Below, piece after piece: positions 1 through 64,000 of a stretch of 64,000 nt of DNA (the stretch's first letter is position 1; the number at the start of each line of letters is the position of its first letter). The stretch is taken from contig JAACSU010000007.1 in NCBI GenBank assembly GCA_010119145.1, forward strand, positions 143,869-207,868, in the 5' to 3' direction. The notes beneath the pieces were generated by a model, which was not told where the DNA came from, made no database searches, and saw only the letters and a program-made list of their open reading frames with translations. The DNA is from Candidatus Gracilibacteria bacterium. GTDB lineage: Bacteria; Patescibacteriota; Gracilibacteria; BD1-5; UBA6164. The position numbers and the translations under genes were made by a program.

Positions 1-24
1 TAATGGTAGTTTATTTGAAAAAAA

Positions 25-109
25 TGGTGGGCAGTGAGGGATTCGAACCCCCGAAGGCGTAGCCAGGGGATTTACAGTCCCCCCCATTTGACCGCTCTGG
101 TAACTGCCC
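25..109 (-). tRNA. tRNA-Tyr (GTA), CCA encoded
   Basis: Read on the minus strand this folds as a tRNA with acceptor arms GGGCAG and CTGCCC, discriminator A and a genome-encoded CCA at 25-27. The anticodon loop contains GTA (ACTGTAAAT context), which gives tyrosine. The long extra arm makes it a class II tRNA, as expected for bacterial tRNA-Tyr. It lies downstream of tRNA-Thr on the same strand and is probably co-transcribed from the promoter at 290-317. Confidence 0.95.
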
Positions 110-110
110 A

Positions 111-182
111 AAATGGAGAAAACCTCAGATTTCAAGCCTCTTCTCTGTGTAAAGGAGAGTGTTGGAAGCTAAGGTTTTCACT
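111..182 (-). other. two-tier hairpin between the two tRNAs
   Basis: Between the tRNA genes an outer arm at about 169-178 (AAAACCTTAG on the minus strand) pairs over 10 bp, with one G-U pair, with CTGAGGTTTT at 118-127. An inner pyrimidine/purine hairpin (CTCTCCT against AGAAGAG) sits inside. It may be a processing signal or an attenuating terminator between the tRNAs. The layout resembles the structure after tRNA-Leu at 34951-35026. Confidence 0.45.
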
Positions 183-193
183 TTAAATTTTAC

Positions 194-269
194 TGGAGCC
201 ACTTGTCGGAGTTGAACCGACGACCCTTCGCTTACAAGGCGAGCGCTCTACCAACTGAGCTAAAGTGGC
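194..269 (-). tRNA. tRNA-Thr (TGT), CCA encoded
   Basis: Minus-strand tRNA with a 7-bp acceptor stem (GCCACTT with AAGTGGC), the usual TTCAACTCC T-loop region, anticodon TGT (CTTGTAAG loop) reading threonine ACN codons, and an encoded CCA at 194-196. It is the first gene of a short tRNA unit followed by tRNA-Tyr. Confidence 0.95.
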
Positions 270-289
270 ACTATCTGAGTGCGCGACAA

Positions 290-317
290 ATACTATTGAT
301 GAAGAGACTAATGTCAA
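290..317 (-). promoter_or_regulatory. sigma-70-like promoter of the tRNA-Thr/tRNA-Tyr unit
   Basis: On the minus strand a perfect -35 TTGACA (312-317) is followed after 16 bases by -10 TAGTAT (290-295), about 20 bases upstream of the tRNA-Thr 5' end. Confidence 0.7.
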
Positions 318-383
318 ATTTTTTTATAGCATTTTTTTCATGAAGATATATACTGATATAAATTGTAATATAACAGTGAGACT

Positions 384-1325
384 ATGTATGAAGAGATTAT
401 CGAAAAATTTAAAGGTAAAAAATCAGATAAGCAAAAAGTAATTGTGATTTTTTGACCTACTTGAGCAGGGAAGACTGCCATGAGTATTGATATAGCAAAG
501 TACCTAAACTCTGAGGTTATATCAACAGACAGCAAACAAGTATATAAAAACATGGATATATGAACTGGGAAAATTACAGCTGAAGAGATGCAGGGAATAA
601 CACATCATATGTTAGATATTCTAAATCCAGATAAGAATTTTTCTGTTTGAGATTTTAAGGAGAGAGCAGAACCTATTATTCAAAAACTTCACTCCGAGAA
701 TAAAATCCCTTTGCTTGTATGATGAACAGGGCTGTATATAGATAGTCTCATATATGAGAGAGATCTTCCAAAAGTAGAAGCCGACTATGAGCTGAGAGCT
801 GAAATGGAAAGTTTAAGTAATGATGAAATGTACGCTATACTTCAAGAAATAGATCCTAAATATGCAGTAGAACTCCATCCAAATAACAGAGTCTACGTAG
901 AACGGGCTATTGAAGTAAAGAAATTAACCTGAAAATCAAAAACAGCATTTCGAACTGAAAAAATTTTAAAATATGATGTTTTATTTTTAACCCCTTCTGG
1001 CCCATTTGATTCACTTGAGCTCTCATCTATCCAGTTAAAATCAGACGAATACAGACAGTGGCTGTATAATAGAATAAATATAAGAGTTGGACAGATGTTT
1101 GAAGGATGACTAGAGTGAGAGCTACAATGACTTTTAGAACAAGGATATGTTTTTTGAAATCCTGGATTTGTATCTATTGGATATCAAGAGTTTGAGCCAT
1201 ATATACTTTGAGAACAAAACATTGAAGAGGTCAAAAAAATGATACAACAGCATTCTCGTAATTATGCAAAAAGACAGCTCACTTGGTTTCAAAAATATTT
1301 AAATAATTGAGACGTTGATTTGTAA
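384..1325 (+). CDS. miaA: tRNA dimethylallyltransferase MiaA
   Basis: This enzyme transfers an isopentenyl group to A37 of tRNAs that read U-starting codons, next to the anticodon. The 313 residues match the family's usual length. A P-loop GPTGAGKT lies at residues 24-31, and both of its first two glycines are encoded by TGA. Further family signatures follow: the STDSKQVY motif, a GGTGLY motif near residue 113 and a C-terminal region ending RQLTWF. Read with the standard code the gene breaks into many pieces; with TGA as glycine it is one intact frame ending in TAA. It lies head to head with the tRNA unit, a fitting neighbour for a tRNA-modifying enzyme. Confidence 0.95.
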
Positions 1326-1399
1326 GACAAAGTCAACAGCTATTTCTTGTGAGCTATAAAAAACTATGATACAATTATTTTAGTTTTATATTCTATTGA

Positions 1400-1427
1400 T
1401 TGATTTTTTATCTTAGGACACTATACT
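1400..1427 (+). promoter_or_regulatory. promoter for the 1454 gene
   Basis: TTGATT at 1400-1405, a 16-base spacer and TATACT at 1422-1427. The expected start of transcription is about 20 bases before the ATG at 1454. Confidence 0.5.
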
Positions 1428-1453
1428 AAAATTAAATAAAAATTTCTCAAACT

Positions 1454-1747
1454 ATGAACTCAAAACTTGAACAACTCTTTTCCCAATACGACTTCTCTCC
1501 AAAGGATAAGTATGATTTTATGCAAATTTATACAATGCTGCCAAATCACAAAAGAGTACAGACATTAGAAAACTTTGAGAGTATTGCAAGCGAGATCTTA
1601 AATCTTAAGCAAGAAATCGCCGTAGAACAACAAATAATGTTTGGAAAAACTCTTGCAACTATAGAGGAAAGAATTCTAAGTAGAAGAAAAAAACAAGTTT
1701 CTATTCAAGCACAGGATGAGATGAGAGTGCTTAGAAATGCAATATAA
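1454..1747 (+). CDS. small helical protein of unknown function (97 aa)
   Basis: I do not recognise the family. The protein is 97 residues, charged and mostly predicted helix, with no signal peptide or membrane segment. The stretch from about residue 40 to 85 (Glu/Lys/Gln-rich, ending in an Arg-Arg-Lys-Lys patch) could form a coiled coil and might bind nucleic acid or another protein. Its single glycine uses GGA. A clear promoter lies just upstream and a second small gene follows 28 bases after the stop on the same strand, so the two probably form an operon. Confidence 0.75.
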   Translation: MNSKLEQLFSQYDFSPKDKYDFMQIYTMLPNHKRVQTLENFESIASEILNLKQEIAVEQQIMFGKTLATIEERILSRRKKQVSIQAQDEMRVLRNAI

Positions 1748-1775
1748 ATACAAATATACAAATTAATTTCTTTTT

Positions 1776-2066
1776 ATGACAGTAAGCTGCTGACTCCAAA
1801 AATATTTTGATGCACAACGTTCTCAAAAAAAAGATACAACGTCGGCTCAACTTGAAGCAATTTCAGCTCATGTAGATCCAATTTTTATGCAAAGTTTTGA
1901 AGAATTTCGAGCCAGGATTCTCGACATTGTTGATGAAGATCCTGATTGTGAGGATATAGTTTCTGAAGAACTCTGAGAACTAGACTCACAAATGCAAGAA
2001 AGAAAAAGAGTGCATAATATGCAATCATCAAAAGCTATTATTGAAGCTTTTGAAAAAAGAAAATAA
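1776..2066 (+). CDS. small acidic protein of unknown function (96 aa)
   Basis: Family not recognised. The frame runs ATG to TAA over 96 residues and contains two TGA codons read as glycine (near residues 6 and 69). It is acidic in the middle (Asp/Glu-rich from about residue 50 to 70) and ends in a Lys/Arg-rich tail. It has no export signal. It follows the 97-aa gene in the same direction and stops just before a bidirectional terminator shared with nth. Confidence 0.7.
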
Positions 2067-2075
2067 TAATCAAAA

Positions 2076-2110
2076 AATAAAAACCTCATTGCTAAAGAGG
2101 TTTTTATTTT
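2076..2110. terminator. bidirectional terminator between the 1776 gene and nth
   Basis: The perfect arms AAAAACCTC (79-87) and GAGGTTTTT (97-105 of the 2000s) surround a 9-base loop, with A and T runs on both sides. The hairpin overlaps the nth stop codon at 2104-2106. Confidence 0.8.
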
Positions 2111-2748
2111 TCTTCAAAATTCTTGAACTTATACGAACATCCCTCAGTTATTTTACAGTTATAACATTTAGGTTTTCTGGCCGTGCAGTGATATCTTCAA
2201 AATAAAACGAGCGTATTATGAAGTGGTCATAAGTCACTTGCTGAAAATATTTTTGAAGCTTTTTTATCAGTTTCCAGTGGAGTTTTTGTTTTCACAATTC
2301 CTATTCTATTGAGCACTCTGTGCACGTGAGTATCAACTCAAAGATAGGGCGCATTTTCGGTAACGGAGAGAAATACTTTAGCCGTTTTTATTCATACTCA
2401 TGGTAAACTTGTCAGTTCGTCGAGTGTTTTAGGAGGGACTGAGTTATATTTATGAACAAGTATTTCACATGTTTTGTAGATATTTTTTGCCTTATTATTA
2501 AAAAATGAAACAGAATTTATAAAATCAGTTATTTCTTCAACTCATAAATTGAGTCAATCTTGAGGACTTATAAGATGCTGGAAAAAGTTTCTGTTAATGA
2601 TATTTACTTGTTTATCAGTTGCTTGCGCTGACATGAGTATGGCAATAAGAAGCTGAAACTCGTTATTATGTTCGAGCTCTGTTTCTGCATTTGGAAACAT
2701 TTCAAAGACTGTTTTTTTTAGAAGCTCTATTTTTTCTTGCCGTTTCAT
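2104..2748 (-). CDS. nth: endonuclease III (DNA glycosylase/AP lyase)
   Basis: This base-excision repair enzyme removes oxidised pyrimidines and cleaves at abasic sites. At 214 residues it is close to the usual 211. It shows the helix-hairpin-helix LPGVGIKTAKV near residues 110-120 with the catalytic lysine (IKTAK), then VDTHVHRV with the catalytic aspartate about 18 residues on. At the C-terminus four cysteines spaced C-x6-C-x2-C-x5-C bind a 4Fe-4S cluster. Several glycines use TGA (TCA on the plus strand). It converges with the small gene at 1776 and shares its terminator. Confidence 0.95.
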
Positions 2749-2789
2749 ATAGTTTTACTAAAGTTATACAAAAATAATAGCAAAAAATT

Positions 2790-3533
2790 ATGTATACTCA
2801 AAACTTTTATATTACAGAAAATGTTTGAAATAACGCTTTCTCTTTTTCTGATAGAAAAAATCCTAAATTATTTGTTCCAGCTCTCAAAAAAATAGAAAGT
2901 TTTGAGGAGATTAATCTTCTTACTGGAAACTCTGAAAAAATAACATTTGAGGAATATGATTTTGATGATGTGATGCAACAATGTTTTGGACTTAAGAACT
3001 TGTATGAAATGAAGTGGAAATGAAAAAAAATATATCTTGTAGATAATCATAATCATGTTTTTTATTTTTGGTATTTGGCAAGAAAGCAGGGAATTATATC
3101 AGATAATTCGCTTTTGTATCATATTGACGAACATGCTGATACCAGAGATCCTGAAAAATATCTTTTGAAACCAGATTCTCGTGATTTACAAAAAGTATTT
3201 GAGTATACTAATTTTTTTCTCAATGTTGGAAATTATATTATTCCAGCAGAAAAAGAATGACTGATTTGAAAGACTATTCAAATTCGCAGTGATGACTCTC
3301 TCAAAAAATACGTGTCTTGAGATTATCAAAAATATGAAAAAGAGGGTAGAAATATCATACTTAATCTTGATTTAGACTTTTTTGAACCAGAACTGGATTA
3401 CATCGAATATGAACTTAAAAAACAAGTCATTCTAGATATAGCAAAAAGAGCAGACCTCATAACGGTCTGTACGAGTCCATATTTTATCAATCAAGAAAGA
3501 GCAATAGAAGTATTGAGAGATATTTTCCAATAA
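2790..3533 (+). CDS. UPF0489 family protein (arginase-like fold)
   Basis: The protein has 247 residues, four glycines by TGA in the region I read, and no signal peptide. The order of motifs fits the UPF0489 (C5orf22-like) family: VDNHNHVFYFW near residue 85, HIDEHADTRDP near 115, NVGNYIIPA near 150, LNLDLDFFEP near 195 and a TSPYFI motif near 230. The His and Asp residues in these motifs are placed as in ureohydrolase/arginase-like metal sites, so a binuclear metal hydrolase is plausible, but the family's substrate is unknown. It stands between nth and another unknown gene, which gives no functional hint. Confidence 0.7.
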
Positions 3534-3592
3534 TATATTGCATATATATTATTTTAGTTTATTATATACTAATAATTTTTTAGTATGATACT

Positions 3593-4072
3593 ATGAATAA
3601 AGCTCTGTTACCTATAGAAACATATGTTGGACCTGAGAGACCAAGTGATATTTTGTGAGTTGAAAAATCACAAAATTTACAGCTCAATGAGAATTGATTA
3701 ACGAGAGATATTAATAATAACTGCCAAATATTACTGATAATCGTTGCAAAACTTATAAGAAATGAAGTAGAACACACAGATATAAAATTACTGGTTGATC
3801 AAATTTTGTTCTATAAACAAAGAGATATATATATCAACAATCAAACAGATTTTGTGATGATGGAAGAACTCATCCCTGGTCTCAGCTCAAGAATTCAAGA
3901 AATAGATAGGCTATTAAGCTTTATAAAGAAATCATATAACTTTGAAAATCAAGAAACTTTTAGAAAACAAATTTTAGTTATTATAGAACAATTACAAGAT
4001 GTTCTCAATTCAAAAACATTTCCAATTTCTCGTCTCATAGAAACCCAAATCAATATAAATAACATATTATAA
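3593..4072 (+). CDS. unknown helical protein (159 aa)
   Basis: Family not recognised. The frame uses the ATG at 3593; the ATG at 3585 is out of frame. It has two TGA glycines and no signal or membrane segment. From about residue 60 it is a continuous helical, Leu/Ile/Gln/Glu-rich stretch consistent with a helical bundle or coiled coil. It ends at a strong terminator. Confidence 0.7.
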
Positions 4073-4098
4073 AAAACTCCAGAGATATCTGGAGTTTT
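4073..4098. terminator. terminator after the 3593 gene
   Basis: A perfect 11-bp stem (AAAACTCCAGA with TCTGGAGTTTT) around GATA, followed by a T-rich run. It sits between two converging genes and can serve both. Confidence 0.85.
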
Positions 4099-4115
4099 GT
4101 AATTTTCATTTTTTT

Positions 4116-4652
4116 TTATTCTTTCGGCATAACAGCTTCAATGGCTCCAAATGTAGCTTCTTTTCCAGCTGGGATTAAAATTGTAACAGTGTCACCAATA
4201 CTTGCCTTGAAGTGAGTTACAGCGGCTGTAAGTACATCGTAAGCAACTCAATCGGATATAATTTGATATTTTCAGTTATTTTGTGTGAGGAGTCCTACCT
4301 TTGTTTCTCGCTCTATTTGTTTAATTTGTTTGTAGAGCATTTTACCACTTCACTCTATTGTGAGTTTCATTTTATCTCATTGAACGAGTTTTGATTTACT
4401 GGCGTAATTGACAGGAACAGGATACTTGTTACCGTCAGAGCCTAGCATTTCTTCTCAAGTAAATACTCCTTCGACTATTTTATTATCACCACTATCATAT
4501 TTAGATAGCCCTTTTGTATCTAAATCTAGATTCGCAGAGAGATCTATATTTTCTTCTTCTAAAATCTCTTTGAGAAGTTTTTTAGCATTCTTCAAAGATT
4601 TTTCAGCCGTGTCTATGAAATCTCGTATTGCTGCGATTCGTTTTTTTGTCAT
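4116..4652 (-). CDS. unknown protein with N-terminal coiled coil (178 aa)
   Basis: The first 50 residues form a Lys/Glu/Leu-rich helix that looks like a coiled coil (KSLKNAKKLLKE). A beta-rich domain follows: it starts after about residue 70 and ends with a segment VAYDVLTAAVTHFKASIGD then VTILIPAGKEA. The helix-plus-beta layout loosely recalls GreA/GreB-type transcription factors, but I see no acidic tip motif and do not assign it. Several glycines are TGA. It is transcribed in the same direction as the prepilin peptidase gene just upstream (stop at 4736), so they may be co-transcribed. Confidence 0.7.
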
Positions 4653-4735
4653 CTGTTTTTGTATTTATTTTTCTAAATATTCCTTAAGTATATCAATTTT
4701 GAGCAAAAATGTAAAAAAACTGCTCTTTACATTTA

Positions 4736-5782
4736 CTAAAAATACAATGCTATAAAACTCGAAATTTGACTATGAAAAAACATTATACTCACGTATCAAG
4801 CTGCAATAAATGGTCAAAATGGTATTTGATGTTGAAATTTATTCTTGAGTCCGTGTTTCGCTTTTGAAAATACAACGAGTACTATTCAGATTATACTCCC
4901 ACTTACGTAGGTTATCATTCATGCTGGAAGAGTGAGGTATATTCATACTATGAGTCATGAAACTATAGCTATTCTGAGGTCTCACGCTCACATCCATTCT
5001 CATCCAGATACCAGTATTTGTAGAAAGAAAAATGTAAAAAGTGCCATTGCAGCGAGGAGTCAACTCATGAGTGGACTTTCAAATCAAATTAACATTGAGT
5101 CAGAGAATATAAAATAATTAGATCAAATAAGTATCATCCATAATGCTATAACTATGAGTACGTCATATACTTCTTTGAGTCATCTAGTCATAATAATGTA
5201 GAGTCATCACAGCGTTATAAATGCTATGAGTATCTGAAGCCAATAGAGACTTGCTCAGTTCACAAACTCCATCCAAGGAAAAATACTCATTCTGAGATCA
5301 AAAAATACTGCGAAACATAATTCAAACATGAGTGCTCCTAAAACTCATATATTGAGTATAGCTAAAATACTTTCAGGTATTTCGAGATATAAAATATCAT
5401 AAAATACATAAATTACTGTCAGAAAAATAATAGCTAAGAAGAAAAATAATCTGAAAATCTCAAAATTATTTCAATCCAAAATACTTCAAATATCAATCAT
5501 AAAATATCAAACACATGCGAAGAGGATTCACATAGTGAGCTCGAGTATTGGATAAATAGACGCTATGCTTTTTTTACATCATTTGCATTTTCCTCATTGA
5601 AATAGCCATGAAAATATCGGTATTAGCTCGAGAGCTGAGAGATTACGGTCACAGGTTTTACAGTGACTTCTTCAATTTATAATTCACCCTTCACCACTTT
5701 TGATTCTGTATATTATAACCGATGCAAAGCTCCCAAACATTGTTCAAAATATGAACAACATAACGAGAAAAAATGTTAACAT
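4736..5782 (-). CDS. pilD: prepilin peptidase (type IV leader peptidase/methylase)
   Basis: This inner-membrane aspartic protease cleaves and N-methylates prepilins. It starts with a hydrophobic helix and FGSFASVIIYR near residues 16-26, then two CxxC pairs (41-44 and 66-69) of the cytoplasmic zinc/methylase loop. The first catalytic aspartate lies in YDILYLEIP and the second in GAGD near residue 264. The C-terminal IPFGPF motif is also present. At 348 residues it is longer than the usual 250-290 because of extra membrane segments between the two aspartates. It is divergent from three pilin genes, its likely substrates. The apparent plus-strand ORFs inside it are shadows. Confidence 0.93.
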
Positions 5783-5967
5783 ATATGGATTTTTATATTT
5801 TAATGGTTTGAGTATATATAAAAAGTCAGTAATTATGAAGTATTTTTTGAAAAATACTATATTGTGATTATAGAGACAGTAAATTATAATTTTAGCAAGA
5901 ACAAATTCTTTTTATATAAATAAATTTACGTACACTGAAATACATTAATTCAACTCATTTTTCAACT

Positions 5968-6534
5968 ATGAGACCATTCTTCCCAGCCTTCACCCTTGTA
6001 GAACTCATCGTTGTTATCACTATTATATGAGTACTCTCAACTATAGGATTTGTTTCCTATTCTAACTACCTTACTTGAGCTCGTGACTCCAATAGATATT
6101 CTCAACTCACAAAACTCTCAGATTCCCTCCAAGTCTATGCAACTCAAAAGTCTCTTCCACTTCCAGATGATTATATAGAAATTACAGCCAGTTGAGCTAC
6201 AAATGTAATAGCGTACCAAGGATATGTCTGAAGTGATGTACTAGAAACTATTGATTATACAAACTGAGGAAGAGACCCAAAAGATAATTCTTATTACACC
6301 TATTACCTCACTAAAGATAGAAAGAGCCTTCAAATGATGGCACTCATGGAAGAAGCTGGAAGTGTTGCATTAACTCCTAATCTTCAGATTAACAAGACCT
6401 TTGCTGCAGACTATTCGGATAGATACCCAAAAGTATATTGACGTAAACTCTGAGTCCTTACTGAAGTAGATACCAATACTCCTGTGCAAGAACTTACAAG
6501 TATTAAGAACGGTTCGTGATACTTAGATATTTTA
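5968..6534 (+). repeat. shared pilin module, copy 1
   Basis: This segment encodes the leader, hydrophobic helix and globular head common to the three tandem pilins (to GYLDI). The protein is nearly identical to copies 2 and 3, while the DNA differs at many synonymous sites, including TGA/GGN swaps at fixed glycines. Confidence 0.85.
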
Positions 6535-7314
6535 AATACCAATGAAAATATTATTTCTACCATTGATAATTGAAATGTATTACAATGAACATGAAACATT
6601 TTTCTGTGACTTTCCCAGAGTAATCGAACTTTAGCACTTCAAGATAATAGCTTGGTATTGCATATGAATTTTTCAGATTTAAGCAATACGTGACGAATGG
6701 CTGATTGAAGTAAATATAACAATGATTTACTTTGTTATGAAAATAATAGAGAAGTTAATTGTTCTATTTTTGCATCAGAATGATGAAATCTTACAATGAA
6801 TGGAAATAGATATCTTGCAAGTGATAAACTTGTATATGACCTTTACACCGATCAATTTACCTATATTGCAAAAGTGAATTTATTTAGTGGAACATGATGA
6901 GCTTTGATTTGACAATACACTAAAGATTTACAATGATCACACTCTTATGAAAATCATGCATTTAGATTATATGATACCTCATTTGTTTATGATAACTGGC
7001 CACCAAGCTGATGAGGTTTTAAAATTGACTTTGAAGTCCCAAATAAAAGTTATATGGTAGTAGCCCTGAGAAGATCATGAATTAATTGAGACTATTATTT
7101 AAATTGATTAAAAGTATTAAGTGGTTCTTGATCATCTGTAATGGAGACATTTGCTTCTTCATATGAAGATAGAATCCAAAATTTTGTAATATGATGACAG
7201 ACTTATACTAATTGAGTAGCTTGAAGATTATTTGATGGTATGATTGATGAAATTAGGATATATAATCGAGCTCTATCAGATGAAGAAATAAAAGTAATAA
7301 ATGATAATATCTAG
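5968..7314 (+). CDS. type IV pilin-like protein with LamG/concanavalin-type C-terminal domain
   Basis: A 448-residue surface protein. Residues 1-30 form a class III signal and hydrophobic helix: a short charged leader, then FTLVELIVVITII, the prepilin peptidase site with Glu at +5. Residues up to about 188 are shared almost unchanged with the next two genes. From about residue 225 to the end it resembles a LamG or concanavalin-like jelly roll: it opens NSLVLHMNFSD and closes GMIDEIRIYNRALSDEEI, the usual end of that fold. Such domains bind sugars or proteins, so this is probably a pilus-borne adhesin. Glycines are very often TGA. It is the first of three tandem paralogues facing pilD. Confidence 0.85.
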
Positions 7315-7365
7315 AAAATAAGATAGGTATTGATGTACTAAAGTTTAGAACTTATAATTAATAAA

Positions 7366-7926
7366 ATGTTACTAAAAACACCTGCTTTCACACTTGTAGA
7401 ACTCATTGTCGTCATCACAATAGTTGGAATTCTTTCAACAATTGGATTTGTAAGTTACTCAAATTATTTAAAATGAGCACGAGATTCTAATAGATATTCT
7501 CAACTGACAAAACTCAGTGATTCACTTCAAGTCTATGCAACACAAAAATCCCTACCACTTCCGGATAATTATGTTGAGATTACAGCAAGTGGAGCGAGCA
7601 ATGTAATTGCGTACCAAGGCTATATCTGAAGTGATGTTCTTGAAACTATTGACTATACGAACGGATGAAAAGACCCAAAGGACGATACATTTTATACTTA
7701 CTATATTACGAAAGATCGAAAGAGTTTGCAGCTTATGGCTCTTATGGAAGAGGCAGGCAGTGTAGCTCAAAATACATTCAGCAATAATACTTTTGCTGCA
7801 GATTATTCCAGTAGATATCCAAAAGTGTATGGACGAAAACTCTGAGTACTAACAGAAGTAGATACCAACACTCCCGTTCAAGAACTGAGTTCTATACTCG
7901 CTGGTTCAGGATATTTAGATATTGTT
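7366..7926 (+). repeat. shared pilin module, copy 2
   Basis: Second copy of the shared pilin module, encoding about 187 residues and ending at GYLDI. The protein sequence is conserved and the codons have diverged relative to copies 1 and 3. Confidence 0.85.
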
Positions 7927-8580
7927 AATACAAGTAATGAATATAATGCAACAATTAGTAATGATAAGAATGATAATATAACTTGAACGTGAGCGTCACT
8001 TATAAGTGTAAATCCAGAGGCTAGTTGTAAGCGAATAAAACAAACCTGAGGAAGTAAATGAAATTGAATCTATGCTATTTCACCTTTATGAGAAAATTTG
8101 CAAGTGTATTGTGATATGGAAACAGACTGAGGAGGCTGGACTCTCATAGCAAGAAGTGTAGTAGGTGGAACATGAAATTTTTGATGGCTTCAAAAAGCTT
8201 GAAATATCAATACTACGAATCTTTCATATTCTTTATGACCTATAGTGAAATCAATAGCTTATGAAGATATGTTGATTACGAGATATGTTGATAATTTTAA
8301 TATTGATATAGCATTAAAAATAGACGTAGATCCTAATTTTGTAATTGCTGAGTCATCATTTTCTAACACGAGCAAGGAGTGTAGTATAATTTTATGAAAT
8401 TTATGATTATCAAATTGATGTGATAGGTTTAGAAATTGGTGATTTATAAATTCTACAACAGTATTTCATATTGATGACGCTACATTTAATAACTATTGAC
8501 TCAGAGCAAATGGGTATTACATTTCAAATACAAGTTTTTGAAATCTACTAAATAAGCAATGAATGATGTTTATAAAATAA
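7366..8580 (+). CDS. type IV pilin-like protein with fibrinogen-like C-terminal domain
   Basis: A 404-residue paralogue of the preceding gene. The N-terminal leader, pilin helix (FTLVELIVVITIVG) and head match copy 1 through about residue 187. The C-terminal part then changes completely: SCKRI near residue 223, a YCDMETDGGGWTLIAR segment near 258, and further Trp/Gly-rich sequence. That is the start of a fibrinogen-related (FReD) domain, which in other proteins binds carbohydrates or acetyl groups. It probably offers another binding specificity on the same pilus scaffold. The gap to the upstream gene is about 50 bases, so the three genes are likely one operon. Confidence 0.83.
7926..7926 (+). 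other. module junction in pilin 2
   Basis: Similarity to copy 1 stops at about this base and the fibrinogen-type cassette region begins shortly after. The position is judged by eye from the protein alignment. Confidence 0.4.
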
Positions 8581-8588
8581 ATAAAAAT

Positions 8589-9149
8589 ATGAAAAAAACT
8601 TTCCCAGCCTTCACTCTTGTAGAACTTATAGTGGTTATTACGATTATAGGTATTTTATCGACGGTATGATTTGTAAGTTACTCAAATTATTTGACGTGAG
8701 CACGAGACTCCAACAGATATTCACAACTTACAAAACTCTCAGACTCACTTCAAGTCTATGCAACAAGTAAATCCCTTCCACTTCCAGATGACTATATAGA
8801 AATTACAGCCAGTGGAGCGAGCAATGTAATTGCGTACCAATGATATGTAGGAACAGATGTTTTAGAAACGATTGATTATACGAATTGAGGGAAAGATCCT
8901 AAAGATGACTCATTTTATACCTACTACCTTACCAAAGACAGAAAGAGTCTTCAACTCATGGCACTCATGGAAGAAGCTGGAAGCGTCGCACAAAATACAA
9001 TCAGCAATACCACTTTTGCAGCAGATTATTCGAGTAGATTTCCAAAAGTATATGGACGAAAACTTTGAGTACTGACAGAAGTAGATACAAATACACCTGT
9101 TCAGGAACTCAGTAGCATACTGAGTGGTTCAGGATATTTAGATATATTA
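8589..9149 (+). repeat. shared pilin module, copy 3
   Basis: Third copy of the shared pilin module, ending at GYLDI. The similarity to copy 2 continues patchily as far as YCDME (about 9330) before being lost. Confidence 0.85.
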
Positions 9150-9833
9150 TTAACAAACCTTAATTATAATTCTTATATATCTAATGAAGAGACCATCATA
9201 TGATCTGGTTCATCACTCTATCTTACAAATCCAAAATGAAGTTGTAAAAGAATAAAGCAAACAGGTCAATCTCAGTGAAATTGAGTTTATATCATAGATA
9301 GATTTTGAGAAGAAATTGAGGTTTATTGTGATATGGAAAAATGAACTTATTTAAATAAGAAAAATATTATTTATCTAGAGAGTTCAATTTTTAATGGAAG
9401 CTTTGAAAATTCATTAGATTGATTCTGAGTATATTCAAATTCTCAACAATATAATTCATACAATACAGATTCAGTCATTGAAGCTAATTCTTTATATGTA
9501 AAATGATGAGCTACAAAAACTAATGTATGAAATAATGGAGGAGTCATCATTACAAGAAAAAATCCTCTAACTGTTTGAAAACAATATACTATAGAATTTT
9601 ATGCGAAATCACTTTCATGAAATCAATCAATTAGCAAAAGTTTTCAAAATTGATCTTGAGATAATAATTGTCTTAGTGGATGATGATTATTAACTTCAGA
9701 ATGGAGTAAGTTTTCAAAAACTTGTATATTAGATATTGATAAAAATTTGATAATTTTTTGGACCACAAAAGATAGTTGAGAGTTTCTTTTGGATTGAGTG
9801 CAAATGTATGAATGACCACCATTGGAAAATTAA
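8589..9833 (+). CDS. type IV pilin-like protein with truncated fibrinogen start and carbohydrate-binding-like tail
   Basis: A 414-residue third paralogue, 8 bases after the second. Leader, pilin helix and head are conserved to about residue 187. It then carries a SCKRIKQTG to YCDME stretch nearly the same as copy 2, but the GGGWT core of the fibrinogen fold is absent. Instead an unrelated beta-rich region follows: NGSFENSLDGFGVY near residue 275, then VGKQYTIEFYAKS and FLLDGVQMYEG at the end. That pattern recalls family 4/9 carbohydrate-binding modules. It looks like a domain swap within a fibrinogen-type cassette. A terminator closes the unit. Confidence 0.83.
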
Positions 9834-9837
9834 TGAG

Positions 9838-9877
9838 AAAAAAGAAGTATTTTTTGAAAAATACTTCTTTTTTTGCA
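9838..9877 (+). terminator. terminator of the pilin unit
   Basis: A 16- to 17-bp hairpin with arms AAAAAGAAGTATTTTT and AAAAATACTTCTTTTT and a very short loop, followed by T residues. Confidence 0.85.
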
Positions 9878-9909
9878 TAATAATATGAATCTATTTTTTA
9901 TAGTTTACT

Positions 9910-11577
9910 ATGCGAATAAATATACGAGTTACATGAGCTGCAGGTCTTGGTATGAATTCAACCGCTGATATTATAGCTGACGTCTTCGCTGAACTTGGAT
10001 ATCACGTGAATACAGATATCGAGTACCAATCTATTATTAAAGGAGGAATCAATTACTTTGATATTTTTGTATCAGATAGTTCAAAATATATCTCAAAATA
10101 TGTAGATGTGATAGTTGCTCTAGACGCTGCTAATCTAGAGTTTTCTCTTCCATTTTTGAAAGATAATGCGATTATTATAGTGAATTCAAAACATCTCTTA
10201 AAATTAGAAAAAAAAGATATTTCTCTCACATGATTTCAGATACTTCCTCTAGAAATAGACGCTAAATACGATAATACATATCTCATATCACTTTTAGCAA
10301 AACTCTTTTCTTTGGATGAAGAAATTATTAAATCAAAAATACAAAAAATATTTGCTCGTAAATGACAAGATGTTGTGAACAGTAACTTAGAAGTGTTTGA
10401 AAGAATATTTGCAGAGTACGAAATTACTGTAAATAACTCATTTTGAGCTTTAAAAAGACTTTGAGAATCAAGAAAAACTATTTATTGAAATAAAGCTCTG
10501 ACTCTCTGAGCGATAGCTTGAGAACTAGAATACTATTCTGCCTATCCTATGACTCCAGCATCGAGTATTTTGGTTGAAGTTATAAAAGATGGAAGTGTTC
10601 CATACCTACAAGCAGAGGATGAGATATCAGTTTCTATGTCAGCCCTTGGAGCGAGTTTCACGTGAAAAAGAGCTATGGTTGGAACTTCAGGAGGATGATT
10701 TGCTCTTATGGTAGAATCCATTTCTTTTGCGCAACAAGCTGAGATTCCACTTGTTATGGTTTTAGCGCAACGAGCTGGTCCCAGTACTGGAACACCGACG
10801 TATTTTGAACAGTGAGACCTAAATATGGCACTGAACCCCAGTTTTGGAGAGTTTGATCATATCGTCATAGCTCCTTCAAGTTTAGAAAATGCATATTATA
10901 CCGGAGGACAAGCTCTCAATCTCGCACAAAAATACCAAACAGTGGTTATAGTTCTTATTGATAAACAATTTGCTGACGGAAAAGCTACACTCGAATCAGA
11001 GCTCATTATTCCTGAAGTGGAAAGAGGAAAATTAGAACTGAATCCTGACAAAGAATTCAAACGATATAAACTCACAGATGATGGAGTATCTCCCTACACT
11101 CTTCCTGGAACTGTTGACTGAGATTTCATAGCAACAAGTTATGAACATGATGAGTATGGTGCAACAACAGAGGATTCAGCTGTGAAAGTTGCAATGACAC
11201 AAAAACGAATGAAAAAACTGGAAAACTTTTTTCAAAAAGAATGAATATCATGATATGAAGTTTTTAACGCAAGTGCTAAAAAAATCATCATTACAACAAG
11301 CTATACTATTTATACGGCAAAAGAATTTGTAAAAAATAATCCAGAATTTGGTCTGATTATAATACACTTCTTAAAACCACTCGACGCAAGACTTCTGGAT
11401 GAAATAAAAGATAAGCAGGAAGTAATATTTGTAGAATGAAATTATGGAGGCCAACTCGAAAACTATATTTCCAAAGAATTTGGACTCAAATTCATACCAA
11501 CTCTTAAAATAAGGAATCTGAGAAAATACAACCTCTATCCATTTTATTATGAAGATTTTGAAACACTAAAAAAATAA
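9910..11577 (+). CDS. korA: 2-oxoacid:ferredoxin oxidoreductase, fused gamma-alpha subunit
   Basis: This subunit of the oxidoreductase decarboxylates a 2-oxoacid to an acyl-CoA and passes electrons to ferredoxin. The 555 residues hold an N-terminal gamma domain (about 1-185; opens TGAAGLGMNS) joined to the alpha pyrimidine-binding domain with AYPMTPASSI near residue 215, GTSGGGFALM near 255 and a transketolase-C-like region after about 430 (IIIHFLKPLDARLL, VEGNYGGQLE). Fused gamma-alpha subunits are typical of KorA-type enzymes. The beta subunit follows after 3 bases. Whether the substrate is pyruvate, 2-oxoglutarate or a branched-chain acid cannot be told from sequence alone. Pta downstream suggests acetyl-CoA as product. 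Confidence 0.9.
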
Positions 11578-11580
11578 ATT

Positions 11581-12189
11581 ATGCGTAGCTGATTAACAAA
11601 CATACAGTGGTGTCCAGGATGTGGAGATTTCCTGATTATTATGGCACTCAAAAATGCATTTAAAGAGCTAGAAATTGCTTCTCATAATAGAGTCGTAGTT
11701 TCAGGAGTGTGATGTTCAGGAAAAGCGAGTCAGTATGTTGACTGATATGCTGCTGAAACCCTCCACGGAAGAGCTGTTCCATTTGCTACCTGAGTAAAAC
11801 TCACAAATAATAATCTTACGGTCGTAATTATGGGAGGAGACGGTGATGGGTATGGAATTGGGATGGGGCATTTTATCCACGCATGTCGAAGAAATGTAGA
11901 TATGGTGTATATAGTCTTTGATAATGAGAACTACGCCCTTACAACAGGTCAAGCGAGTCCAACAACTCCACTATGAGCTAAAACAAAAACTACTCCAGAC
12001 TGAAATACTACTGCTCCAATAGATGCACTCAAGCTTGCAACAGATGCTGGCTGTGGTTTTGCTAAGATGTGACACTCAAAAGATTTCAAGTGACTCAAAG
12101 AGCTTATTAAAGAAGCGATTGAATATCCGGGATTTGCACTTATAAACGTTATACAAGATTGTCCGAGTTTTAAAAGATGGGGAGATTAG
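11581..12189 (+). CDS. korB: 2-oxoacid:ferredoxin oxidoreductase, beta (TPP-binding) subunit
   Basis: Binds thiamine diphosphate and partners the alpha subunit encoded just upstream. It shows WCPGCGDF at residues 10-17, the TPP/Mg motif [14 protein letters not shown] near residues 80-95, and the [18 protein letters not shown] segment typical of the family near 110-128. The protein ends at 202 residues, soon after CPSFKRWGD. Family members are usually about 280, so the C-terminal tail is missing. No frameshift is evident and the stop is followed by a terminator, so the short form is probably real. Glycines in conserved motifs use TGA at several points. Confidence 0.88.
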
Positions 12190-12216
12190 TATAATTTCTA
12201 GCAGATTCTAAATTTG

Positions 12217-12246
12217 AAAAAGTATATTTTTATATATACTTTTTTA
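12217..12246 (+). terminator. terminator after korAB
   Basis: A hairpin of AAAAAGTATAT with ATATACTTTTT around a T-rich 6-base loop, followed by T residues. Confidence 0.75.
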
Positions 12247-12270
12247 TATTATATTTGATTACTATACTCT

Positions 12271-13560
12271 ATGAAATGAGATACTTTAGAAGCTCCTAAA
12301 ATGCAATTTAGGATAGTCTATCCAGATATCAAGGAATCAAAAGAGCTCTACCAAGCACTTGAAACACTTCTAGGTGAAAACATAAATGGTTCTCAGCACC
12401 TCCCAGTTATATGCTGAAAAAGAGAGGAACTGTTTTATTATAGAGATTTAATTTCAATGTGATTACAGTTTATTGAAGTGCCTGATAATGAAAATAACCT
12501 TGTAATTGCTGCCCGAGAACTGAAAAAATGAAGTGTTCATTCGGTTTTGGCTGGTAATATATCTGAGACCTGAGATGTTATTAGTGTGTGACTTCACGAA
12601 ATTGGAATGCTCGAATGAGTAAAACGAGCTTCTTCATATTTTTTGATGGAGAGTCCACAATATGGAAAATATATTTTTGCTGACTCTGGGTGCCAGCCAA
12701 ATCCAAATGTAGAGCAACTGATAGAAATTGTGTGACTTACGGTTCAAAATGCTAAAGTGCATGGATTTGAACCCAAAGTAGCACTCTTGGATGGTGGGTA
12801 TGATTCAGATAAAATCCAAGCAGTTTCAGATTATTTTGAAAATAATCCCATAGCGTGAGTAGAAATACTTTGAAATATGTCATTAAAAGATGCTCGAAAA
12901 AGTGAGTGTAATACATTTATATTTGGAAATCTCAATCAAGGAAATATTGCTTACAAAGTCGCAGAGAGAATGAAAGATTTTAAACCTGATTTTTCAAGTG
13001 AAACTGAGAAATCAGCACTTTTGCATCTACAGTCTGATGAAAATCAAAATTGTATATTTTGATATGACATACTCTCATCAAGTCCAACCAGTGAAGATCT
13101 TCAAATATCAGCACTTGAAGCAATCAAATACGCAAGAACTAAGTGATACGACTTACAAGTAGCTTTTTTGAGTTTTTCAACTAAGTGAAGTTGAAAAAAT
13201 GAAGAAAGTATATTAGCAGCGAGGCAAGCAGCTCACGATTTCCCAGAAACGCTTCATAAAATGTGAATTACTGATGTTACGGTTATTCCTGTAGAAGTAC
13301 AGTTTGATACTGCATTTCTTCCTGAAAAAGCAAAGAAAAAATGAATGGATGTTGAAAAACCTTCAACCATTTATATCTTACCAGATAGACATATTTGAGC
13401 TATGATATGAGATATAGCGACAAATTTAGGATGATCTACAGCAAATGGACCAAGACTCCAATGATTTCAACGCTCTTATAATGATTTTAGTAGAGGAGCT
13501 TCGTGGTCAGATATTGTTAATTGACACAAGACAACGGAAAAAGAACTTGAAAAATCTTAG
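12271..13560 (+). CDS. pta: phosphate acetyltransferase-like enzyme with repeated domain
   Basis: Member of the Pta/Ptb family, which interconverts acyl-CoA and acyl phosphate. It has 429 residues against about 330 usually. The C-terminal half has the expected motifs: FLSFSTKGSG near residue 308, VQFDTAFLPE near 350, LPDRHIGAMIGD near 372, and NGPRLQG...NDFSRG near 395-412. The middle (ADSGCQPNPNVEQL near 147 through FIFGNLNQGNIAYKVAERM near 220) looks like an earlier copy of the same domain in order, so domain II seems duplicated. It follows the ferredoxin oxidoreductase, suggesting an ATP-yielding acetate route, although no acetate kinase is in the window. Confidence 0.82.
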
Positions 13561-13587
13561 TATTTTTATTTTTTAATTATTACTTTT

Positions 13588-14979
13588 ATGTCAGAACTTG
13601 TCGTATTTTCAAATCTTCCAACCATAATATTCTATTTTGTACTCAGTTTTGTACTCTGAGCATTTGTCGGAATTCAAAAAGATGTGCTTTCTGATAAAAA
13701 ATCATGATTTCTGACTTCTAAAAAAGAAGTTCTCAATAATTTTTCTTGAATCAGATCTTTCTGACTTATAGCACTTTTTGGTGCTCTCACGCAATATCTC
13801 GATCAAATATTCACTACATATCTCATAGTAACGGTATTTTGATTTGTTCTGATGAGTGTATTTATAGTCATTGATTATATTTTTAATGTGTATAAAAGAG
13901 AAAATCACTCTCCAGCCAGTGAAATCTCTGCTATACTAGTATATTTCTTATGAGTACTCGTATTTCTGTGAGCGAAAGAAGTAGCTATAATATTAGCAAT
14001 TGCTCTTTCAATCATTATTTCTTCAAGAGACATAATTCACTGATATGTACTTAAAATATCGAGAGAAGAAATAAATACGACCCTGAAGTTTGCAGCCATT
14101 GCATTTGTGATATTACCACTGCTTCCTGATGTTAAATATTCATTTCTCACATTTTTTGAATCACTATGATTTGCGTGAGCCAATGCTATAACGCATCCTA
14201 TATGGACCACAGCATTTTTTAATCCATATTCTCTCTGGCTCTTTGTCGTAGTGATGTCTGGTATTTCATATATCTGATATTTTCTTACTAAAATATTTTG
14301 AAGTACTTCGGGGATACTCCTCTCAAGCCTCATGTGAGGTCTCGTATCATCTACAGCTGTCACAGCATCAATGAGTGAGGAAAGTAAGAAATATCCAAAA
14401 AATAGTTCACTCTATACCACTGGGACACTGCTTGCTTCTGCTGTAATGTTTCTTCGAGTTATAGCTATCGTAGCATTTGTCTATGCAAGTTTACTCTCAT
14501 TTATATTTATACCTGCACTCGTGATGTTTGTGATATTTATGCTTTGTACTGGATATTTTTACTATACCTCTAAAAAAGAATCATCAGATAAACTGAGCAT
14601 TGAGGAAAAAGTACAAAGTCCATTTAGTATCACTCCGGCTCTCAAATTTGCATGATTTATTTTGCTCATTAAGTTTATAGCAGCTATTGGGATAATTTAT
14701 AAAGATATATGGGGAGAAGGACTCTTTTATTATACACTTGGAATTGTGTCAGGTCTTGCTGACGTTGATGCTATAACCCAAACTATGGCATCTGACGCGA
14801 GTAGTGGCTGACTTGGAATAGTGGTTGCAGGGACGACGATTCTGATTGCTGTGATGTCTAATAACTTAGTAAAATGAACACTTGCCTATAGATTTTGAGA
14901 ATCACAATTTTGAAAAAAAGTACTTTTTACTTTCGTTGCTTCCGCACTGTGAGGGATAGTTACACTTTTTATAATATAG
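13588..14979 (+). CDS. MgtC/SapB-type (DUF4010-like) multispan membrane protein
   Basis: A 463-residue protein made almost wholly of hydrophobic helices, about 11-13 by eye. The N-terminal part (FVLGAFVGIQKD, then GIRSFGLIALFGALTQYL) resembles the MgtC/SapB domain. The C-terminal part carries SSTAVTASMSEES near residue 255 and ADVDAITQTMA near 390, patterns I associate with DUF4010 proteins. Family function is not settled; ion or small-solute transport is usually assumed. Several membrane glycines are TGA. It is followed after 3 bases by the tag gene, so the two may be translated from one message. Confidence 0.75.
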
Positions 14980-14982
14980 GCT

Positions 14983-15558
14983 ATGATTACTCGTTGTACT
15001 TGGGTAAATCTGGAGAATCCACTGTATATTACATATCATGACAATGAGTGGGGAAGACCTGTATACGATGACAAAATATTGTTTGAATTTTTAGTCTTAG
15101 AAGGAGCTCAGGCTGGACTCAGTTGGGAGACAGTCTTAAATAAAAGGGAAAATTACAGATCAGCTTTTGATGAATTTGATGTTCAAAAAATTTCTGAATA
15201 CTGAGAGGAAAAAATACAAGAACTCTTAAATAATAAGTGAATTATAAGAAATAAACTCAAAATAAACTCTGCTATTAGAAATGCTAAAGTATTCTTAGAA
15301 ATACAAAAAGAGTTTTGAAGCTTTAGTCAGTATCTTTGGAAGTATGTTTGAAAGAAACAAATAGTAAATAATCCTCAAAATCTCTGAGAAGTTCCAGCTC
15401 AAACAACACTATCTCAAAAAATCTCAAAAAATCTCAAAAAAAGAGGTATGAATTTCATATGACCAACTATCATATATGCTTATATGCAAGCAGTCTGAAT
15501 TGTCAGTGACCACACTAGCGATTGTTATTTAAAAATAAAATGAGATAAATGAGATTAA
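14983..15558 (+). CDS. tag: DNA-3-methyladenine glycosylase I
   Basis: Removes 3-methyladenine from alkylated DNA. Length 191 residues, as in the family. It starts RCTWVN, continues with YHDNEWGRPVYDD near residues 19-31 and EGAQAGLSWETVL near 41-53 (the conserved Glu and Trp of the base pocket), and later has FIGPTIIYAYMQAVGIVSDH near 160-178. The zinc ligands expected at the N-terminal Cys and the C-terminal His/Cys (DHTSDC) are present. Several glycines are TGA. Confidence 0.93.
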
Positions 15559-15617
15559 TACAATTCTCATACAAAGATAAACTAATCTGTTTGGAATTTA
15601 TTATTAATTATTTCTCT

Positions 15618-16487
15618 ATGAAATTTGTTTCTATTCTGTTTTTATTGTGAATCACTTGAGTATTAGCGTCTTGTTCACAAGAAGTTACTCCCACTCCAGA
15701 TATTTCTGTCGCTCCAGATACAAATACTTGAGAAATAGTTGAGACTGAAAGCTTAGATTCTAATACTGATAATATGTCTTCAAATTATACTGAGTCTAAC
15801 AATGTCTATACATTTACAACTGAAAATGGAGAAAGTGTGGAAGTGAATCCAATTAGTCATGCAACGATGATCTTAAACTGGTCTGATACTACTATGTATA
15901 TTGATCCAGCTGAAGCAATAGAATCCTATGCAGGATATAATTCTCCTGATATAGTTCTTGTGACTCATGAGCATGGAGATCACTTTAATCTTGAGGTATT
16001 AGAACAAATTGTATGAGAAGATACAGAGTTATATGTAAACGACGCAGTTTTTCAAAAACTCTCTGAAGATTTACAAGCTAAAGCAATCGTAATGGCAAAT
16101 GGTGACTTAGAAAATATTGCTTGATTTGAAATTATGGCTGTTCCAGCATATAATATTCGAGAAGAAGCACTCAATTATCATCCTCAATGAAGAGATAATG
16201 GCTATGTAATAGATTCAGACGGATTTAGAGTGTATATTTCTGGTGATACTGAAGATACACCAGAAATGAGAGCATTAACAGATATTGATGTGGCATTTGT
16301 ATCAATGAATCTTCCTTATACTATGCCTATTGATAGTGCAATTTCTTGAGTTATTGCATTTGCTCCTAAAACGATTTTTCCATATCATTTCCGTGGTGAA
16401 GAGTGAATGAGTGATGTAGAAAAATTTAAAACAGAAGTTACATCTTCATCCAAAGTTATAGATGTTGTACTGGCTAGATGGTATTAA
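15618..16487 (+). CDS. metallo-beta-lactamase-fold lipoprotein (UlaG-like)
   Basis: A 289-residue exported enzyme. The first 18 residues are a lipoprotein signal ending in the lipobox LASC, so Cys19 is probably lipidated. A Thr/Ser/Pro-rich linker follows to about residue 60. The catalytic domain has VTHEHGDHFN near residue 115 (the HxHxDH metal motif), SGDTED near 213 and a late PYHFRGEE near 255, matching UlaG-like metal-dependent hydrolases. The substrate is unknown. Being anchored outside the membrane is unusual for this group, which is normally cytoplasmic. Confidence 0.83.
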
Positions 16488-16504
16488 TAAAAAAATCTAG
16501 TTAT

Positions 16505-16533
16505 AAAAAGTCCAAAATAATTGGACTTTTTAA
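16505..16533 (+). terminator. terminator after the MBL lipoprotein
   Basis: A perfect 11-bp stem (AAAAAGTCCAA with TTGGACTTTTT) around AATAA. Confidence 0.85.
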
Positions 16534-16571
16534 GTTCTAAAGAGTATAACTGGTGCAGAAAATATTACATA

Positions 16572-17498
16572 ATGATGATTAAATTGGAAAACGTACTAGA
16601 AATTAAAAACCTCAAAAAATCATACTGAAATCTTGAGGTATTAAAATGAGTAGATCTAGAAGTGAAGCAAGGTGATTTTTTTGCCCTCCTTGGTCATAAT
16701 GGAGCTGGGAAATCTACTACTATTGGAATCATGACAAGTCTTGTAAACAAAGACAGTGGAATGGTGAAAATTGCTGGGATAGATATTGATAAAGACTTTC
16801 CAGAGGCAAGAAAACAAATAGGGGTTGTCCCTCAAGAGTTTAACTTTGATGTCTTTGCAAAAGTATATGATATATGTATGTTTCAGGCTTGATATTATGG
16901 AATTGAACCTAAACTTGCAGCACAGCGAGTCGAATACTACCTTAAAAAATTAGAGCTTTGGGATAAAAAGGATTCAAAAGCAAAAGAACTCTCAGGAGGA
17001 ATGAAACGAAGACTTATGATAGCAAGAGCACTCGTTCATAATCCAAAAATATTAGTGCTCGATGAGCCAACTGCAGGAGTTGATGTTGAGCTTCGAAAAA
17101 CAATGTGGGATTTTATAGGTGAGCTCAATGATGCTGGAACTACTATTATTTTAACGACTCATTATCTAGAAGAGGTAGAACAACTGTGTAATAATGTGGC
17201 TATATTATCAGGAGGTCTTATAGTAAAAAACTCTTCAGTGAAAGCACTGCTTAAAACACTGAATCAAGAAATATTTGTTTTAGATCTCAAAGATTCACTC
17301 AAAGAAATTCCTCAAAGATTTGAACAATACAGTCCAAAACTTGTAGATGACCATACACTTGAAGTAACTGTTCTTGCAGACGAGAGTCTCAATCATATAT
17401 TTGCAGTGTTAACTGAAAAAAATGTTGAAGTCCTCTCTATGAGAAATAAATCAAACAGAATGGAGCAACTATTTCTAAGCCTTGCACCGAAAACATAA
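16572..17498 (+). CDS. ABC-2 type exporter, ATP-binding subunit
   Basis: A 308-residue ATPase with Walker A GHNGAGKST near residues 42-50, signature LSGGMKRRL near 142, Walker B ILVLDEPTAGVD near 162 and the switch histidine in TTHYLEE near 200. A family-typical C-terminal extension of about 80 residues follows. Two ATG codons open the frame (16572 and 16575). The permease gene starts 20 bases after the stop, so this is a two-gene exporter. The cargo is unknown; such pairs move drugs, lipids or polysaccharides. Confidence 0.9.
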
Positions 17499-17518
17499 TA
17501 TTAATTTAAACTACCATC

Positions 17519-18274
17519 ATGACAGATCTTATTACTCTTACAAAAAAAGAGGTAGCCCGTTTCCTTCGAGTTTGGAAACAAACTCTGGTTCCACCAGTTA
17601 TCACAATAGTTTTATACCTCTGAATATTTTGAAAATTTATTGGAGATAGAATTTCAGTAGTAGAAGGAGTTAGTTATATAGATTTTATATTTCCAGGGCT
17701 TCTCATGATGTCAGTCATTATGGCTGCCTATCAAAATACCTCAAGTAGTTTTTTTGGAGCCAAGTTTCAAAAATCTATAGAAGAATTATTTGTTTCTCCA
17801 ATGGCCTATTGGAAAATACTACTTTGATTCTGTGCTTGAGCAATGCTTCGAGCCGTTATGGTTGCAGGACTTGTTTTTATTGCTGCAGCATTCATGACAG
17901 ATATTTCAATTGCTCATATATGACTCGCAATTGTATTTATTTTACTCTCTGCTCTTTTATTTGCTCTGCTTGGACTCTTTAATGGACTGTACGCTAAGAG
18001 TTTTGACGATATAGCGCTTATTCCTACATTTCTTATTACTCCACTTATTTATCTTTGAGGTGTGTTCTATCCAATCTCAATACTCCCACCATTTTGGCAG
18101 TTTGTGAGTCAATTTAATCCTATTCTCTATATGATTTGAGGACTCAGATACGCTTTTATTGGAGAATCTGAGATAAATATATTTCTCTCATTTGGAATCC
18201 TCTTTTCTCTTATAACTGTACTCATTATAATTATTCTCTATCTCCTTAAAAGAGGGTATGGAATAAGAACTTAA
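17519..18274 (+). CDS. ABC-2 type exporter, permease subunit
   Basis: A 251-residue integral membrane protein with about six hydrophobic helices. It has the ABC-2 features: a short cytoplasmic start (LTKKEVARFLRVWKQ), PGLLMMSVIMAAY near residue 60, a PMAYWKIL loop near 98, and the late LIYLGGVFYPIS then NPILYMIGGLRYAF near 178-215. It forms the membrane part of the exporter with the ATPase encoded immediately upstream. Confidence 0.9.
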
Positions 18275-18292
18275 AATTTCTCGAAAAATTAT

Positions 18293-18325
18293 AAAAAATG
18301 CATACACTTAAGGTATGTATTTTTT
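18293..18325 (+). terminator. terminator after the ABC-2 exporter
   Basis: A hairpin of about 13 bp (AAAAAATGCATAC with GTATGTATTTTTT, one G-U pair) ending in a run of T. Confidence 0.75.
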
Positions 18326-18336
18326 TATGTAAAATA

Positions 18337-18963
18337 ATGAAACAACAATTTATTTTCATCAATGGATGAGAGCCGAAAGAGAATTTTGAAAACTATACAG
18401 ATATGCTGCGCAAACTTGAGTATAACCCGTATGAAGAAAAATTTTTGAGTTGGAATAAGACTCTGTGAAAAAAACTTTGAGAAGACTGGGAATATTTTAG
18501 AGCTCCACTGCATGATAGAGATTTCGCTGATTATGAGTCTTGGAAAATAATGTTTGAAAAGATGATTCCATTTTTAAATCCTGAGATTTATCTTTGAGCG
18601 AGTTCTTTGGGGTGAACATTTATCTTGAAATATATCTGAGAAAATGACGGGATATTTGATCCTAAAAGTGGAAAAAAAATCATCATAAAAAAAATATTTT
18701 TTATTGCAGCTGCTATTGAAGACTCAAAAAACGAAGTATTATGAAGTTTTGAAATAGATTTGGAAAAAATATATAACAAAATCTCAAGATGGTGCCAGCA
18801 AATATATATCTACCATAGTCATGACGATACAGTTGTCCCTTTTGAACAATCCCTTAAACTCAATTCTTATTTTCCTGAGGCTATTTTTCGAGAGTTTTAT
18901 GATAAATGACATTTTTATAAAGAAACAGAACTGCAAGAAATTATTGATGATATCAAATCATAA
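18337..18963 (+). CDS. small alpha/beta hydrolase (RBBP9/YdeN-like)
   Basis: A 208-residue cytoplasmic serine hydrolase. The nucleophile elbow reads GASSLGG near residues 88-94 (Ser in GxSxG-like context), the acid is probably Asp in HSHDDTVVPF near 163-170, and the base is His in DKGHFY near 191. Size and layout fit the RBBP9/YdeN group rather than larger esterases. It stands alone between two terminators. Substrate unknown. Several glycines, including one in the nucleophile region, are TGA. Confidence 0.78.
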
Positions 18964-19012
18964 TTTTGATTATTAATAAAATACATTTATAATATTTTAT
19001 ATTTATTAATAA

Positions 19013-19567
19013 ATGTTTATGTGAGAATCAATGAAACAAAAATGAATTGATAGAAGAACTGTATTAGCTTCTTGAATTGCAACGGCTCTTGTGACATCAT
19101 GAACTACAGGAGCTGCAAGTGATATTTTGTCTCATAGTGATTTAAATCGTCGAATCATAGCTCTCAGTCAATGTACTTGGCAAGGTTTTCAAAACGATAT
19201 GATTCATATAAATGCATCTCACATAAAGATTGGAAGTGTTGTTTTAGAGTTTTATGATACTAAGTCGTTAGTTACTTGAAAGGATTATGTTTGAAAGCTA
19301 ACTCAAGTTGATGTTCAAGAAATATTAGAATTAATTGCATGAAATAGTGCTCAACAAGTATTTTTCTTGAGAGAAATAGTATGAATGAATTGAGATGAAT
19401 ATTGGTTATCAGATTCGAGTTCAAGTTTTGATTATGATGATCAAGCAGGTATGAGTGATAAGCAATCTTGTTTGAAAATAACTGATGCATGAATTATATT
19501 ATGAAAAATGGGAGATGGATATTGAGATCCTAATACTACAGAATTAAGTGCTAGAAATAAAGTTTAA
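19013..19567 (+). CDS. exported protein with twin-arginine-like signal, unknown function
   Basis: A 184-residue protein that I do not recognise. The N-terminus reads DRRTVLASGIATALV, an RR motif followed by a moderately hydrophobic stretch with an Ala-rich end, which looks like a twin-arginine (Tat) signal. The start may be 19013, 19019 or 19031; the last keeps the RR motif near residue 6. The mature part has two cysteines, is acidic and rich in Ser/Asp (SSSSFDYDD near 145), and ends in MGDGYGDPN, a possible calcium-type loop. A terminator follows. Confidence 0.68.
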
Positions 19568-19594
19568 GAATATATTTATCATTTTTCTATATAT

Positions 19595-19622
19595 AAAAAG
19601 AGCTTGAACAAAGCTCTTTTTT
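19595..19622 (+). terminator. terminator after the 19013 gene
   Basis: A perfect 11-bp stem (AAAAAGAGCTT with AAGCTCTTTTT) and a 5-base loop. Confidence 0.85.
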
Positions 19623-19670
19623 CTGTATGATTTTATTATAGTTTACTTGAATCTAAAATATTTTAGAAAA

Positions 19671-20519
19671 ATGAAAAAAATAACAAAGTGTGTCATACCA
19701 GCTGCGGGAATGGGAACAAGATTTCTTCCTGCTACAAAAGCTCTTCCAAAGGAAATGTTTCCGATTGTTGATAAACCTGTAATGCAATATCTTGTAGAAG
19801 AAGCTATAGCTGCGGGATGTGAGGATATTATTATTATTACAGGACGAAGCAAGCGAGCTATTGAGGATCATTTTGATTCAAACCCAGAACTTGAGCAACG
19901 ACTCGATAAATCTGGAAAGTTTGAATATTTAAAAAAAGTAAAATCAGTTTCTGGTGAAGCTAATATTATTTATATCAGACAACCATACCCTAGAGGAGAT
20001 GGTGACGCGATACTTCGAGCAAAGAGTATTATTTGAGATGAACCTTTTTTAGTATTATTTGGTGATGATATTATAGATAATCCTATTACTGCAGCGCAGC
20101 AACTCGTTTCCAGGTTTCAGGAAGTTGGGAAATCAGTGATTGCGAGCATAGAAGTAACTGAAAAAGAAGTTTCAAGTTATGGAATTATGGAAACAACAGA
20201 TTCTAAAATAACAAAATTTATAGAAAAACCAAATGCCTCAGAAACACAGTCTCGTCACGCAGCGATTGGAAAATATATTCTGACTCCAGATATTTTTGAA
20301 TACCTGGAAAATGCAGAGTCGAGTGTGTGAGATGGAGAGATTCGTCTCGCAGACGCGTTTATAGATATGAATAAAAAGACTGATATATATTCACTTACGA
20401 TTGAGTGAACACGTTATGATACATGAAATACTGTTTGATACCTCAAGGCTTGTGTCGCCTACGCAATGAAAAATCCTGAGATTGCCAGCGAGATGAAAGA
20501 TTTCTTAAAATCATTCTAA
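19671..20519 (+). CDS. galU: UTP-glucose-1-phosphate uridylyltransferase
   Basis: Makes UDP-glucose from UTP and glucose-1-phosphate for surface polysaccharides and glycolipids. It has 282 residues. The nucleotide-binding start reads [22 protein letters not shown] at residues 8-29 with the two lysines that contact the sugar phosphate, then FGDDI near 132, EKP near 185 and a late GTRYDTGN motif near 247. The ATG at 19671 is chosen over an upstream in-frame TTG because it places the motif at the usual distance. pgi and yvcK follow in the same direction. Confidence 0.95.
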
Positions 20520-20544
20520 ATATAAAGATTCTCGCATTTCACTG

Positions 20545-20576
20545 AAAAATACATACAATTTTTGTATGTATTTTTT
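20545..20576 (+). terminator. terminator after galU
   Basis: A 14-bp stem (AAAAATACATACAA with TTGTATGTATTTTT) and a 3-4 base loop. Confidence 0.8.
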
Positions 20577-20588
20577 AATGCTCAGATT

Positions 20589-21827
20589 ATGATACAAATC
20601 GTTACTGCTCCAGTTTTGACTCATGATACATCTCCAGAAGATATAGTTTGAAATATTTTAAACAAGAGAGAAGATTTATGATTTATTGATGTAGATTCTA
20701 CAGTGAACACGCAAGAAATACTAAAATATATTGACTCTGTCACTCTAGAGTTTGATACAATGGTTGTTCTTGGTATTTGAGGTTCAGCACTTGGAACCAG
20801 AGCTATATTTGAAGCACTCAGATGAAAAAATCATAATGAAATACCTGGAGTTCAAAAACTTTATATCCTCGATACTATTGAAACAGACACAATATCTGAT
20901 TTACTAGAGATACTAGATTTAAAAAAAACTATGTTTTGCGTGATTTCAAAATCATGATCAACTATAGAAACACAGTCACAGTATGTATTTTTTAGAAAAC
21001 AAGTACAAAGTATACAATCAGACTGGAAGAAACATTTTTGTTTTGTAGTTGGTGAAAATTTTTTATATACATCTGAGTTAGAAAATGATTTTCAAATCTT
21101 TGAACTTGCTGATAATATTTGAGGAAGATTTTCAGTGTTTACAGCAGTTTGACTCTTGCCACTTGCATTTGTTTGAATTGATATTGATTGACTGATTTCT
21201 GGGCTCAGTGGAATAAAAACAAACTGTTTATCCAAAGATATATCTCAAAATATAGCACTACATCTCGCTATCATGCAGTACTATTATTACAAAACTGAGA
21301 CAAAGAATATTTGTGTATTTTTTCCTTACTCAAGCAGATTAGGGCAAATAGGAGAGTGGTATAAACAACTTCTCGCTGAGAGTATTGGGAAAGACTGAGT
21401 TTGAGTGACTCCTTGTAGTGCAATTTGAGTAACAGATCAACACTCTCAGTTACAACTCTATCAGGATGGGCCACAAGATAAACTCTTTATAACTCTAGAA
21501 ATACTAAATTCTCAAAGTGAATTATTTATTGATAAAAATAAATCACTTACTTTTGATTCACTTCTTAAAATAGAAAAATATGGAACAGAATCTTCTCTAA
21601 GAAATGAGTGAATTCCAGTTATTTCTCTTGCTATGGAAAAACTCGATGAAAGAAATATAGCTCAGCTCCTTTATATATTTGAATTTCAAATAGCCTATTT
21701 ATGAGAACTATTTGATATCAATGCCTTTGATCAACCCTGAGTAGAAAAATCAAAAATTATTACAAAACAAAAGTTACTCAGTGATTTTCCAGATTTAGAT
21801 TTAATGCTAGAAGCATTTAAGATTTAA
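20589..21827 (+). CDS. pgi: glucose-6-phosphate isomerase
   Basis: Interconverts glucose-6-phosphate and fructose-6-phosphate. Length 412 residues, matching the shorter archaeal/Thermus-like and CPR forms rather than the 550-residue enterobacterial type. Signatures: VVLGIGGSALGTRA near residues 59-72 (one Gly is TGA), SKSGSTIETQSQ near 121 for phosphate binding, GGRFSVFTAVGLLP near 178-191, and a C-terminal QPGVEKSK with the active-site lysine near 391. Here it probably links hexose phosphate to galU and exopolysaccharide precursors. Confidence 0.93.
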
Positions 21828-21844
21828 AATATCGCACTTTTCTT

Positions 21845-21876
21845 AAAAATATATACAATATAATTATATATTTTTT
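21845..21876 (+). terminator. terminator after pgi
   Basis: An all-AT hairpin (AAAAATATATA with TATATATTTTT). It is weak in stability, but placed directly between genes and followed by T residues. Confidence 0.55.
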
Positions 21877-21885
21877 ATTGTATAC

Positions 21886-23040
21886 ATGAAAAAAATCGTA
21901 ACCATTGGGGGATGAAATGGTCAATCTAACTTACTCGACGCTCTGTATAAGTATTTTCCGAAAGATGTAAAAATATCCTCTATTGTTTCCATGAGTGATG
22001 ATGGACGAACAACTGGAGAGCTTATGCGTAAGTTCCAAGAAGAACTTGGAATGCACCTACCACCACCTGGTGATTTGAGAAGATGTCTCTTTATGATGTC
22101 TGATTCTAAAAAAAGAAATGAGTTTCAACAATATATGGAAACGGTGATTGAAAGAGATGTAAAAATCTCTGACATGACAGTGTGGGACTATTTTAAATAT
22201 GTGTGAGCTGATAGTGATTTTAAAAAGCATCTCAAAAAAATAAGTGAAAACGGATCAAAAAGTGACTATGATATACTCTGATTTACTCTTCCGCTTTCAA
22301 GCTCTATTAAGTGACATAAAGTCTGAAATGTACTTATGGCAAATCTCTACTTCAATCTTAATAGAGATTATCACGCAATGCTTGAAGTAATGCATGAAAT
22401 ATTAGAAGTGCGAGCTGATATAATTCCTGTAACTACTTCAAGAGCGTATATACAAGCTGTGTTATGAAATGGTGAGGTTATAGAGTCACAGGATAGAATA
22501 TCTAACGTTGCTGCGTATTCATCCTGAATTGCTGACCTGAAGCTTATGGAGGATTCTAAGCACGCATACCAACACAAAGATGTTTTTAAATCAATAAAAA
22601 AAGCAGATTTTATCGTGATTTCTCCCGGAGATTTATTTACTTCAATTATTTCTAATTTTGTTATCGGTGGAGTCAAAGATGTAATAGGATCATCAGAAGC
22701 AAAAATAATTTATATATGAAATACCACAAATAAATGAGGAGAAACACAGTGACTCACACATCTAGATTTTATAAATAAGATTGAGAGATTTTTGTGAAGA
22801 AAAATCGATATTTTTGTTTCAAACAATAAACATCTTGAATTATCAAAAGACGAAAGAATAATTTTTCAGGCAAATGTTTCAGTGAAATGAGGAGATTTTT
22901 TATATCTGAGTGATGGAGAGAAATCTGAACTTGAAAGAAGACATATTAAATACTTCGAAACAGATTTACTGGATAGAAAAAGTTTTTATAAACATGATAA
23001 GAAGTCACTTGCTGATATACTAGTACAACTTATAGCTTAG
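21886..23040 (+). CDS. yvcK: gluconeogenesis factor YvcK (CofD-like)
   Basis: YvcK proteins bind UDP-sugars and influence cell-wall precursor flow in Bacillus. The 384 residues start KKIVTIGGGNGQSNLL (a Rossmann-type nucleotide site), followed by SMSDDGRTTGELM near residue 43, PPPGDLRRCL near 66, VGNVLMANLYF near 148, and ISPGDLFTSI near 246. The position next to galU fits UDP-glucose sensing. Its stop overlaps by four bases with the stop of the converging 23037 gene. Confidence 0.88.
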
Positions 23041-23639
23041 ATTTTAGTGAGTCAGTCGTATTTTACTTTTCAAGTAAGTATTTTGTATAAATGATATGGA
23101 CTCAGGATCACTCACTTTCAAACTCAATAGGTCAGTAAGATAAGTGCTTCAGAGCTATCTACCACTCCTATTGAAAGTCCAATTCATTGATCAAATAAGT
23201 TTTTTGGGTTTTGAGCTCTATTTCGCATATTGTTTCAAAATAAAAACTGACTTGTTTTATATTGGTAATTATGTGGTTTAAATTCAGTTGTTAAAAGTGT
23301 ATTTTTGAGTTCTTGTCTAGATTGTATTGAAAGATTTGAAATTGATTGCTTCGCATTATTTATAGCTTCCTCTAAAGCGAAGACGTTAATATTTAAATGA
23401 GACTCTAAATTATTTTTAAATGATTCAAGACTTTTTCATGTATTTTCTAAAATGAGTTCTTGGGCCTGTAATATATCAATTCAAAAGTCTCGAGCAATCT
23501 CAGCAGTAAGTTTTTCTAACAATGCGTTACTTTCACGCATAATTCTTTTTTCAACTAAAAAATCATTATGACGTTCGGATTCTTTTTTTAGTCTCTTTTT
23601 TTCAGAGTCAGCATTTTTTTCGGATTGTTCAAAGCTCAT
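23037..23639 (-). CDS. unknown protein with coiled-coil N-terminus (200 aa)
   Basis: Family not recognised. The first half is highly charged and helical (Glu/Lys/Arg-rich, residues 1-110), typical of a coiled coil. The second half is mixed with several TGA glycines, including SIGVVDSS near residue 157. No signal peptide is evident. It starts one base past the stop of the TPR protein upstream, so the two are almost certainly one operon and may work together. Confidence 0.7.
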
Positions 23640-23640
23640 A

Positions 23641-25122
23641 TTATTTTTCTAAGGCTGTAAGTTCTGCTTTGGCTTGCGATGCGAAGTCACTTTTTGGAGC
23701 AATACTTATTACTTTTGCAAAATATATCTTAGCACCTGGAATATTTCAAAGTTCCTGTACCGTATAGGCTATATTTATAAAAATAAATGGATTCTTTTCA
23801 TCTATGATTCCTCCTGCTTGAAGTGATGACAGGGCCTCTTTAAGTTTTCATTCTTCTCGAAGTATCCATCATTCATAAGCAAAAAAATCTCAATCTTCAG
23901 GGAATAATTCTTGTCATTTTTTACTCCATAAAAATGCTTTATCATACGATTCAAAAATAATATGATAATAAATTGCGAGAGCCAGATCTTCTTTTTGTAG
24001 ATTTTTTTCTTCTTCAACCATTTTTTTAAATGCTTGTAAAAGACTTTTGTCGTTTTGTAAGAGGTAAAAGTTATGAATTATATGTCTTCTCGCATCTATA
24101 CTTGGATTATATCCAAGATCGAGAGATTTTTGAAAATATATATTAGCCAAAACATAGTCTTTGAGTTTTTCATTTACGATTCATAAAATGTAGTTTATAG
24201 CTGAATCTTTTTCATCTATAGCATAATACTTTCAAAGTTCTTTTCGAGCCTGCTCATAATTTCAAAGTTCAAACTCACTCTGAGCTACGATTTTTAATAT
24301 AGGTTTATAATTTATTTTTTCTAGAAGTAATTTATTTCCTAAATCAATTGCTAAGCTATATAAACCATTACTATACCATGAACTTATCATGTAGGCATCT
24401 TTGAGATATACTTCATCTACCTGAAAATTTACATAGTTTTCAAGAGATTTTTTCAAATCTATGAGTGGTTCATAGCTTATTTCTCGAGCAATTCCATTTG
24501 CATCAAGAGTATCAAAATATTCTCAAAAACCGAGTTTACACTGATGAAAATCTCAAATACATGAAAGCGACTGCGTATAATAAAAGAGCTCCTGTTCATT
24601 AAAGTTTTTAGCTTCCATGAGAGTCTTAAATTCATTTTGAATAGTACTCTGAGTTATATCATTACTTGCAATATAACTCAGTGCTAGTTTCTTTTTAGTG
24701 TCAGTATTTAATTGACCAAGTAATTTATAGTAATTGAGAGCACTTCCATATTTTTTTAGTTCAAAATATGTATCTCAGAGTTTTTGTATCACGAGATCAT
24801 CGTTTGAATTTTGTTTATAAAATTCTAAATATTTTTTGAGTGCGAGTGGAAGTTGTTGATTTCTATAGTATCCATCTCATTCTATAATGAGTCCTTTTAG
24901 AGCAAGACGTTTTTTAATACTGTTAATTTTTTGTTGAACAATAGCTTCTTTATCGATTTCATCATTATCTATTAACGCTATATCATCAGGTACTATTTCC
25001 TCTATTTTTTCAGTTGGAGTATTTATAATCAGAGGAGTATCCTGTGAATACTGATATGCGAGTACTCATCACATTCAAAGTACTCCTAAAATTCACACAA
25101 TGAGGATAATTATTTTTTTCAT
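23641..25122 (-). CDS. membrane-anchored TPR-repeat protein
   Basis: A 493-residue protein. The first 22 residues form a hydrophobic helix (MKKIIILIVGILGVLGMG), either a membrane anchor or an uncleaved signal, followed by an acidic linker to about residue 60. The rest is helical repeat sequence with TPR-like units (LALKKYLEFYKQN, KYGSALNYYKLLG, DYVLANIYFQKSL, KLKEALSSLQAGG). Such proteins usually scaffold envelope complexes. It is followed directly by the 23037 gene and is divergent from a Wzx-like flippase, which hints at an envelope role. Confidence 0.82.
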
Positions 25123-25163
25123 ATATTCAGTTTTTATTTTCTTTTTTTTAATCAGACTGTCAG

Positions 25164-25169
25164 TATAAT
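25164..25169 (+). promoter_or_regulatory. -10 element upstream of the flippase gene
   Basis: A consensus TATAAT in the gap between divergent genes. No convincing -35 is visible. It places transcription near 25176, which would give a leader of about 43 bases if translation starts at the TTG at 25220. Confidence 0.5.
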
Positions 25170-25219
25170 AAAACCCACAGCCAGAATTGCAATACTATAT
25201 TTCTATTAGTGACTCGACA

Positions 25220-26695
25220 TTGTACAAAAAAATAGCATCAAATACTATAGCACAAATTATTTCAAAAGCTTTAACAGCAATAATTTCCATATTTCTCATC
25301 GGTATTTTAACAAAATATCTTCCTATAGAGCTGTATTGAAGCTATAATAAGATATATAGTTATCTTGGTATTTTCGCATTTTTAGCAGATCTTTGACTGT
25401 ATACTATAACCATCCGTGAAATTTCGAGAGCTCAGACAGCTCCCGAGAAGATTATTGGAAATGTATTGTCACTTCGAACATGACTTTGAGTTATTATTAT
25501 ATTTATAGCTCTCGCTATTGCGTATTTTTTGCCTTGATATAATGATTTTTATACACTTCTTGCAATCGCTATCGTGTGAGTTTTTACACTTGTAAGTCTC
25601 ATAAATTCGGCAATTTTGGCACTCATGCAATCTCAACTCAAGATGGAATTTTCACTTATATCCGTTGTAAGTGGGAAGCTTATAACTCTTGTTCTCATTG
25701 CATACTTCTTGATTTTTATGTTTGATGCGAGTCAAAATAATATAGCGTTTATTTCTGTTTTTATTGCAGGTTTTTTGTGAGTACTAGTCAATACATTGTT
25801 AAACTATAACTACGCAAAAAAATTTATAGATATTCGTTACAGATTTGATTTGGATTATATATCATATATATTTAAAACATCTCTCCCATACTGACTCGCT
25901 TTATTTCTGTCAGTAGTTTATTTTAAAATAGACGTCATATTATTATCACTGTTAGAATCTCCAGAACAGGCAGATATTTCAATAGCACTTTATTGACTTC
26001 CTATGAAAATAATTGAGGTACTCATGGTACTCGGGTGATTTTATTTAAATTCATTGCTTCCATCACTCACGCAAAAATATAAATCTAAAAATTATATTTC
26101 CCTTTGAAATATGCTTTGAATTTCACTGAAGATATTATTTAGTTTTGGGTTACTCATTTTTGCCCTTTGAAATCTATTTTGAACAGAAGTTATTCGTATT
26201 ATTGCAACTCCAGAATATTTAGATCCTATAAGCAGTCTATATTCTTCACTCGACGCTTTTAGAATTGTTTTGGCTGTACTTATGTTTTATTTTGTCTCGC
26301 TGAGTTTTATATATATGCTCATAGCTTCTGAAAAACAGGGAATACTACTCTGGATTAATTCGTGAGTAACAGCTCTTAATATAATAGGAAATATAATTCT
26401 TATACCCTATTATTCATTTTATTGAGCCGCAATAGTTACACTTGTGAGTCAGATATTACTCACTATTTGTACTGCGATAATAGTTTTAAAAACTATTTCG
26501 TTTCCTATGAAATATGTACATAGTATGGTTTTATGAGCTGTAGGTATGCTCATAATATATATGATATTTGATACCTTAAAATGACTCACAAATTTTAATG
26601 ACATCATTAATATTTGCTTCTATACACCTTTGTTTTTACTTCTATATGCTTGATGGGAATTTATATTTTCTAAAAATTTACGTACAAATATATAG
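25220..26695 (+). CDS. Wzx-like polysaccharide flippase (MOP superfamily)
   Basis: An integral membrane protein of 491 residues with about 12-14 hydrophobic helices and only short loops. The start KKIASNTIAQIISKALTAI, then GSYNKIYSYLGIFA, resembles O-antigen/lipid-linked oligosaccharide flippases. No ATG lies near the N-terminus: the frame opens after a TAA at about 25175 and offers TTG at 25187 or TTG at 25220. I prefer 25220 because it gives the usual short N-terminus. Many membrane glycines are TGA. It likely moves a lipid-linked glycan for the cell surface, consistent with galU and the glycosyltransferase elsewhere in the window. Confidence 0.85.
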
Positions 26696-27247
26696 TTAGT
26701 TTGATTCTATTACTCAACTAATACTTGAGACTTTAATTTGTGTTTCTCGTAGTCAACTACTCAATGTAAGTCATAAGTACTTATCTCTCTGAGGGTTACA
26801 GCTACTTGAAACAAGCTTGATGGTATTTCACACAATAATGAGAGAGGCAACATTTGATATAGTAGTTCGAGTTCAGGTTAAATCTTCACAATACAGTTCA
26901 GACATAAATATACTATTTTCACTTTTCCAACTTTCTGAGTATGCAATCCATGTTGCCTGGTTATCTAGTGTATATGAGCTCGTAATAGTTCAAGAGGCAC
27001 TTTGGGATATATCTACCTTCCAAGCATCTGGAGTGATAGTTTGAGTCCCCACTCATCTTCCAATGAGGGCATTATTTTTTATTTCTTGCAGAACATTATT
27101 AATTTGTAATACCTGAATGTTGAGTCGTTCATTTTGACTAAGTCTAGAAAAATTAAACTTACTCGCAGCTACTCCAATAAATCATATTATTGCAATTACA
27201 ACTAATAACTCTATAAGTGTAAAGGCTTTAGGTCTATGTATTTTCAT
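26696..27247 (-). CDS. type IV pseudopilin (prepilin with class III leader)
   Basis: A 183-residue protein. The leader MKIHRPKA is cut before FTLIELLVVIAIIGFIG, the pilin hydrophobic helix with Glu at +5. The rest is a globular head with cysteines near residues 120 and 152 that could form the disulfide loop of pilins. It is unlike the three tandem pilins beyond the helix. The stop is directly adjacent to the stop of the converging flippase gene (26695 against 26696). It is probably a minor pilin assembled with PilD processing. Confidence 0.85.
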
Positions 27248-27344
27248 ATAAAAGAGTTGTCAAAAATACTTTTTTTTCTACTATAAGAACATACTATTAT
27301 AAAATAGAGTGAATACAAGAAAATTTAATTCTTTAGCAATACCT

Positions 27345-28355
27345 ATGAAAAAAATTTGAGTTCTATTGTTTGCGATTCTTTTAAGTTTTTTACAATGAGT
27401 TTATGCACTCGTTGCCCCATCAAGTTTAGAGGTAACACAAGTTACTGGATCAAGTGTAACACTCGATTGGGATGTTGACGCAAATGCAGAGTGATATTAC
27501 GTATACTACGGTACAAAATCAGCTTCTGGGAGTACGTATGAATCTGAGTGAGTAGATCTCATTGATGGAAGTGAGACGAGTGTTGATAACTTAAAACCAG
27601 AAACAAAATATTTTTTCGCCGTTACTTCCGTAGATAGTGATGGAAATGAATCAGATTTTTCAAAAGAAGTTTCATACACAACACTCAAAACGTGAGAGAG
27701 TAAAAATGTATCAAAATTTAAAATACTTTCAGTGAGTGTTATAGATACAGAGACTTTAGAATTTCAGTTTTCTTCACAACTTGACTCGTCTGGAAGTGCT
27801 GTAAACGAGTTTGCAATACAAAATAAATCAAATTTAAAACAACTTCCTGTAGATATTAGTTCTGTAAATGAAGCTGATCCATCAAAGGTTCTTGTTGTTC
27901 TTGGTGAGAGTCTCACTCCTGAAACTTCATACAAAGTAACAGTTTTAGATATGAGAGACTCTGCATGAAACAGTATTGAAGCTGGGATTAATGCATTTAT
28001 TAACTTTGAAACTCCTACTTTTAAATCAAAAGCACCTGTTAAAATTGAAAATACAGAAGTCATTGAAGAAGACAACACAGCTGTGACTCCACCGAGCCAA
28101 AATACACAAAACGAAGCTAGTTCTCCTAATGAAGAAAATACAACAGAAGTAGATTCTAATCCCTCAGCTACAATAAATAAATGAAATGCTGGTCAAACTA
28201 TTTCTCAAGCTGACATTGATTCTAATACTCTCTCAACAGCTGCAGAAAGTGAAGCCCTTCCTCAGACTTGACCGGGTCAATGGATTCTCCTGATAATTGC
28301 ATTTTTATTTGTTGGAGCCATCTATTTTATTAATACGAGACGTAGAAGTGTATAA
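27345..28355 (+). CDS. cell-surface fibronectin type III protein with C-terminal LPQTG anchor-like tail
   Basis: A 336-residue exported protein. Residues 1-21 are a signal peptide ending YALVA. An FN3 domain follows (about 24-115; SSLEVTQVTGSSVTLDWD to KYFFAVTSVDSDGNES), then a second beta domain (about 125-225, possibly Ig-like), then a Ser/Thr/Asn/Glu-rich stalk. The C-terminus is LPQTG at about residues 305-309, a hydrophobic helix and the positive tail RRRSV, the classic layout of a sortase substrate. No sortase gene is in this window. In the absence of one, the tail would simply act as a membrane anchor. Confidence 0.85.
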
Positions 28356-28373
28356 ATTACTCGCTATAAATAA

Positions 28374-28405
28374 TAAAAAAACAGTTCTATAGAACTGTTT
28401 TTTTT
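28374..28405. terminator. bidirectional terminator (27345 gene / LemA-like gene)
   Basis: A 13-bp stem (AAAAAAACAGTTC with GAACTGTTTTTTT) around TATA. It overlaps the stop codon of the minus-strand gene at 28387-28389. Confidence 0.85.
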
Positions 28406-28899
28406 GAATAGGGGATAATCATTCAAATAATAGAAAGATTTTTATATCTTATGAGAGAGTTGTATATCTCTATTATTTTTTTATATTTTTTAAATTCTTT
28501 TTCTATAACCGTACTTTGTTGAATAATACAATCTCTCAAATAAAGAAAATGAGTATCTCTATTTATTTTAGGATGTTTATTACATACTTGAAAAATAAAA
28601 TTTATTTCATGATGAATTTTTTCCTGAAGTTGAATAAAGTTTTGTAGGTCTTGCGTTATTCCAACAAGCGCAAATTCATTTTTTCGAAGTTCTAATACTT
28701 CTGAAAATATTTCTTTATGCCGCATGATATATTTTTTTGATATTTCAGAAAGTCATGGAATCATATCAGTTCTTCTTTGGAAATGAGCTATGAGTCAATG
28801 TTCAAAGAGTTCTATTTTTTGAGATATCACATGGAGCGCAACAAAAACTCATCATATAATGAGTGTAATAAGCACGAAAATAGCAATTCAAATAAGCAT
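28387..28899 (-). CDS. LemA-like membrane protein
   Basis: A 170-residue protein. It starts with a single hydrophobic helix (residues 1-25, glycines by TGA) and continues into long alpha helices with the pattern HGLIAHFQRRTDMIPGLSEISKKYIMRHKEIFSEV. That resembles the LemA family motif of a helical bundle after an N-terminal anchor (R..D.IP.L...Y...E). The function of LemA proteins is not established. The tail runs into the terminator hairpin, so the last residues are encoded by stem sequence. Confidence 0.65.
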
Positions 28900-28996
28900 A
28901 ATCCAAGAGAGTGATAAGCATGTGTTTTTATTGTAACACAAAGCATCTCCAAGGTCAAAAAATCTTTGACTTATTGGAAAAACAGATATACTCATG

Positions 28997-29026
28997 TTGA
29001 CAGGTGTTACAAGCTTATTTTGTAAT
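28997..29026 (+). promoter_or_regulatory. promoter of secE-nusG
   Basis: A perfect -35 TTGACA (28997-29002), 18-base spacer and TGTAAT (29021-29026), with the start codon of secE about 27 bases further on. Confidence 0.65.
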
Positions 29027-29052
29027 ACTTTTTATTTTTAAGAATTATCTTT

Positions 29053-29232
29053 ATGATACAGTTTTTCAAAGACTCTGTTCGAGAGCTCAGACACGTTGTA
29101 TGGCCAACACCAAAAGAAACTCGAGACTTCTTCTTTCTCGTGTTACTTATTTTAACACTCTTTACTATATATTTATTTATATTTAGTAATATATTCTCAC
29201 AATTCATTTTGTGGCTCAATAACGTAATTTAA
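29053..29232 (+). CDS. secE: preprotein translocase subunit SecE
   Basis: The small clamp subunit of the Sec translocon, 59 residues, the minimal bacterial form. It begins with an amphipathic helix ending in the conserved VRELRHVVWPTPKETRD, followed by one transmembrane helix (about residues 27-48). Placement directly before nusG is the standard bacterial order, which supports both calls. It contains no glycine, so it has no UGA. Confidence 0.92.
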   Translation: MIQFFKDSVRELRHVVWPTPKETRDFFFLVLLILTLFTIYLFIFSNIFSQFILWLNNVI

Positions 29233-29257
29233 ATTTTTATTTAACAAATACAAAAAT

Positions 29258-29794
29258 ATGGCAGAAATCAAACCAGACTGGTACGTAATACAGGTAATAT
29301 CAGGAACAGAAGAAAACGTAAAACAATCACTTTTTCAAAGAAGAGAAAGTTTTTGACTCGAAGAATATATACTCGATGTATTTGTTCCAACTCATGATGT
29401 TGTTACAGTGAGAGCGGGAGGTACAAAGGTTAAAAAGAAAAAAAATATCCTTCCTTGATATATCCTCGTTCAAATGAGAGTTTCAAATGAAAGTTGGTAT
29501 ATCGTAAGAAATACTCCGAACGTTACTGGTTTTCTTGGAGCAGGAAATATCCCAGTTCCAGTTTCATGAGAAGAGCTTGCTCAACTAAGATGAAAAGTTG
29601 AAAATAAAGAAGATACCTACTCAACAAAATTCAAGACTTGAGATATGGCTGTAATTACAAAATGACCTTTTGAAGGGAACGAAGGACTCATTACTGAAAT
29701 AAATGAAAGTAAGGGACTCGTAAAGATAAATATAAACCTTCTTGGACGAGACACTCCAATAGAGTTAGATTTTTCACAAGTTGTTGTTCGATAA
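29258..29794 (+). CDS. nusG: transcription termination/antitermination factor NusG
   Basis: Binds RNA polymerase and couples it to Rho or the ribosome. It has 178 residues. The NGN domain opens DWYVIQVISGTEENV and contains [30 protein letters not shown] near residues 68-97; the KOW domain (about 125-178) begins GDMAVITKGPFEGNEG. It follows secE by 25 bases. The ribosomal protein genes rplK/rplA that usually follow nusG are missing here; an unknown anchored protein comes next instead. Confidence 0.95.
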
Positions 29795-29804
29795 TCCTAA
29801 ATAC

Positions 29805-30467
29805 ATGAGAAATACAATAATATTTTTAGTCTGACTCATGTTCTTGCTCTTTGTTAATATTTTTGCATATATTATCAGTGAGGACTATAGATTTTTCTTG
29901 AAAAAAATAAAATACCAAGAAGAAGTAGTCTATGATTCAGGATTAATTGTAGATGATACCAATCGTGTGAAAATAATTGATTCAAGTGCAAGTCAGGTTC
30001 TAAACAATAGTGAGATACAAAGTACTTGAACATGATTTAATTTTCTCAGTGAGCTTGCTGGTAATAATACAGTCAAAAAAGATCTCATACCACTGAGTGC
30101 TGAAGATATAAAATTTTTAGAGAGATTTAAATCATTTGATCTCATAGAGTTAACTACGAGTTCTGCCCTCTATGATATTACCACTGAGTATCCAGATCCA
30201 TATTACACCTATTATTCACCGGAACTTACTGTATATATATTTCCAAGTAAAAATTATACTGAAGTTAAAAAAATACTTGATGTGCAAACTTTTGAACTTC
30301 CTTTCACTATTAATGAAACAAATAGTTTTGGAATTTCGTCATTATTTATAAATCTCAAAGATACGGTTGATGATGGTGAAGTGAGAATACTATGAGAAAC
30401 ACAAAGCGTAACTTTTTGATTGAAAATAAAAAAAGATAGTTATAATACACTCAAAGATATTTTTTAG
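29805..30467 (+). CDS. single-span membrane protein of unknown function (220 aa)
   Basis: Family not recognised. One N-terminal hydrophobic helix (about residues 4-23), then a soluble domain presumably outside the membrane. It is acidic, rich in Asp/Glu/Ser, with strand-rich segments such as SPELTVYIFPS near residue 145 and a repeat of FGISSLFINLKDT near 175. Glycines include TGA. It starts 10 bases after nusG, so it is likely co-transcribed. Confidence 0.72.
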
Positions 30468-30504
30468 AGAGCAATACTAATTTATAAATAATAAAATAAT
30501 AAAA

Positions 30505-30996
30505 ATGGCTGATTCGTTTATATATTTAACGCAGGAGGGACTTACAAAACTCCAAGAAGAATTACGATACTTAAAAGAAGATAAAAGAGTTGAAATAGCT
30601 GAGAAACTGAAAGAAGCAATTAGTTACTGAGATCTATCTGAAAACTCTGAGTATGAAGATGCTCGTAATGAGCAATCTCAGGTTGAACTTAGAATAACTG
30701 AGCTTGAGGATCAACTTAAAAATGCTAAACTCATTGAAGAAGATAAAAAATCTAAATCAGGAGAGAAAAAGGTTAATATGGGTATGACAGTTACTGTACA
30801 AGAAGCTGGAAGTAAAGAGAAAGAAACTTACAAAATAGTTGGTACAACTGAAGCCGATATTCTCGCTGAAACTCCGAGAGTTTCAAACGAATCTCAGTTT
30901 GGAAAACAACTCCTTTGAAAAAAAATAGGGGATTCAGTTTCTCTAAAAAATGGAGCTGGAGAATCAATTTCTTACAAAATTTTAGAAGTAGCATAA
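30505..30996 (+). CDS. greA: transcription elongation factor GreA
   Basis: Rescues backtracked RNA polymerase by stimulating transcript cleavage. It has 163 residues, as usual. The N-terminal coiled coil begins YLTQEGLTKLQEEL and holds the acidic tip: YGDLSENSEYEDARNEQ near residues 41-57 contains the conserved D and E pair and a TGA glycine. The C-terminal FKBP-like domain ends in SYKILEV. It lies downstream of nusG with an unknown gene between, making a small transcription cluster. Confidence 0.95.
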
Positions 30997-31012
30997 CCTA
31001 ATAATTTATCAC

Positions 31013-31450
31013 ATGCCTACAGAATACAACGTATTTTATAACACTCTCATATTGGTTCCCGCAGTAACATTTATGTTATCGGTAATTATAAAGGGGCTTG
31101 TTGTTAAGTACGCAACTGGCATATGGGATATTGAGCGAGCTGTAGGAAGTTGAGGTATGCCTTCGGTTCATTCCTCTGTTGTAGTCTCTCTCGCAACGGC
31201 ATTTGCACTAAAGTATGGAATTCATTCTGATTTCTTTGCAATTGTGATGTGATTTACTGTTATAATTATTTATGATGCTATAAATGTACGATTTGAAGCT
31301 GGGCTTCATGCTAAATTCATAAACGAGAGTCTTGGAGAAAAACTTATTCCAGAAAAAAAACTCAAAGAGTCTCTTTGACATCTTCCCAGTGAAGCATTCG
31401 CAGGTTCTATGCTCTGAGTGATAGTCGCAATAATCTTGTTCTACATATAA
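31013..31450 (+). CDS. divergent PAP2-family (DUF212) membrane protein
   Basis: A 145-residue protein with four hydrophobic helices. The motif GSGGMPSVHSSVVVSLATA (about residues 46-64) matches the SGGMPSSHS signature of the divergent PAP2 group, and VRFEAGLHAKFIN then LGHLPSEAFAG near 125 match the second conserved patch. Related PAP2 enzymes remove phosphate from lipid phosphates, but catalysis in the divergent group is unproven. It ends at a clear terminator. Confidence 0.82.
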
Positions 31451-31452
31451 AT

Positions 31453-31483
31453 AAAAAACTGAGAAATTTCTCAGTTTTTTTTT
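31453..31483. terminator. bidirectional terminator between the PAP2-like gene and the HtrA gene
   Basis: A 14-bp stem (AAAAAACTGAGAAA with TTTCTCAGTTTTTT) with hardly any loop, between converging genes. Confidence 0.85.
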
Positions 31484-31484
31484 A

Positions 31485-32645
31485 TTAAAATTCTCCTAAG
31501 TCTAGCTCTATTTCTTCTTGTTCTCATGATTTTTTAAGTACGACTAAACGAAGAGTCTCTCAAGGAATAGAGTTTTGAATTATATTTTGAAGAGTATTAT
31601 TGCTGTTAATTTCTTTTTCATTAATTTCTAATATTATATCTCAAGGCCTGAGTCAAGCACGTTCAGCGCTACTTCATACTACAATACTATCGACTTCATC
31701 TATAATATAGGCTCAAATATCTGTTTCGAGTCAGAGCTCACTTGCGACTCACTGTGAATTTTGTATATAATTAATTCCTATAAATGGTCTTTTTATTTTC
31801 CCACTTTCTGTAATAGATTTAAGTATATAATCTATTTTTTCTTGAGACAGTGCTATAGAAAATCAAATTCAGTTACTGTTTGAGGCGATAGCTGTGTTTA
31901 TACCTATTACTCGACCAGATAAGTCAATAAGAGGTCATCCACTATTACCAGGATTAATAGCCGCGTCAGTTTGAATGAGTCCTGTGAGACTTTGTCATGA
32001 AGCTTCAATACTTCTTTCTTTTCCACTGATGATTCAAAGAGAAACTGAGTTTTGAAATTCAGCAAGTGCGTTTCAAACAGCAATTGCAAATTCTCAGATA
32101 TTTATTTCTTCTGCTGATGAAATAAATGGAAGGGGATTAAAGTTGTTATTTTGAGAATTAATAATTTGAATTACCGCTAGGTCGTTTATAGGGTCAGTTG
32201 CTAATACTTCTGCGTCATATTCAATTCAATCATTCGTTATAACAGTATACGCGGCAGTGTTGTCAGCAACGACATGTTTGTTAGTAAGAATAGTACCATT
32301 TTTTGTAATAAAAAATCCACTTCCTCAGCCAACTTGCCTGCTTATAGTTCCAGCAGGTTGTTGAAAAAAGCCCCAAGGATCACTCCGGTATACAACGAGA
32401 TCTTTTTTTATAACAATACTCACTACTGATGGGGAAACATCACGAGCGAGAGTTGTAATATTACTCTGTAAATCAGTTAGGTCCGTGGTAAGAGTTGTAA
32501 TATTTTTATTTGATATTGTCTGAGAATCAGATAAAAACTCAAAAATATCATAGTTTTTTAAAATATAACTATATCAGGCAGCTCATATAACTCATCAAAT
32601 AATTGAGAAAAATATAAGTAGGATACTCAGGAAAGAAGATTTCAT
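31485..32645 (-). CDS. HtrA/DegP-type serine protease (S1C) with PDZ domain
   Basis: An envelope protease/chaperone for misfolded exported proteins, 386 residues. It has an N-terminal membrane anchor (residues 1-28, four glycines by TGA) and a coiled segment to about 75. The trypsin-like domain has His in LTNKHVVAD near residue 123, Asp in NDLAVIQ near 153 and Ser in NPGNSGGPL near 230. One C-terminal PDZ domain runs from about 290 to 380 (AGLRPGDIILEIN). The DegS-like layout (anchor, protease, one PDZ) suggests a regulatory or quality-control role at the membrane. Confidence 0.93.
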
Positions 32646-32656
32646 ATTTTTATATA

Positions 32657-33982
32657 TTATTGAAACATTTTAGATAATTCTCAAATATTTTTTATTTGAA
32701 CACACTTTATTTTTGCATTTTTTGGTAAGAGTGAACTAAGAGAGCTTGAAATCTCAGGAATATAGAGTGTTTCAAATCACATTTTTTCAGCTTCTTTTAT
32801 ACGTCTTTCGAGAAACATTACATTTTTAATTTTTCAAGTAAGTGATATTTCTCAAATATAGAGTGCTTTTTTAGAAAGAGCTTTCCCAGTTTTACTCGAG
32901 ATGATACTTGCAGCAATAGCGAGGTCAAGGCCTGGTTCTCAGATAGAGAGTCCTCTGGATATATTACAGTACACGTCGTGACTATCTAGTTTGATTGAGC
33001 TATATTTTCCAAGAACTGCGATAATAAGATCAAGCTTTGAACCAACAATTCACCGAGCAGAGCGTTTTGGGTATCCAAACTTCGTATACATCGTGAGTGC
33101 TTCTGTTTCTATAACGAGTGGACGAGTTCATTCCATGGTCACACTGAGTGCAGAGCCAAGAGCGTCTTCAGAATCACTTATAAATTCTAAACCTGGATTT
33201 TCTATATCAATGAGTCACTTTTCCTCCATCTTGTAGAGCCCAATTTCAGAACTAGATCCGAACCTATTCTTGAGACACCTCAGGATTCTGAGGTTATCAA
33301 ATTTATCTCATTCGAAATACAGTACCGTATCAACCATATGTTCAAGTGTCTTTGGTCCAGCGAGAGAACCATCTTTTGTGACATGTCCTATGATAATGAA
33401 TGTAGTATTTGTCGTTTTTCCATATTCAACGACCATTTCTGTAATCGCTCTCACTTGAGAGATACTTCCTGCTGTTCCAGAGATTTCACTTGAGTACATC
33501 ACTGATATAGAATCAAGGATAACCAGCTTTGTCTCATTTTTTTTGAGAGTAGAAATAACATTTTCTATATTATTTTCTGCGAGTATTTTTATATTTTTTC
33601 CTTCTATATCAAGTCTTTCTGCTCGACTTGAGATTTGACCTTGTGTTTCTTCTCCTGAAATATAGATTATATCTTCATGTATCCAGTTTCCAAGTTGAAG
33701 TGAGAGTGTAGATTTCCCAATTCCTGGCTCTCCAGACAAGAGGATAATACTTCATTGTACTATTCATCCTCCAAGCACAGCATTGAGCTCACTAGAGCTG
33801 GTAACGATTCTTTCTTCAGTATTTTCTCACTTACTTTTTATATTCTGTAGTTCTCAGACTTCTCAATCCTTTTTTAATTTGCTACTCACTTTAGATTCTT
33901 TGAGTGTATTCCACTCTTTACAAAACTCACATTGCCCCTTCCACTTGAGGGATTCATTCCCACAATCTGTACAGATATACAT
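32657..33982 (-). CDS. radA: DNA repair protein RadA (Sms)
   Basis: A DnaB-like/RecA-related motor that promotes branch migration in recombination, 441 residues. An N-terminal zinc finger has cysteines at 4, 7, 18 and 21. Walker A is GEPGIGKST at 84-92, Walker B LVILDSIS near 153-160, and the RadA signature KNRFG at 238-242. The C-terminal half is the Lon-like domain ending KIKCVQI. The gene is transcribed in the same direction as the HtrA gene, with only 11 bases between the two frames. Confidence 0.95.
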
Positions 33983-34064
33983 ACTTATTTTATTTGGATA
34001 TACTTTGTATGTATTTTAAGAATTAAATTTGGTTTGTAAAAAATTTATTCTTCATTATAGTGGT

Positions 34065-34092
34065 TTGACGAAATTAAATATATAAGTATAGA
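34065..34092 (+). promoter_or_regulatory. promoter of the 34104 gene, possibly near-leaderless
   Basis: TTGACG (34065-34070), 16 bases, then TATAGA (34087-34092). Transcription would begin about 5-6 bases before the ATG at 34104, so the mRNA would have almost no leader. Confidence 0.45.
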
Positions 34093-34103
34093 ATATAAAA
34101 AAT

Positions 34104-34805
34104 ATGGAAAAATATGTATCTGCAGAAAGTGGTTCAATCTTTCGGGATGAAATACTCCAAGACACAAGCTCTCAGAATCACAATCATAAACCTTTGGATG
34201 AAAATACTGATCCATTTTTTGAAGACACGAGAAAGTTATCTATTCAACAACTTCATCAACAACGTAAAATTGCTATAATATCATGACAATGACCATCTCG
34301 TACACGTCATCAACTTCCTGACTCACTTTCTCCAGTAGTGCAGAATGCTATTTCTGATTCAAAAGATGTCTCTTTAGAAAGGGAGCGAGTAGCAGCATCA
34401 ATAGCTTCTCAATTGCAACTTTCAAAAAATTCCACATTTGAACATAAGGCAAGAGAATCACTTATACAAGAAAGTGGAATTAAAATTTTGCGTAGATGAA
34501 ACAACTGAGAAATAGAGTGAATCCTCCCAAAAGAAATTTCTATGTTTCTCGTTCATGGATATACAGATTGTTATATTAGATTGAGAGGAAACGAAGCTGA
34601 AATTATATCTTTACAGCATCTTAATGGATATGTCCCTGGAGAAAAAATCCTTGATACATCAATTCCTGTCTTAGCTCAATTGATGACATGAGTTACCAAT
34701 CACAAGAAAATAGTGAATGAATTAAAAATCCCACTTCCAGATATTTATGCAAATTTATGGATATATTGTAAAAATAGAGAAAAAATAAAAAACTGACGAA
34801 AATAA
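34104..34805 (+). CDS. unknown soluble protein (233 aa)
   Basis: Family not recognised. The N-terminal 110 residues are hydrophilic and low in complexity (Ser/Gln/Asn/His-rich, probably disordered). A folded-looking C-terminal half follows: ILRRGNNGEIEGILPKEI near residue 133, HGYTDCYIRLRGNEAEI near 150, and a Lys-rich tail ending at TAA. TGA is used as glycine several times. No export signal. Confidence 0.72.
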
Positions 34806-34814
34806 AGACTCATC

Positions 34815-34841
34815 TTGAAATAAATAGTTTTTCAATATAAT
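34815..34841 (+). promoter_or_regulatory. promoter of tRNA-Leu
   Basis: TTGAAA (34815-34820), a short 15-base spacer, then a perfect TATAAT (34836-34841), about 14 bases before the mature tRNA. Confidence 0.6.
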
Positions 34842-34855
34842 ACCTGAGCGTATAA

Positions 34856-34939
34856 GCCTGGGTGGTGGAATGGTAGACACGAGGGATTCAAAATCCCTTA
34901 TCTTCGGGTGTGAGGGTTCGAGTCCCTTCCTAGGTACCA
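34856..34939 (+). tRNA. tRNA-Leu (CAA), CCA encoded
   Basis: An acceptor of 7 bp (GCCTGGG with CCTAGGT, with G-U pairs), class II long extra arm, anticodon CAA (ATTCAAAAT loop) reading UUG, TTCGAGTCC T-loop region and encoded CCA at 34937-34939. Confidence 0.95.
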
Positions 34940-34950
34940 AAATAATTTTA

Positions 34951-35026
34951 AAAACTCATATTCTTTATCTGTAGCTTCTTTCCTTTTTTATAAAAGGAGA
35001 GAATTCAAGAGAGGAATATGAGTTTT
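34951..35026 (+). ncRNA. two-tier hairpin downstream of tRNA-Leu
   Basis: A 13-bp perfect outer stem (34951-34963 AAAACTCATATTC with 35014-35026 GAATATGAGTTTT) encloses an 11-bp inner stem (34977-34987 with 34992-35002, one G-U pair, loop TTAT). T residues follow the outer stem, so it can end transcription of the tRNA. It is larger than a plain terminator and might be a stable trailer RNA or processing signal. Confidence 0.55.
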
Positions 35027-35041
35027 TTATACAATAAAACT

Positions 35042-35755
35042 ATGAAAATACATCCAATTATTACACATAACTCACTCCAAAATATTTTTTATATTTTAGA
35101 GTTTTGAAATAAACAAGCTCTCGTAATAGATCCTTGTGATGCTGAACTTTGTAATAATTTTCTTGATGAAAATAATCTGACTTTAGAGAAGATTCTTATC
35201 ACTCATGAACATGCTGATCATTATAGTGCTGTTTCTGAGCTTGATTGTCATGAGATATATGCAAGTAGCATAGCATCAGCATCTCTACCATTTCACGTGA
35301 GTTATGAATTTAAAGATGATGAAGAAATATTTTTTGAAGCATGAGACGTGAGTCTGCGAGTAGTAGATGTACCAGGTCATACACCCTGACATGTTATGTT
35401 TGAGTATATCGTACACGAGAGAGTGGAAGCACTCTTTGTAGGAGATACTCTTTTTGCTGCGTGAGTAGGAAATGTCTATTCTTGAAATGTGAATGATTTA
35501 TTTGAAAGTATTCAAAAATTTAAAAAATATAGAGATCAGGTCGTGATATATCCTGGACATGATTATCTCGAAAATAATATACAGTTTACTTTAAAATATT
35601 TTCCAGAACTTAAACTCAAGGCTCAAGAGATACTACAGCAAAAAGGAGATAGTGTATATTTTACAAATCTCTTACAAGAACGCAGTATAAATGTATTTAT
35701 ACATGCAAGTGAAGAAGAATTCATAGAATGGAGAAGATTGAGAAATACTTGGTAG
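35042..35755 (+). CDS. gloB: MBL-fold hydrolase, glyoxalase II-like
   Basis: Glyoxalase II-type hydrolases cleave S-lactoyl thiol adducts to lactate. The 237 residues hold the metal motif THEHADHYSAV near residues 55-65, DVPGHTPGHVMFEY near 108-121 and FVGDTLFAAGVGNVY near 132-146, then YPGHDYLENN near 170-179, in the expected order. The next gene is a glyoxalase I homologue, which supports a role in methylglyoxal disposal. The thiol used in this cell is unknown. Confidence 0.88.
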
Positions 35756-35768
35756 TAATAAAAAAATA

Positions 35769-36188
35769 ATGAAATTTTTACACACAATGGTCAGAGTGCA
35801 TGATTTAGAAGAATCACTCAATTTTTACTGTGATATACTTGGACTGAAAGAAATACGAAGAAAAGAAAATGAAGCAGGTAAATTTACCCTTGTATTTTTA
35901 GCGACTCACGATGGAGCTCCAGAAGTAGAACTGACCTATAATTGGGGAAGCGAGGAAAACTATAAAACTGGTCGTAGTTGGGGACACCTTGCTTACGAAG
36001 TTGAAAACATATATGAATATTGTGAAATGCTTCAAAATAAGTGAGTCACCATTCTTAGACCACCACGAGATGGATTTATGGCATTTATCAAATCTCCAGA
36101 TGACGTATCTATTGAAATACTTCAAAAAGGCAATGCTCTCGAACCACAATCTCCATGGAATGAGATGGAAAATGTTTGAAGCTGGTAA
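35769..36188 (+). CDS. gloA: lactoylglutathione lyase-like protein (glyoxalase I)
   Basis: A 139-residue vicinal-oxygen-chelate protein. The start [24 protein letters not shown] has the metal-binding His near residue 5, followed by [10 protein letters not shown] near 57, [11 protein letters not shown] near 73 and VSIEILQKG near 115 with the last metal-binding Glu. That is the full set of ligand positions for glyoxalase I. It lies 13 bases after the glyoxalase II gene: together they detoxify methylglyoxal from sugar metabolism. Confidence 0.92.
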
Positions 36189-36209
36189 AATAATCAATAT
36201 AATAACTCT

Positions 36210-36503
36210 ATGATAGAATCACTTATACATTCTCTGATTGGACAATCTAATAGGTTTTCAGTTATTAAAAAAGTAGTATCTAAGCATCCTACTATAAAAT
36301 ATGCTTATAAATGAGTAGAGTTATATTTAGCTTTTAAAACTACACAAGTTATGTTCCAAACTGTAAAAGAAAAAATTAGGCTCGCGAAAATATATGCAGC
36401 TATTGCTGGTATCATTATAGCACTTCTCATTGTAAATGCTGTTATCCAAACAGTAAAAATTTATCAACTTGAAAATCTGATAGAACAAATGCAACAGGTA
36501 TAA
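36210..36503 (+). CDS. small membrane protein (97 aa)
   Basis: Family not recognised. A basic N-terminal half (about residues 1-60, Lys-rich with one TGA glycine) is followed by one strong hydrophobic helix (about 63-83, AAIAGIIIALLIVNAV) and a short Glu/Gln coil at the end. It resembles a tail-anchored or small regulatory membrane protein. Confidence 0.68.
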
Positions 36504-36604
36504 TTCTATTACTTCAAATAAGGATTTTTCTTGATGAAAGGGTCTTTAATTTATATGGCTTGAATGAAAATGAAAAAGAAATAGTAAGAAATAATTAATC
36601 ACCC

Positions 36605-36829
36605 ATGAACTACCAAATTCCAAAACCAATACCTATCTCAACATTTGATATTAATGATGAGAACTTAGAAGATATTATTCGTCATAAACTTGATTGATAC
36701 GACACTTTGATCGTTGAAAAAATAGTTGAAGCAGTGAGTAGGAACACTATAGCCCTGTTACCTGAGTGATTTTACGGAGCAAGAGAAATATGAAACAACG
36801 ATGCATTTGTACTCTATTCTGCAAAATAA
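36605..36829 (+). CDS. small unknown protein (74 aa)
   Basis: Family not recognised. A short acidic protein with three TGA glycines and no signal. The ATG at 36605 opens a frame that ends at TAA directly before a terminator. I keep it because start, stop and terminator are all in place and the composition is protein-like. Confidence 0.6.
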
Positions 36830-36856
36830 TAAAAAAACCCCTTCTAGGAGTTTTTT
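36827..36856. terminator. terminator between the 36605 and 36857 genes
   Basis: An A-run and T-run around a stem of CCCCT/AGGAG type with one mismatch (AAAAACCCCT, TCT loop, AGGAGTTTTT). It lies between converging genes. Confidence 0.6.
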
Positions 36857-37075
36857 TTAATGAATTCTTGGAATTATATTTTTCATAGTTTCATATTCTA
36901 TCATATCTCAAATTCTATCATTAAATATTCAAAGAGCTTTCTCTAATTCGTTATCAGAGAGGAGAACTCATATATGCATGCCTACTCAAACTTTATTGTG
37001 ATTAATTTTTACCCAATCACTAAACATTTTTGGAACGGAATTTTCTTTGTATGAAATATCTAGATGTGATTTCAT
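36857..37075 (-). CDS. small unknown protein (72 aa)
   Basis: Family not recognised. The frame contains four TGA glycines and reads through a mixed helical sequence (KMFSDWVKINHNKVGVGMHIG, then LSDNELEKALG). It starts 10 bases after the stop of the upstream minus-strand gene (37086), so the small minus-strand genes from 38264 downward may form one transcript. Confidence 0.6.
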
Positions 37076-37085
37076 TATTTATTTT

Positions 37086-37478
37086 TTAAGAATCTTTTTT
37101 TACTGCATTTTTTCTTTTCAGCATCTCATCATACGTGTCAATCAGTATTTGGATATCAGTGTGCTTCCCTCAAAGGAGTAATTCTCGTAAAGGTCTATCA
37201 ATGAGTGAAACAACAGTTTTTCGTTGACTATCCCAGTAACTAGTACTGTTAAGAAAATGATTTTTTTCAGATTCAGTGAGTGTAGAGAGTTTCATAATAA
37301 GTGTTCACAAAATAGTTATGTACTTATTTTTATCTATTTCACTTTTTCATGAATGACTCAGTATACTGAGCGCTTGATTATTACTCAAGTTCAACTCTTG
37401 CTGCAGAGAATCTGTGAGCATATCAATTCGTCAGTCTGCTGTATTAGGAAAATCATTTGGTCCTAAATTTGTTTGCAT
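37086..37478 (-). CDS. unknown helical protein (130 aa)
   Basis: Family not recognised. Soluble and mostly helical by composition. It begins MQTNLGPNDFPNTADGR and ends in a basic tail (MLKRKNAVKKDS). It is conserved in layout with the neighbouring small genes only in direction. Confidence 0.65.
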
Positions 37479-37568
37479 TGTTATATTTATAACATATAAA
37501 TTAAAAGTATAATTTTAACTATATTTAATTATTGTCAATTATCATTTATTTTTGTCTGTATTTTTTTA

Positions 37569-38264
37569 TTACAACATATCTATTACTTTTATTCTTTTGT
37601 TTTCAAATTGATACAGCTTTGCTGGTCTATTGGTACTTGTGTCTTTTTTTCAAGTTTCACAAATAATCTTTAGTGAAAATATCTTTTTTTGGAAGTTACG
37701 TTTATCAAGTTTTCTGCCAAGTATTATTTCATACATTTCTTGCATTTGTGATATACGAAATTGTTCTGCTAGGAGTACTTTGACTATATCTGTATATCCA
37801 AGTTTTCCTTTTAGTCTTTCTAGAGCATAGATTAAAATTTTATCATGTTCGTAGAAAAGTCTGAGTTTCAAAGCGTCTACTATTGGTACAATATCCACCT
37901 GAGTATAATCTACCTGATTTAAAAAATCCTCAGATTTTACGAGAGCATAATAGGCAAGTGATATAACATGACCTCGAGGATCTCGAGCTACATTATCTCC
38001 AAAAGTGCAAAGTTGCTCTTTATATACTCCAGTAATTCCAGTTTTTCGTTTCAGTGTTTCATCAAAAACCTCATTAAGTGTGTATCATTTTGAAACGATG
38101 CTTCCTGGAAGTGAGAATCAATTTGTGCAATTATTCTGACTTTTAGTTAGTAAGACACACAATTGATCTTTATAAATTGTAAAAATTACTACATCGAGAG
38201 CTAGCACTGGAATAGAGAGTTCATGAGACCAAATATCGCTTTGTTTTGCGTGATGAATTAACAT
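37569..38264 (-). CDS. NrtR-like Nudix-related transcription regulator
   Basis: 231 residues. The N-terminal half resembles an ADP-ribose pyrophosphatase/Nudix fold: a start IPVLALDVVIFTIYKDQLCVLL, then FSLPGSIVSKG near residue 51. The Nudix box position reads GYTLNEVFDETLKRKTGI and lacks the catalytic REUxEE core. A C-terminal winged-helix-like region follows (about 150-231, FRISQMQEMYEIILGRKLDKRNFQKKI). This is the arrangement of NrtR regulators, which sense NAD-related ligands with an inactive Nudix domain. No NAD genes are adjacent, so the target is unknown. Confidence 0.75.
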
Positions 38265-38340
38265 AGGAAATATTATATTTTAATAAAACATACAGGGATA
38301 GAAATAAGTATTTTTTTTTATTTTTAGAGTTTTTGCTAGA

Positions 38341-38757
38341 TTAGCTAAAGTCTCAGTGATATATATGCAATAATACGTTACAACTTTCTTTTATAGCTTC
38401 CATATCTCAAGAGAGAATAATATCACGTCGATTTGTATATTTTTGAACTTCCGTATTTGGCAATCATTCTTGTGTATTATTTCATCACACATTGAGTCAT
38501 CTAAGTTCTTTAAAAAGAATCTGATGTGGAGATCATAAGCTTGGAGAACTCTCTATGACTTGAATAAGTTCAAATAAATACATAATCTTACTTCTAACTT
38601 CATCTGACATTAACTCTGAATTATCATATCCTAAAACTACATCAACTTTATCTCGAGTCGTATCAAGAATTTCTGTCAAATGCTCAGAAAATGTTGAAAT
38701 TCTATTCTCTATGCTTTCTCATTTAATGAGTTTAGAAACGAGGGGACTATCAGTCAT
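38341..38757 (-). CDS. unknown helical protein (138 aa)
   Basis: Family not recognised. Soluble and rich in Glu/Ile/Ser, with three TGA glycines (near residues 43, 91 and 136). It opens MTDSPLVSKLIKGESIEN. It is divergent from the 38914 gene, with a palindrome in the gap. Confidence 0.62.
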
Positions 38758-38853
38758 ATTTCAAAAATTATCAATTAAACTTATATAGTAAATATCATAG
38801 TAAGTGTATTATTTACACTCATATAATATCTAATCAAATAAGAGTGTCAAAAG

Positions 38854-38867
38854 ATTTTGTACAAAAT
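38854..38867. promoter_or_regulatory. 14-bp perfect palindrome between divergent genes
   Basis: ATTTTGTACAAAAT is self-complementary and sits in the gap between starts at 38757 (minus) and 38914 (plus), a natural place for an operator. The nearby NrtR-like protein is a possible binder, by position only. Confidence 0.35.
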
Positions 38868-38913
38868 GCATTTTTAAAGTAAAATAAAAAAAATAATAAA
38901 TAATTACAAAATT

Positions 38914-39327
38914 ATGGGTTGAGAAAAAAAAGTTAAGCCTATTTCTAAAAGTAGGGAAATACTCTGATTAGATGTATGGTGAGAAAAATGAGTTCAAATG
39001 GTTATAAATAAGCTTATAAAACACAGGTATGATCACGAAGTTATAGTCCAAACTCTTTCAGATCTCATTAAAGTAAAAAAATGGGACGATACGAATTTCA
39101 TTTCTTTTGAATCTTTTGTTCTAAAAAAAGTAAGAAATTTGAAATCTAATGATACAAAATTGAGTTATTCATTACTCTGGAGGAGATATGAGGAAAAAAA
39201 ATCTGAACATAAAATATGAAAACAAGTATCAATGTTTAGTGATGACATTAGAGCTGCTTTAGAAGCTGTGCCATCTTTTGCAAGTGGATGAAATCACGGT
39301 TGAATAGGCCAATTAACCATCAAATAA
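38914..39327 (+). CDS. unknown basic protein (137 aa)
   Basis: Family not recognised. A Lys-rich, helical protein with a tryptophan-containing core (DVWGEKGVQMVINKLIKHRYD; SLLWRRYEEKK near residue 90) and a glycine-rich C-terminus where most glycines are TGA. The composition suggests nucleic-acid contact, but no motif confirms it. Confidence 0.65.
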
Positions 39328-39390
39328 GAAAACTCTCGCAATATTTGCTTTTTAAGATATAATCTTAGTAATTATTTACACAGATTATAT

Positions 39391-41388
39391 ATGTCAGAAC
39401 AAAAGAAAAAACCATACATTAAAAAGAAAAAAGAACGAGTATTCTATTCTTCGACTTCAAAGAAGCAACTCAAGCAAAAAAGAAACCCAGAGAATGAGCT
39501 TACGTGAGTCTATAAACAGGGGAATGGCCCATTTTGATTTGTCGATACCGTAAATGAAGAGTCGGGCGAAAAAAAATGATATTATGTCCATGAATCTAAG
39601 AAACTTGACGCGTTTGAATGAGATGAAGTTGCGTTTGAAACCAAAAGCTTTCGAGGGAAAGACGAAGCTATCATTACCAAAGTTATAAAACGATCTGAAA
39701 ATCTTGTTATCTGAAAGCTTAAAATCATGAATAACTTTGCTTTTGTGGTTACAAGCGACCCACTCATCACGCAAGATATATTCATACCATGAAAGTTTAT
39801 TGGTTGATATACTGATGGAGCAAGAGTATGAGTACAAATTATCAAATGGGACAAAAAAAATCCTGAATGACGAATTATTGAATCCCTTGAATCGCTGCCA
39901 GCTGGAAGAGAGGATATTTATAAAATAGCCTTTGAAATGGGGGCAAGACGTAGTTTTCCTGATGCCGTAAAAGAACAAATTAAACAGTTTCCAAAAGAAA
40001 TCCCAAACAGCGAAATTCTCAAAAGAAAAAACCTACAATCACTTCTCACTTATACAATTGATGGAGCTGAGAGTAAAGATTTAGATGATGCTATTAGTAT
40101 TCAAGAAACAAACACTTGATATATTTTATCTGTGCATATTGCAGATGTAGCTCACTATGTTACTGAAAATAGTCATCTAGATAGAGAGGCTCGAAAAAGA
40201 GGGACCAGTATCTATCTGGTGGATCAAGTGATTCCAATGCTTCCAGCTGAGATTTCTAATGGACTATGTAGTTTACACCCTTGAGAAGACAAACTCACGC
40301 TCACGTGTGAAATGGAAGTTTCAAATGCCTGAGTCGTCATCAGTTCAAGCGTGTATGAGAGTGTTATCGAGTCAGATTATAGACTTACATATAGAGAAAT
40401 AGATGAGATAACATCAGGAGAAATGAAGCTCGAGGATGAGCTTCAATTTTGAAAAAAACTTAATCCTGAACTCAAGGATAATATCATGTTGCTTAAAAAA
40501 TTTACAGATAGACTGTGAAAAAATACAAATCAACGAGGGTCTCTCGATTTTGATTTTCCGGAAACAAAAATCGTGCTTGATGATACAGGAAAACCAATAG
40601 AGTACAAAAAATACGAACGATATGATTCCTATAAAGTTATTGAAGAATGTATGGTTTTGGCGAATGAATCAGTCTCAAAACTCTATATGAAATATCCATT
40701 TCTCTATAGAATTCATGAAAAACCAGATCCAGAAGATGTGGATAAGTTTGTGAAACTCTTAGATGGAAAAATATCTGAGTGAGAAAAATCAACTGACTTT
40801 TCTACTTTGTTAGTGCTTCTCAAAGAAAACCCAAGACTCTTTCATATGCAAAAACTTTTACTGAGAAGTTTACAAAAAGCTCGCTATAGTGAAAAAAATA
40901 TGTGACATTTTGGACTAGCACTCAAGTTTTATAGCCACTTTACATCACCAATTCGTCGATATCCAGATTTACAAATTCATAGAATTATTAAGGAAATAGT
41001 CTCCAAGGATTATACTCCGACACGACGTGAGCACTATACAGAAGTCCTCCCAAAAGTAGCGAGACGAAGTAGTGATACCGCAGATAGGGCTGAAAAGATG
41101 GAATACAGAGTTCGAGATATGCTCGCGTGCAAATATATGTCAGATAAAATTGGAGAAGCATTTACCTGAAATATTTCTGGTATGATAGAAAAATGATTTT
41201 TTATCGAACTTCCCAATACAATCGAATGATTTGTTCCGTTTGGGATGACTGGGTTAGAATTTAACTTAGAGAAGATGTGTGTCATGCAAATAGCTACTGG
41301 AAAAGAGTTCCACTTTTGAGATGAAATCCAAGTTCGATTATCTCAAGTAGACATGAGTAAGATGAGACTTGAGTTTGAGCTTATATAA
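39391..41388 (+). CDS. rnr: ribonuclease R (RNB-family 3'-5' exoribonuclease)
   Basis: Degrades structured RNA from the 3' end. It has 665 residues. A Lys-rich start is followed by cold-shock-type domains (about 40-180). The RNB domain has [13 protein letters not shown] near residues 224-236 with the catalytic aspartates, HIADVAHYV near 246, and later [17 protein letters not shown] near 517. The C-terminal S1 domain (about 580-665) starts [18 protein letters not shown]. Length is a little under E. coli RNase R because the N- and C-terminal extensions are short. Confidence 0.95.
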
Positions 41389-41439
41389 AATATAAGTAAT
41401 AAGAGAAAAATTTTGAGTATATTTAAAAAAATAAAAAAT

Positions 41440-43488
41440 ATGAAATACGATTTTGATGTCGCAGTTATCTGAGCTTGAAGTGGAGGGCTCACGGTAGCTT
41501 TTTGACTTGCAGCTGCATGAAAAACAGTAGCCCTTATTGAAAAATGAAAAATGTGATGAGACTGTACTAACTATGGTTGCATCCCTAGTAAAGCGCTTAT
41601 TGATATCGCAAAATCTTGAAAATACAAGAGTCTAAAAGATGCTTTGGTGGAAGTACGAGCCCGTAGAAAAATAATTCAAGATGAAGAAACAGTTGATAAG
41701 ATTGAGTGACACGGAGTAACGGTATTTGAATCTAGAGCATTTTTTCATCATGAGCATTGTATTATTCTTGAAGACTGTAAATCAAAAGAAATATCAGCAG
41801 AGTATATAGTTATCGCAACATGAAGTTCTGCTATGAAGCTTAATATTGATGGAGTAGATAAAAAAGACATACTCACAAATAAAACTATATTTGAACAACA
41901 AGATGAAATAAAAAAACTTGTCATTATCGGGGGATGATATATAGGTTGTGAACTCGCTGAGAGTATTTCAGCTGTGTGAACAGAGGTTTCAATCATTCAA
42001 AGAAATACGGACCTCATTCCAGCTGAAGAAGCTGAATCTTCACAACTCATTAAAAAAATATTTAAAAAGAAAGGCATAGCTGTTTATACTGATTTTACCT
42101 GAAAAAAATCAAAAAATAAAAGCTTGCATATTGTTTCTTGAGATGAAAAAACAAGCCATGATATCCAGTATGATAAGATACTTTTTGCTCTGGGGCGAAA
42201 ACCAAATGTCATCTGAATCTGACTCAATCAAATCGGTATCAAGCATGATAAAAAGGGAATTTTTGTTGACGCGTATAATAGAACCAATATAAAGCATATT
42301 TTTGCTATTGGAGATTGCGTTAACGGCAATCCACAATTTACTCATTGGGTAAATAATGAAGGGAGAGGAGTAGTAAGAAATATACTTTTTCCTTACTATA
42401 AATCAGGAGTGAGAAATAAAACTCTTCCAAGCGTGCTATACACGCATCAAGAAATAGCAAGAGTTTGAAAAACTAAAAATGAACTTCTTGAATATAATTC
42501 TCCAGAGGATATAGTGACAAAAATGCAAGCCTTTGAAAATAATGACAGAAGTAAAGTTACAAATTCTACGCAGTGATTTATAATGATCCACTTCAAGAGG
42601 CTTACTGGTCGTATTCTGTGAGCTACTATATATTGAGAAAATGCTGGAGAAATGATAGGTCAAATAACGCTTGCTATGGATAATAAAATATCTGCTTACA
42701 AGTTCTCAAATGTCATTCAAGCATATCCGACGAAATCAGACTTACTCAAACGAGTCAACACAGACTTTGTGATTTCCACTCTAACCAATGGGAAAGAAGA
42801 AATGAAATATTTCTTCAAAAATAATATTCTTCAAATACTCACATGAATTATTTGGATTGCTATTATTACATGATTCTTTTGGTATAAAATATCAACAGAT
42901 CAAAGTTTTGAAGAAATAGCCCTGAGTTTTTATAATTTTGTTGCTGGAAATCCTATTTGAATCCTCATTTTTATTATAGCATATACTCTCAGACCAATTA
43001 TTCTCTTTCCAGCAAGTCTTATGACTCTTATGGCTTGAGCCCTATTTGGTTTTGGAATTGGTCTAGCGGTCACATTAGCGTGAGCTGGACTGAGTGCTAC
43101 AACAGCCTATGTTATTTGATTAATATTTTGAAAAAAAATTCTGAGTCCGGATGACTCTGGAATCTTATGAAAACTTCAGACTGAAACTTCTAAAAATCCA
43201 TTTACATCAGTACTTATGACTCGAATATTATTTCTACCATATGACCTTACAAACTATATTTGTGGATTTTTGAAAGTTCCATATGTAAAATATATTCTCG
43301 CAACACTTGTTTGAATTATACCAGGTTCGAGTGTTTTTGTTCTTGCAGGTTCAGCATTTTATAACAAAGAACTAACTTCATTTTCTCAGGCATTTGAAAA
43401 TGTGAACTCAATGTATATCTATATCGCTGCAGGAGTTTTTCTACTTACCCTTATTGTTGCAAAAGTAATACGAAAATACCAAAAATAA
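41440..43488 (+). CDS. pyridine nucleotide-disulfide oxidoreductase fused to a VTT (TVP38/DedA-type) membrane domain
   Basis: A 682-residue fusion. Residues 1-460 form a flavin disulfide reductase like dihydrolipoamide dehydrogenase or mercuric reductase: FAD site GAGSGGLT at 11-18, redox pair CTNYGC at 42-47, NAD site IIGGGYIGCELAE near 168, and FAIGDCVNG near 290. The catalytic HxxxxE of the dimer interface is not obvious at the end, which instead leads into a hydrophobic linker and a VTT domain (about 495-665: RPIILFPASLMTLMAGALFG, then LPYDLTNYICGFLKVP). The next gene is a stand-alone version of that domain. Substrate unknown. Confidence 0.87.
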
Positions 43489-43529
43489 AGTACAATTATT
43501 ATATATTATTAGTTTGTTTCAAGTTATAG

Positions 43530-44222
43530 ATGAAATATCATAGGACCACAACCACTCTTTCACTTTGTATTTGGATTCTCACGCTCAGTATATGATTTGG
43601 TTTATTCTTTTTGTACGACCTGAGTTTTGAGAAAGCAATTTTTGGGTCAAAGCAATTTGTGGAAGATAATCTAATATACTGAACACTTTTATTCAGTCTG
43701 GCTTATATTGTTCGTCCTTTATTTTTTATACCAGCTAGTCCTTTTGATCTCTTTTCTGGTATGGTATTTGGACCTTGGTATTGATTTTTAGTTTCAAGTA
43801 TTTCTACATTTTTTACTTCGATGTTTGGATATGTAGTTTGAAAAATGACAGGTTGAATATTTATCCAAGAAAATAAAGAAAAGAAATTTAAAAAACTCAA
43901 AATACAACTTCATGAGCATACATTTTTTACAACTATGATGATGCGTTTTTTACAGTTACCTTATGATTTAACTAATTATATTTGCTGAGTACTCAGGGTG
44001 CCATTTTTAAAATTTGTAGCATGATCCACTCTGTGAGTATTACCTGCTACATTTGTATACGTATCTGCTTGAGCTGCATTTTATGGAAGTGAAATTACGA
44101 GCTATGAAACACTCCTTAAAAATATTAATTACTCTCTATTACTTTTTGCATCAGTGTTTTTCATATTTATATTACTAGTAGCACACATATTAAAGAAAAA
44201 ATATAAAGATATTCGTTTCTAA
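43530..44222 (+). CDS. VTT-domain (TVP38/TMEM64-like) membrane protein
   Basis: A 230-residue multispan protein, paralogue of the C-terminal domain of the preceding fusion. Shared blocks: RPLFFIPASPFDLFSG near residue 63, and LPYDLTNYICGVLRVPF near 142. VTT proteins act in lipid or small-molecule handling at membranes; in bacteria many are thought to scramble or flip lipid carriers. Having a fused and a free copy side by side suggests a heteromeric membrane complex. Confidence 0.85.
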
Positions 44223-44333
44223 AATCCATGTATGTATGACGATTGTATTAAATCTCAGTGTCATATTTATATAGATTTGTAACTTTCCTATAATTCTACT
44301 ATACTAAATATATTACTTCTAATTTCAAAAATA

Positions 44334-45596
<1,263 letters not shown>

Positions 45597-45611
45597 TCTG
45601 AACTGAGTTAT

Positions 45612-45646
45612 AAAAAGCATACACTATTATAGTGTGTGCTTTTTTA
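45612..45646 (+). terminator. terminator after gdhA
   Basis: A stem of about 15 bp (AAAAAGCATACACTA with TAGTGTGTGCTTTTT, one G-U pair) and a 3-base loop, followed by T residues. Confidence 0.85.
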
Positions 45647-45671
45647 TTGGTTAACTTTATTATTTCTCTTT

Positions 45672-45700
45672 GACAAATCAATTTTTTAGTTTAATATCTT
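45672..45700 (+). promoter_or_regulatory. AT-rich promoter just before the GC-rich insert
   Basis: TTGACA at about 45672-45677 followed after 16-17 bases by TAATAT/AATATC. It lies on the AT-rich side of the left junction, so it could belong to either genome and could drive the inserted gene. Confidence 0.45.
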
Positions 45701-45702
45701 TT

Positions 45703-45742
45703 TGACCAACAAGGTCAAAACCAAAAACCCCATATAGGGGAG
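45703..45742 (+). promoter_or_regulatory. two inverted repeats and ribosome-binding site of the foreign gene
   Basis: TTGACCAACAAGGTCAA is an inverted repeat with a 5-base centre, and CCCCATATAGGGG follows. GGGGAG about 12 bases before the ATG is a strong Shine-Dalgarno sequence, unlike the resident genes. Confidence 0.5.
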
Positions 45743-45753
45743 AAAGAGTAACC

Positions 45754-46311
45754 ATGCGTAATACTGTTGGATTTGCAGTCTTGGCTGCCGCTCTTGCTTT
45801 CGCCGCACCTGTTGGTGCAGCGACAGTGACCACACTCCAAAACGGAGGTTCGTATACTCCGGGTGATGGGGATCAGTTCAATATCTCCTACATTTCGGCT
45901 GGTGGAGCAGGTAACTTCAGTGCCGACTTCACACCGAATCCTGCGTCCGATGCTATCGGGGTCATCGGGATCAACAGAATCGATCTCGGGAACTTCTTCT
46001 CCGTCGTTGTCGGATGGAAAGACGCGATCGGCGACATCATTTCGTCCCAATCGGTGAACTCTACCTTCACATTGGCGCAGACTGCGTTCAATGCTGGCGA
46101 GAAGCAGACCTTTTTCTTCAACTTTCTGGATTCCAAACCAGGTGGCAAGATCGACGCGAACGTGATGTTTGAATCTGCGCCGGCAACTGTCTCGCCTGTG
46201 CCGATTCCCGCAGCTGGCCTGCTTTTGCTTGCCGCACTCGGGAGCGTCGCAGCGTTCGGCCGCAAGAAAGCGAAAGTCCCAGTCGGGAACGCCAACTTCG
46301 CGATGGCCTAA
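45754..46311 (+). CDS. secreted VPxPA-CTERM-type protein of proteobacterial character
   Basis: A 185-residue exported protein. Residues 1-22 are an Ala-rich Sec signal peptide ending VGAATV. The middle is a beta-rich domain (GGSYTPGDGDQFNIS, FTPNPASDAIG) that I cannot assign. The C-terminus PVPIPAAGLLLLAALGSVAAF followed by GRKKAK is the layout of VPxPA/PEP-CTERM sorting signals, handled by exosortase/rhombosortase-type systems in Proteobacteria such as Rhodobacteraceae. No sorting enzyme is in the window and none is expected in this phylum. The gene contains no UGA, so it would be read the same under either code. Confidence 0.85.
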   Translation: MRNTVGFAVLAAALAFAAPVGAATVTTLQNGGSYTPGDGDQFNISYISAGGAGNFSADFTPNPASDAIGVIGINRIDLGNFFSVVVGWKDAIGDIISSQSVNSTFTLAQTAFNAGEKQTFFFNFLDSKPGGKIDANVMFESAPATVSPVPIPAAGLLLLAALGSVAAFGRKKAKVPVGNANFAMA

Positions 46312-46323
46312 ACATTGCTCACA

Positions 46324-46347
46324 GGGGCCGGCTTCATCTCCGGCCCC
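46324..46347 (+). terminator. GC-rich terminator of the foreign gene
   Basis: A perfect 8-bp stem (GGGGCCGG with CCGGCCCC) around CTTCATCT. It is the only GC-rich terminator in the window. Confidence 0.85.
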
Positions 46348-46365
46348 TCGCACAAAAACTAAAAC

Positions 46366-46556
46366 TCAATAATCCAGACTAAGAATACTTTTCAATTATG
46401 ATGAAGTATAGACTGATGAAAAAAATCTGCTCTCCAATATGGAGGCTTTTTTTTGTAAATGTATCTCAAATAAATAATTAGTATTGTATTCATTGAATTT
46501 TCATACACTCTTTAGGTAATATAAAGGAAGATGTAGAAATAATATTAAAAAAATGC
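46366..46556 (+). other. AT-rich gap between the foreign segment and msrB
   Basis: Returns to native composition. It holds a hairpin with a T-run at 46428-46456 (CTCTCC/GGAGG type, then eight T), a terminator for nothing obvious, which may have been cut off from its gene by the insertion. No gene is seen. Confidence 0.5.
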
Positions 46557-47114
46557 ATGAAAACCTACTTGAGTATACTCGTTCCTACATTTTTTATATT
46601 TATAGCTGGTATATTTCTCGGTAACGCTTCTTTGTTACATACTACTCTAGCTTCTAAAAAAACACCTATGAAAGATGAAACAATATACAGTGAATCAGTT
46701 CTTAGAGAAAAACTCACTCCGATTCAATACAAAGTAACCCAAGAAAACGGAACAGAACGAGCCTTTCAAAATGAATATCATGATAATGAAGAGGACTGAA
46801 TTTATGTAGATGTTATTGATGGTACTCCACTCTTTAGCTCGCAGGATAAATTTGATTCTGGAACTGGTTGGCCAAGTTTTACGAAACCAATTTCAGATGA
46901 AAATATAGCAGAATATGAAGATAACTGACTCTTTTCAAGAAGAACTGAAGTGAGAAGTGAATCTAGCGACTCACATCTGGGGCACGTCTTCCCAGATGGA
47001 CCAAGAGACAAAGGAGGACTCAGATACTGTATGAACTCTGCAGCTCTCAGATTCGTTCCAGCTTCAGAACTCAAAGAAGAATGATATCCAGAACTCGAAA
47101 AAAACTTTAAATAA
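46557..47114 (+). CDS. msrB: peptide-methionine (R)-S-oxide reductase MsrB, exported
   Basis: Repairs R-methionine sulfoxide in proteins. The 185 residues begin with a hydrophobic export helix (about 5-25) and a linker, so the enzyme works outside the cytoplasmic membrane. The catalytic domain has [13 protein letters not shown] near residue 101, [11 protein letters not shown] near 140, and the active-site Cys in [11 protein letters not shown] near 158. The zinc CxxC pairs found in many MsrB proteins are absent. Its surface position fits protection of pili and adhesins from host oxidants. Confidence 0.92.
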
Positions 47115-47145
47115 AAAATAATCCAGTAATTCTGGATTATTTTTT
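47113..47145. terminator. bidirectional terminator between msrB and the 47137 gene
   Basis: A 14-bp stem (AAAAAATAATCCAG with CTGGATTATTTTTT) with loop TAATT. It overlaps the stop codons of both converging genes. Confidence 0.85.
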
Positions 47146-47544
47146 ATCAGGAAATAGTTCAATTACTTGAGCACTAAATCAATGCACTGAATCTAAAACT
47201 TCTTTGGAAACTCAAGAATTTAAATAATCCTTTTTTAAAGTCATTATTAATGTTGATGAATCCTGAAACGTTACATCTAACATTCGTTTACGTTCTCAAT
47301 TAATTTCTTCTACTCGTTTTAAGTAATCTTCTTCTAATTTTTTCCTTAGAATTCATATTTCAATGTCAGTTATATAATCTGAACTTGAATAATCTAATAA
47401 TATTTTTTCATTACTTTCTTTGAGTCATATTAATATAGTATCAAATGAAGTTTTTATGCTTTTAACTGAATCATTATATGATTGTATAACTGAATCAACT
47501 ATTGATTGAAGAAGAGCCAAATCCTGTAAATCTTTTGAGTTCAT
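47137..47544 (-). CDS. unknown coiled-coil protein (135 aa)
   Basis: Family not recognised. A long helix rich in Glu/Lys/Ser (about residues 1-100), consistent with a coiled coil, then a short C-terminal domain with two TGA glycines (NSGVSK and HGFSAQ). No export signal. Confidence 0.65.
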
Positions 47545-47624
47545 ATATAATAAAAAAACGAAATAATTTATGCATTTTATATATCACTCTTATAATACTA
47601 CAAATTGATAATCAAAACAACTCT

Positions 47625-49250
47625 ATGAAAGCATCTGACCTCTTTGTAAAAATCCTTGAAAATAAGTGAGTTGAGACGATATACTGAGTCCCATGAGAAG
47701 AAAATCTCGATTTACTCGAAAGTCTCTCTCACTCAAGTATTGATTTTATCACTGTTCATAACGAACAAACAGCTGTATTTATGGCTGCTACATATGGTCG
47801 ATTCACTGGGAAACCCTGAGTAGCTCTTGCGACTCTTTGACCTGGCTCAACAAATATGATGACGGGTGTTGCTTACGCGCAGCTTGGTGGTATGCCTGTA
47901 ATTGTCATAACCTGACAAAAACCTCAAAATAAATCTAAACAAGGAGCTTTCCAAATTATAGATGTTGTTGGGATGATGACTCCCATTACAAAATATGCTA
48001 CAAGTATTGTTTCATGAAATAGGATTCCATATATTTTAGAAAATGCGTTTCGTATCGCAGAAGAAGAAAAACCCGGAGCCGTACATATCGAACTTCCAGA
48101 AGATATCGCAGCAGAGGAAGTAGAAACAGAATACTCAATTACTGATTTAGCTACTCGAAAAATCAGACGACCTGTCATAGATAGTAAATCTCTCCAAACA
48201 CTTATTAGTGAACTGGAGTCTGCACGTTCTCCTATTATCCTCATTTGAGCCTGAGCGAATAGAAAACGAATCACAAAGTATCTCACTCGATTTATTGAGA
48301 AATACAATATTCCTCATTTTACTTCTCAAATGGGAAAGTGAGTGGTTGATGGAAGTCTCGAAAGTTATCTGGGGACTGCAGCGCTCACAAGTTGAGATTA
48401 TATCCATGATGCTATTTCTCAGTCTGATCTTATAATCTCAGTTGGATATGATAATGCGGAAAAACCTACAGATATCCTCTGAATCCACGGAATCAAAGTC
48501 ATAAACGTTAACTTCGTTACATCCAATTTTGATTATGTCTATAGTCCATACCTAGATATTATTTGAGATATCGGAAATGTATTTTGGCAATTATGTGAAT
48601 CTGAAATAGACTCCTCAGCTTGGGATTTTGCAAAGATTCTTGAAATAAATAAACTCAATCATCAAAAAATACAGGACAATCTTGCTCTTGAGGACGATAT
48701 TTCTTTTATGCAACCACGAAGACTCGCTAAAGAGCTCAGAGAGGTATTAGCTGATGATGATATCCTCGCACTGGATAATGGACTCTATAAAGTATGGTTG
48801 GCTCGTAACTATATGGCTCGTAAACCAAATACTATCTTGCTTGATAATGCTCTTGCATCTATGGGAGCTTGATATGCAACAGCCATGGAGGCAAAGAGAT
48901 TGAATCCTCAGCACAAGGTAGTGTGTGTTACAGGAGACGGAGGAGTACTGATGAACCTATGAGATATTTCTACAGCCGTCAGACTCAATCTTGATATAGT
49001 TATCATAATCCTCAACAACGATAGCTATGGGATGATTAAATGGAAACAAAAAAATGAAAACTTCACTGACTACGGACTCGATTTTTCAAATCCAAATTTT
49101 AAAATGATGGCTGAGAGTTTCTGAGCAACATGATACACTATTGAAAAAAAAGAAGATTTCAAACCCACACTCGAAACTGCTATAGCTGGAAAATGAGTCC
49201 ATATAATAGATCTGACCTTTGATTATCCGTCAGATGGAAAAATAATTTAA
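47625..49250 (+). CDS. acetolactate synthase-like thiamine diphosphate enzyme
   Basis: 541 residues in the three-domain TPP-enzyme layout. The N-terminal domain has YGVPGEENLDLLESL near residues 20-34 with the catalytic Glu nearby (HNEQTAVFMA near 44), GPGSTNMMTG near 72 and the FAD-region-like segment near 190-330. The C-terminal TPP motif is VTGDGGVLMNLGD near 428-440, ending in NNDSYGMI near 460. It best fits catabolic acetolactate synthase (AlsS), converting pyruvate to acetolactate, but related pyruvate oxidases and indolepyruvate enzymes cannot be excluded. No acetolactate decarboxylase or isoleucine-pathway gene is nearby. Confidence 0.85.
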
Positions 49251-49264
49251 TACGTAAAATAGAC

Positions 49265-49708
49265 ATGAAAAAAATAGCATTAATTACCACAAAGTGGAAT
49301 ACAGACTTTGTGACTCCCTGTCTTGAAGGATGTGTCAGTAGACTGAAAGAAAAAAATATTTCAGATGATGAGATAGAGATTATAACAGTTCCGTGAGCTG
49401 TAGAAATACCTCTTATAGCAAAAATGCTGGCAAAAACAGGGAACTACAAGGCAATTATTGGGATAGCGTTTGTGTATGGTGGATGAATCTATCGACATGA
49501 GTTTGTTGCAGCCTCAGTTGTTGATCAGATAATTAAACTCAGTTCAGAAATAGAACTCCCAATTCTCTCATCTGTTCTTACTCCTGTTAGTATAGATATG
49601 AATAAAAGCAGTGATGTAGATTTTTACAGTTCACATATGCGAGGGAAATGAGAAGAGGTCGCAGATGCTTGTATGGAAACACTCGCAGTACTCGCAAATA
49701 TAAAATAA
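49265..49708 (+). CDS. ribH: 6,7-dimethyl-8-ribityllumazine synthase-like protein
   Basis: Lumazine synthase makes the second-last intermediate of riboflavin. The 147 residues have WNTDFVTPCLEGC near residues 11-23, VPGAVEIPLIAKML near 42-55, AIIGIAFVYGGGIYRHEFVA near 63-82 and LPILSSVLTPV near 97-107, where the family usually has GVLT. Several positions differ from the consensus around the catalytic His (RHEF). No other riboflavin gene is present in the window. It follows the TPP enzyme by 14 bases. A very long hairpin follows the stop. Confidence 0.85.
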
Positions 49709-49712
49709 GTAA

Positions 49713-49759
49713 AAAATACTAAAAAACTCTCAAGTAACTTGAGAGTTTTTTAGTATTTT
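49713..49759. terminator. 22-bp perfect hairpin between ribH and the PfpI gene
   Basis: Arms 49713-49734 and 49738-49759 pair without mismatch around TAA. It serves as a bidirectional terminator for the converging genes and overlaps the stop of the minus-strand gene at 49758. Confidence 0.85.
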
Positions 49760-50276
49760 AAGAACTATGTTTTTCGAGGTATTCTTCTATTGCTTTATTA
49801 AAAGCTGGGATGTCATCAGGATTACGACTCGTAATCAAAAACTCATCTTGTACGACTTCAGAGTCTTCCCAGAGTGCTCCTGCATTTTCTAAATCTTTTC
49901 TGAGTGATTGCCAAGAAGTCATTTTCTTTCCTTTTACTCCATCTATTTCTATGAGTAACCATGGAGCGTGACAGATAGCAGCGATAAGTTTCCCATGTTT
50001 ATGGAAATCAAATACGAAGTTAGTAGCGTCTTTGTTTATTCTCAGTGTATCAGGATTTACTTGCCCCCCTGGAAGTACTAAAGCGTCATAATCATGTGGA
50101 TTCGTGTCTGAGAGTTTCTTATCTACTGTTACGCTTCCATCGTTATGAGCTGCTTCTATTTCTCCTAGTTCAGGAGAGATGAGATGCACCTCATGTCCCA
50201 AATCTTTTAAATATTGTTGTGGTTTTGTGAGTTCTGTATACTCAAAACCATTGGTTGCGAGGATTGCAATTTTCAT
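49758..50276 (-). CDS. PfpI/DJ-1 family protein (protease/deglycase-like)
   Basis: A 172-residue flavodoxin-like protein. The catalytic Cys sits in the nucleophile elbow AAICHAPWLL near residues 98-107, with Glu in the N-terminal FEYTEL region, matching the YhbO/PfpI group (DJ-1 superfamily), which has been reported to repair glycated proteins or degrade small peptides. It would complement the glyoxalases elsewhere in the window. All ten glycines are GGN codons, none UGA, which is unusual here and may indicate recent acquisition or high expression. Confidence 0.93.
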   Translation of the reverse strand: MKIAILATNGFEYTELTKPQQYLKDLGHEVHLISPELGEIEAAHNDGSVTVDKKLSDTNPHDYDALVLPGGQVNPDTLRINKDATNFVFDFHKHGKLIAAICHAPWLLIEIDGVKGKKMTSWQSLRKDLENAGALWEDSEVVQDEFLITSRNPDDIPAFNKAIEEYLEKHSS

Positions 50277-50386
50277 AGTAGTATTCGTTATTCATCTAAA
50301 AGAGAATTGTACTAGAGAGAGGTAAGAAAAGTGTAAATATGACCTTATAAGGAAATAAAAATTATATAGATTCTTTCAGTAAAATA

Positions 50387-51229
50387 TTATTTATTTTCAG
50401 AGTTATAATTTTTTACTCTTGAAGTAAAGTTTCTATATTTTATATAATTCTTTTTTCAAAAATGCAAAGCGACATAGTCACTCAATGTTGTTACAAGAAA
50501 TCTAAAAAATAAGGGATCTCTCGCAGTGTGCCTAAAGTATTTTACATAAAATTGAAGACTTGAGAGTCTCCATTTTTTTAATTTTTCTATGTAATCACTA
50601 TGTGAACTCTCAAGAGGTGAGAGATAATAACTATGTAGAGCATCAATTTTTCACATTTGAATATCTTCGAGATAGAGTCTCATCCATAAATCAATATCTT
50701 CTCCATAGTTTATATCTGCGTATCCTCCAAAAGCTTGTATAATTTCAGTTTTTATAAACATGGTCTGGTGATTGAGTTGCTTCTGAAAGAGAGATTTGGA
50801 CTCTGGAGTTGGGGTACTTTTTGAATCAGGAATAATAGATCCTTGCTCATCAGTAAAAACGGTTCATGAAAATACGACTCCAACTTCAGGATTTTCTTCC
50901 ATATAGTCGTATTGTTCTCCAAGTCTCTCTGGAGCATCAATATCGTCAGCATCATGGATAGCGACATATTTCCCCTGAGCACTCCATATTCCAAGATTTC
51001 TTGCATTTCCTCTTCCGAGATTATTCTCAGGAGTGAGGAGTACTATCTTATCACAGCGACTTTGGTATTCTCAAATAATATCTTTGAGCTCATTATTATC
51101 TGGATTATCGAGAATAATAATAATTTCTATATCCTCGAGAGTCTGCCTAATCACACTCTCTAAAGACCTGCGGAATACATTCTCAGGTTCATTGTAACAG
51201 GGGATGATAACGGATACTTTTGGATTCAT
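50387..51229 (-). CDS. family 2 glycosyltransferase
   Basis: A 280-residue GT-A enzyme. It opens VSVIIPCYNEPENVF (nucleotide-sugar site), then GRGNARNLGI near residue 72, and the metal/UDP motif HDADDID near 90 (DxD type). Later GEDIDLWMRL near 180 matches the ED motif of the acceptor site. It has no membrane helix. The likely role is adding a sugar to a surface polysaccharide or glycolipid; galU supplies UDP-glucose and the flippase at 25220 could export the product. An inverted repeat lies just upstream. Confidence 0.9.
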
Positions 51230-51247
51230 GTTTTTGATTCATATTGT

Positions 51248-51270
51248 TTCACATCAGATAGTGATGTGAA
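51248..51270. promoter_or_regulatory. 9-bp inverted repeat upstream of the glycosyltransferase
   Basis: TTCACATCA and TGATGTGAA with a 5-base centre, about 20 bases before the minus-strand start codon at 51229. Candidate operator or leader hairpin. Confidence 0.35.
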
Positions 51271-51360
51271 TTTTGGAAAAATATTATAATTTAAATATAT
51301 CATAAGTACAATACTTTAAATTTTTATTATTATTTTTTATTTATAGTAGATTTTAAAACG

Positions 51361-51388
51361 AATAAAGGGCCCGTAGGCCCTTATTTTA
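51361..51388 (-). terminator. terminator after the 51386 gene
   Basis: A GC core (GGGCC with GGCCC, loop CGTA) flanked by AATAA and TTATT, one bulged A. Confidence 0.65.
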
Positions 51389-51688
51389 TTCATTGGTTAA
51401 ATTAAAAGAGCATTCATGCCTTCCAATTTCACCGATATGTTTTGCTGGAATGAGGAAAAATATTATTGGATTATATTCTCCTTCCAGTGTTACAGATGCA
51501 ACCTGTGGGTCGCCAGTATAGCTATTATTGAGCTCTGTAGAAAACAACTCCAGAAGTTCAACTTCAGTCATATCCACATCTGGCATTTGAAATGAGCATA
51601 CTGCCCATTTTCCATTAGACATGTAGCCATTGGCTCGACGCATCAGCAGTAAACTTCCTGCGATTTGTTTCTTAGAATATTCTTCCAT
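51386..51688 (-). CDS. unknown small protein (100 aa)
   Basis: Family not recognised. Soluble, acidic, beta-rich by pattern (QVASVTLEGEYNPIIFFLIPAKH near residue 62), with one Cys near 31 and one near 93. It uses no UGA; all glycines are GGN. A good promoter lies 40 bases upstream and a terminator follows, so it is a single-gene unit. Confidence 0.72.
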   Translation of the reverse strand: MEEYSKKQIAGSLLLMRRANGYMSNGKWAVCSFQMPDVDMTEVELLELFSTELNNSYTGDPQVASVTLEGEYNPIIFFLIPAKHIGEIGRHECSFNLTNE

Positions 51689-51726
51689 ACCTCAATTTCT
51701 CCATTTTTGTTTTTGTTTGTAAGAGT

Positions 51727-51755
51727 ATATTATTCACTATATATAGTTAAGTCAA
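51727..51755 (-). promoter_or_regulatory. promoter of the 51386 gene
   Basis: On the minus strand TTGACT (51750-51755), 17-base spacer and TAATAT (51727-51732). Confidence 0.65.
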
Positions 51756-51913
51756 GTATAATAATGAATTTTCTAAACTAAGTCTTTGTAACAACTTTTT
51801 AACATACTTTCCGAGTAAATGTGGATATTGTTTAAAAACTCTGTATATTTATTATAAGTTTACAAGCAGATATTTTTGTATATATTTTGAGTATATACTT
51901 ATTAACAAAAATT

Positions 51914-52876
51914 ATGTATTATCCTCTTCCATACTATACGAGATTTGCCCAAGTTTTTGGATACAACTCTTTTGTTGTGAAGTCTTGGTGGGAGCATAAA
52001 CGCTTTTCTAGTATTCAAGAAGCTAAGATTTTTTTTGAAGAAAACCAAGAAATCATAAAAGCGAAACCATTCATTAAATGGGTAGGAGGGAAGAGACAAC
52101 TTATAGCTCAGTTTCAAGATCTTTTTCCAACTGACTTTAATAACTATCACGAGCCATTCCTCTGAGGATGAGCTGTATTTTTTAATCTCCAGAAAAAACA
52201 AAGTTATCTCTCTGATCTTAATTGAGATCTCATAAATCTCTATCAAGTTATACAAAAACACCCTAAGAAACTCATTGCTTTTTTAGAATCAGAGGAAATT
52301 TCAAAAGATAGATTTTTAGAGATGAGACTCTGGGATAGAGAGGATAACTATGAAAAAAAATATTCAAATATAGAGAGAGCAGGACGATTTATGTACCTCA
52401 ACAGACTTGGATTCAATGGTCTCTATAGAGTAAATAGTAAGTGACAATTCAATGTTCCTTATGGAGCTCACAATAATCCAGATATTGTTCAGCGAGATAA
52501 TATTCTTGCAGCATCAAAGCTCCTGAATGAAACATGAGCTATTATTAAGCATCAGAGTTTTGAAAAAGTGGTTGAACAATCTGAGAAAGATGATTTCGTC
52601 TATCTCGATCCTCCTTATGATGTCCTTTCAGAGACTTCCAATTTTACGAGTTATATCAAAGAGGATTGTGGTACAGATCTTCAGTATAATCTAGCGCAAG
52701 TCTGTAAAGATTTAGATAAAAAATGAGTGAACTTCATGATGTCCAATCACGATACTCCACTTATCCGAGAGCTCTACAAGGATTTTACGATTCATATTGT
52801 GAAAGCTAAAAGGAGTGTGAATTCTAAAGGGACTGGTCGTGGGAAGGTTGATGAGGTTGTAGTTATTAATTATTAA
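51914..52876 (+). CDS. DNA adenine methylase, Dam/MboIIA type
   Basis: A 320-residue N6-adenine methyltransferase. An N-terminal extension of about 50 residues precedes motif I, FIKWVGGKRQL at 53-63, which binds SAM. Motif IV is DPPYD near 231-235, the catalytic loop. FLGGGAVF near 82-89 carries TGA glycines. The C-terminal target-recognition part includes YLNRLGFNGLYRVN near 156. An upstream TTG in frame at 51887 would add 9 residues. It opens the defence island and may modify the site cut by the endonuclease at 55545, although the second methylase at 56439 is closer. Confidence 0.9.
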
Positions 52877-52887
52877 TTATAAATTTT

Positions 52888-54606
52888 ATGAAAACTATAG
52901 AATTTTTTGCTGAGGCTAGAAGGTTTGAATGAATTATAAAGAATCATAAATTTTCTATTCCTGATTACCAAAGAGATTATTCTTGGCAAAAAAAACATGT
53001 TGAATCATTAATTACTGATTTAGAGTCTTCAAGAAAAAATAATATGAGTCATTTTATTTGATCTATTGTATTAGCAGGATGAAAAGATGATAAGGAAATT
53101 TTTGTCATTGATGGTCAACAAAGACTTATAACAATATCGTTATTAGTTGCATCATTTTATAAAATATGTAACGAACTGCCATTAAAGAATCCTGATTTAG
53201 AAGAAAGAAAAAATGAATTAAGGTCCTCATTTCATTATTATTTAACTAGTGAAGAAAAAGCAAAAAAGATAAATATTATTAACATTAGCAGAAATTCAAA
53301 TGAGCTTTATTCAAAATTAATAAATGGAGTCAAATATTCTAATGATAATTTAAGAGAAGAAGAAAAACTCTTTATTAAAAATTTTAAAATTATTTATGAT
53401 TCATTTAAAAAGAATCTTGATAAATATAAAGATGAAGAGTTAAAATTAGATTTTATTGCTGAGATGCTAGAAGTTATTGAAAATATTTCTATTATTCCGA
53501 TATATGTAAATAATGAGTATGACGCATACACAATATTTGAAGTTTTAAATGATAGAGGTCTAGATTTAAATATTTGAGATTTACTAAAAAATTTATTATT
53601 TAAAAAAACTTCTAGTGAAAATAAAGAGAAAATCAAAAAGCTATGGGATGAAATGATTATTGTATTAGAAGAGTGAAAAATTACGATTACTCAGTTTATA
53701 CGTCACTACTGGATTTCAAAAGTAAAGTTTGTTCGTGAGAAAGAATTATATGATGAACTTAAAGATAAAATTAAAAATTTAAGTGATAAAGATATATTGG
53801 ATTTTGTTACTGAATTAGTTAATTCTGCAAAAAATTATAAAAAGATATATGTTCCTCAATTAGATAATTTTTCTTGAATCTATAAAGGAAAGAATATTTT
53901 TACAGTATTGGAATATATTGATAAATTTAAAGTTAAACAATGTTACCCAATTATTTTAGTTTTATATAACAAATTTTTATCTTGAGATATTTCAGCAGAT
54001 AATTTTGAGAGATATTTATTTGAAATTGAGAAATTTAGTTTCATATATATAAAAACTGATCTTTCCCCATCAAAAATTGAATGATATTACTCAGAATATG
54101 CAATCAAAATTTCAAATGCAAATAAATGAGAAATTGATGAAATTTTTACTAACTTAATTCAAGAATTAAGTTCAGAATTAATATCTATTGATATAAGAAA
54201 ACTATTTGATTCATTAATATATGTAAAAGATGGAAATAATAAGTTATTAAACTACGTACTACAAAGATTAGAATTATGAAAAAATAAAGAGTTTAGTGTA
54301 AATGGAAATACAATTGAACATATATTTCCAAAATCTGATATAGAAAATTTTGAAAAACTTTTTTGAACAGATTTTGAAACAAGTCACTTTTTACTTAATT
54401 CAATGTGAAATCTAACTTTATTAACTTCAGATGATAATGAAAGCTTATGAAGTGAAAAAGATTTTATTAAGAAAAAAGAAATATATAAAGAGTCAAGAAT
54501 TCAATTAACTAGTTGATTGAATGAATTAAATTTCTTTTGATTAAAAGAATTAAAAGAAAGACATTTAAAATTATTTAATAGTTTTGAAAAAATATGGAAG
54601 ATTTAA
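52888..54606 (+). CDS. DUF262/DUF1524 protein (GmrSD-like, type IV restriction)
   Basis: A 572-residue fused protein. The N-terminal DUF262 (GmrS-like) domain has FSIPDYQRDYSW at residues 22-33 and VIDGQQRLITI at 73-83, the two diagnostic motifs of an NTP-driven ParB-like fold. The C-terminal DUF1524 (GmrD-like) domain has the His-Me/HNH nuclease motif NTIEHIFPKS near 474 and NLTLLTSDDN near 508. In GmrSD these domains target modified (e.g. glucosylated) phage DNA. Here it sits directly between a methylase and other nucleases. Glycines include many TGA. Confidence 0.9.
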
Positions 54607-54689
54607 ATCTTATTACTTTTTAATCCCTCACATCTTCTTTCACCCCAACAATCTCTATTTTCATTTTATAAAGATTAGCTAAAAATCTT

Positions 54690-55535
54690 ATGGATAAAAC
54701 ACTACAAATCACATTTTATAAAAGTGAAACGAACTGAATTAAAATTCTGGAATTTTCTAGATGAGAAATTATTGGTTTTTTTATTCCTAAACTTCTATTT
54801 AGTAATGAACTTTTGAAAAGCAATTATTTTGAAAATATTATTACAAATTCATGAGTTTATTTCTTATTGTGAGAAGAAATATATATAGGCCAAGCTTTGA
54901 ATATTTTTGAACGATTGAAAGGTCATATTAGAGAATGAAAAAAAGAATTTAAAGATATAATTTGTTTTACAACTAGTAATAATTCTTTTGATGAATGAGA
55001 CATAAATTATTTAGAAAAATCTATAATTTCGCAAGCAAAACAAAATAGTGATATGAGTTTGATGAATCTTAATATATGAAATAATACTAATATTAGAAAT
55101 TTCAGAAAGTCCGATTTAGACCAATATACAGATGAAATTAAATTCATACTTAATATACTTGGATCTAACTTCCTCGAAAAAACTAGAGAAAAGAAAATTT
55201 CTAATGATGATTTTTTTTATATTGATTCAAAAGAAACAAAATGAAAATTAATTCTTGATGAAAAATGATATATTGTTGTATCTGGTAGTTTTTGAAAAGA
55301 TAATCAAAAACCTTCAATGACTAAGAGTTATATAACACTTAAAAACGAATTAATAGAAAAGGGGATAATTCAAAAATTTGATTGAAAACTTATGTTTACA
55401 AAAGATTATATATTTACATCTGCATCTGCACCTGCTCAAATTTTGTTATGATACTCTGTTAGTGGTCCACAAAAATGGAAGTCAAAGGATTGAGTTACAC
55501 TATGAGATTATGAAAGAAGTAAATTTATTGATTAA
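54690..55535 (+). CDS. GIY-YIG nuclease with C-terminal DUF4357
   Basis: A 281-residue protein. A GIY-YIG fold lies near residues 53-150: GVY at 55-57, YIG at 65-67, then the arginine in NIFERLKGH near 75 and Glu in NYLEKSI near 111. From about 225 to 275 comes a DUF4357-type domain (SASAPAQILLGYSVSGPQKWK). That combination occurs in nuclease genes linked to restriction loci, often with unknown partners. It lies 83 bases after the GmrSD-like gene and 9 bases before the endonuclease gene, so it belongs to the island transcript. Confidence 0.85.
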
Positions 55536-55544
55536 AAAACAATT

Positions 55545-56168
55545 ATGCCAAATCAACTTTTTCTGTTAAAAAATAAGGATTTTATTCGTTGGTGTTATGA
55601 AGCAGCTACTGAAAAAAGTCTTATAAATGCTTCTAGCTGAAAAGTCCTAAAAGAGTTTGCAGATATAGAAAAATGACTGTGAAATATTTGGATATGAGCA
55701 GAGTGAGAACATAAACAATGGACAACTCGCTTATGTCAGGAGGCAGTCAGAGAAGTCTTGATCTCTTTATGATATAAGAATGTTAAAAATTCTCGAAAAC
55801 TTAAATCAACTGTTCGAAATAAATGATATGATCCAGATTTAGAAAGTGATGAAGCTGTTTGGGAAGTAAAAGGAAGATGATGGACTACTCCATGAACAGC
55901 TTGAGAAAAAATCTTAGGTACACCTATGAAATATTCTGAACTTCCTGAATTATATTGAAAACCTTTAAAAATTGTTTTAGTTTGATACCAAGAATATGAA
56001 GCAAAACATCATTTTGCTTGTTGAGATTTAGTTGATGAATTAGGTGGTAGAACGAGACAACTTTGAGAGATAATAGATTTTTATAAAAACAAAGGAATAG
56101 AGTATGTTGCTTTCACAGATCTATTAACAAGAGCATGATATCCATATGGTTGTTGGGAAAATAATTAA
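55545..56168 (+). CDS. PD-(D/E)XK restriction endonuclease, type II-like
   Basis: A 207-residue nuclease. The catalytic core reads YDPDLESDEAVWEVKGR, with Asp98 and then Glu107-Val-Lys109 forming the PD...ExK signature. GTAGEKILGTP follows near 117-127, which I know as a run in restriction enzymes of this size, and YQEYEAKHHF near 148. It belongs to a type II-like restriction-modification system, with the methylase at 56439 or 51914 as partner. The cleavage site cannot be read from sequence. Many glycines are TGA, so it cannot be made whole by standard-code bacteria. Confidence 0.85.
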
Positions 56169-56200
56169 TTTATAGATTTGTCCCTGAAAATGGACTCCTA

Positions 56201-56362
56201 GTGTTATTAGCAGGTATTTTAATATTTTCCTTAATTGGATTAATTAGTTTAACTAATAGAAATATGAAAAATCCTAAAACATATATTAAAAAGACACTTC
56301 TCTGCACAAAATTTCTTTGAGAATGATTGATAGTAAATGGTATATCTGCTAATTGGGGTTAA
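56201..56362 (+). CDS. tiny membrane protein, GTG start (53 aa)
   Basis: An open frame from GTG (LLAGILIFSLIGLISLT) over one hydrophobic helix to a basic, TGA-containing tail ending NWG. The only ATG in frame is after the helix, so GTG is required. I do not recognise it. It fills the gap between the endonuclease and the second methylase and might be an inhibitor, a membrane anchor or spurious. Confidence 0.4.
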
Positions 56363-56438
56363 GTTTATAAAATAATTTGTTATAAATTAATAATTGTATA
56401 TATTATGTATATAAAATATATACTTAAATAGATCTTAT

Positions 56439-57248
56439 ATGCCTAAAAAGAAACAACTCAAACTCCCACCAGAAGAATTCGATTGGGAATGCTCTACAGT
56501 CTGGAGTTTTCCAAGACGTGGAAACTGGATGACACATAATAGTAAATATCGTGGGAATTGGTCACCTGAAGTGGTGAGAAATCTGATACTGAGATATACA
56601 AATGAGTGAGAGAATATCCTTGATCCGATGATAGGTGGATGAACGACTGCAATTGAAGCAAAACTCCTAGGTAGAAACCTCATATGTTATGATATTAATC
56701 CAGAAGCGATAGCTCTGACAGAAAGTTTTCTTGATTTCGAAGATGTCTGACTTGATATGATAAATGCTTCTCTAGAAGAACACCATCTCAAGAAAAAAAA
56801 GTGGGGTAAGATAAAAGTAGTTCACAGAGATGCTACTGAAAAAAATGAAGAGCTCAAAGATGAGAGTCTAGATTTTATAATGATGCATCCTCCATACGCA
56901 GATATAATAAAATACAGCGATGGAATTGAATGAGATTTGTCCCATATTCATGATATTGATAAATTTTGTGATGAGATTGAAAAGGTAGCTCATGAAAGTT
57001 TTCGATTACTCAAACCTTGAAAATATTGTGCAGTTCTCATGGGAGATACAAGAAGAGAAAAGATGTATCAACCTATGGCTTTTAAAGTAATGGAGAGATT
57101 TTTAAAATCAGGTTTTGCTTTGAAAGAAGATATTATAAAAGTACAGCATAACTGCAAAGCAACAGGATTTTGGAAAAAGAGAAGTGAAGAATTTAATTTT
57201 CTACTTATCATGCACGAGCATCTATTTATATTTAAAAAACTAAAATAA
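56439..57248 (+). CDS. DNA methyltransferase (N4-cytosine or N6-adenine type)
   Basis: A 269-residue methylase. The order is: motif DPMIGGGTTAIEAKLLG at residues 62-78 (SAM-binding, several TGA glycines), the catalytic motif IV MMHPPYADI near 148-156, and a C-terminal region GDTRREKMYQPM near 203. Motif IV of the HPPY/SPPY kind is typical of N4-cytosine and beta-class amino-methylases. It ends the defence island and is the likely protective partner of the endonuclease at 55545. Confidence 0.88.
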
Positions 57249-57275
57249 AACTCCATCAGGAGCTTTTATTTTTTG
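57240..57275. terminator. bidirectional terminator between the methylase and the 57266 gene
   Basis: Stem AAAATAAAA plus TCC, loop ATCA, GGA plus TTTTATTTT, with a small mismatch; it overlaps the stops of both genes. Confidence 0.7.
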
Positions 57276-57676
57276 AATCGATTTATTATTTCCTCATGCT
57301 TATAAAATACTACATTTCTGAGAGTTTTATAAAAATCTAGTTCAGATGATGCTTGTACTTGCATATTCTCTAGATATCTATCAATTTGTCTGAGGAGAAA
57401 TTTGCATTCAAAGATATTACAACTCTGTAATTGAAACTCTATTCTGAGCATAAAATCTGAATTGGTTCAAAAGTGATTATTTTCTATGATATTTTGATAA
57501 ATTCCCTCAATGAGTTGAGAAATATATTGGTATCAAAGTTCATTGAGTCATAACAAACAGTAATCTATGGCATGTACAAAAGAATTCTTTGTTTGTATAA
57601 GTTTAGTATCCTTAGAATCTACTTGTTCTGATAATCTATCCTGTATTTTATGAAACTGAATAATTTTTCAAGACAT
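57266..57676 (-). CDS. unknown helical protein (136 aa)
   Basis: Family not recognised. Soluble and helical, Gln/Ile/Glu-rich, with four cysteines (near residues 40, 86, 91 and the C-terminal half). Glycines include TGA. It converges on the defence island and is bounded by terminators on both sides. Confidence 0.7.
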
Positions 57677-57748
57677 ATTTATACTATATTTTAATATTTT
57701 GTCTTAGTATACTATTTATTTTTGCTTCTGAGTCAAAAACTTTGGCAT

Positions 57749-57778
57749 AATAAAACCCCTCTGATGAGGGGTTTTATA
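57749..57778. terminator. terminator downstream of the fasciclin gene
   Basis: Stem TAAAACCCCTC with GAGGGGTTTTA and loop TGAT. On the minus strand it ends transcription of the fasciclin gene and may also stop transcripts from the other side. Confidence 0.8.
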
Positions 57779-57803
57779 TTTTATATACCTATTATTATAT
57801 GAA

Positions 57804-58919
57804 TTATTCAGCAGGCATAAGTACAGTGTCTATTACAAATGTTACTCCGTTAGAAGACATAACATCTTTTGTTTCAACCATAGCTTCACCGTTTACAGTG
57901 ATCATTCCGTTAGCATCAACGTTAAACATAAGTTTTTCACCATTTACTGTAGTGAGCTCAAGCCCATCAGTGATATCAGCAGAAGTATAAGAACCAGCAA
58001 CTACGTGATATGTAAGAATATCAGCAAGTTGAGCTTTATTTTCAGCCATAAGAAGTGTAGTAACCGTTCCGTCTGGAAGTTTTTCAAATGCAGCGTTTGT
58101 TGGAGCAAATACTGTAAATGGTCCTTCACCTTCAAGAGTCTCAACGAGTCCAGCAGCTTCAACAGCAGCAACGAGAGTTGTTACGTTGCTTGCATTCATA
58201 GCATTTTGAACTATGTTTTTACTTTCAACCATCATAGCACCACCAACCATTACACCATCTTCGTTATCCATCATTTCATCGTCATCCATCATTTTGTCAT
58301 CATCCATCATTGCTGAAAGATTGAACTCAGTGTATGATCGAGCTGCTGTTTCAAAAATCCATGATCTTTTTGCGTTAGCTCCAAGATCGATTTGAGAATC
58401 TATAAGACCTTCTGATTGAGCTTTAGAGCTATATCCAAGTCTCCAATCAGCGTTAGCGTCTCTTTCAATTCCTTTTACTTGCATGATCATTTTTAATGAT
58501 TCAGCTTCAGTAATGTTATCATCTGGTCTGAACATATCATTGTTTGCGATAAATCCAGCTTTTAAAGCTGCTTCAGCATATTTACATCCAAAGTCAGAAC
58601 TGTCTAAATCTGAGAATTCACCAGTACAAGAATCTGTAACAGTTTGTCCAGAAATATTCATAGCTACTTTAATCATTTCTCTTCGTGTAATTTCAGAACC
58701 TAACTTATACATTTCTGTATTAGAAGATTGATCTACAATTACATTTTGATTCGCGAGAAAATTAGCACTTACTACAGCTGCACTAGATGCAGATACGTTA
58801 GTAGTAGCAGATACATTAATAACACTGTCATTCAAAATTTCTTCTGCAGCATACGTAGATGCCATTGTTCCTGCAAATGGTACAAGTGCCATGAGAGCAA
58901 CTGCTTTTTTATAATTCAT
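57804..58919 (-). CDS. secreted SLH/fasciclin-domain surface protein, UGA-free
   Basis: A 371-residue exported protein. Residues 1-24 are a signal peptide (ends TYAAEE). An SLH-like region runs about 70-200 (LGSEITRREMIKVAM, then MFRPDDNITEAESLKMIM), the type that binds cell-wall polymer. An acidic Met/Asp linker follows (MMDDDKMMDDDEMMDN, about 206-222), then a fasciclin (FAS1) domain from about 240 to the end (GPFTVFAPTNAAFEKLP and the final FVIDTVLMPA). All 23 glycines are GGN and none UGA, in contrast to neighbours. It is probably an abundant cell-surface or adhesion protein. Confidence 0.9.
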   Translation of the reverse strand: MNYKKAVALMALVPFAGTMASTYAAEEILNDSVINVSATTNVSASSAAVVSANFLANQNVIVDQSSNTEMYKLGSEITRREMIKVAMNISGQTVTDSCTGEFSDLDSSDFGCKYAEAALKAGFIANNDMFRPDDNITEAESLKMIMQVKGIERDANADWRLGYSSKAQSEGLIDSQIDLGANAKRSWIFETAARSYTEFNLSAMMDDDKMMDDDEMMDNEDGVMVGGAMMVESKNIVQNAMNASNVTTLVAAVEAAGLVETLEGEGPFTVFAPTNAAFEKLPDGTVTTLLMAENKAQLADILTYHVVAGSYTSADITDGLELTTVNGEKLMFNVDANGMITVNGEAMVETKDVMSSNGVTFVIDTVLMPAE

Positions 58920-59066
58920 ATAATAGTTTTAGTAAATAAAAGCACACGAATTGTACAATACTTATGTAAGAGAGATGTAAGCTTTTGAGAGTTTAAGAGC
59001 AGCCTACTCTTGAACTTATTTATATTAACCTTATTATAGAGCGTGTAATAATTTCTAATAAAAAAT

Positions 59067-60431
59067 ATGACAACACTCAAATCAATAAATCCACACAACG
59101 GAGAAATACTTAAAACATTTGAAACATTTTCAGATGAAATAATAGAACAAAAAATACAACAAGCTCACACAACATTTCTCACTTGGAAGGATGTGAGTTT
59201 TGATGAAAAGAAAAAGCTGTATCATAATCTTGCAGGTGAAATAGAAAAAAATATAGAAGAACTCGCAACACTTCAAACCCTTGAAATGTGAATGGTATAT
59301 AGTCAGTCATTAGCAGGTCTAAAAAATACAGCCCACCTCGCAAGATGGTTTGCAGATAACGCGCAGACTCTTTTACAAGATGAATCTTTTGAAAGAGACG
59401 GAGAAGCAGGCAAATTTGTATATGATCCACTTGGAATCATATTTGGGATTGCTCCGTGGAATTTTCCATTTAATCAGGTACTCAGAGCAGCTATTCCAAA
59501 TACCATTGCTTGAAATACTACGGTGTATAAACATGCCTCAAATGTTCCTCAAGCCGGTGCAAGAATAGAGCAACTTTTCACTGATGCGTGATTTCCAGAA
59601 GGGGTTTATACGAATATGTTTATAGATTCGAGTAAAAGTGAACAAGTTATATCACATAAATATGTTCGAGGGGTTAATCTCACCTGAAGTGAAGGAGCAG
59701 GGAAATCTGTTTGAGCTCTTGCTTGAAAATATTTGAAGCCATCAGTTTTAGAACTTGGGTGAAATGACGCATTTATCGTCGCACATAACGACAGAATCAA
59801 AGAAATAGCAGAACAATGAATGAAAGCGAGAATTGCGAACAATTGAGAGAAATGTAACTCATCAAAGAGATTTATTGTGCTCGAAGAATATTATGATGAT
59901 TTTGTGAAATACGCAAAAGAAGCAATGAATAACTTCAAGGTTTGAGATCCAATGCTTGAGGCTACAGACCTAGGGCCTCTTGCTCGTCCTGATCTGAGAG
60001 ATGAAGTACACGAACAAGTTCAAAAGACTATAAAGCAATGAGCGAGACTCGTAATTGGTTGAAATAAAATTGAATGAGAAGGGAACTATTATGAAGCAAC
60101 AATTTTAGCCGATGTAAGCTCTGAAATGACTTCCTATAATGAAGAAGTATTCGGTCCTGTCGCGACTATTATAAAAGTAGCAGATATAGAAGAAGCTATT
60201 AAAGTAGCAAATGATTCTGACTTTTGATTATGCGGGTGTGTGTACTGAGATGATGAGGAAGAATTGAAATATGTAGCAACTCATGTACATACAGGAATGA
60301 TGTTTATCAACAAACCATCTGGATCAAGAGCAAGTCTCCCATTTTGAGGAGTAAAACACTCTGGATATGGAAAAGAGAATGGTCCAGATGGACTGAGAGC
60401 ATTTGTGAATAAAAAAGTAGTAATGTATTAA
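59067..60431 (+). CDS. aldehyde dehydrogenase (succinate-semialdehyde dehydrogenase-like)
   Basis: A 454-residue NAD(P)-dependent [19 protein letters not shown] near residues 128-142 has the Asn and Phe of the cofactor pocket, the general base Glu lies in VLELGGNDAF near 231, and the catalytic Cys in [10 protein letters not shown] near 265. The C-terminal GPVATIIKV near 365 and [15 protein letters not shown] near 427 are typical. Length and the motif set fit succinate-semialdehyde dehydrogenases, but other small aldehydes are possible. It forms a possible unit with the next gene (11 bases away). Confidence 0.9.
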
Positions 60432-60441
60432 ATATAAATCA

Positions 60442-61215
60442 ATGCTTGAAAATCTCTACCTTATCAACCTGTGAGCTTTTGTTGGCTGAATCATAATATT
60501 TTGAATTTCAGAATATTTCTTTCGCTATAGAATGCCAACTGATTCAACCGGAAGTAGATGGTGAGAAAATTTTTCCATGACAATTGTAAATACTCTCATC
60601 ATTAGGTTTTTATTTTTTGTAACTCCTATTTCAGTAGTACTCTATGCTGCTGATAATAATTTAGGTATATTCAATTATTTTGATATTCCAGAGTTTTTTG
60701 CTGGTATTTTCATGTTTTTACTGCTTGATATGATAATATTTCTGGAACATATTATGTTTCATAAGATTCCGTTTTTTTGGAAATTTCATAGTGTGCATCA
60801 TTCAGACCTCGATATGGATTTTACAACGGCACTGAGATTTCATTTTGGAGAAGCTATTTTTTCTTCTCTGACTAAGATACTCTTTATTATCACTTTTTGA
60901 CCTCCAGTATGGTCCGTGATAGCTTTTGAAGTGGTGCTCAATGTGTCTGCTATGTGGAATCATAGTAATATCAATCTCCCAAAAAAACTTGATAGGCTCG
61001 TATCTAAAATAATAGTGACTCCAAAATTTCACGAAGTACATCATTCTCAAGACCTCAGTGAAAGTATGTCAAATTATGGATTTTTTCTCTCTATTTGGGA
61101 TTATATGTATAAAACATATGTACCGCATCAACGAAAAATAGCGAAGTTAGGAATGAAAAATCAAAATAAAAGATACAATCTCAAAAAACTTTTACTTTTG
61201 AAAACAGATAAGTAA
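60442..61215 (+). CDS. fatty acid hydroxylase/sterol desaturase superfamily membrane protein
   Basis: A 257-residue protein with about four transmembrane helices. The His boxes of the diiron family are all present: EHIMFH near residue 109, HSVHHSDLD near 120 and HEVHHSQD near 198. Members add oxygen to lipids or carotenoids. It follows the aldehyde dehydrogenase and precedes an ABC ATPase, so a lipid-modifying role is plausible. Oxygen dependence would be unexpected in a strict fermenter. Confidence 0.85.
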
Positions 61216-61250
61216 TATTAGCTTCATAAATATAGCTTTATCACCAGTAT

Positions 61251-61976
61251 ATGCCAATTCTAGATGTAAAAAATATAACAAAAACACTCGCTAAAAAACA
61301 AGTTCTTCATGATGTGAGTTTCAGTGTCGAAGCTGGAGAAATATATGGATTTCTCGGGCCAAACGGAGCAGGGAAGACGACAACAATGAAATCGATTCTG
61401 GGGCTCATAGTACCCGAATCTGGATCTATACATATACTTTGAAGTGAAGGACTTTCCATAGAATCAAAAAAGAGGATTGGTTTTATGCCAGAAAATACCT
61501 ATCTCTATAAACATCTTACTGGAAGAGAATTTTTACATTTCAATGGTTCTTTTTTTTATAATAAAGGAAAAGATCTTGATGACAAAGTTGAAGCACTATT
61601 ACAACGAGTTGGTTTAGGTGAAGCTTGAGATGCATACCTAAAGAGTTATTCAAAAGGGATGTTACAAAGAGTTGGGCTCGCTCAATCTATTATAAATAAC
61701 CCAGAGTTATTATTTCTCGATGAACCGATGAGTGGACTTGATCCTATTGGACGAAAAATGGTAAAAGATCTTTTGGTTGAACTGAGAGACGCTGGAACTA
61801 CTATATTTTTTAATACTCACATACTTGCCGATGTAGAGAGTATCTGTGATAGAGTGAGTATCATAAATAAATGATATATTATTATTGAAGGTCAAAAAGT
61901 GAGTGAACTGAAATGAAAACTCGAAGACTTTTTTATAGAAAAAGTAATCGAACATAACGAAGTTCTCAAAAAATAA
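61251..61976 (+). CDS. ABC transporter ATP-binding protein (ABC-2 exporter type)
   Basis: A 241-residue ATPase: Walker [11 protein letters not shown] near residues 37-46, Q-loop region FMPENTYLY near 82, signature [13 protein letters not shown] near 132, Walker [16 protein letters not shown] near 150 and the switch histidine in NTHILAD near 187. No permease follows; the next plus-strand gene is 2 kb away, so its partner must be encoded elsewhere. It ends in a clear terminator. Confidence 0.9.
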
Positions 61977-61984
61977 TTATTCAC

Positions 61985-62020
61985 AAAAAAAAAGAGCATT
62001 CTCTGAATGCTCTTTTTTTT
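61985..62020. terminator. bidirectional terminator between the ABC ATPase and ftsA
   Basis: A stem of about 16 bp (AAAAAAAAAGAGCATT with AATGCTCTTTTTTTTT) around CTCTG. The ftsA stop is just beyond it (62026-62028). Confidence 0.85.
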
Positions 62021-62025
62021 TGTAT

Positions 62026-63243
62026 CTATGAACTGATGTATCAGAGATTTTTGATAGCTGTTTTGAGTGAAATACTCAGCGTGTCGTGTTCTCGAGATAT
62101 GAGATGATTACTTTCTCTGAGAAGCACAAACATATCCAGTGGTATTTTTTTAATATCCTCTATACTAATTGATTTCATGCAATCAAGAACCAAACTCATA
62201 TCCTCTTGAACAAACTCAATAGTATTAAGCATTCTAATATCGTGTTTTGCGTATGAAAAGTTTTGTAGATACTCTGCGATAAATACATTATTTCATCCAC
62301 CACCTCACACGAAAAAATACTTCGGACAGATAATATCTCATAACATTTCTTTTAGGGTAATTCAAAAACTCTCTCCCCAAATATTGAGAAAATTAGCCTT
62401 TTCTAATTGAAAATATTCATCATTATTAAGTTTTGATATAATTGCGGCTCTAGTTTCATCATGATGTTGAGAAATTTTATTCACGAGATCATTAATCCCA
62501 ATTCATATCTTGGAAATAGCGACTACTTCATCATCAACTTTAAGTGAAATACTTGTTTGCGTGGCTCAAATATTTATAATTACGATATTTTTTTCTTGAA
62601 ATATTTTAGTAATACAGTACTCAGTCGGGAGTATTTTATATATTTTTTTTCAAACAACATTTCCAATTTGAGCGAGGAGATTATGTTTTGAACGTGGAAT
62701 AAATGCGTTAAGAAGTGAAAACCGTAGATGTTCTCAGGTTTTTCATATTACTTTTTTTTGCTTCATTCCATCTATCGTGACACTATTTACTCGACTCAGT
62801 ATAATCTGAATATCCTGTGGAGATAATCCGTAGAGTCTATCTACTTCACTGGCTAAATGTTTAAGACAGAGTTTTTCTACAGATTGCATAATAGTCTCAA
62901 GCTCTTCTTTTTGGAGGGTATTATGCGGAAGTTTTCGTTTATAATTTATTTTTTTACTTGAGAGAAAGAGCTCTCCAAATGGATAGTTAATAACTATTTG
63001 ATCCAGTTTTATGTCACATGATTCTTCGAGTTTAGCTATACTTTCTGCAATATTTTCACATAAGGCTGGTAAGTTGCGACATTCTCCATTGGAAAAGAAG
63101 CTGATATCCTGTCTTTTTTCAGTATATCAGAGAATCTTAATTTCTTTATTTTTAAAAGAAGCAGCACAAACACGGAGTTTGTAGCTGCCTATATCTATGA
63201 TACATAGTATTTTTGAGGGGATATTTTTTTTTGTAAAAGCCAC
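62026..63243 (-). CDS. ftsA: cell division protein FtsA
   Basis: The actin-like membrane tether of the FtsZ ring. It has 405 residues, GTG start at 63243, because a TAA closes the frame 18 bases upstream and no ATG is available. The actin-type ATPase motifs are IIDIGSYKLRV near residues 15-25, the second phosphate loop IINIGATQTSI near 225, and FFVGGGGNNVFI near 315. The middle (about 85-200) fits the SHS2 1C domain. The C-terminal amphipathic helix expected for membrane binding is not clear; the sequence ends LKTAIKNLGYISS. Confidence 0.85.
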
Positions 63244-63258
63244 GGATAATTTTGGATA

Positions 63259-63783
63259 TTAAATATGAGTTGTTGGTGATTTACCTATTTTTTTCAAAAG
63301 CTTATTTCAAGCTGCGACATCTCAACTCCCTATAAGTGCCATAGCGAGATCTTCAGTAATGAGCTCGTCCTCTGGTGAGATATTGAGCGCTCTTCTGAGA
63401 ATAATAACTCCACGTTCGTGTTGTTTTGTCATAGTATAGGCCCAACCAAGGTTTCTGAGAACCTCAGCATTATTTCAAAAGAGTTTATTAGATTTTTCTA
63501 AGTAACTAATAGATTCTGTGAGTTTATCTTCTGATAATAGGATAAATCCTTTCAGATAGTTTCACGTTGCTGATTCACTATTAAGCGTGAGAGCAAAATC
63601 AAGAGCAGCGAGTGCTTTTTCACTTTCAGAACTAAAAAGATATATATCAGCAAGTTCTTCATAAAGTCTGTAATCACTTGAATATTTTGATATAGTTTTT
63701 TGTAGCAGTTCAATTGCTTCGGAGAATTTTTTATCAGCTTTGAGTGCTTCAACTAGAAGTATAATTTTTCGAACCTCGTCCAT
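63259..63783 (-). CDS. TPR-repeat protein
   Basis: A 174-residue helical-repeat protein: SEAIELLQKTISKYSSDYRLYEELADIYLF near residues 22-51 (one TPR), then SEKALAALDFALTLNSESATG near 55 and AEVLRNLGWAYTMTKQHERGVIILRRAL near 100. Such proteins scaffold complexes. It overlaps nothing but lies 15 bases upstream of ftsA on the same strand, so it is probably co-transcribed. I prefer the ATG at 63783; an upstream in-frame ATG would add about 30 residues with a hydrophobic N-terminus and run into the gap before rnhB. Confidence 0.75.
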
Positions 63784-63943
63784 ATATTTTTTTGCGAGAA
63801 TAAACACAATGTAACCTGTATATAGTAAATATTTATTGTAAGAAATCAAACAGTTTTTCTCATATTTTTTCACAAATTATACTTGTATATTTGACTGACT
63901 GCTTATACTATGCACAGATATATATTACACAATACTACAAGTG

Positions 63944-64000
63944 ATGAAAACTAAAATTAAGATTTGAATCGATGAAGCGGGTCGTGGTCCATGGGCTGGG
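63944..64000 (+). CDS. rnhB: ribonuclease HII, N-terminal part (cut by window edge)
   Basis: Removes RNA from RNA-DNA hybrids. The visible 19 residues give KIGIDEAGRGPWAG with the catalytic Asp and Glu of RNase HII; one Gly (in IGID) is TGA. GTG at 63941 just before ATG could also start. The gene continues past the window. Confidence 0.88.

Follow-up and report, generated by a model that had tools for sequence, protein, structure and literature searches.

A GC-rich gene of foreign composition in the dsbD slot of a Gracilibacterium genome that reads UGA as glycine

How a gene with the composition of another bacterium came to stand in an AT-rich genome that reads UGA as glycine, by uptake of DNA or by an error of assembly, is the question raised by the window analysed here, a 64-kb stretch (C7:143869-207868) from the bin of a Gracilibacterium-type bacterium (G000; 1.28 Mb in 37 contigs). 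In the large contigs sampled, open-reading frame (ORF) cover was 86-97% with UGA as a sense codon vs 7-29% with the standard code, no match to RF2 over its cut-off was found in the bin, and UGA stood at 49% of the glycine positions of native ORFs (share 0.486, 624-kb sample). The baseline for composition was 624 kb (565 ORFs) of the same 740-kb scaffold, which outside the gene in question has a mean GC of 31.5% and a third-position GC (GC3) of 22% (0.219 ± 0.052). The gene itself, at 45754-46311 on the plus strand, is 558 bp long, contains no UGA, ends in TAA, and encodes a putatively secreted, 185-residue protein of the VPxPA-CTERM type. Its GC is 0.548, with 0.55, 0.49, and 0.60 at the three codon positions, and its GC3 is the highest of the 565 ORFs and the only one above 0.5 in the 624 kb. 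In three relatives, sampled over about 768 kb, no ORF exceeded 0.50, and two ORFs of the sister genome G004 reached that value. The richest 500 bp lie at this gene, 6.4 SD above the 624-kb mean with the runner-up at 3.5 SD, and the best-scoring GC-rich segment spans 45728-46353 (log-likelihood ratio 103). An earlier note on this DNA had described a GC-rich gene in an AT-rich recoded genome, and the values of 55% GC and 60% GC3 bear this out. The codon composition of the gene matches that of a genome near 55% GC, and composition together with distribution supports a foreign origin of the ORF.

The glycine codons also switch to the standard set, as had been claimed, since all 21 glycines are encoded by GGN (probability of no UGA 9e-7 at the native UGA share). 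The absence of UGA alone is not diagnostic of foreign origin because, among the 565 ORFs of the 624 kb, five others with 12 or more glycines are likewise free of UGA. The two that were checked are SLH-type surface proteins with SLH (and fasciclin) domains, encoded on the minus strand at 57804-58919 and at L080:10542-11594, with 23 and 61 glycines, all GGN, and native GC3. Such UGA-avoiding native genes lend some plausibility to an old acquisition, or to a native gene whose odd composition is under selection, as in a strongly expressed surface protein whose gene does without UGA. Their GC3 of 0.17-0.20, however, is like that of the genome and far from 0.60, and the gene in question has no relative within the order and carries a VPLPA-CTERM signal in a genome lacking exosortase, so that we consider this explanation very improbable.

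By inspection, the encoded protein has a signal peptide at about residues 1-23 (MRNTVGFAVLAAALAFAAPVGAA), a middle region of about 125 residues that is rich in beta structure, and a C-terminus, SPVPIPAAGLLLLAALGSVAAFGRKKAK, followed by an 11-residue tail. The C-terminal region shows the tripartite layout of a VPIPA motif, a hydrophobic membrane helix (149-172), and a basic cluster, which in the sequence is combined with the N-terminal signal peptide. A low-confidence single-sequence structure model (pLDDT 47.6, too poor for a fold search) placed helices at residues 5-17 and 153-172. The layout of the C-terminal sorting signal proposed in the earlier note therefore stands, while its assignment to VPLPA-CTERM is borderline, as TIGR03370 scored on either side of its cut-off of 25.35 bits (22.5 by hmmscan on the protein and 26.2 in the genome scan). 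The PEP-CTERM family NF038129 matched the protein weakly (E 0.002), and no Pfam family matched it, middle region included. With the VPLPA-CTERM/PEP-CTERM proteins (TIGR03370), which are exosortase substrates, it shares the signal peptide, the VPxPA motif, the membrane helix, the basic cluster, and the beta-rich middle. It differs from them in that its tail runs 11 residues beyond the basic cluster, its middle region is only weakly NF038129-like, and its genome lacks exosortase: PF09721 gave no match in the bin at E ≤ 10, which is expected if the gene is foreign. A phage origin of the gene was rejected, with no match in PHROGs.

The gene lies between two native genes on the same strand, gdhA (glutamate dehydrogenase, 44334-45596, PF00208/PF02812, with UGA as glycine) to its left and msrB (methionine sulfoxide reductase B, 46557-47114, PF01641) to its right. 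The signals described here are likewise on the plus strand. The native, AT-rich gdhA terminator (45612-45644) ends in a T-rich tail after a 15-pair stem. Beyond it lie a sigma-70-like promoter, TTGACA-16-TAATAT (45670-45697; only four matches of this kind on the strand across the 624 kb), and, at the expected transcription start, a perfect palindrome, TTTTGACC-N5-GGTCAAAA (45700-45720), which is operator-like or, from its fold, a leader hairpin. The palindrome core, TTGACC-N5-GGTCAA, occurs only once in the 624 kb, and membership in a native regulon was rejected on this ground. Composition switches to GC-rich at 45728, where a CCCC-N5-GGGG mini-hairpin (45728-45743) overlaps a GGGGAGA Shine-Dalgarno sequence, and on the right it switches back at about 46353, just after a GC-rich terminator-like hairpin, AGGGGCCGG-N8-CCGGCCCCU (46323-46348, -20.6 kcal/mol, z -4.7), that has no real T-run. 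The strong Shine-Dalgarno noted earlier, and a hairpin answering to the GC-rich terminator, are found at the ends of the insert. The AT-rich stretch upstream of the GC block (45646-45727) may belong to either side, and the promoter and palindrome may be donor DNA as well. In Methylophaga, genes for VPLPA-CTERM and PEP-CTERM proteins have c-di-GMP riboswitches upstream (PMC12530212); a riboswitch was therefore considered for the 5′ leader here and rejected, as Rfam shows none. Further along the window, an AT-rich island at 52888-56168 (core 21-25% GC) encodes a GmrSD-like nuclease (HEC-06/Orf5 of PADLOC), a PDC-S14 protein with DUF4357, and a type II restriction-enzyme-like protein, and is a probable defence island.

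Comparison with relatives, in a collection of one genome per species, pointed to what the insert had displaced. Around the insert, gene order in the window is the same as in G004, the closest genome compared (gdhA DNA identity of 78%), where gdhA and msrB enclose a dsbD/ccdA-TlpA fusion gene of 429 codons. G004 also carries a partial second copy of msrB (L031:8950-9097) downstream of the intact one. Each of the other seven genomes of the genus has a dsbD-type gene, which in four of them (G002, G003, G005, and G007) shares a contig with gdhA at a distance of about 3 to 8 kb. A search of the G000 genome did not find it, and the flanks of the insert hold no convincing trace of a remnant. With dsbD absent from G000 and the foreign gene lying between gdhA and msrB, the foreign gene sits where a native gene has been lost, and this replacement, recognised from the gene order of the sister genome, is new here. 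The lack of a convincing dsbD trace in the flanks would also suit two separate events, a loss of dsbD and a later entry of the foreign gene into the intergenic gap left behind. A native-style terminator upstream of msrB with no gene of its own (TCTCCAATATGGAGG and a T-run, 46431-46453, plus strand) would then be a leftover; it is possibly the remnant of a lost transcription unit, and short stretches resembling it occur elsewhere in the genome. Two events are nevertheless less simple than a single replacement and no intermediate is known, and we regard them as the least probable course of all.

The same arrangement could have arisen in the assembly, if scaffolding or gap-filling had set a short contig of some co-occurring proteobacterium between the gdhA and msrB contigs and the bin had lost the real dsbD segment. 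The bin was scaffolded and contains N gaps, and this scaffold has a 47-N gap at C7:81822-81868 (L057:1822-1868), within a tandem repeat of CAAGGCAGCGAATACGACATCGACTACGATAAATTT units. Nine small contigs of 3-10 kb (C1-C6 and C11-C13; L061-L066 and L070-L072) are AT-rich and use the standard code, and are likely contamination, probably from other organisms, since their ORF cover is nearly equal with and without UGA as a stop. A chimera would further agree with an insert that is unique, unameliorated, and close in length to a short-read contig, and with the loss of a gene universal in the genus. It requires, however, two N-free false joins, each intergenic on both sides, with a complete gene, its Shine-Dalgarno, and its terminator between them; the contaminant contigs observed are AT-rich, not GC-rich, and the two flanks have no word longer than 8 bases in common. 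We consider a chimera less probable than a real transfer, though by no means improbable.

Unameliorated composition fits a recent transfer and a chimera equally, and it is the nature of the site, a gene replacement with dsbD lost, that tilts the balance toward a real event. In favour of transfer are also the intergenic position of both breakpoints, which enclose a whole transcription unit, the zero N in the 64-kb window, and the presence of ComEC in the genome. Against it stand the scaffolded bin with its contaminants, the absence of a donor relative and of a second genome with the insertion, and the absence of a mobile element: the insert has no inverted-repeat ends and no transposase inside. 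The flanking target-site duplication that the earlier note had asked after was not seen, as the only repeat at both junctions, the 7-bp CAAAAAC, is no longer than repeats in shuffled sequence. We assign a probability of roughly 0.6 to a recent replacement of the single gene dsbD by proteobacterial DNA; by judgement, not computation, transfer is about twice as likely as a chimera.

Among the 77 genomes of the order, only G000 gave a VPLPA-CTERM match over the cut-off, and no other carried the insertion, so that the independent occurrence sought to dispel a chimera did not emerge. Nor was a near-identical protein or any relative found in GTDB genome contigs (84,980 species, in a search that detects close relatives only) or in plasmids, phages, and viral contigs. 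A pattern of the C-terminal motif gave no match in the GTDB contigs either, though at 16 residues it was too long and a shorter one might match. Of the uptake proposed earlier, from a host or prey bacterium and with Rhodobacteraceae among the groups in which to look for relatives, foreign origin is upheld by composition and distribution, whereas the direction and the source found no relative to support them. For most Rhodobacterales, 60% would be a low GC3. As a donor, Rhodobacterales are a reasonable guess, based on a tidal-sediment chemostat in which a BD1-5 bacterium was enriched alongside populations of Maritimibacter and Roseobacter (PMC4032931); the gammaproteobacterium Methylophaga nitratireducenticrescens, too, has VPLPA-CTERM annotations (PMC12530212). 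The acquisition resembles that of the ATP-citrate lyase subunits, reported as horizontally acquired in a Gracilibacterium (PMC6851277), in that an outside gene stands in a recoded, AT-rich genome. It differs in that the insert here keeps its donor composition and its site has lost a native gene.

If the transfer is real, the Gracilibacterium would have acquired a small fragment of proteobacterial DNA (genome GC about 55%), probably by natural transformation, comprising one gene with its own ribosome-binding site and terminator. Illegitimate, double-breakpoint recombination would have placed it between gdhA and msrB, with loss of the dsbD/ccdA-TlpA gene. In a cell that reads UGA as glycine, translation of a donor gene that ends in UGA would run past its stop. 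This gene, without UGA and with a UAA stop, is code-neutral and expressible at once in such a cell, in agreement with the earlier claim that it reads the same under both codes, in a genome with no recognisable RF2. The UGA-glycine ribosome would then make the intended protein and the signal peptide would export it. With no exosortase in G000, the C-terminal sorting signal would not be processed, and the C-terminal helix would presumably hold the protein in place. Whether an epibiotic or predatory Gracilibacterium in this way displays a surface protein captured from its host or prey, traded for a disposable redox gene in a cross-code transfer caught before amelioration, is a speculative and rather unlikely extension of this reading.

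Should the locus prove to be a chimera, it would caution against calling such islands in binned genomes transfers. If true, the replacement would represent recent gene flow between different genetic codes into an organism that reads UGA as glycine, the foreign genes able to pass would be UGA-free ones that end in UAA or UAG, and the donor, once identified, would be a candidate partner bacterium of this uncultured lineage.
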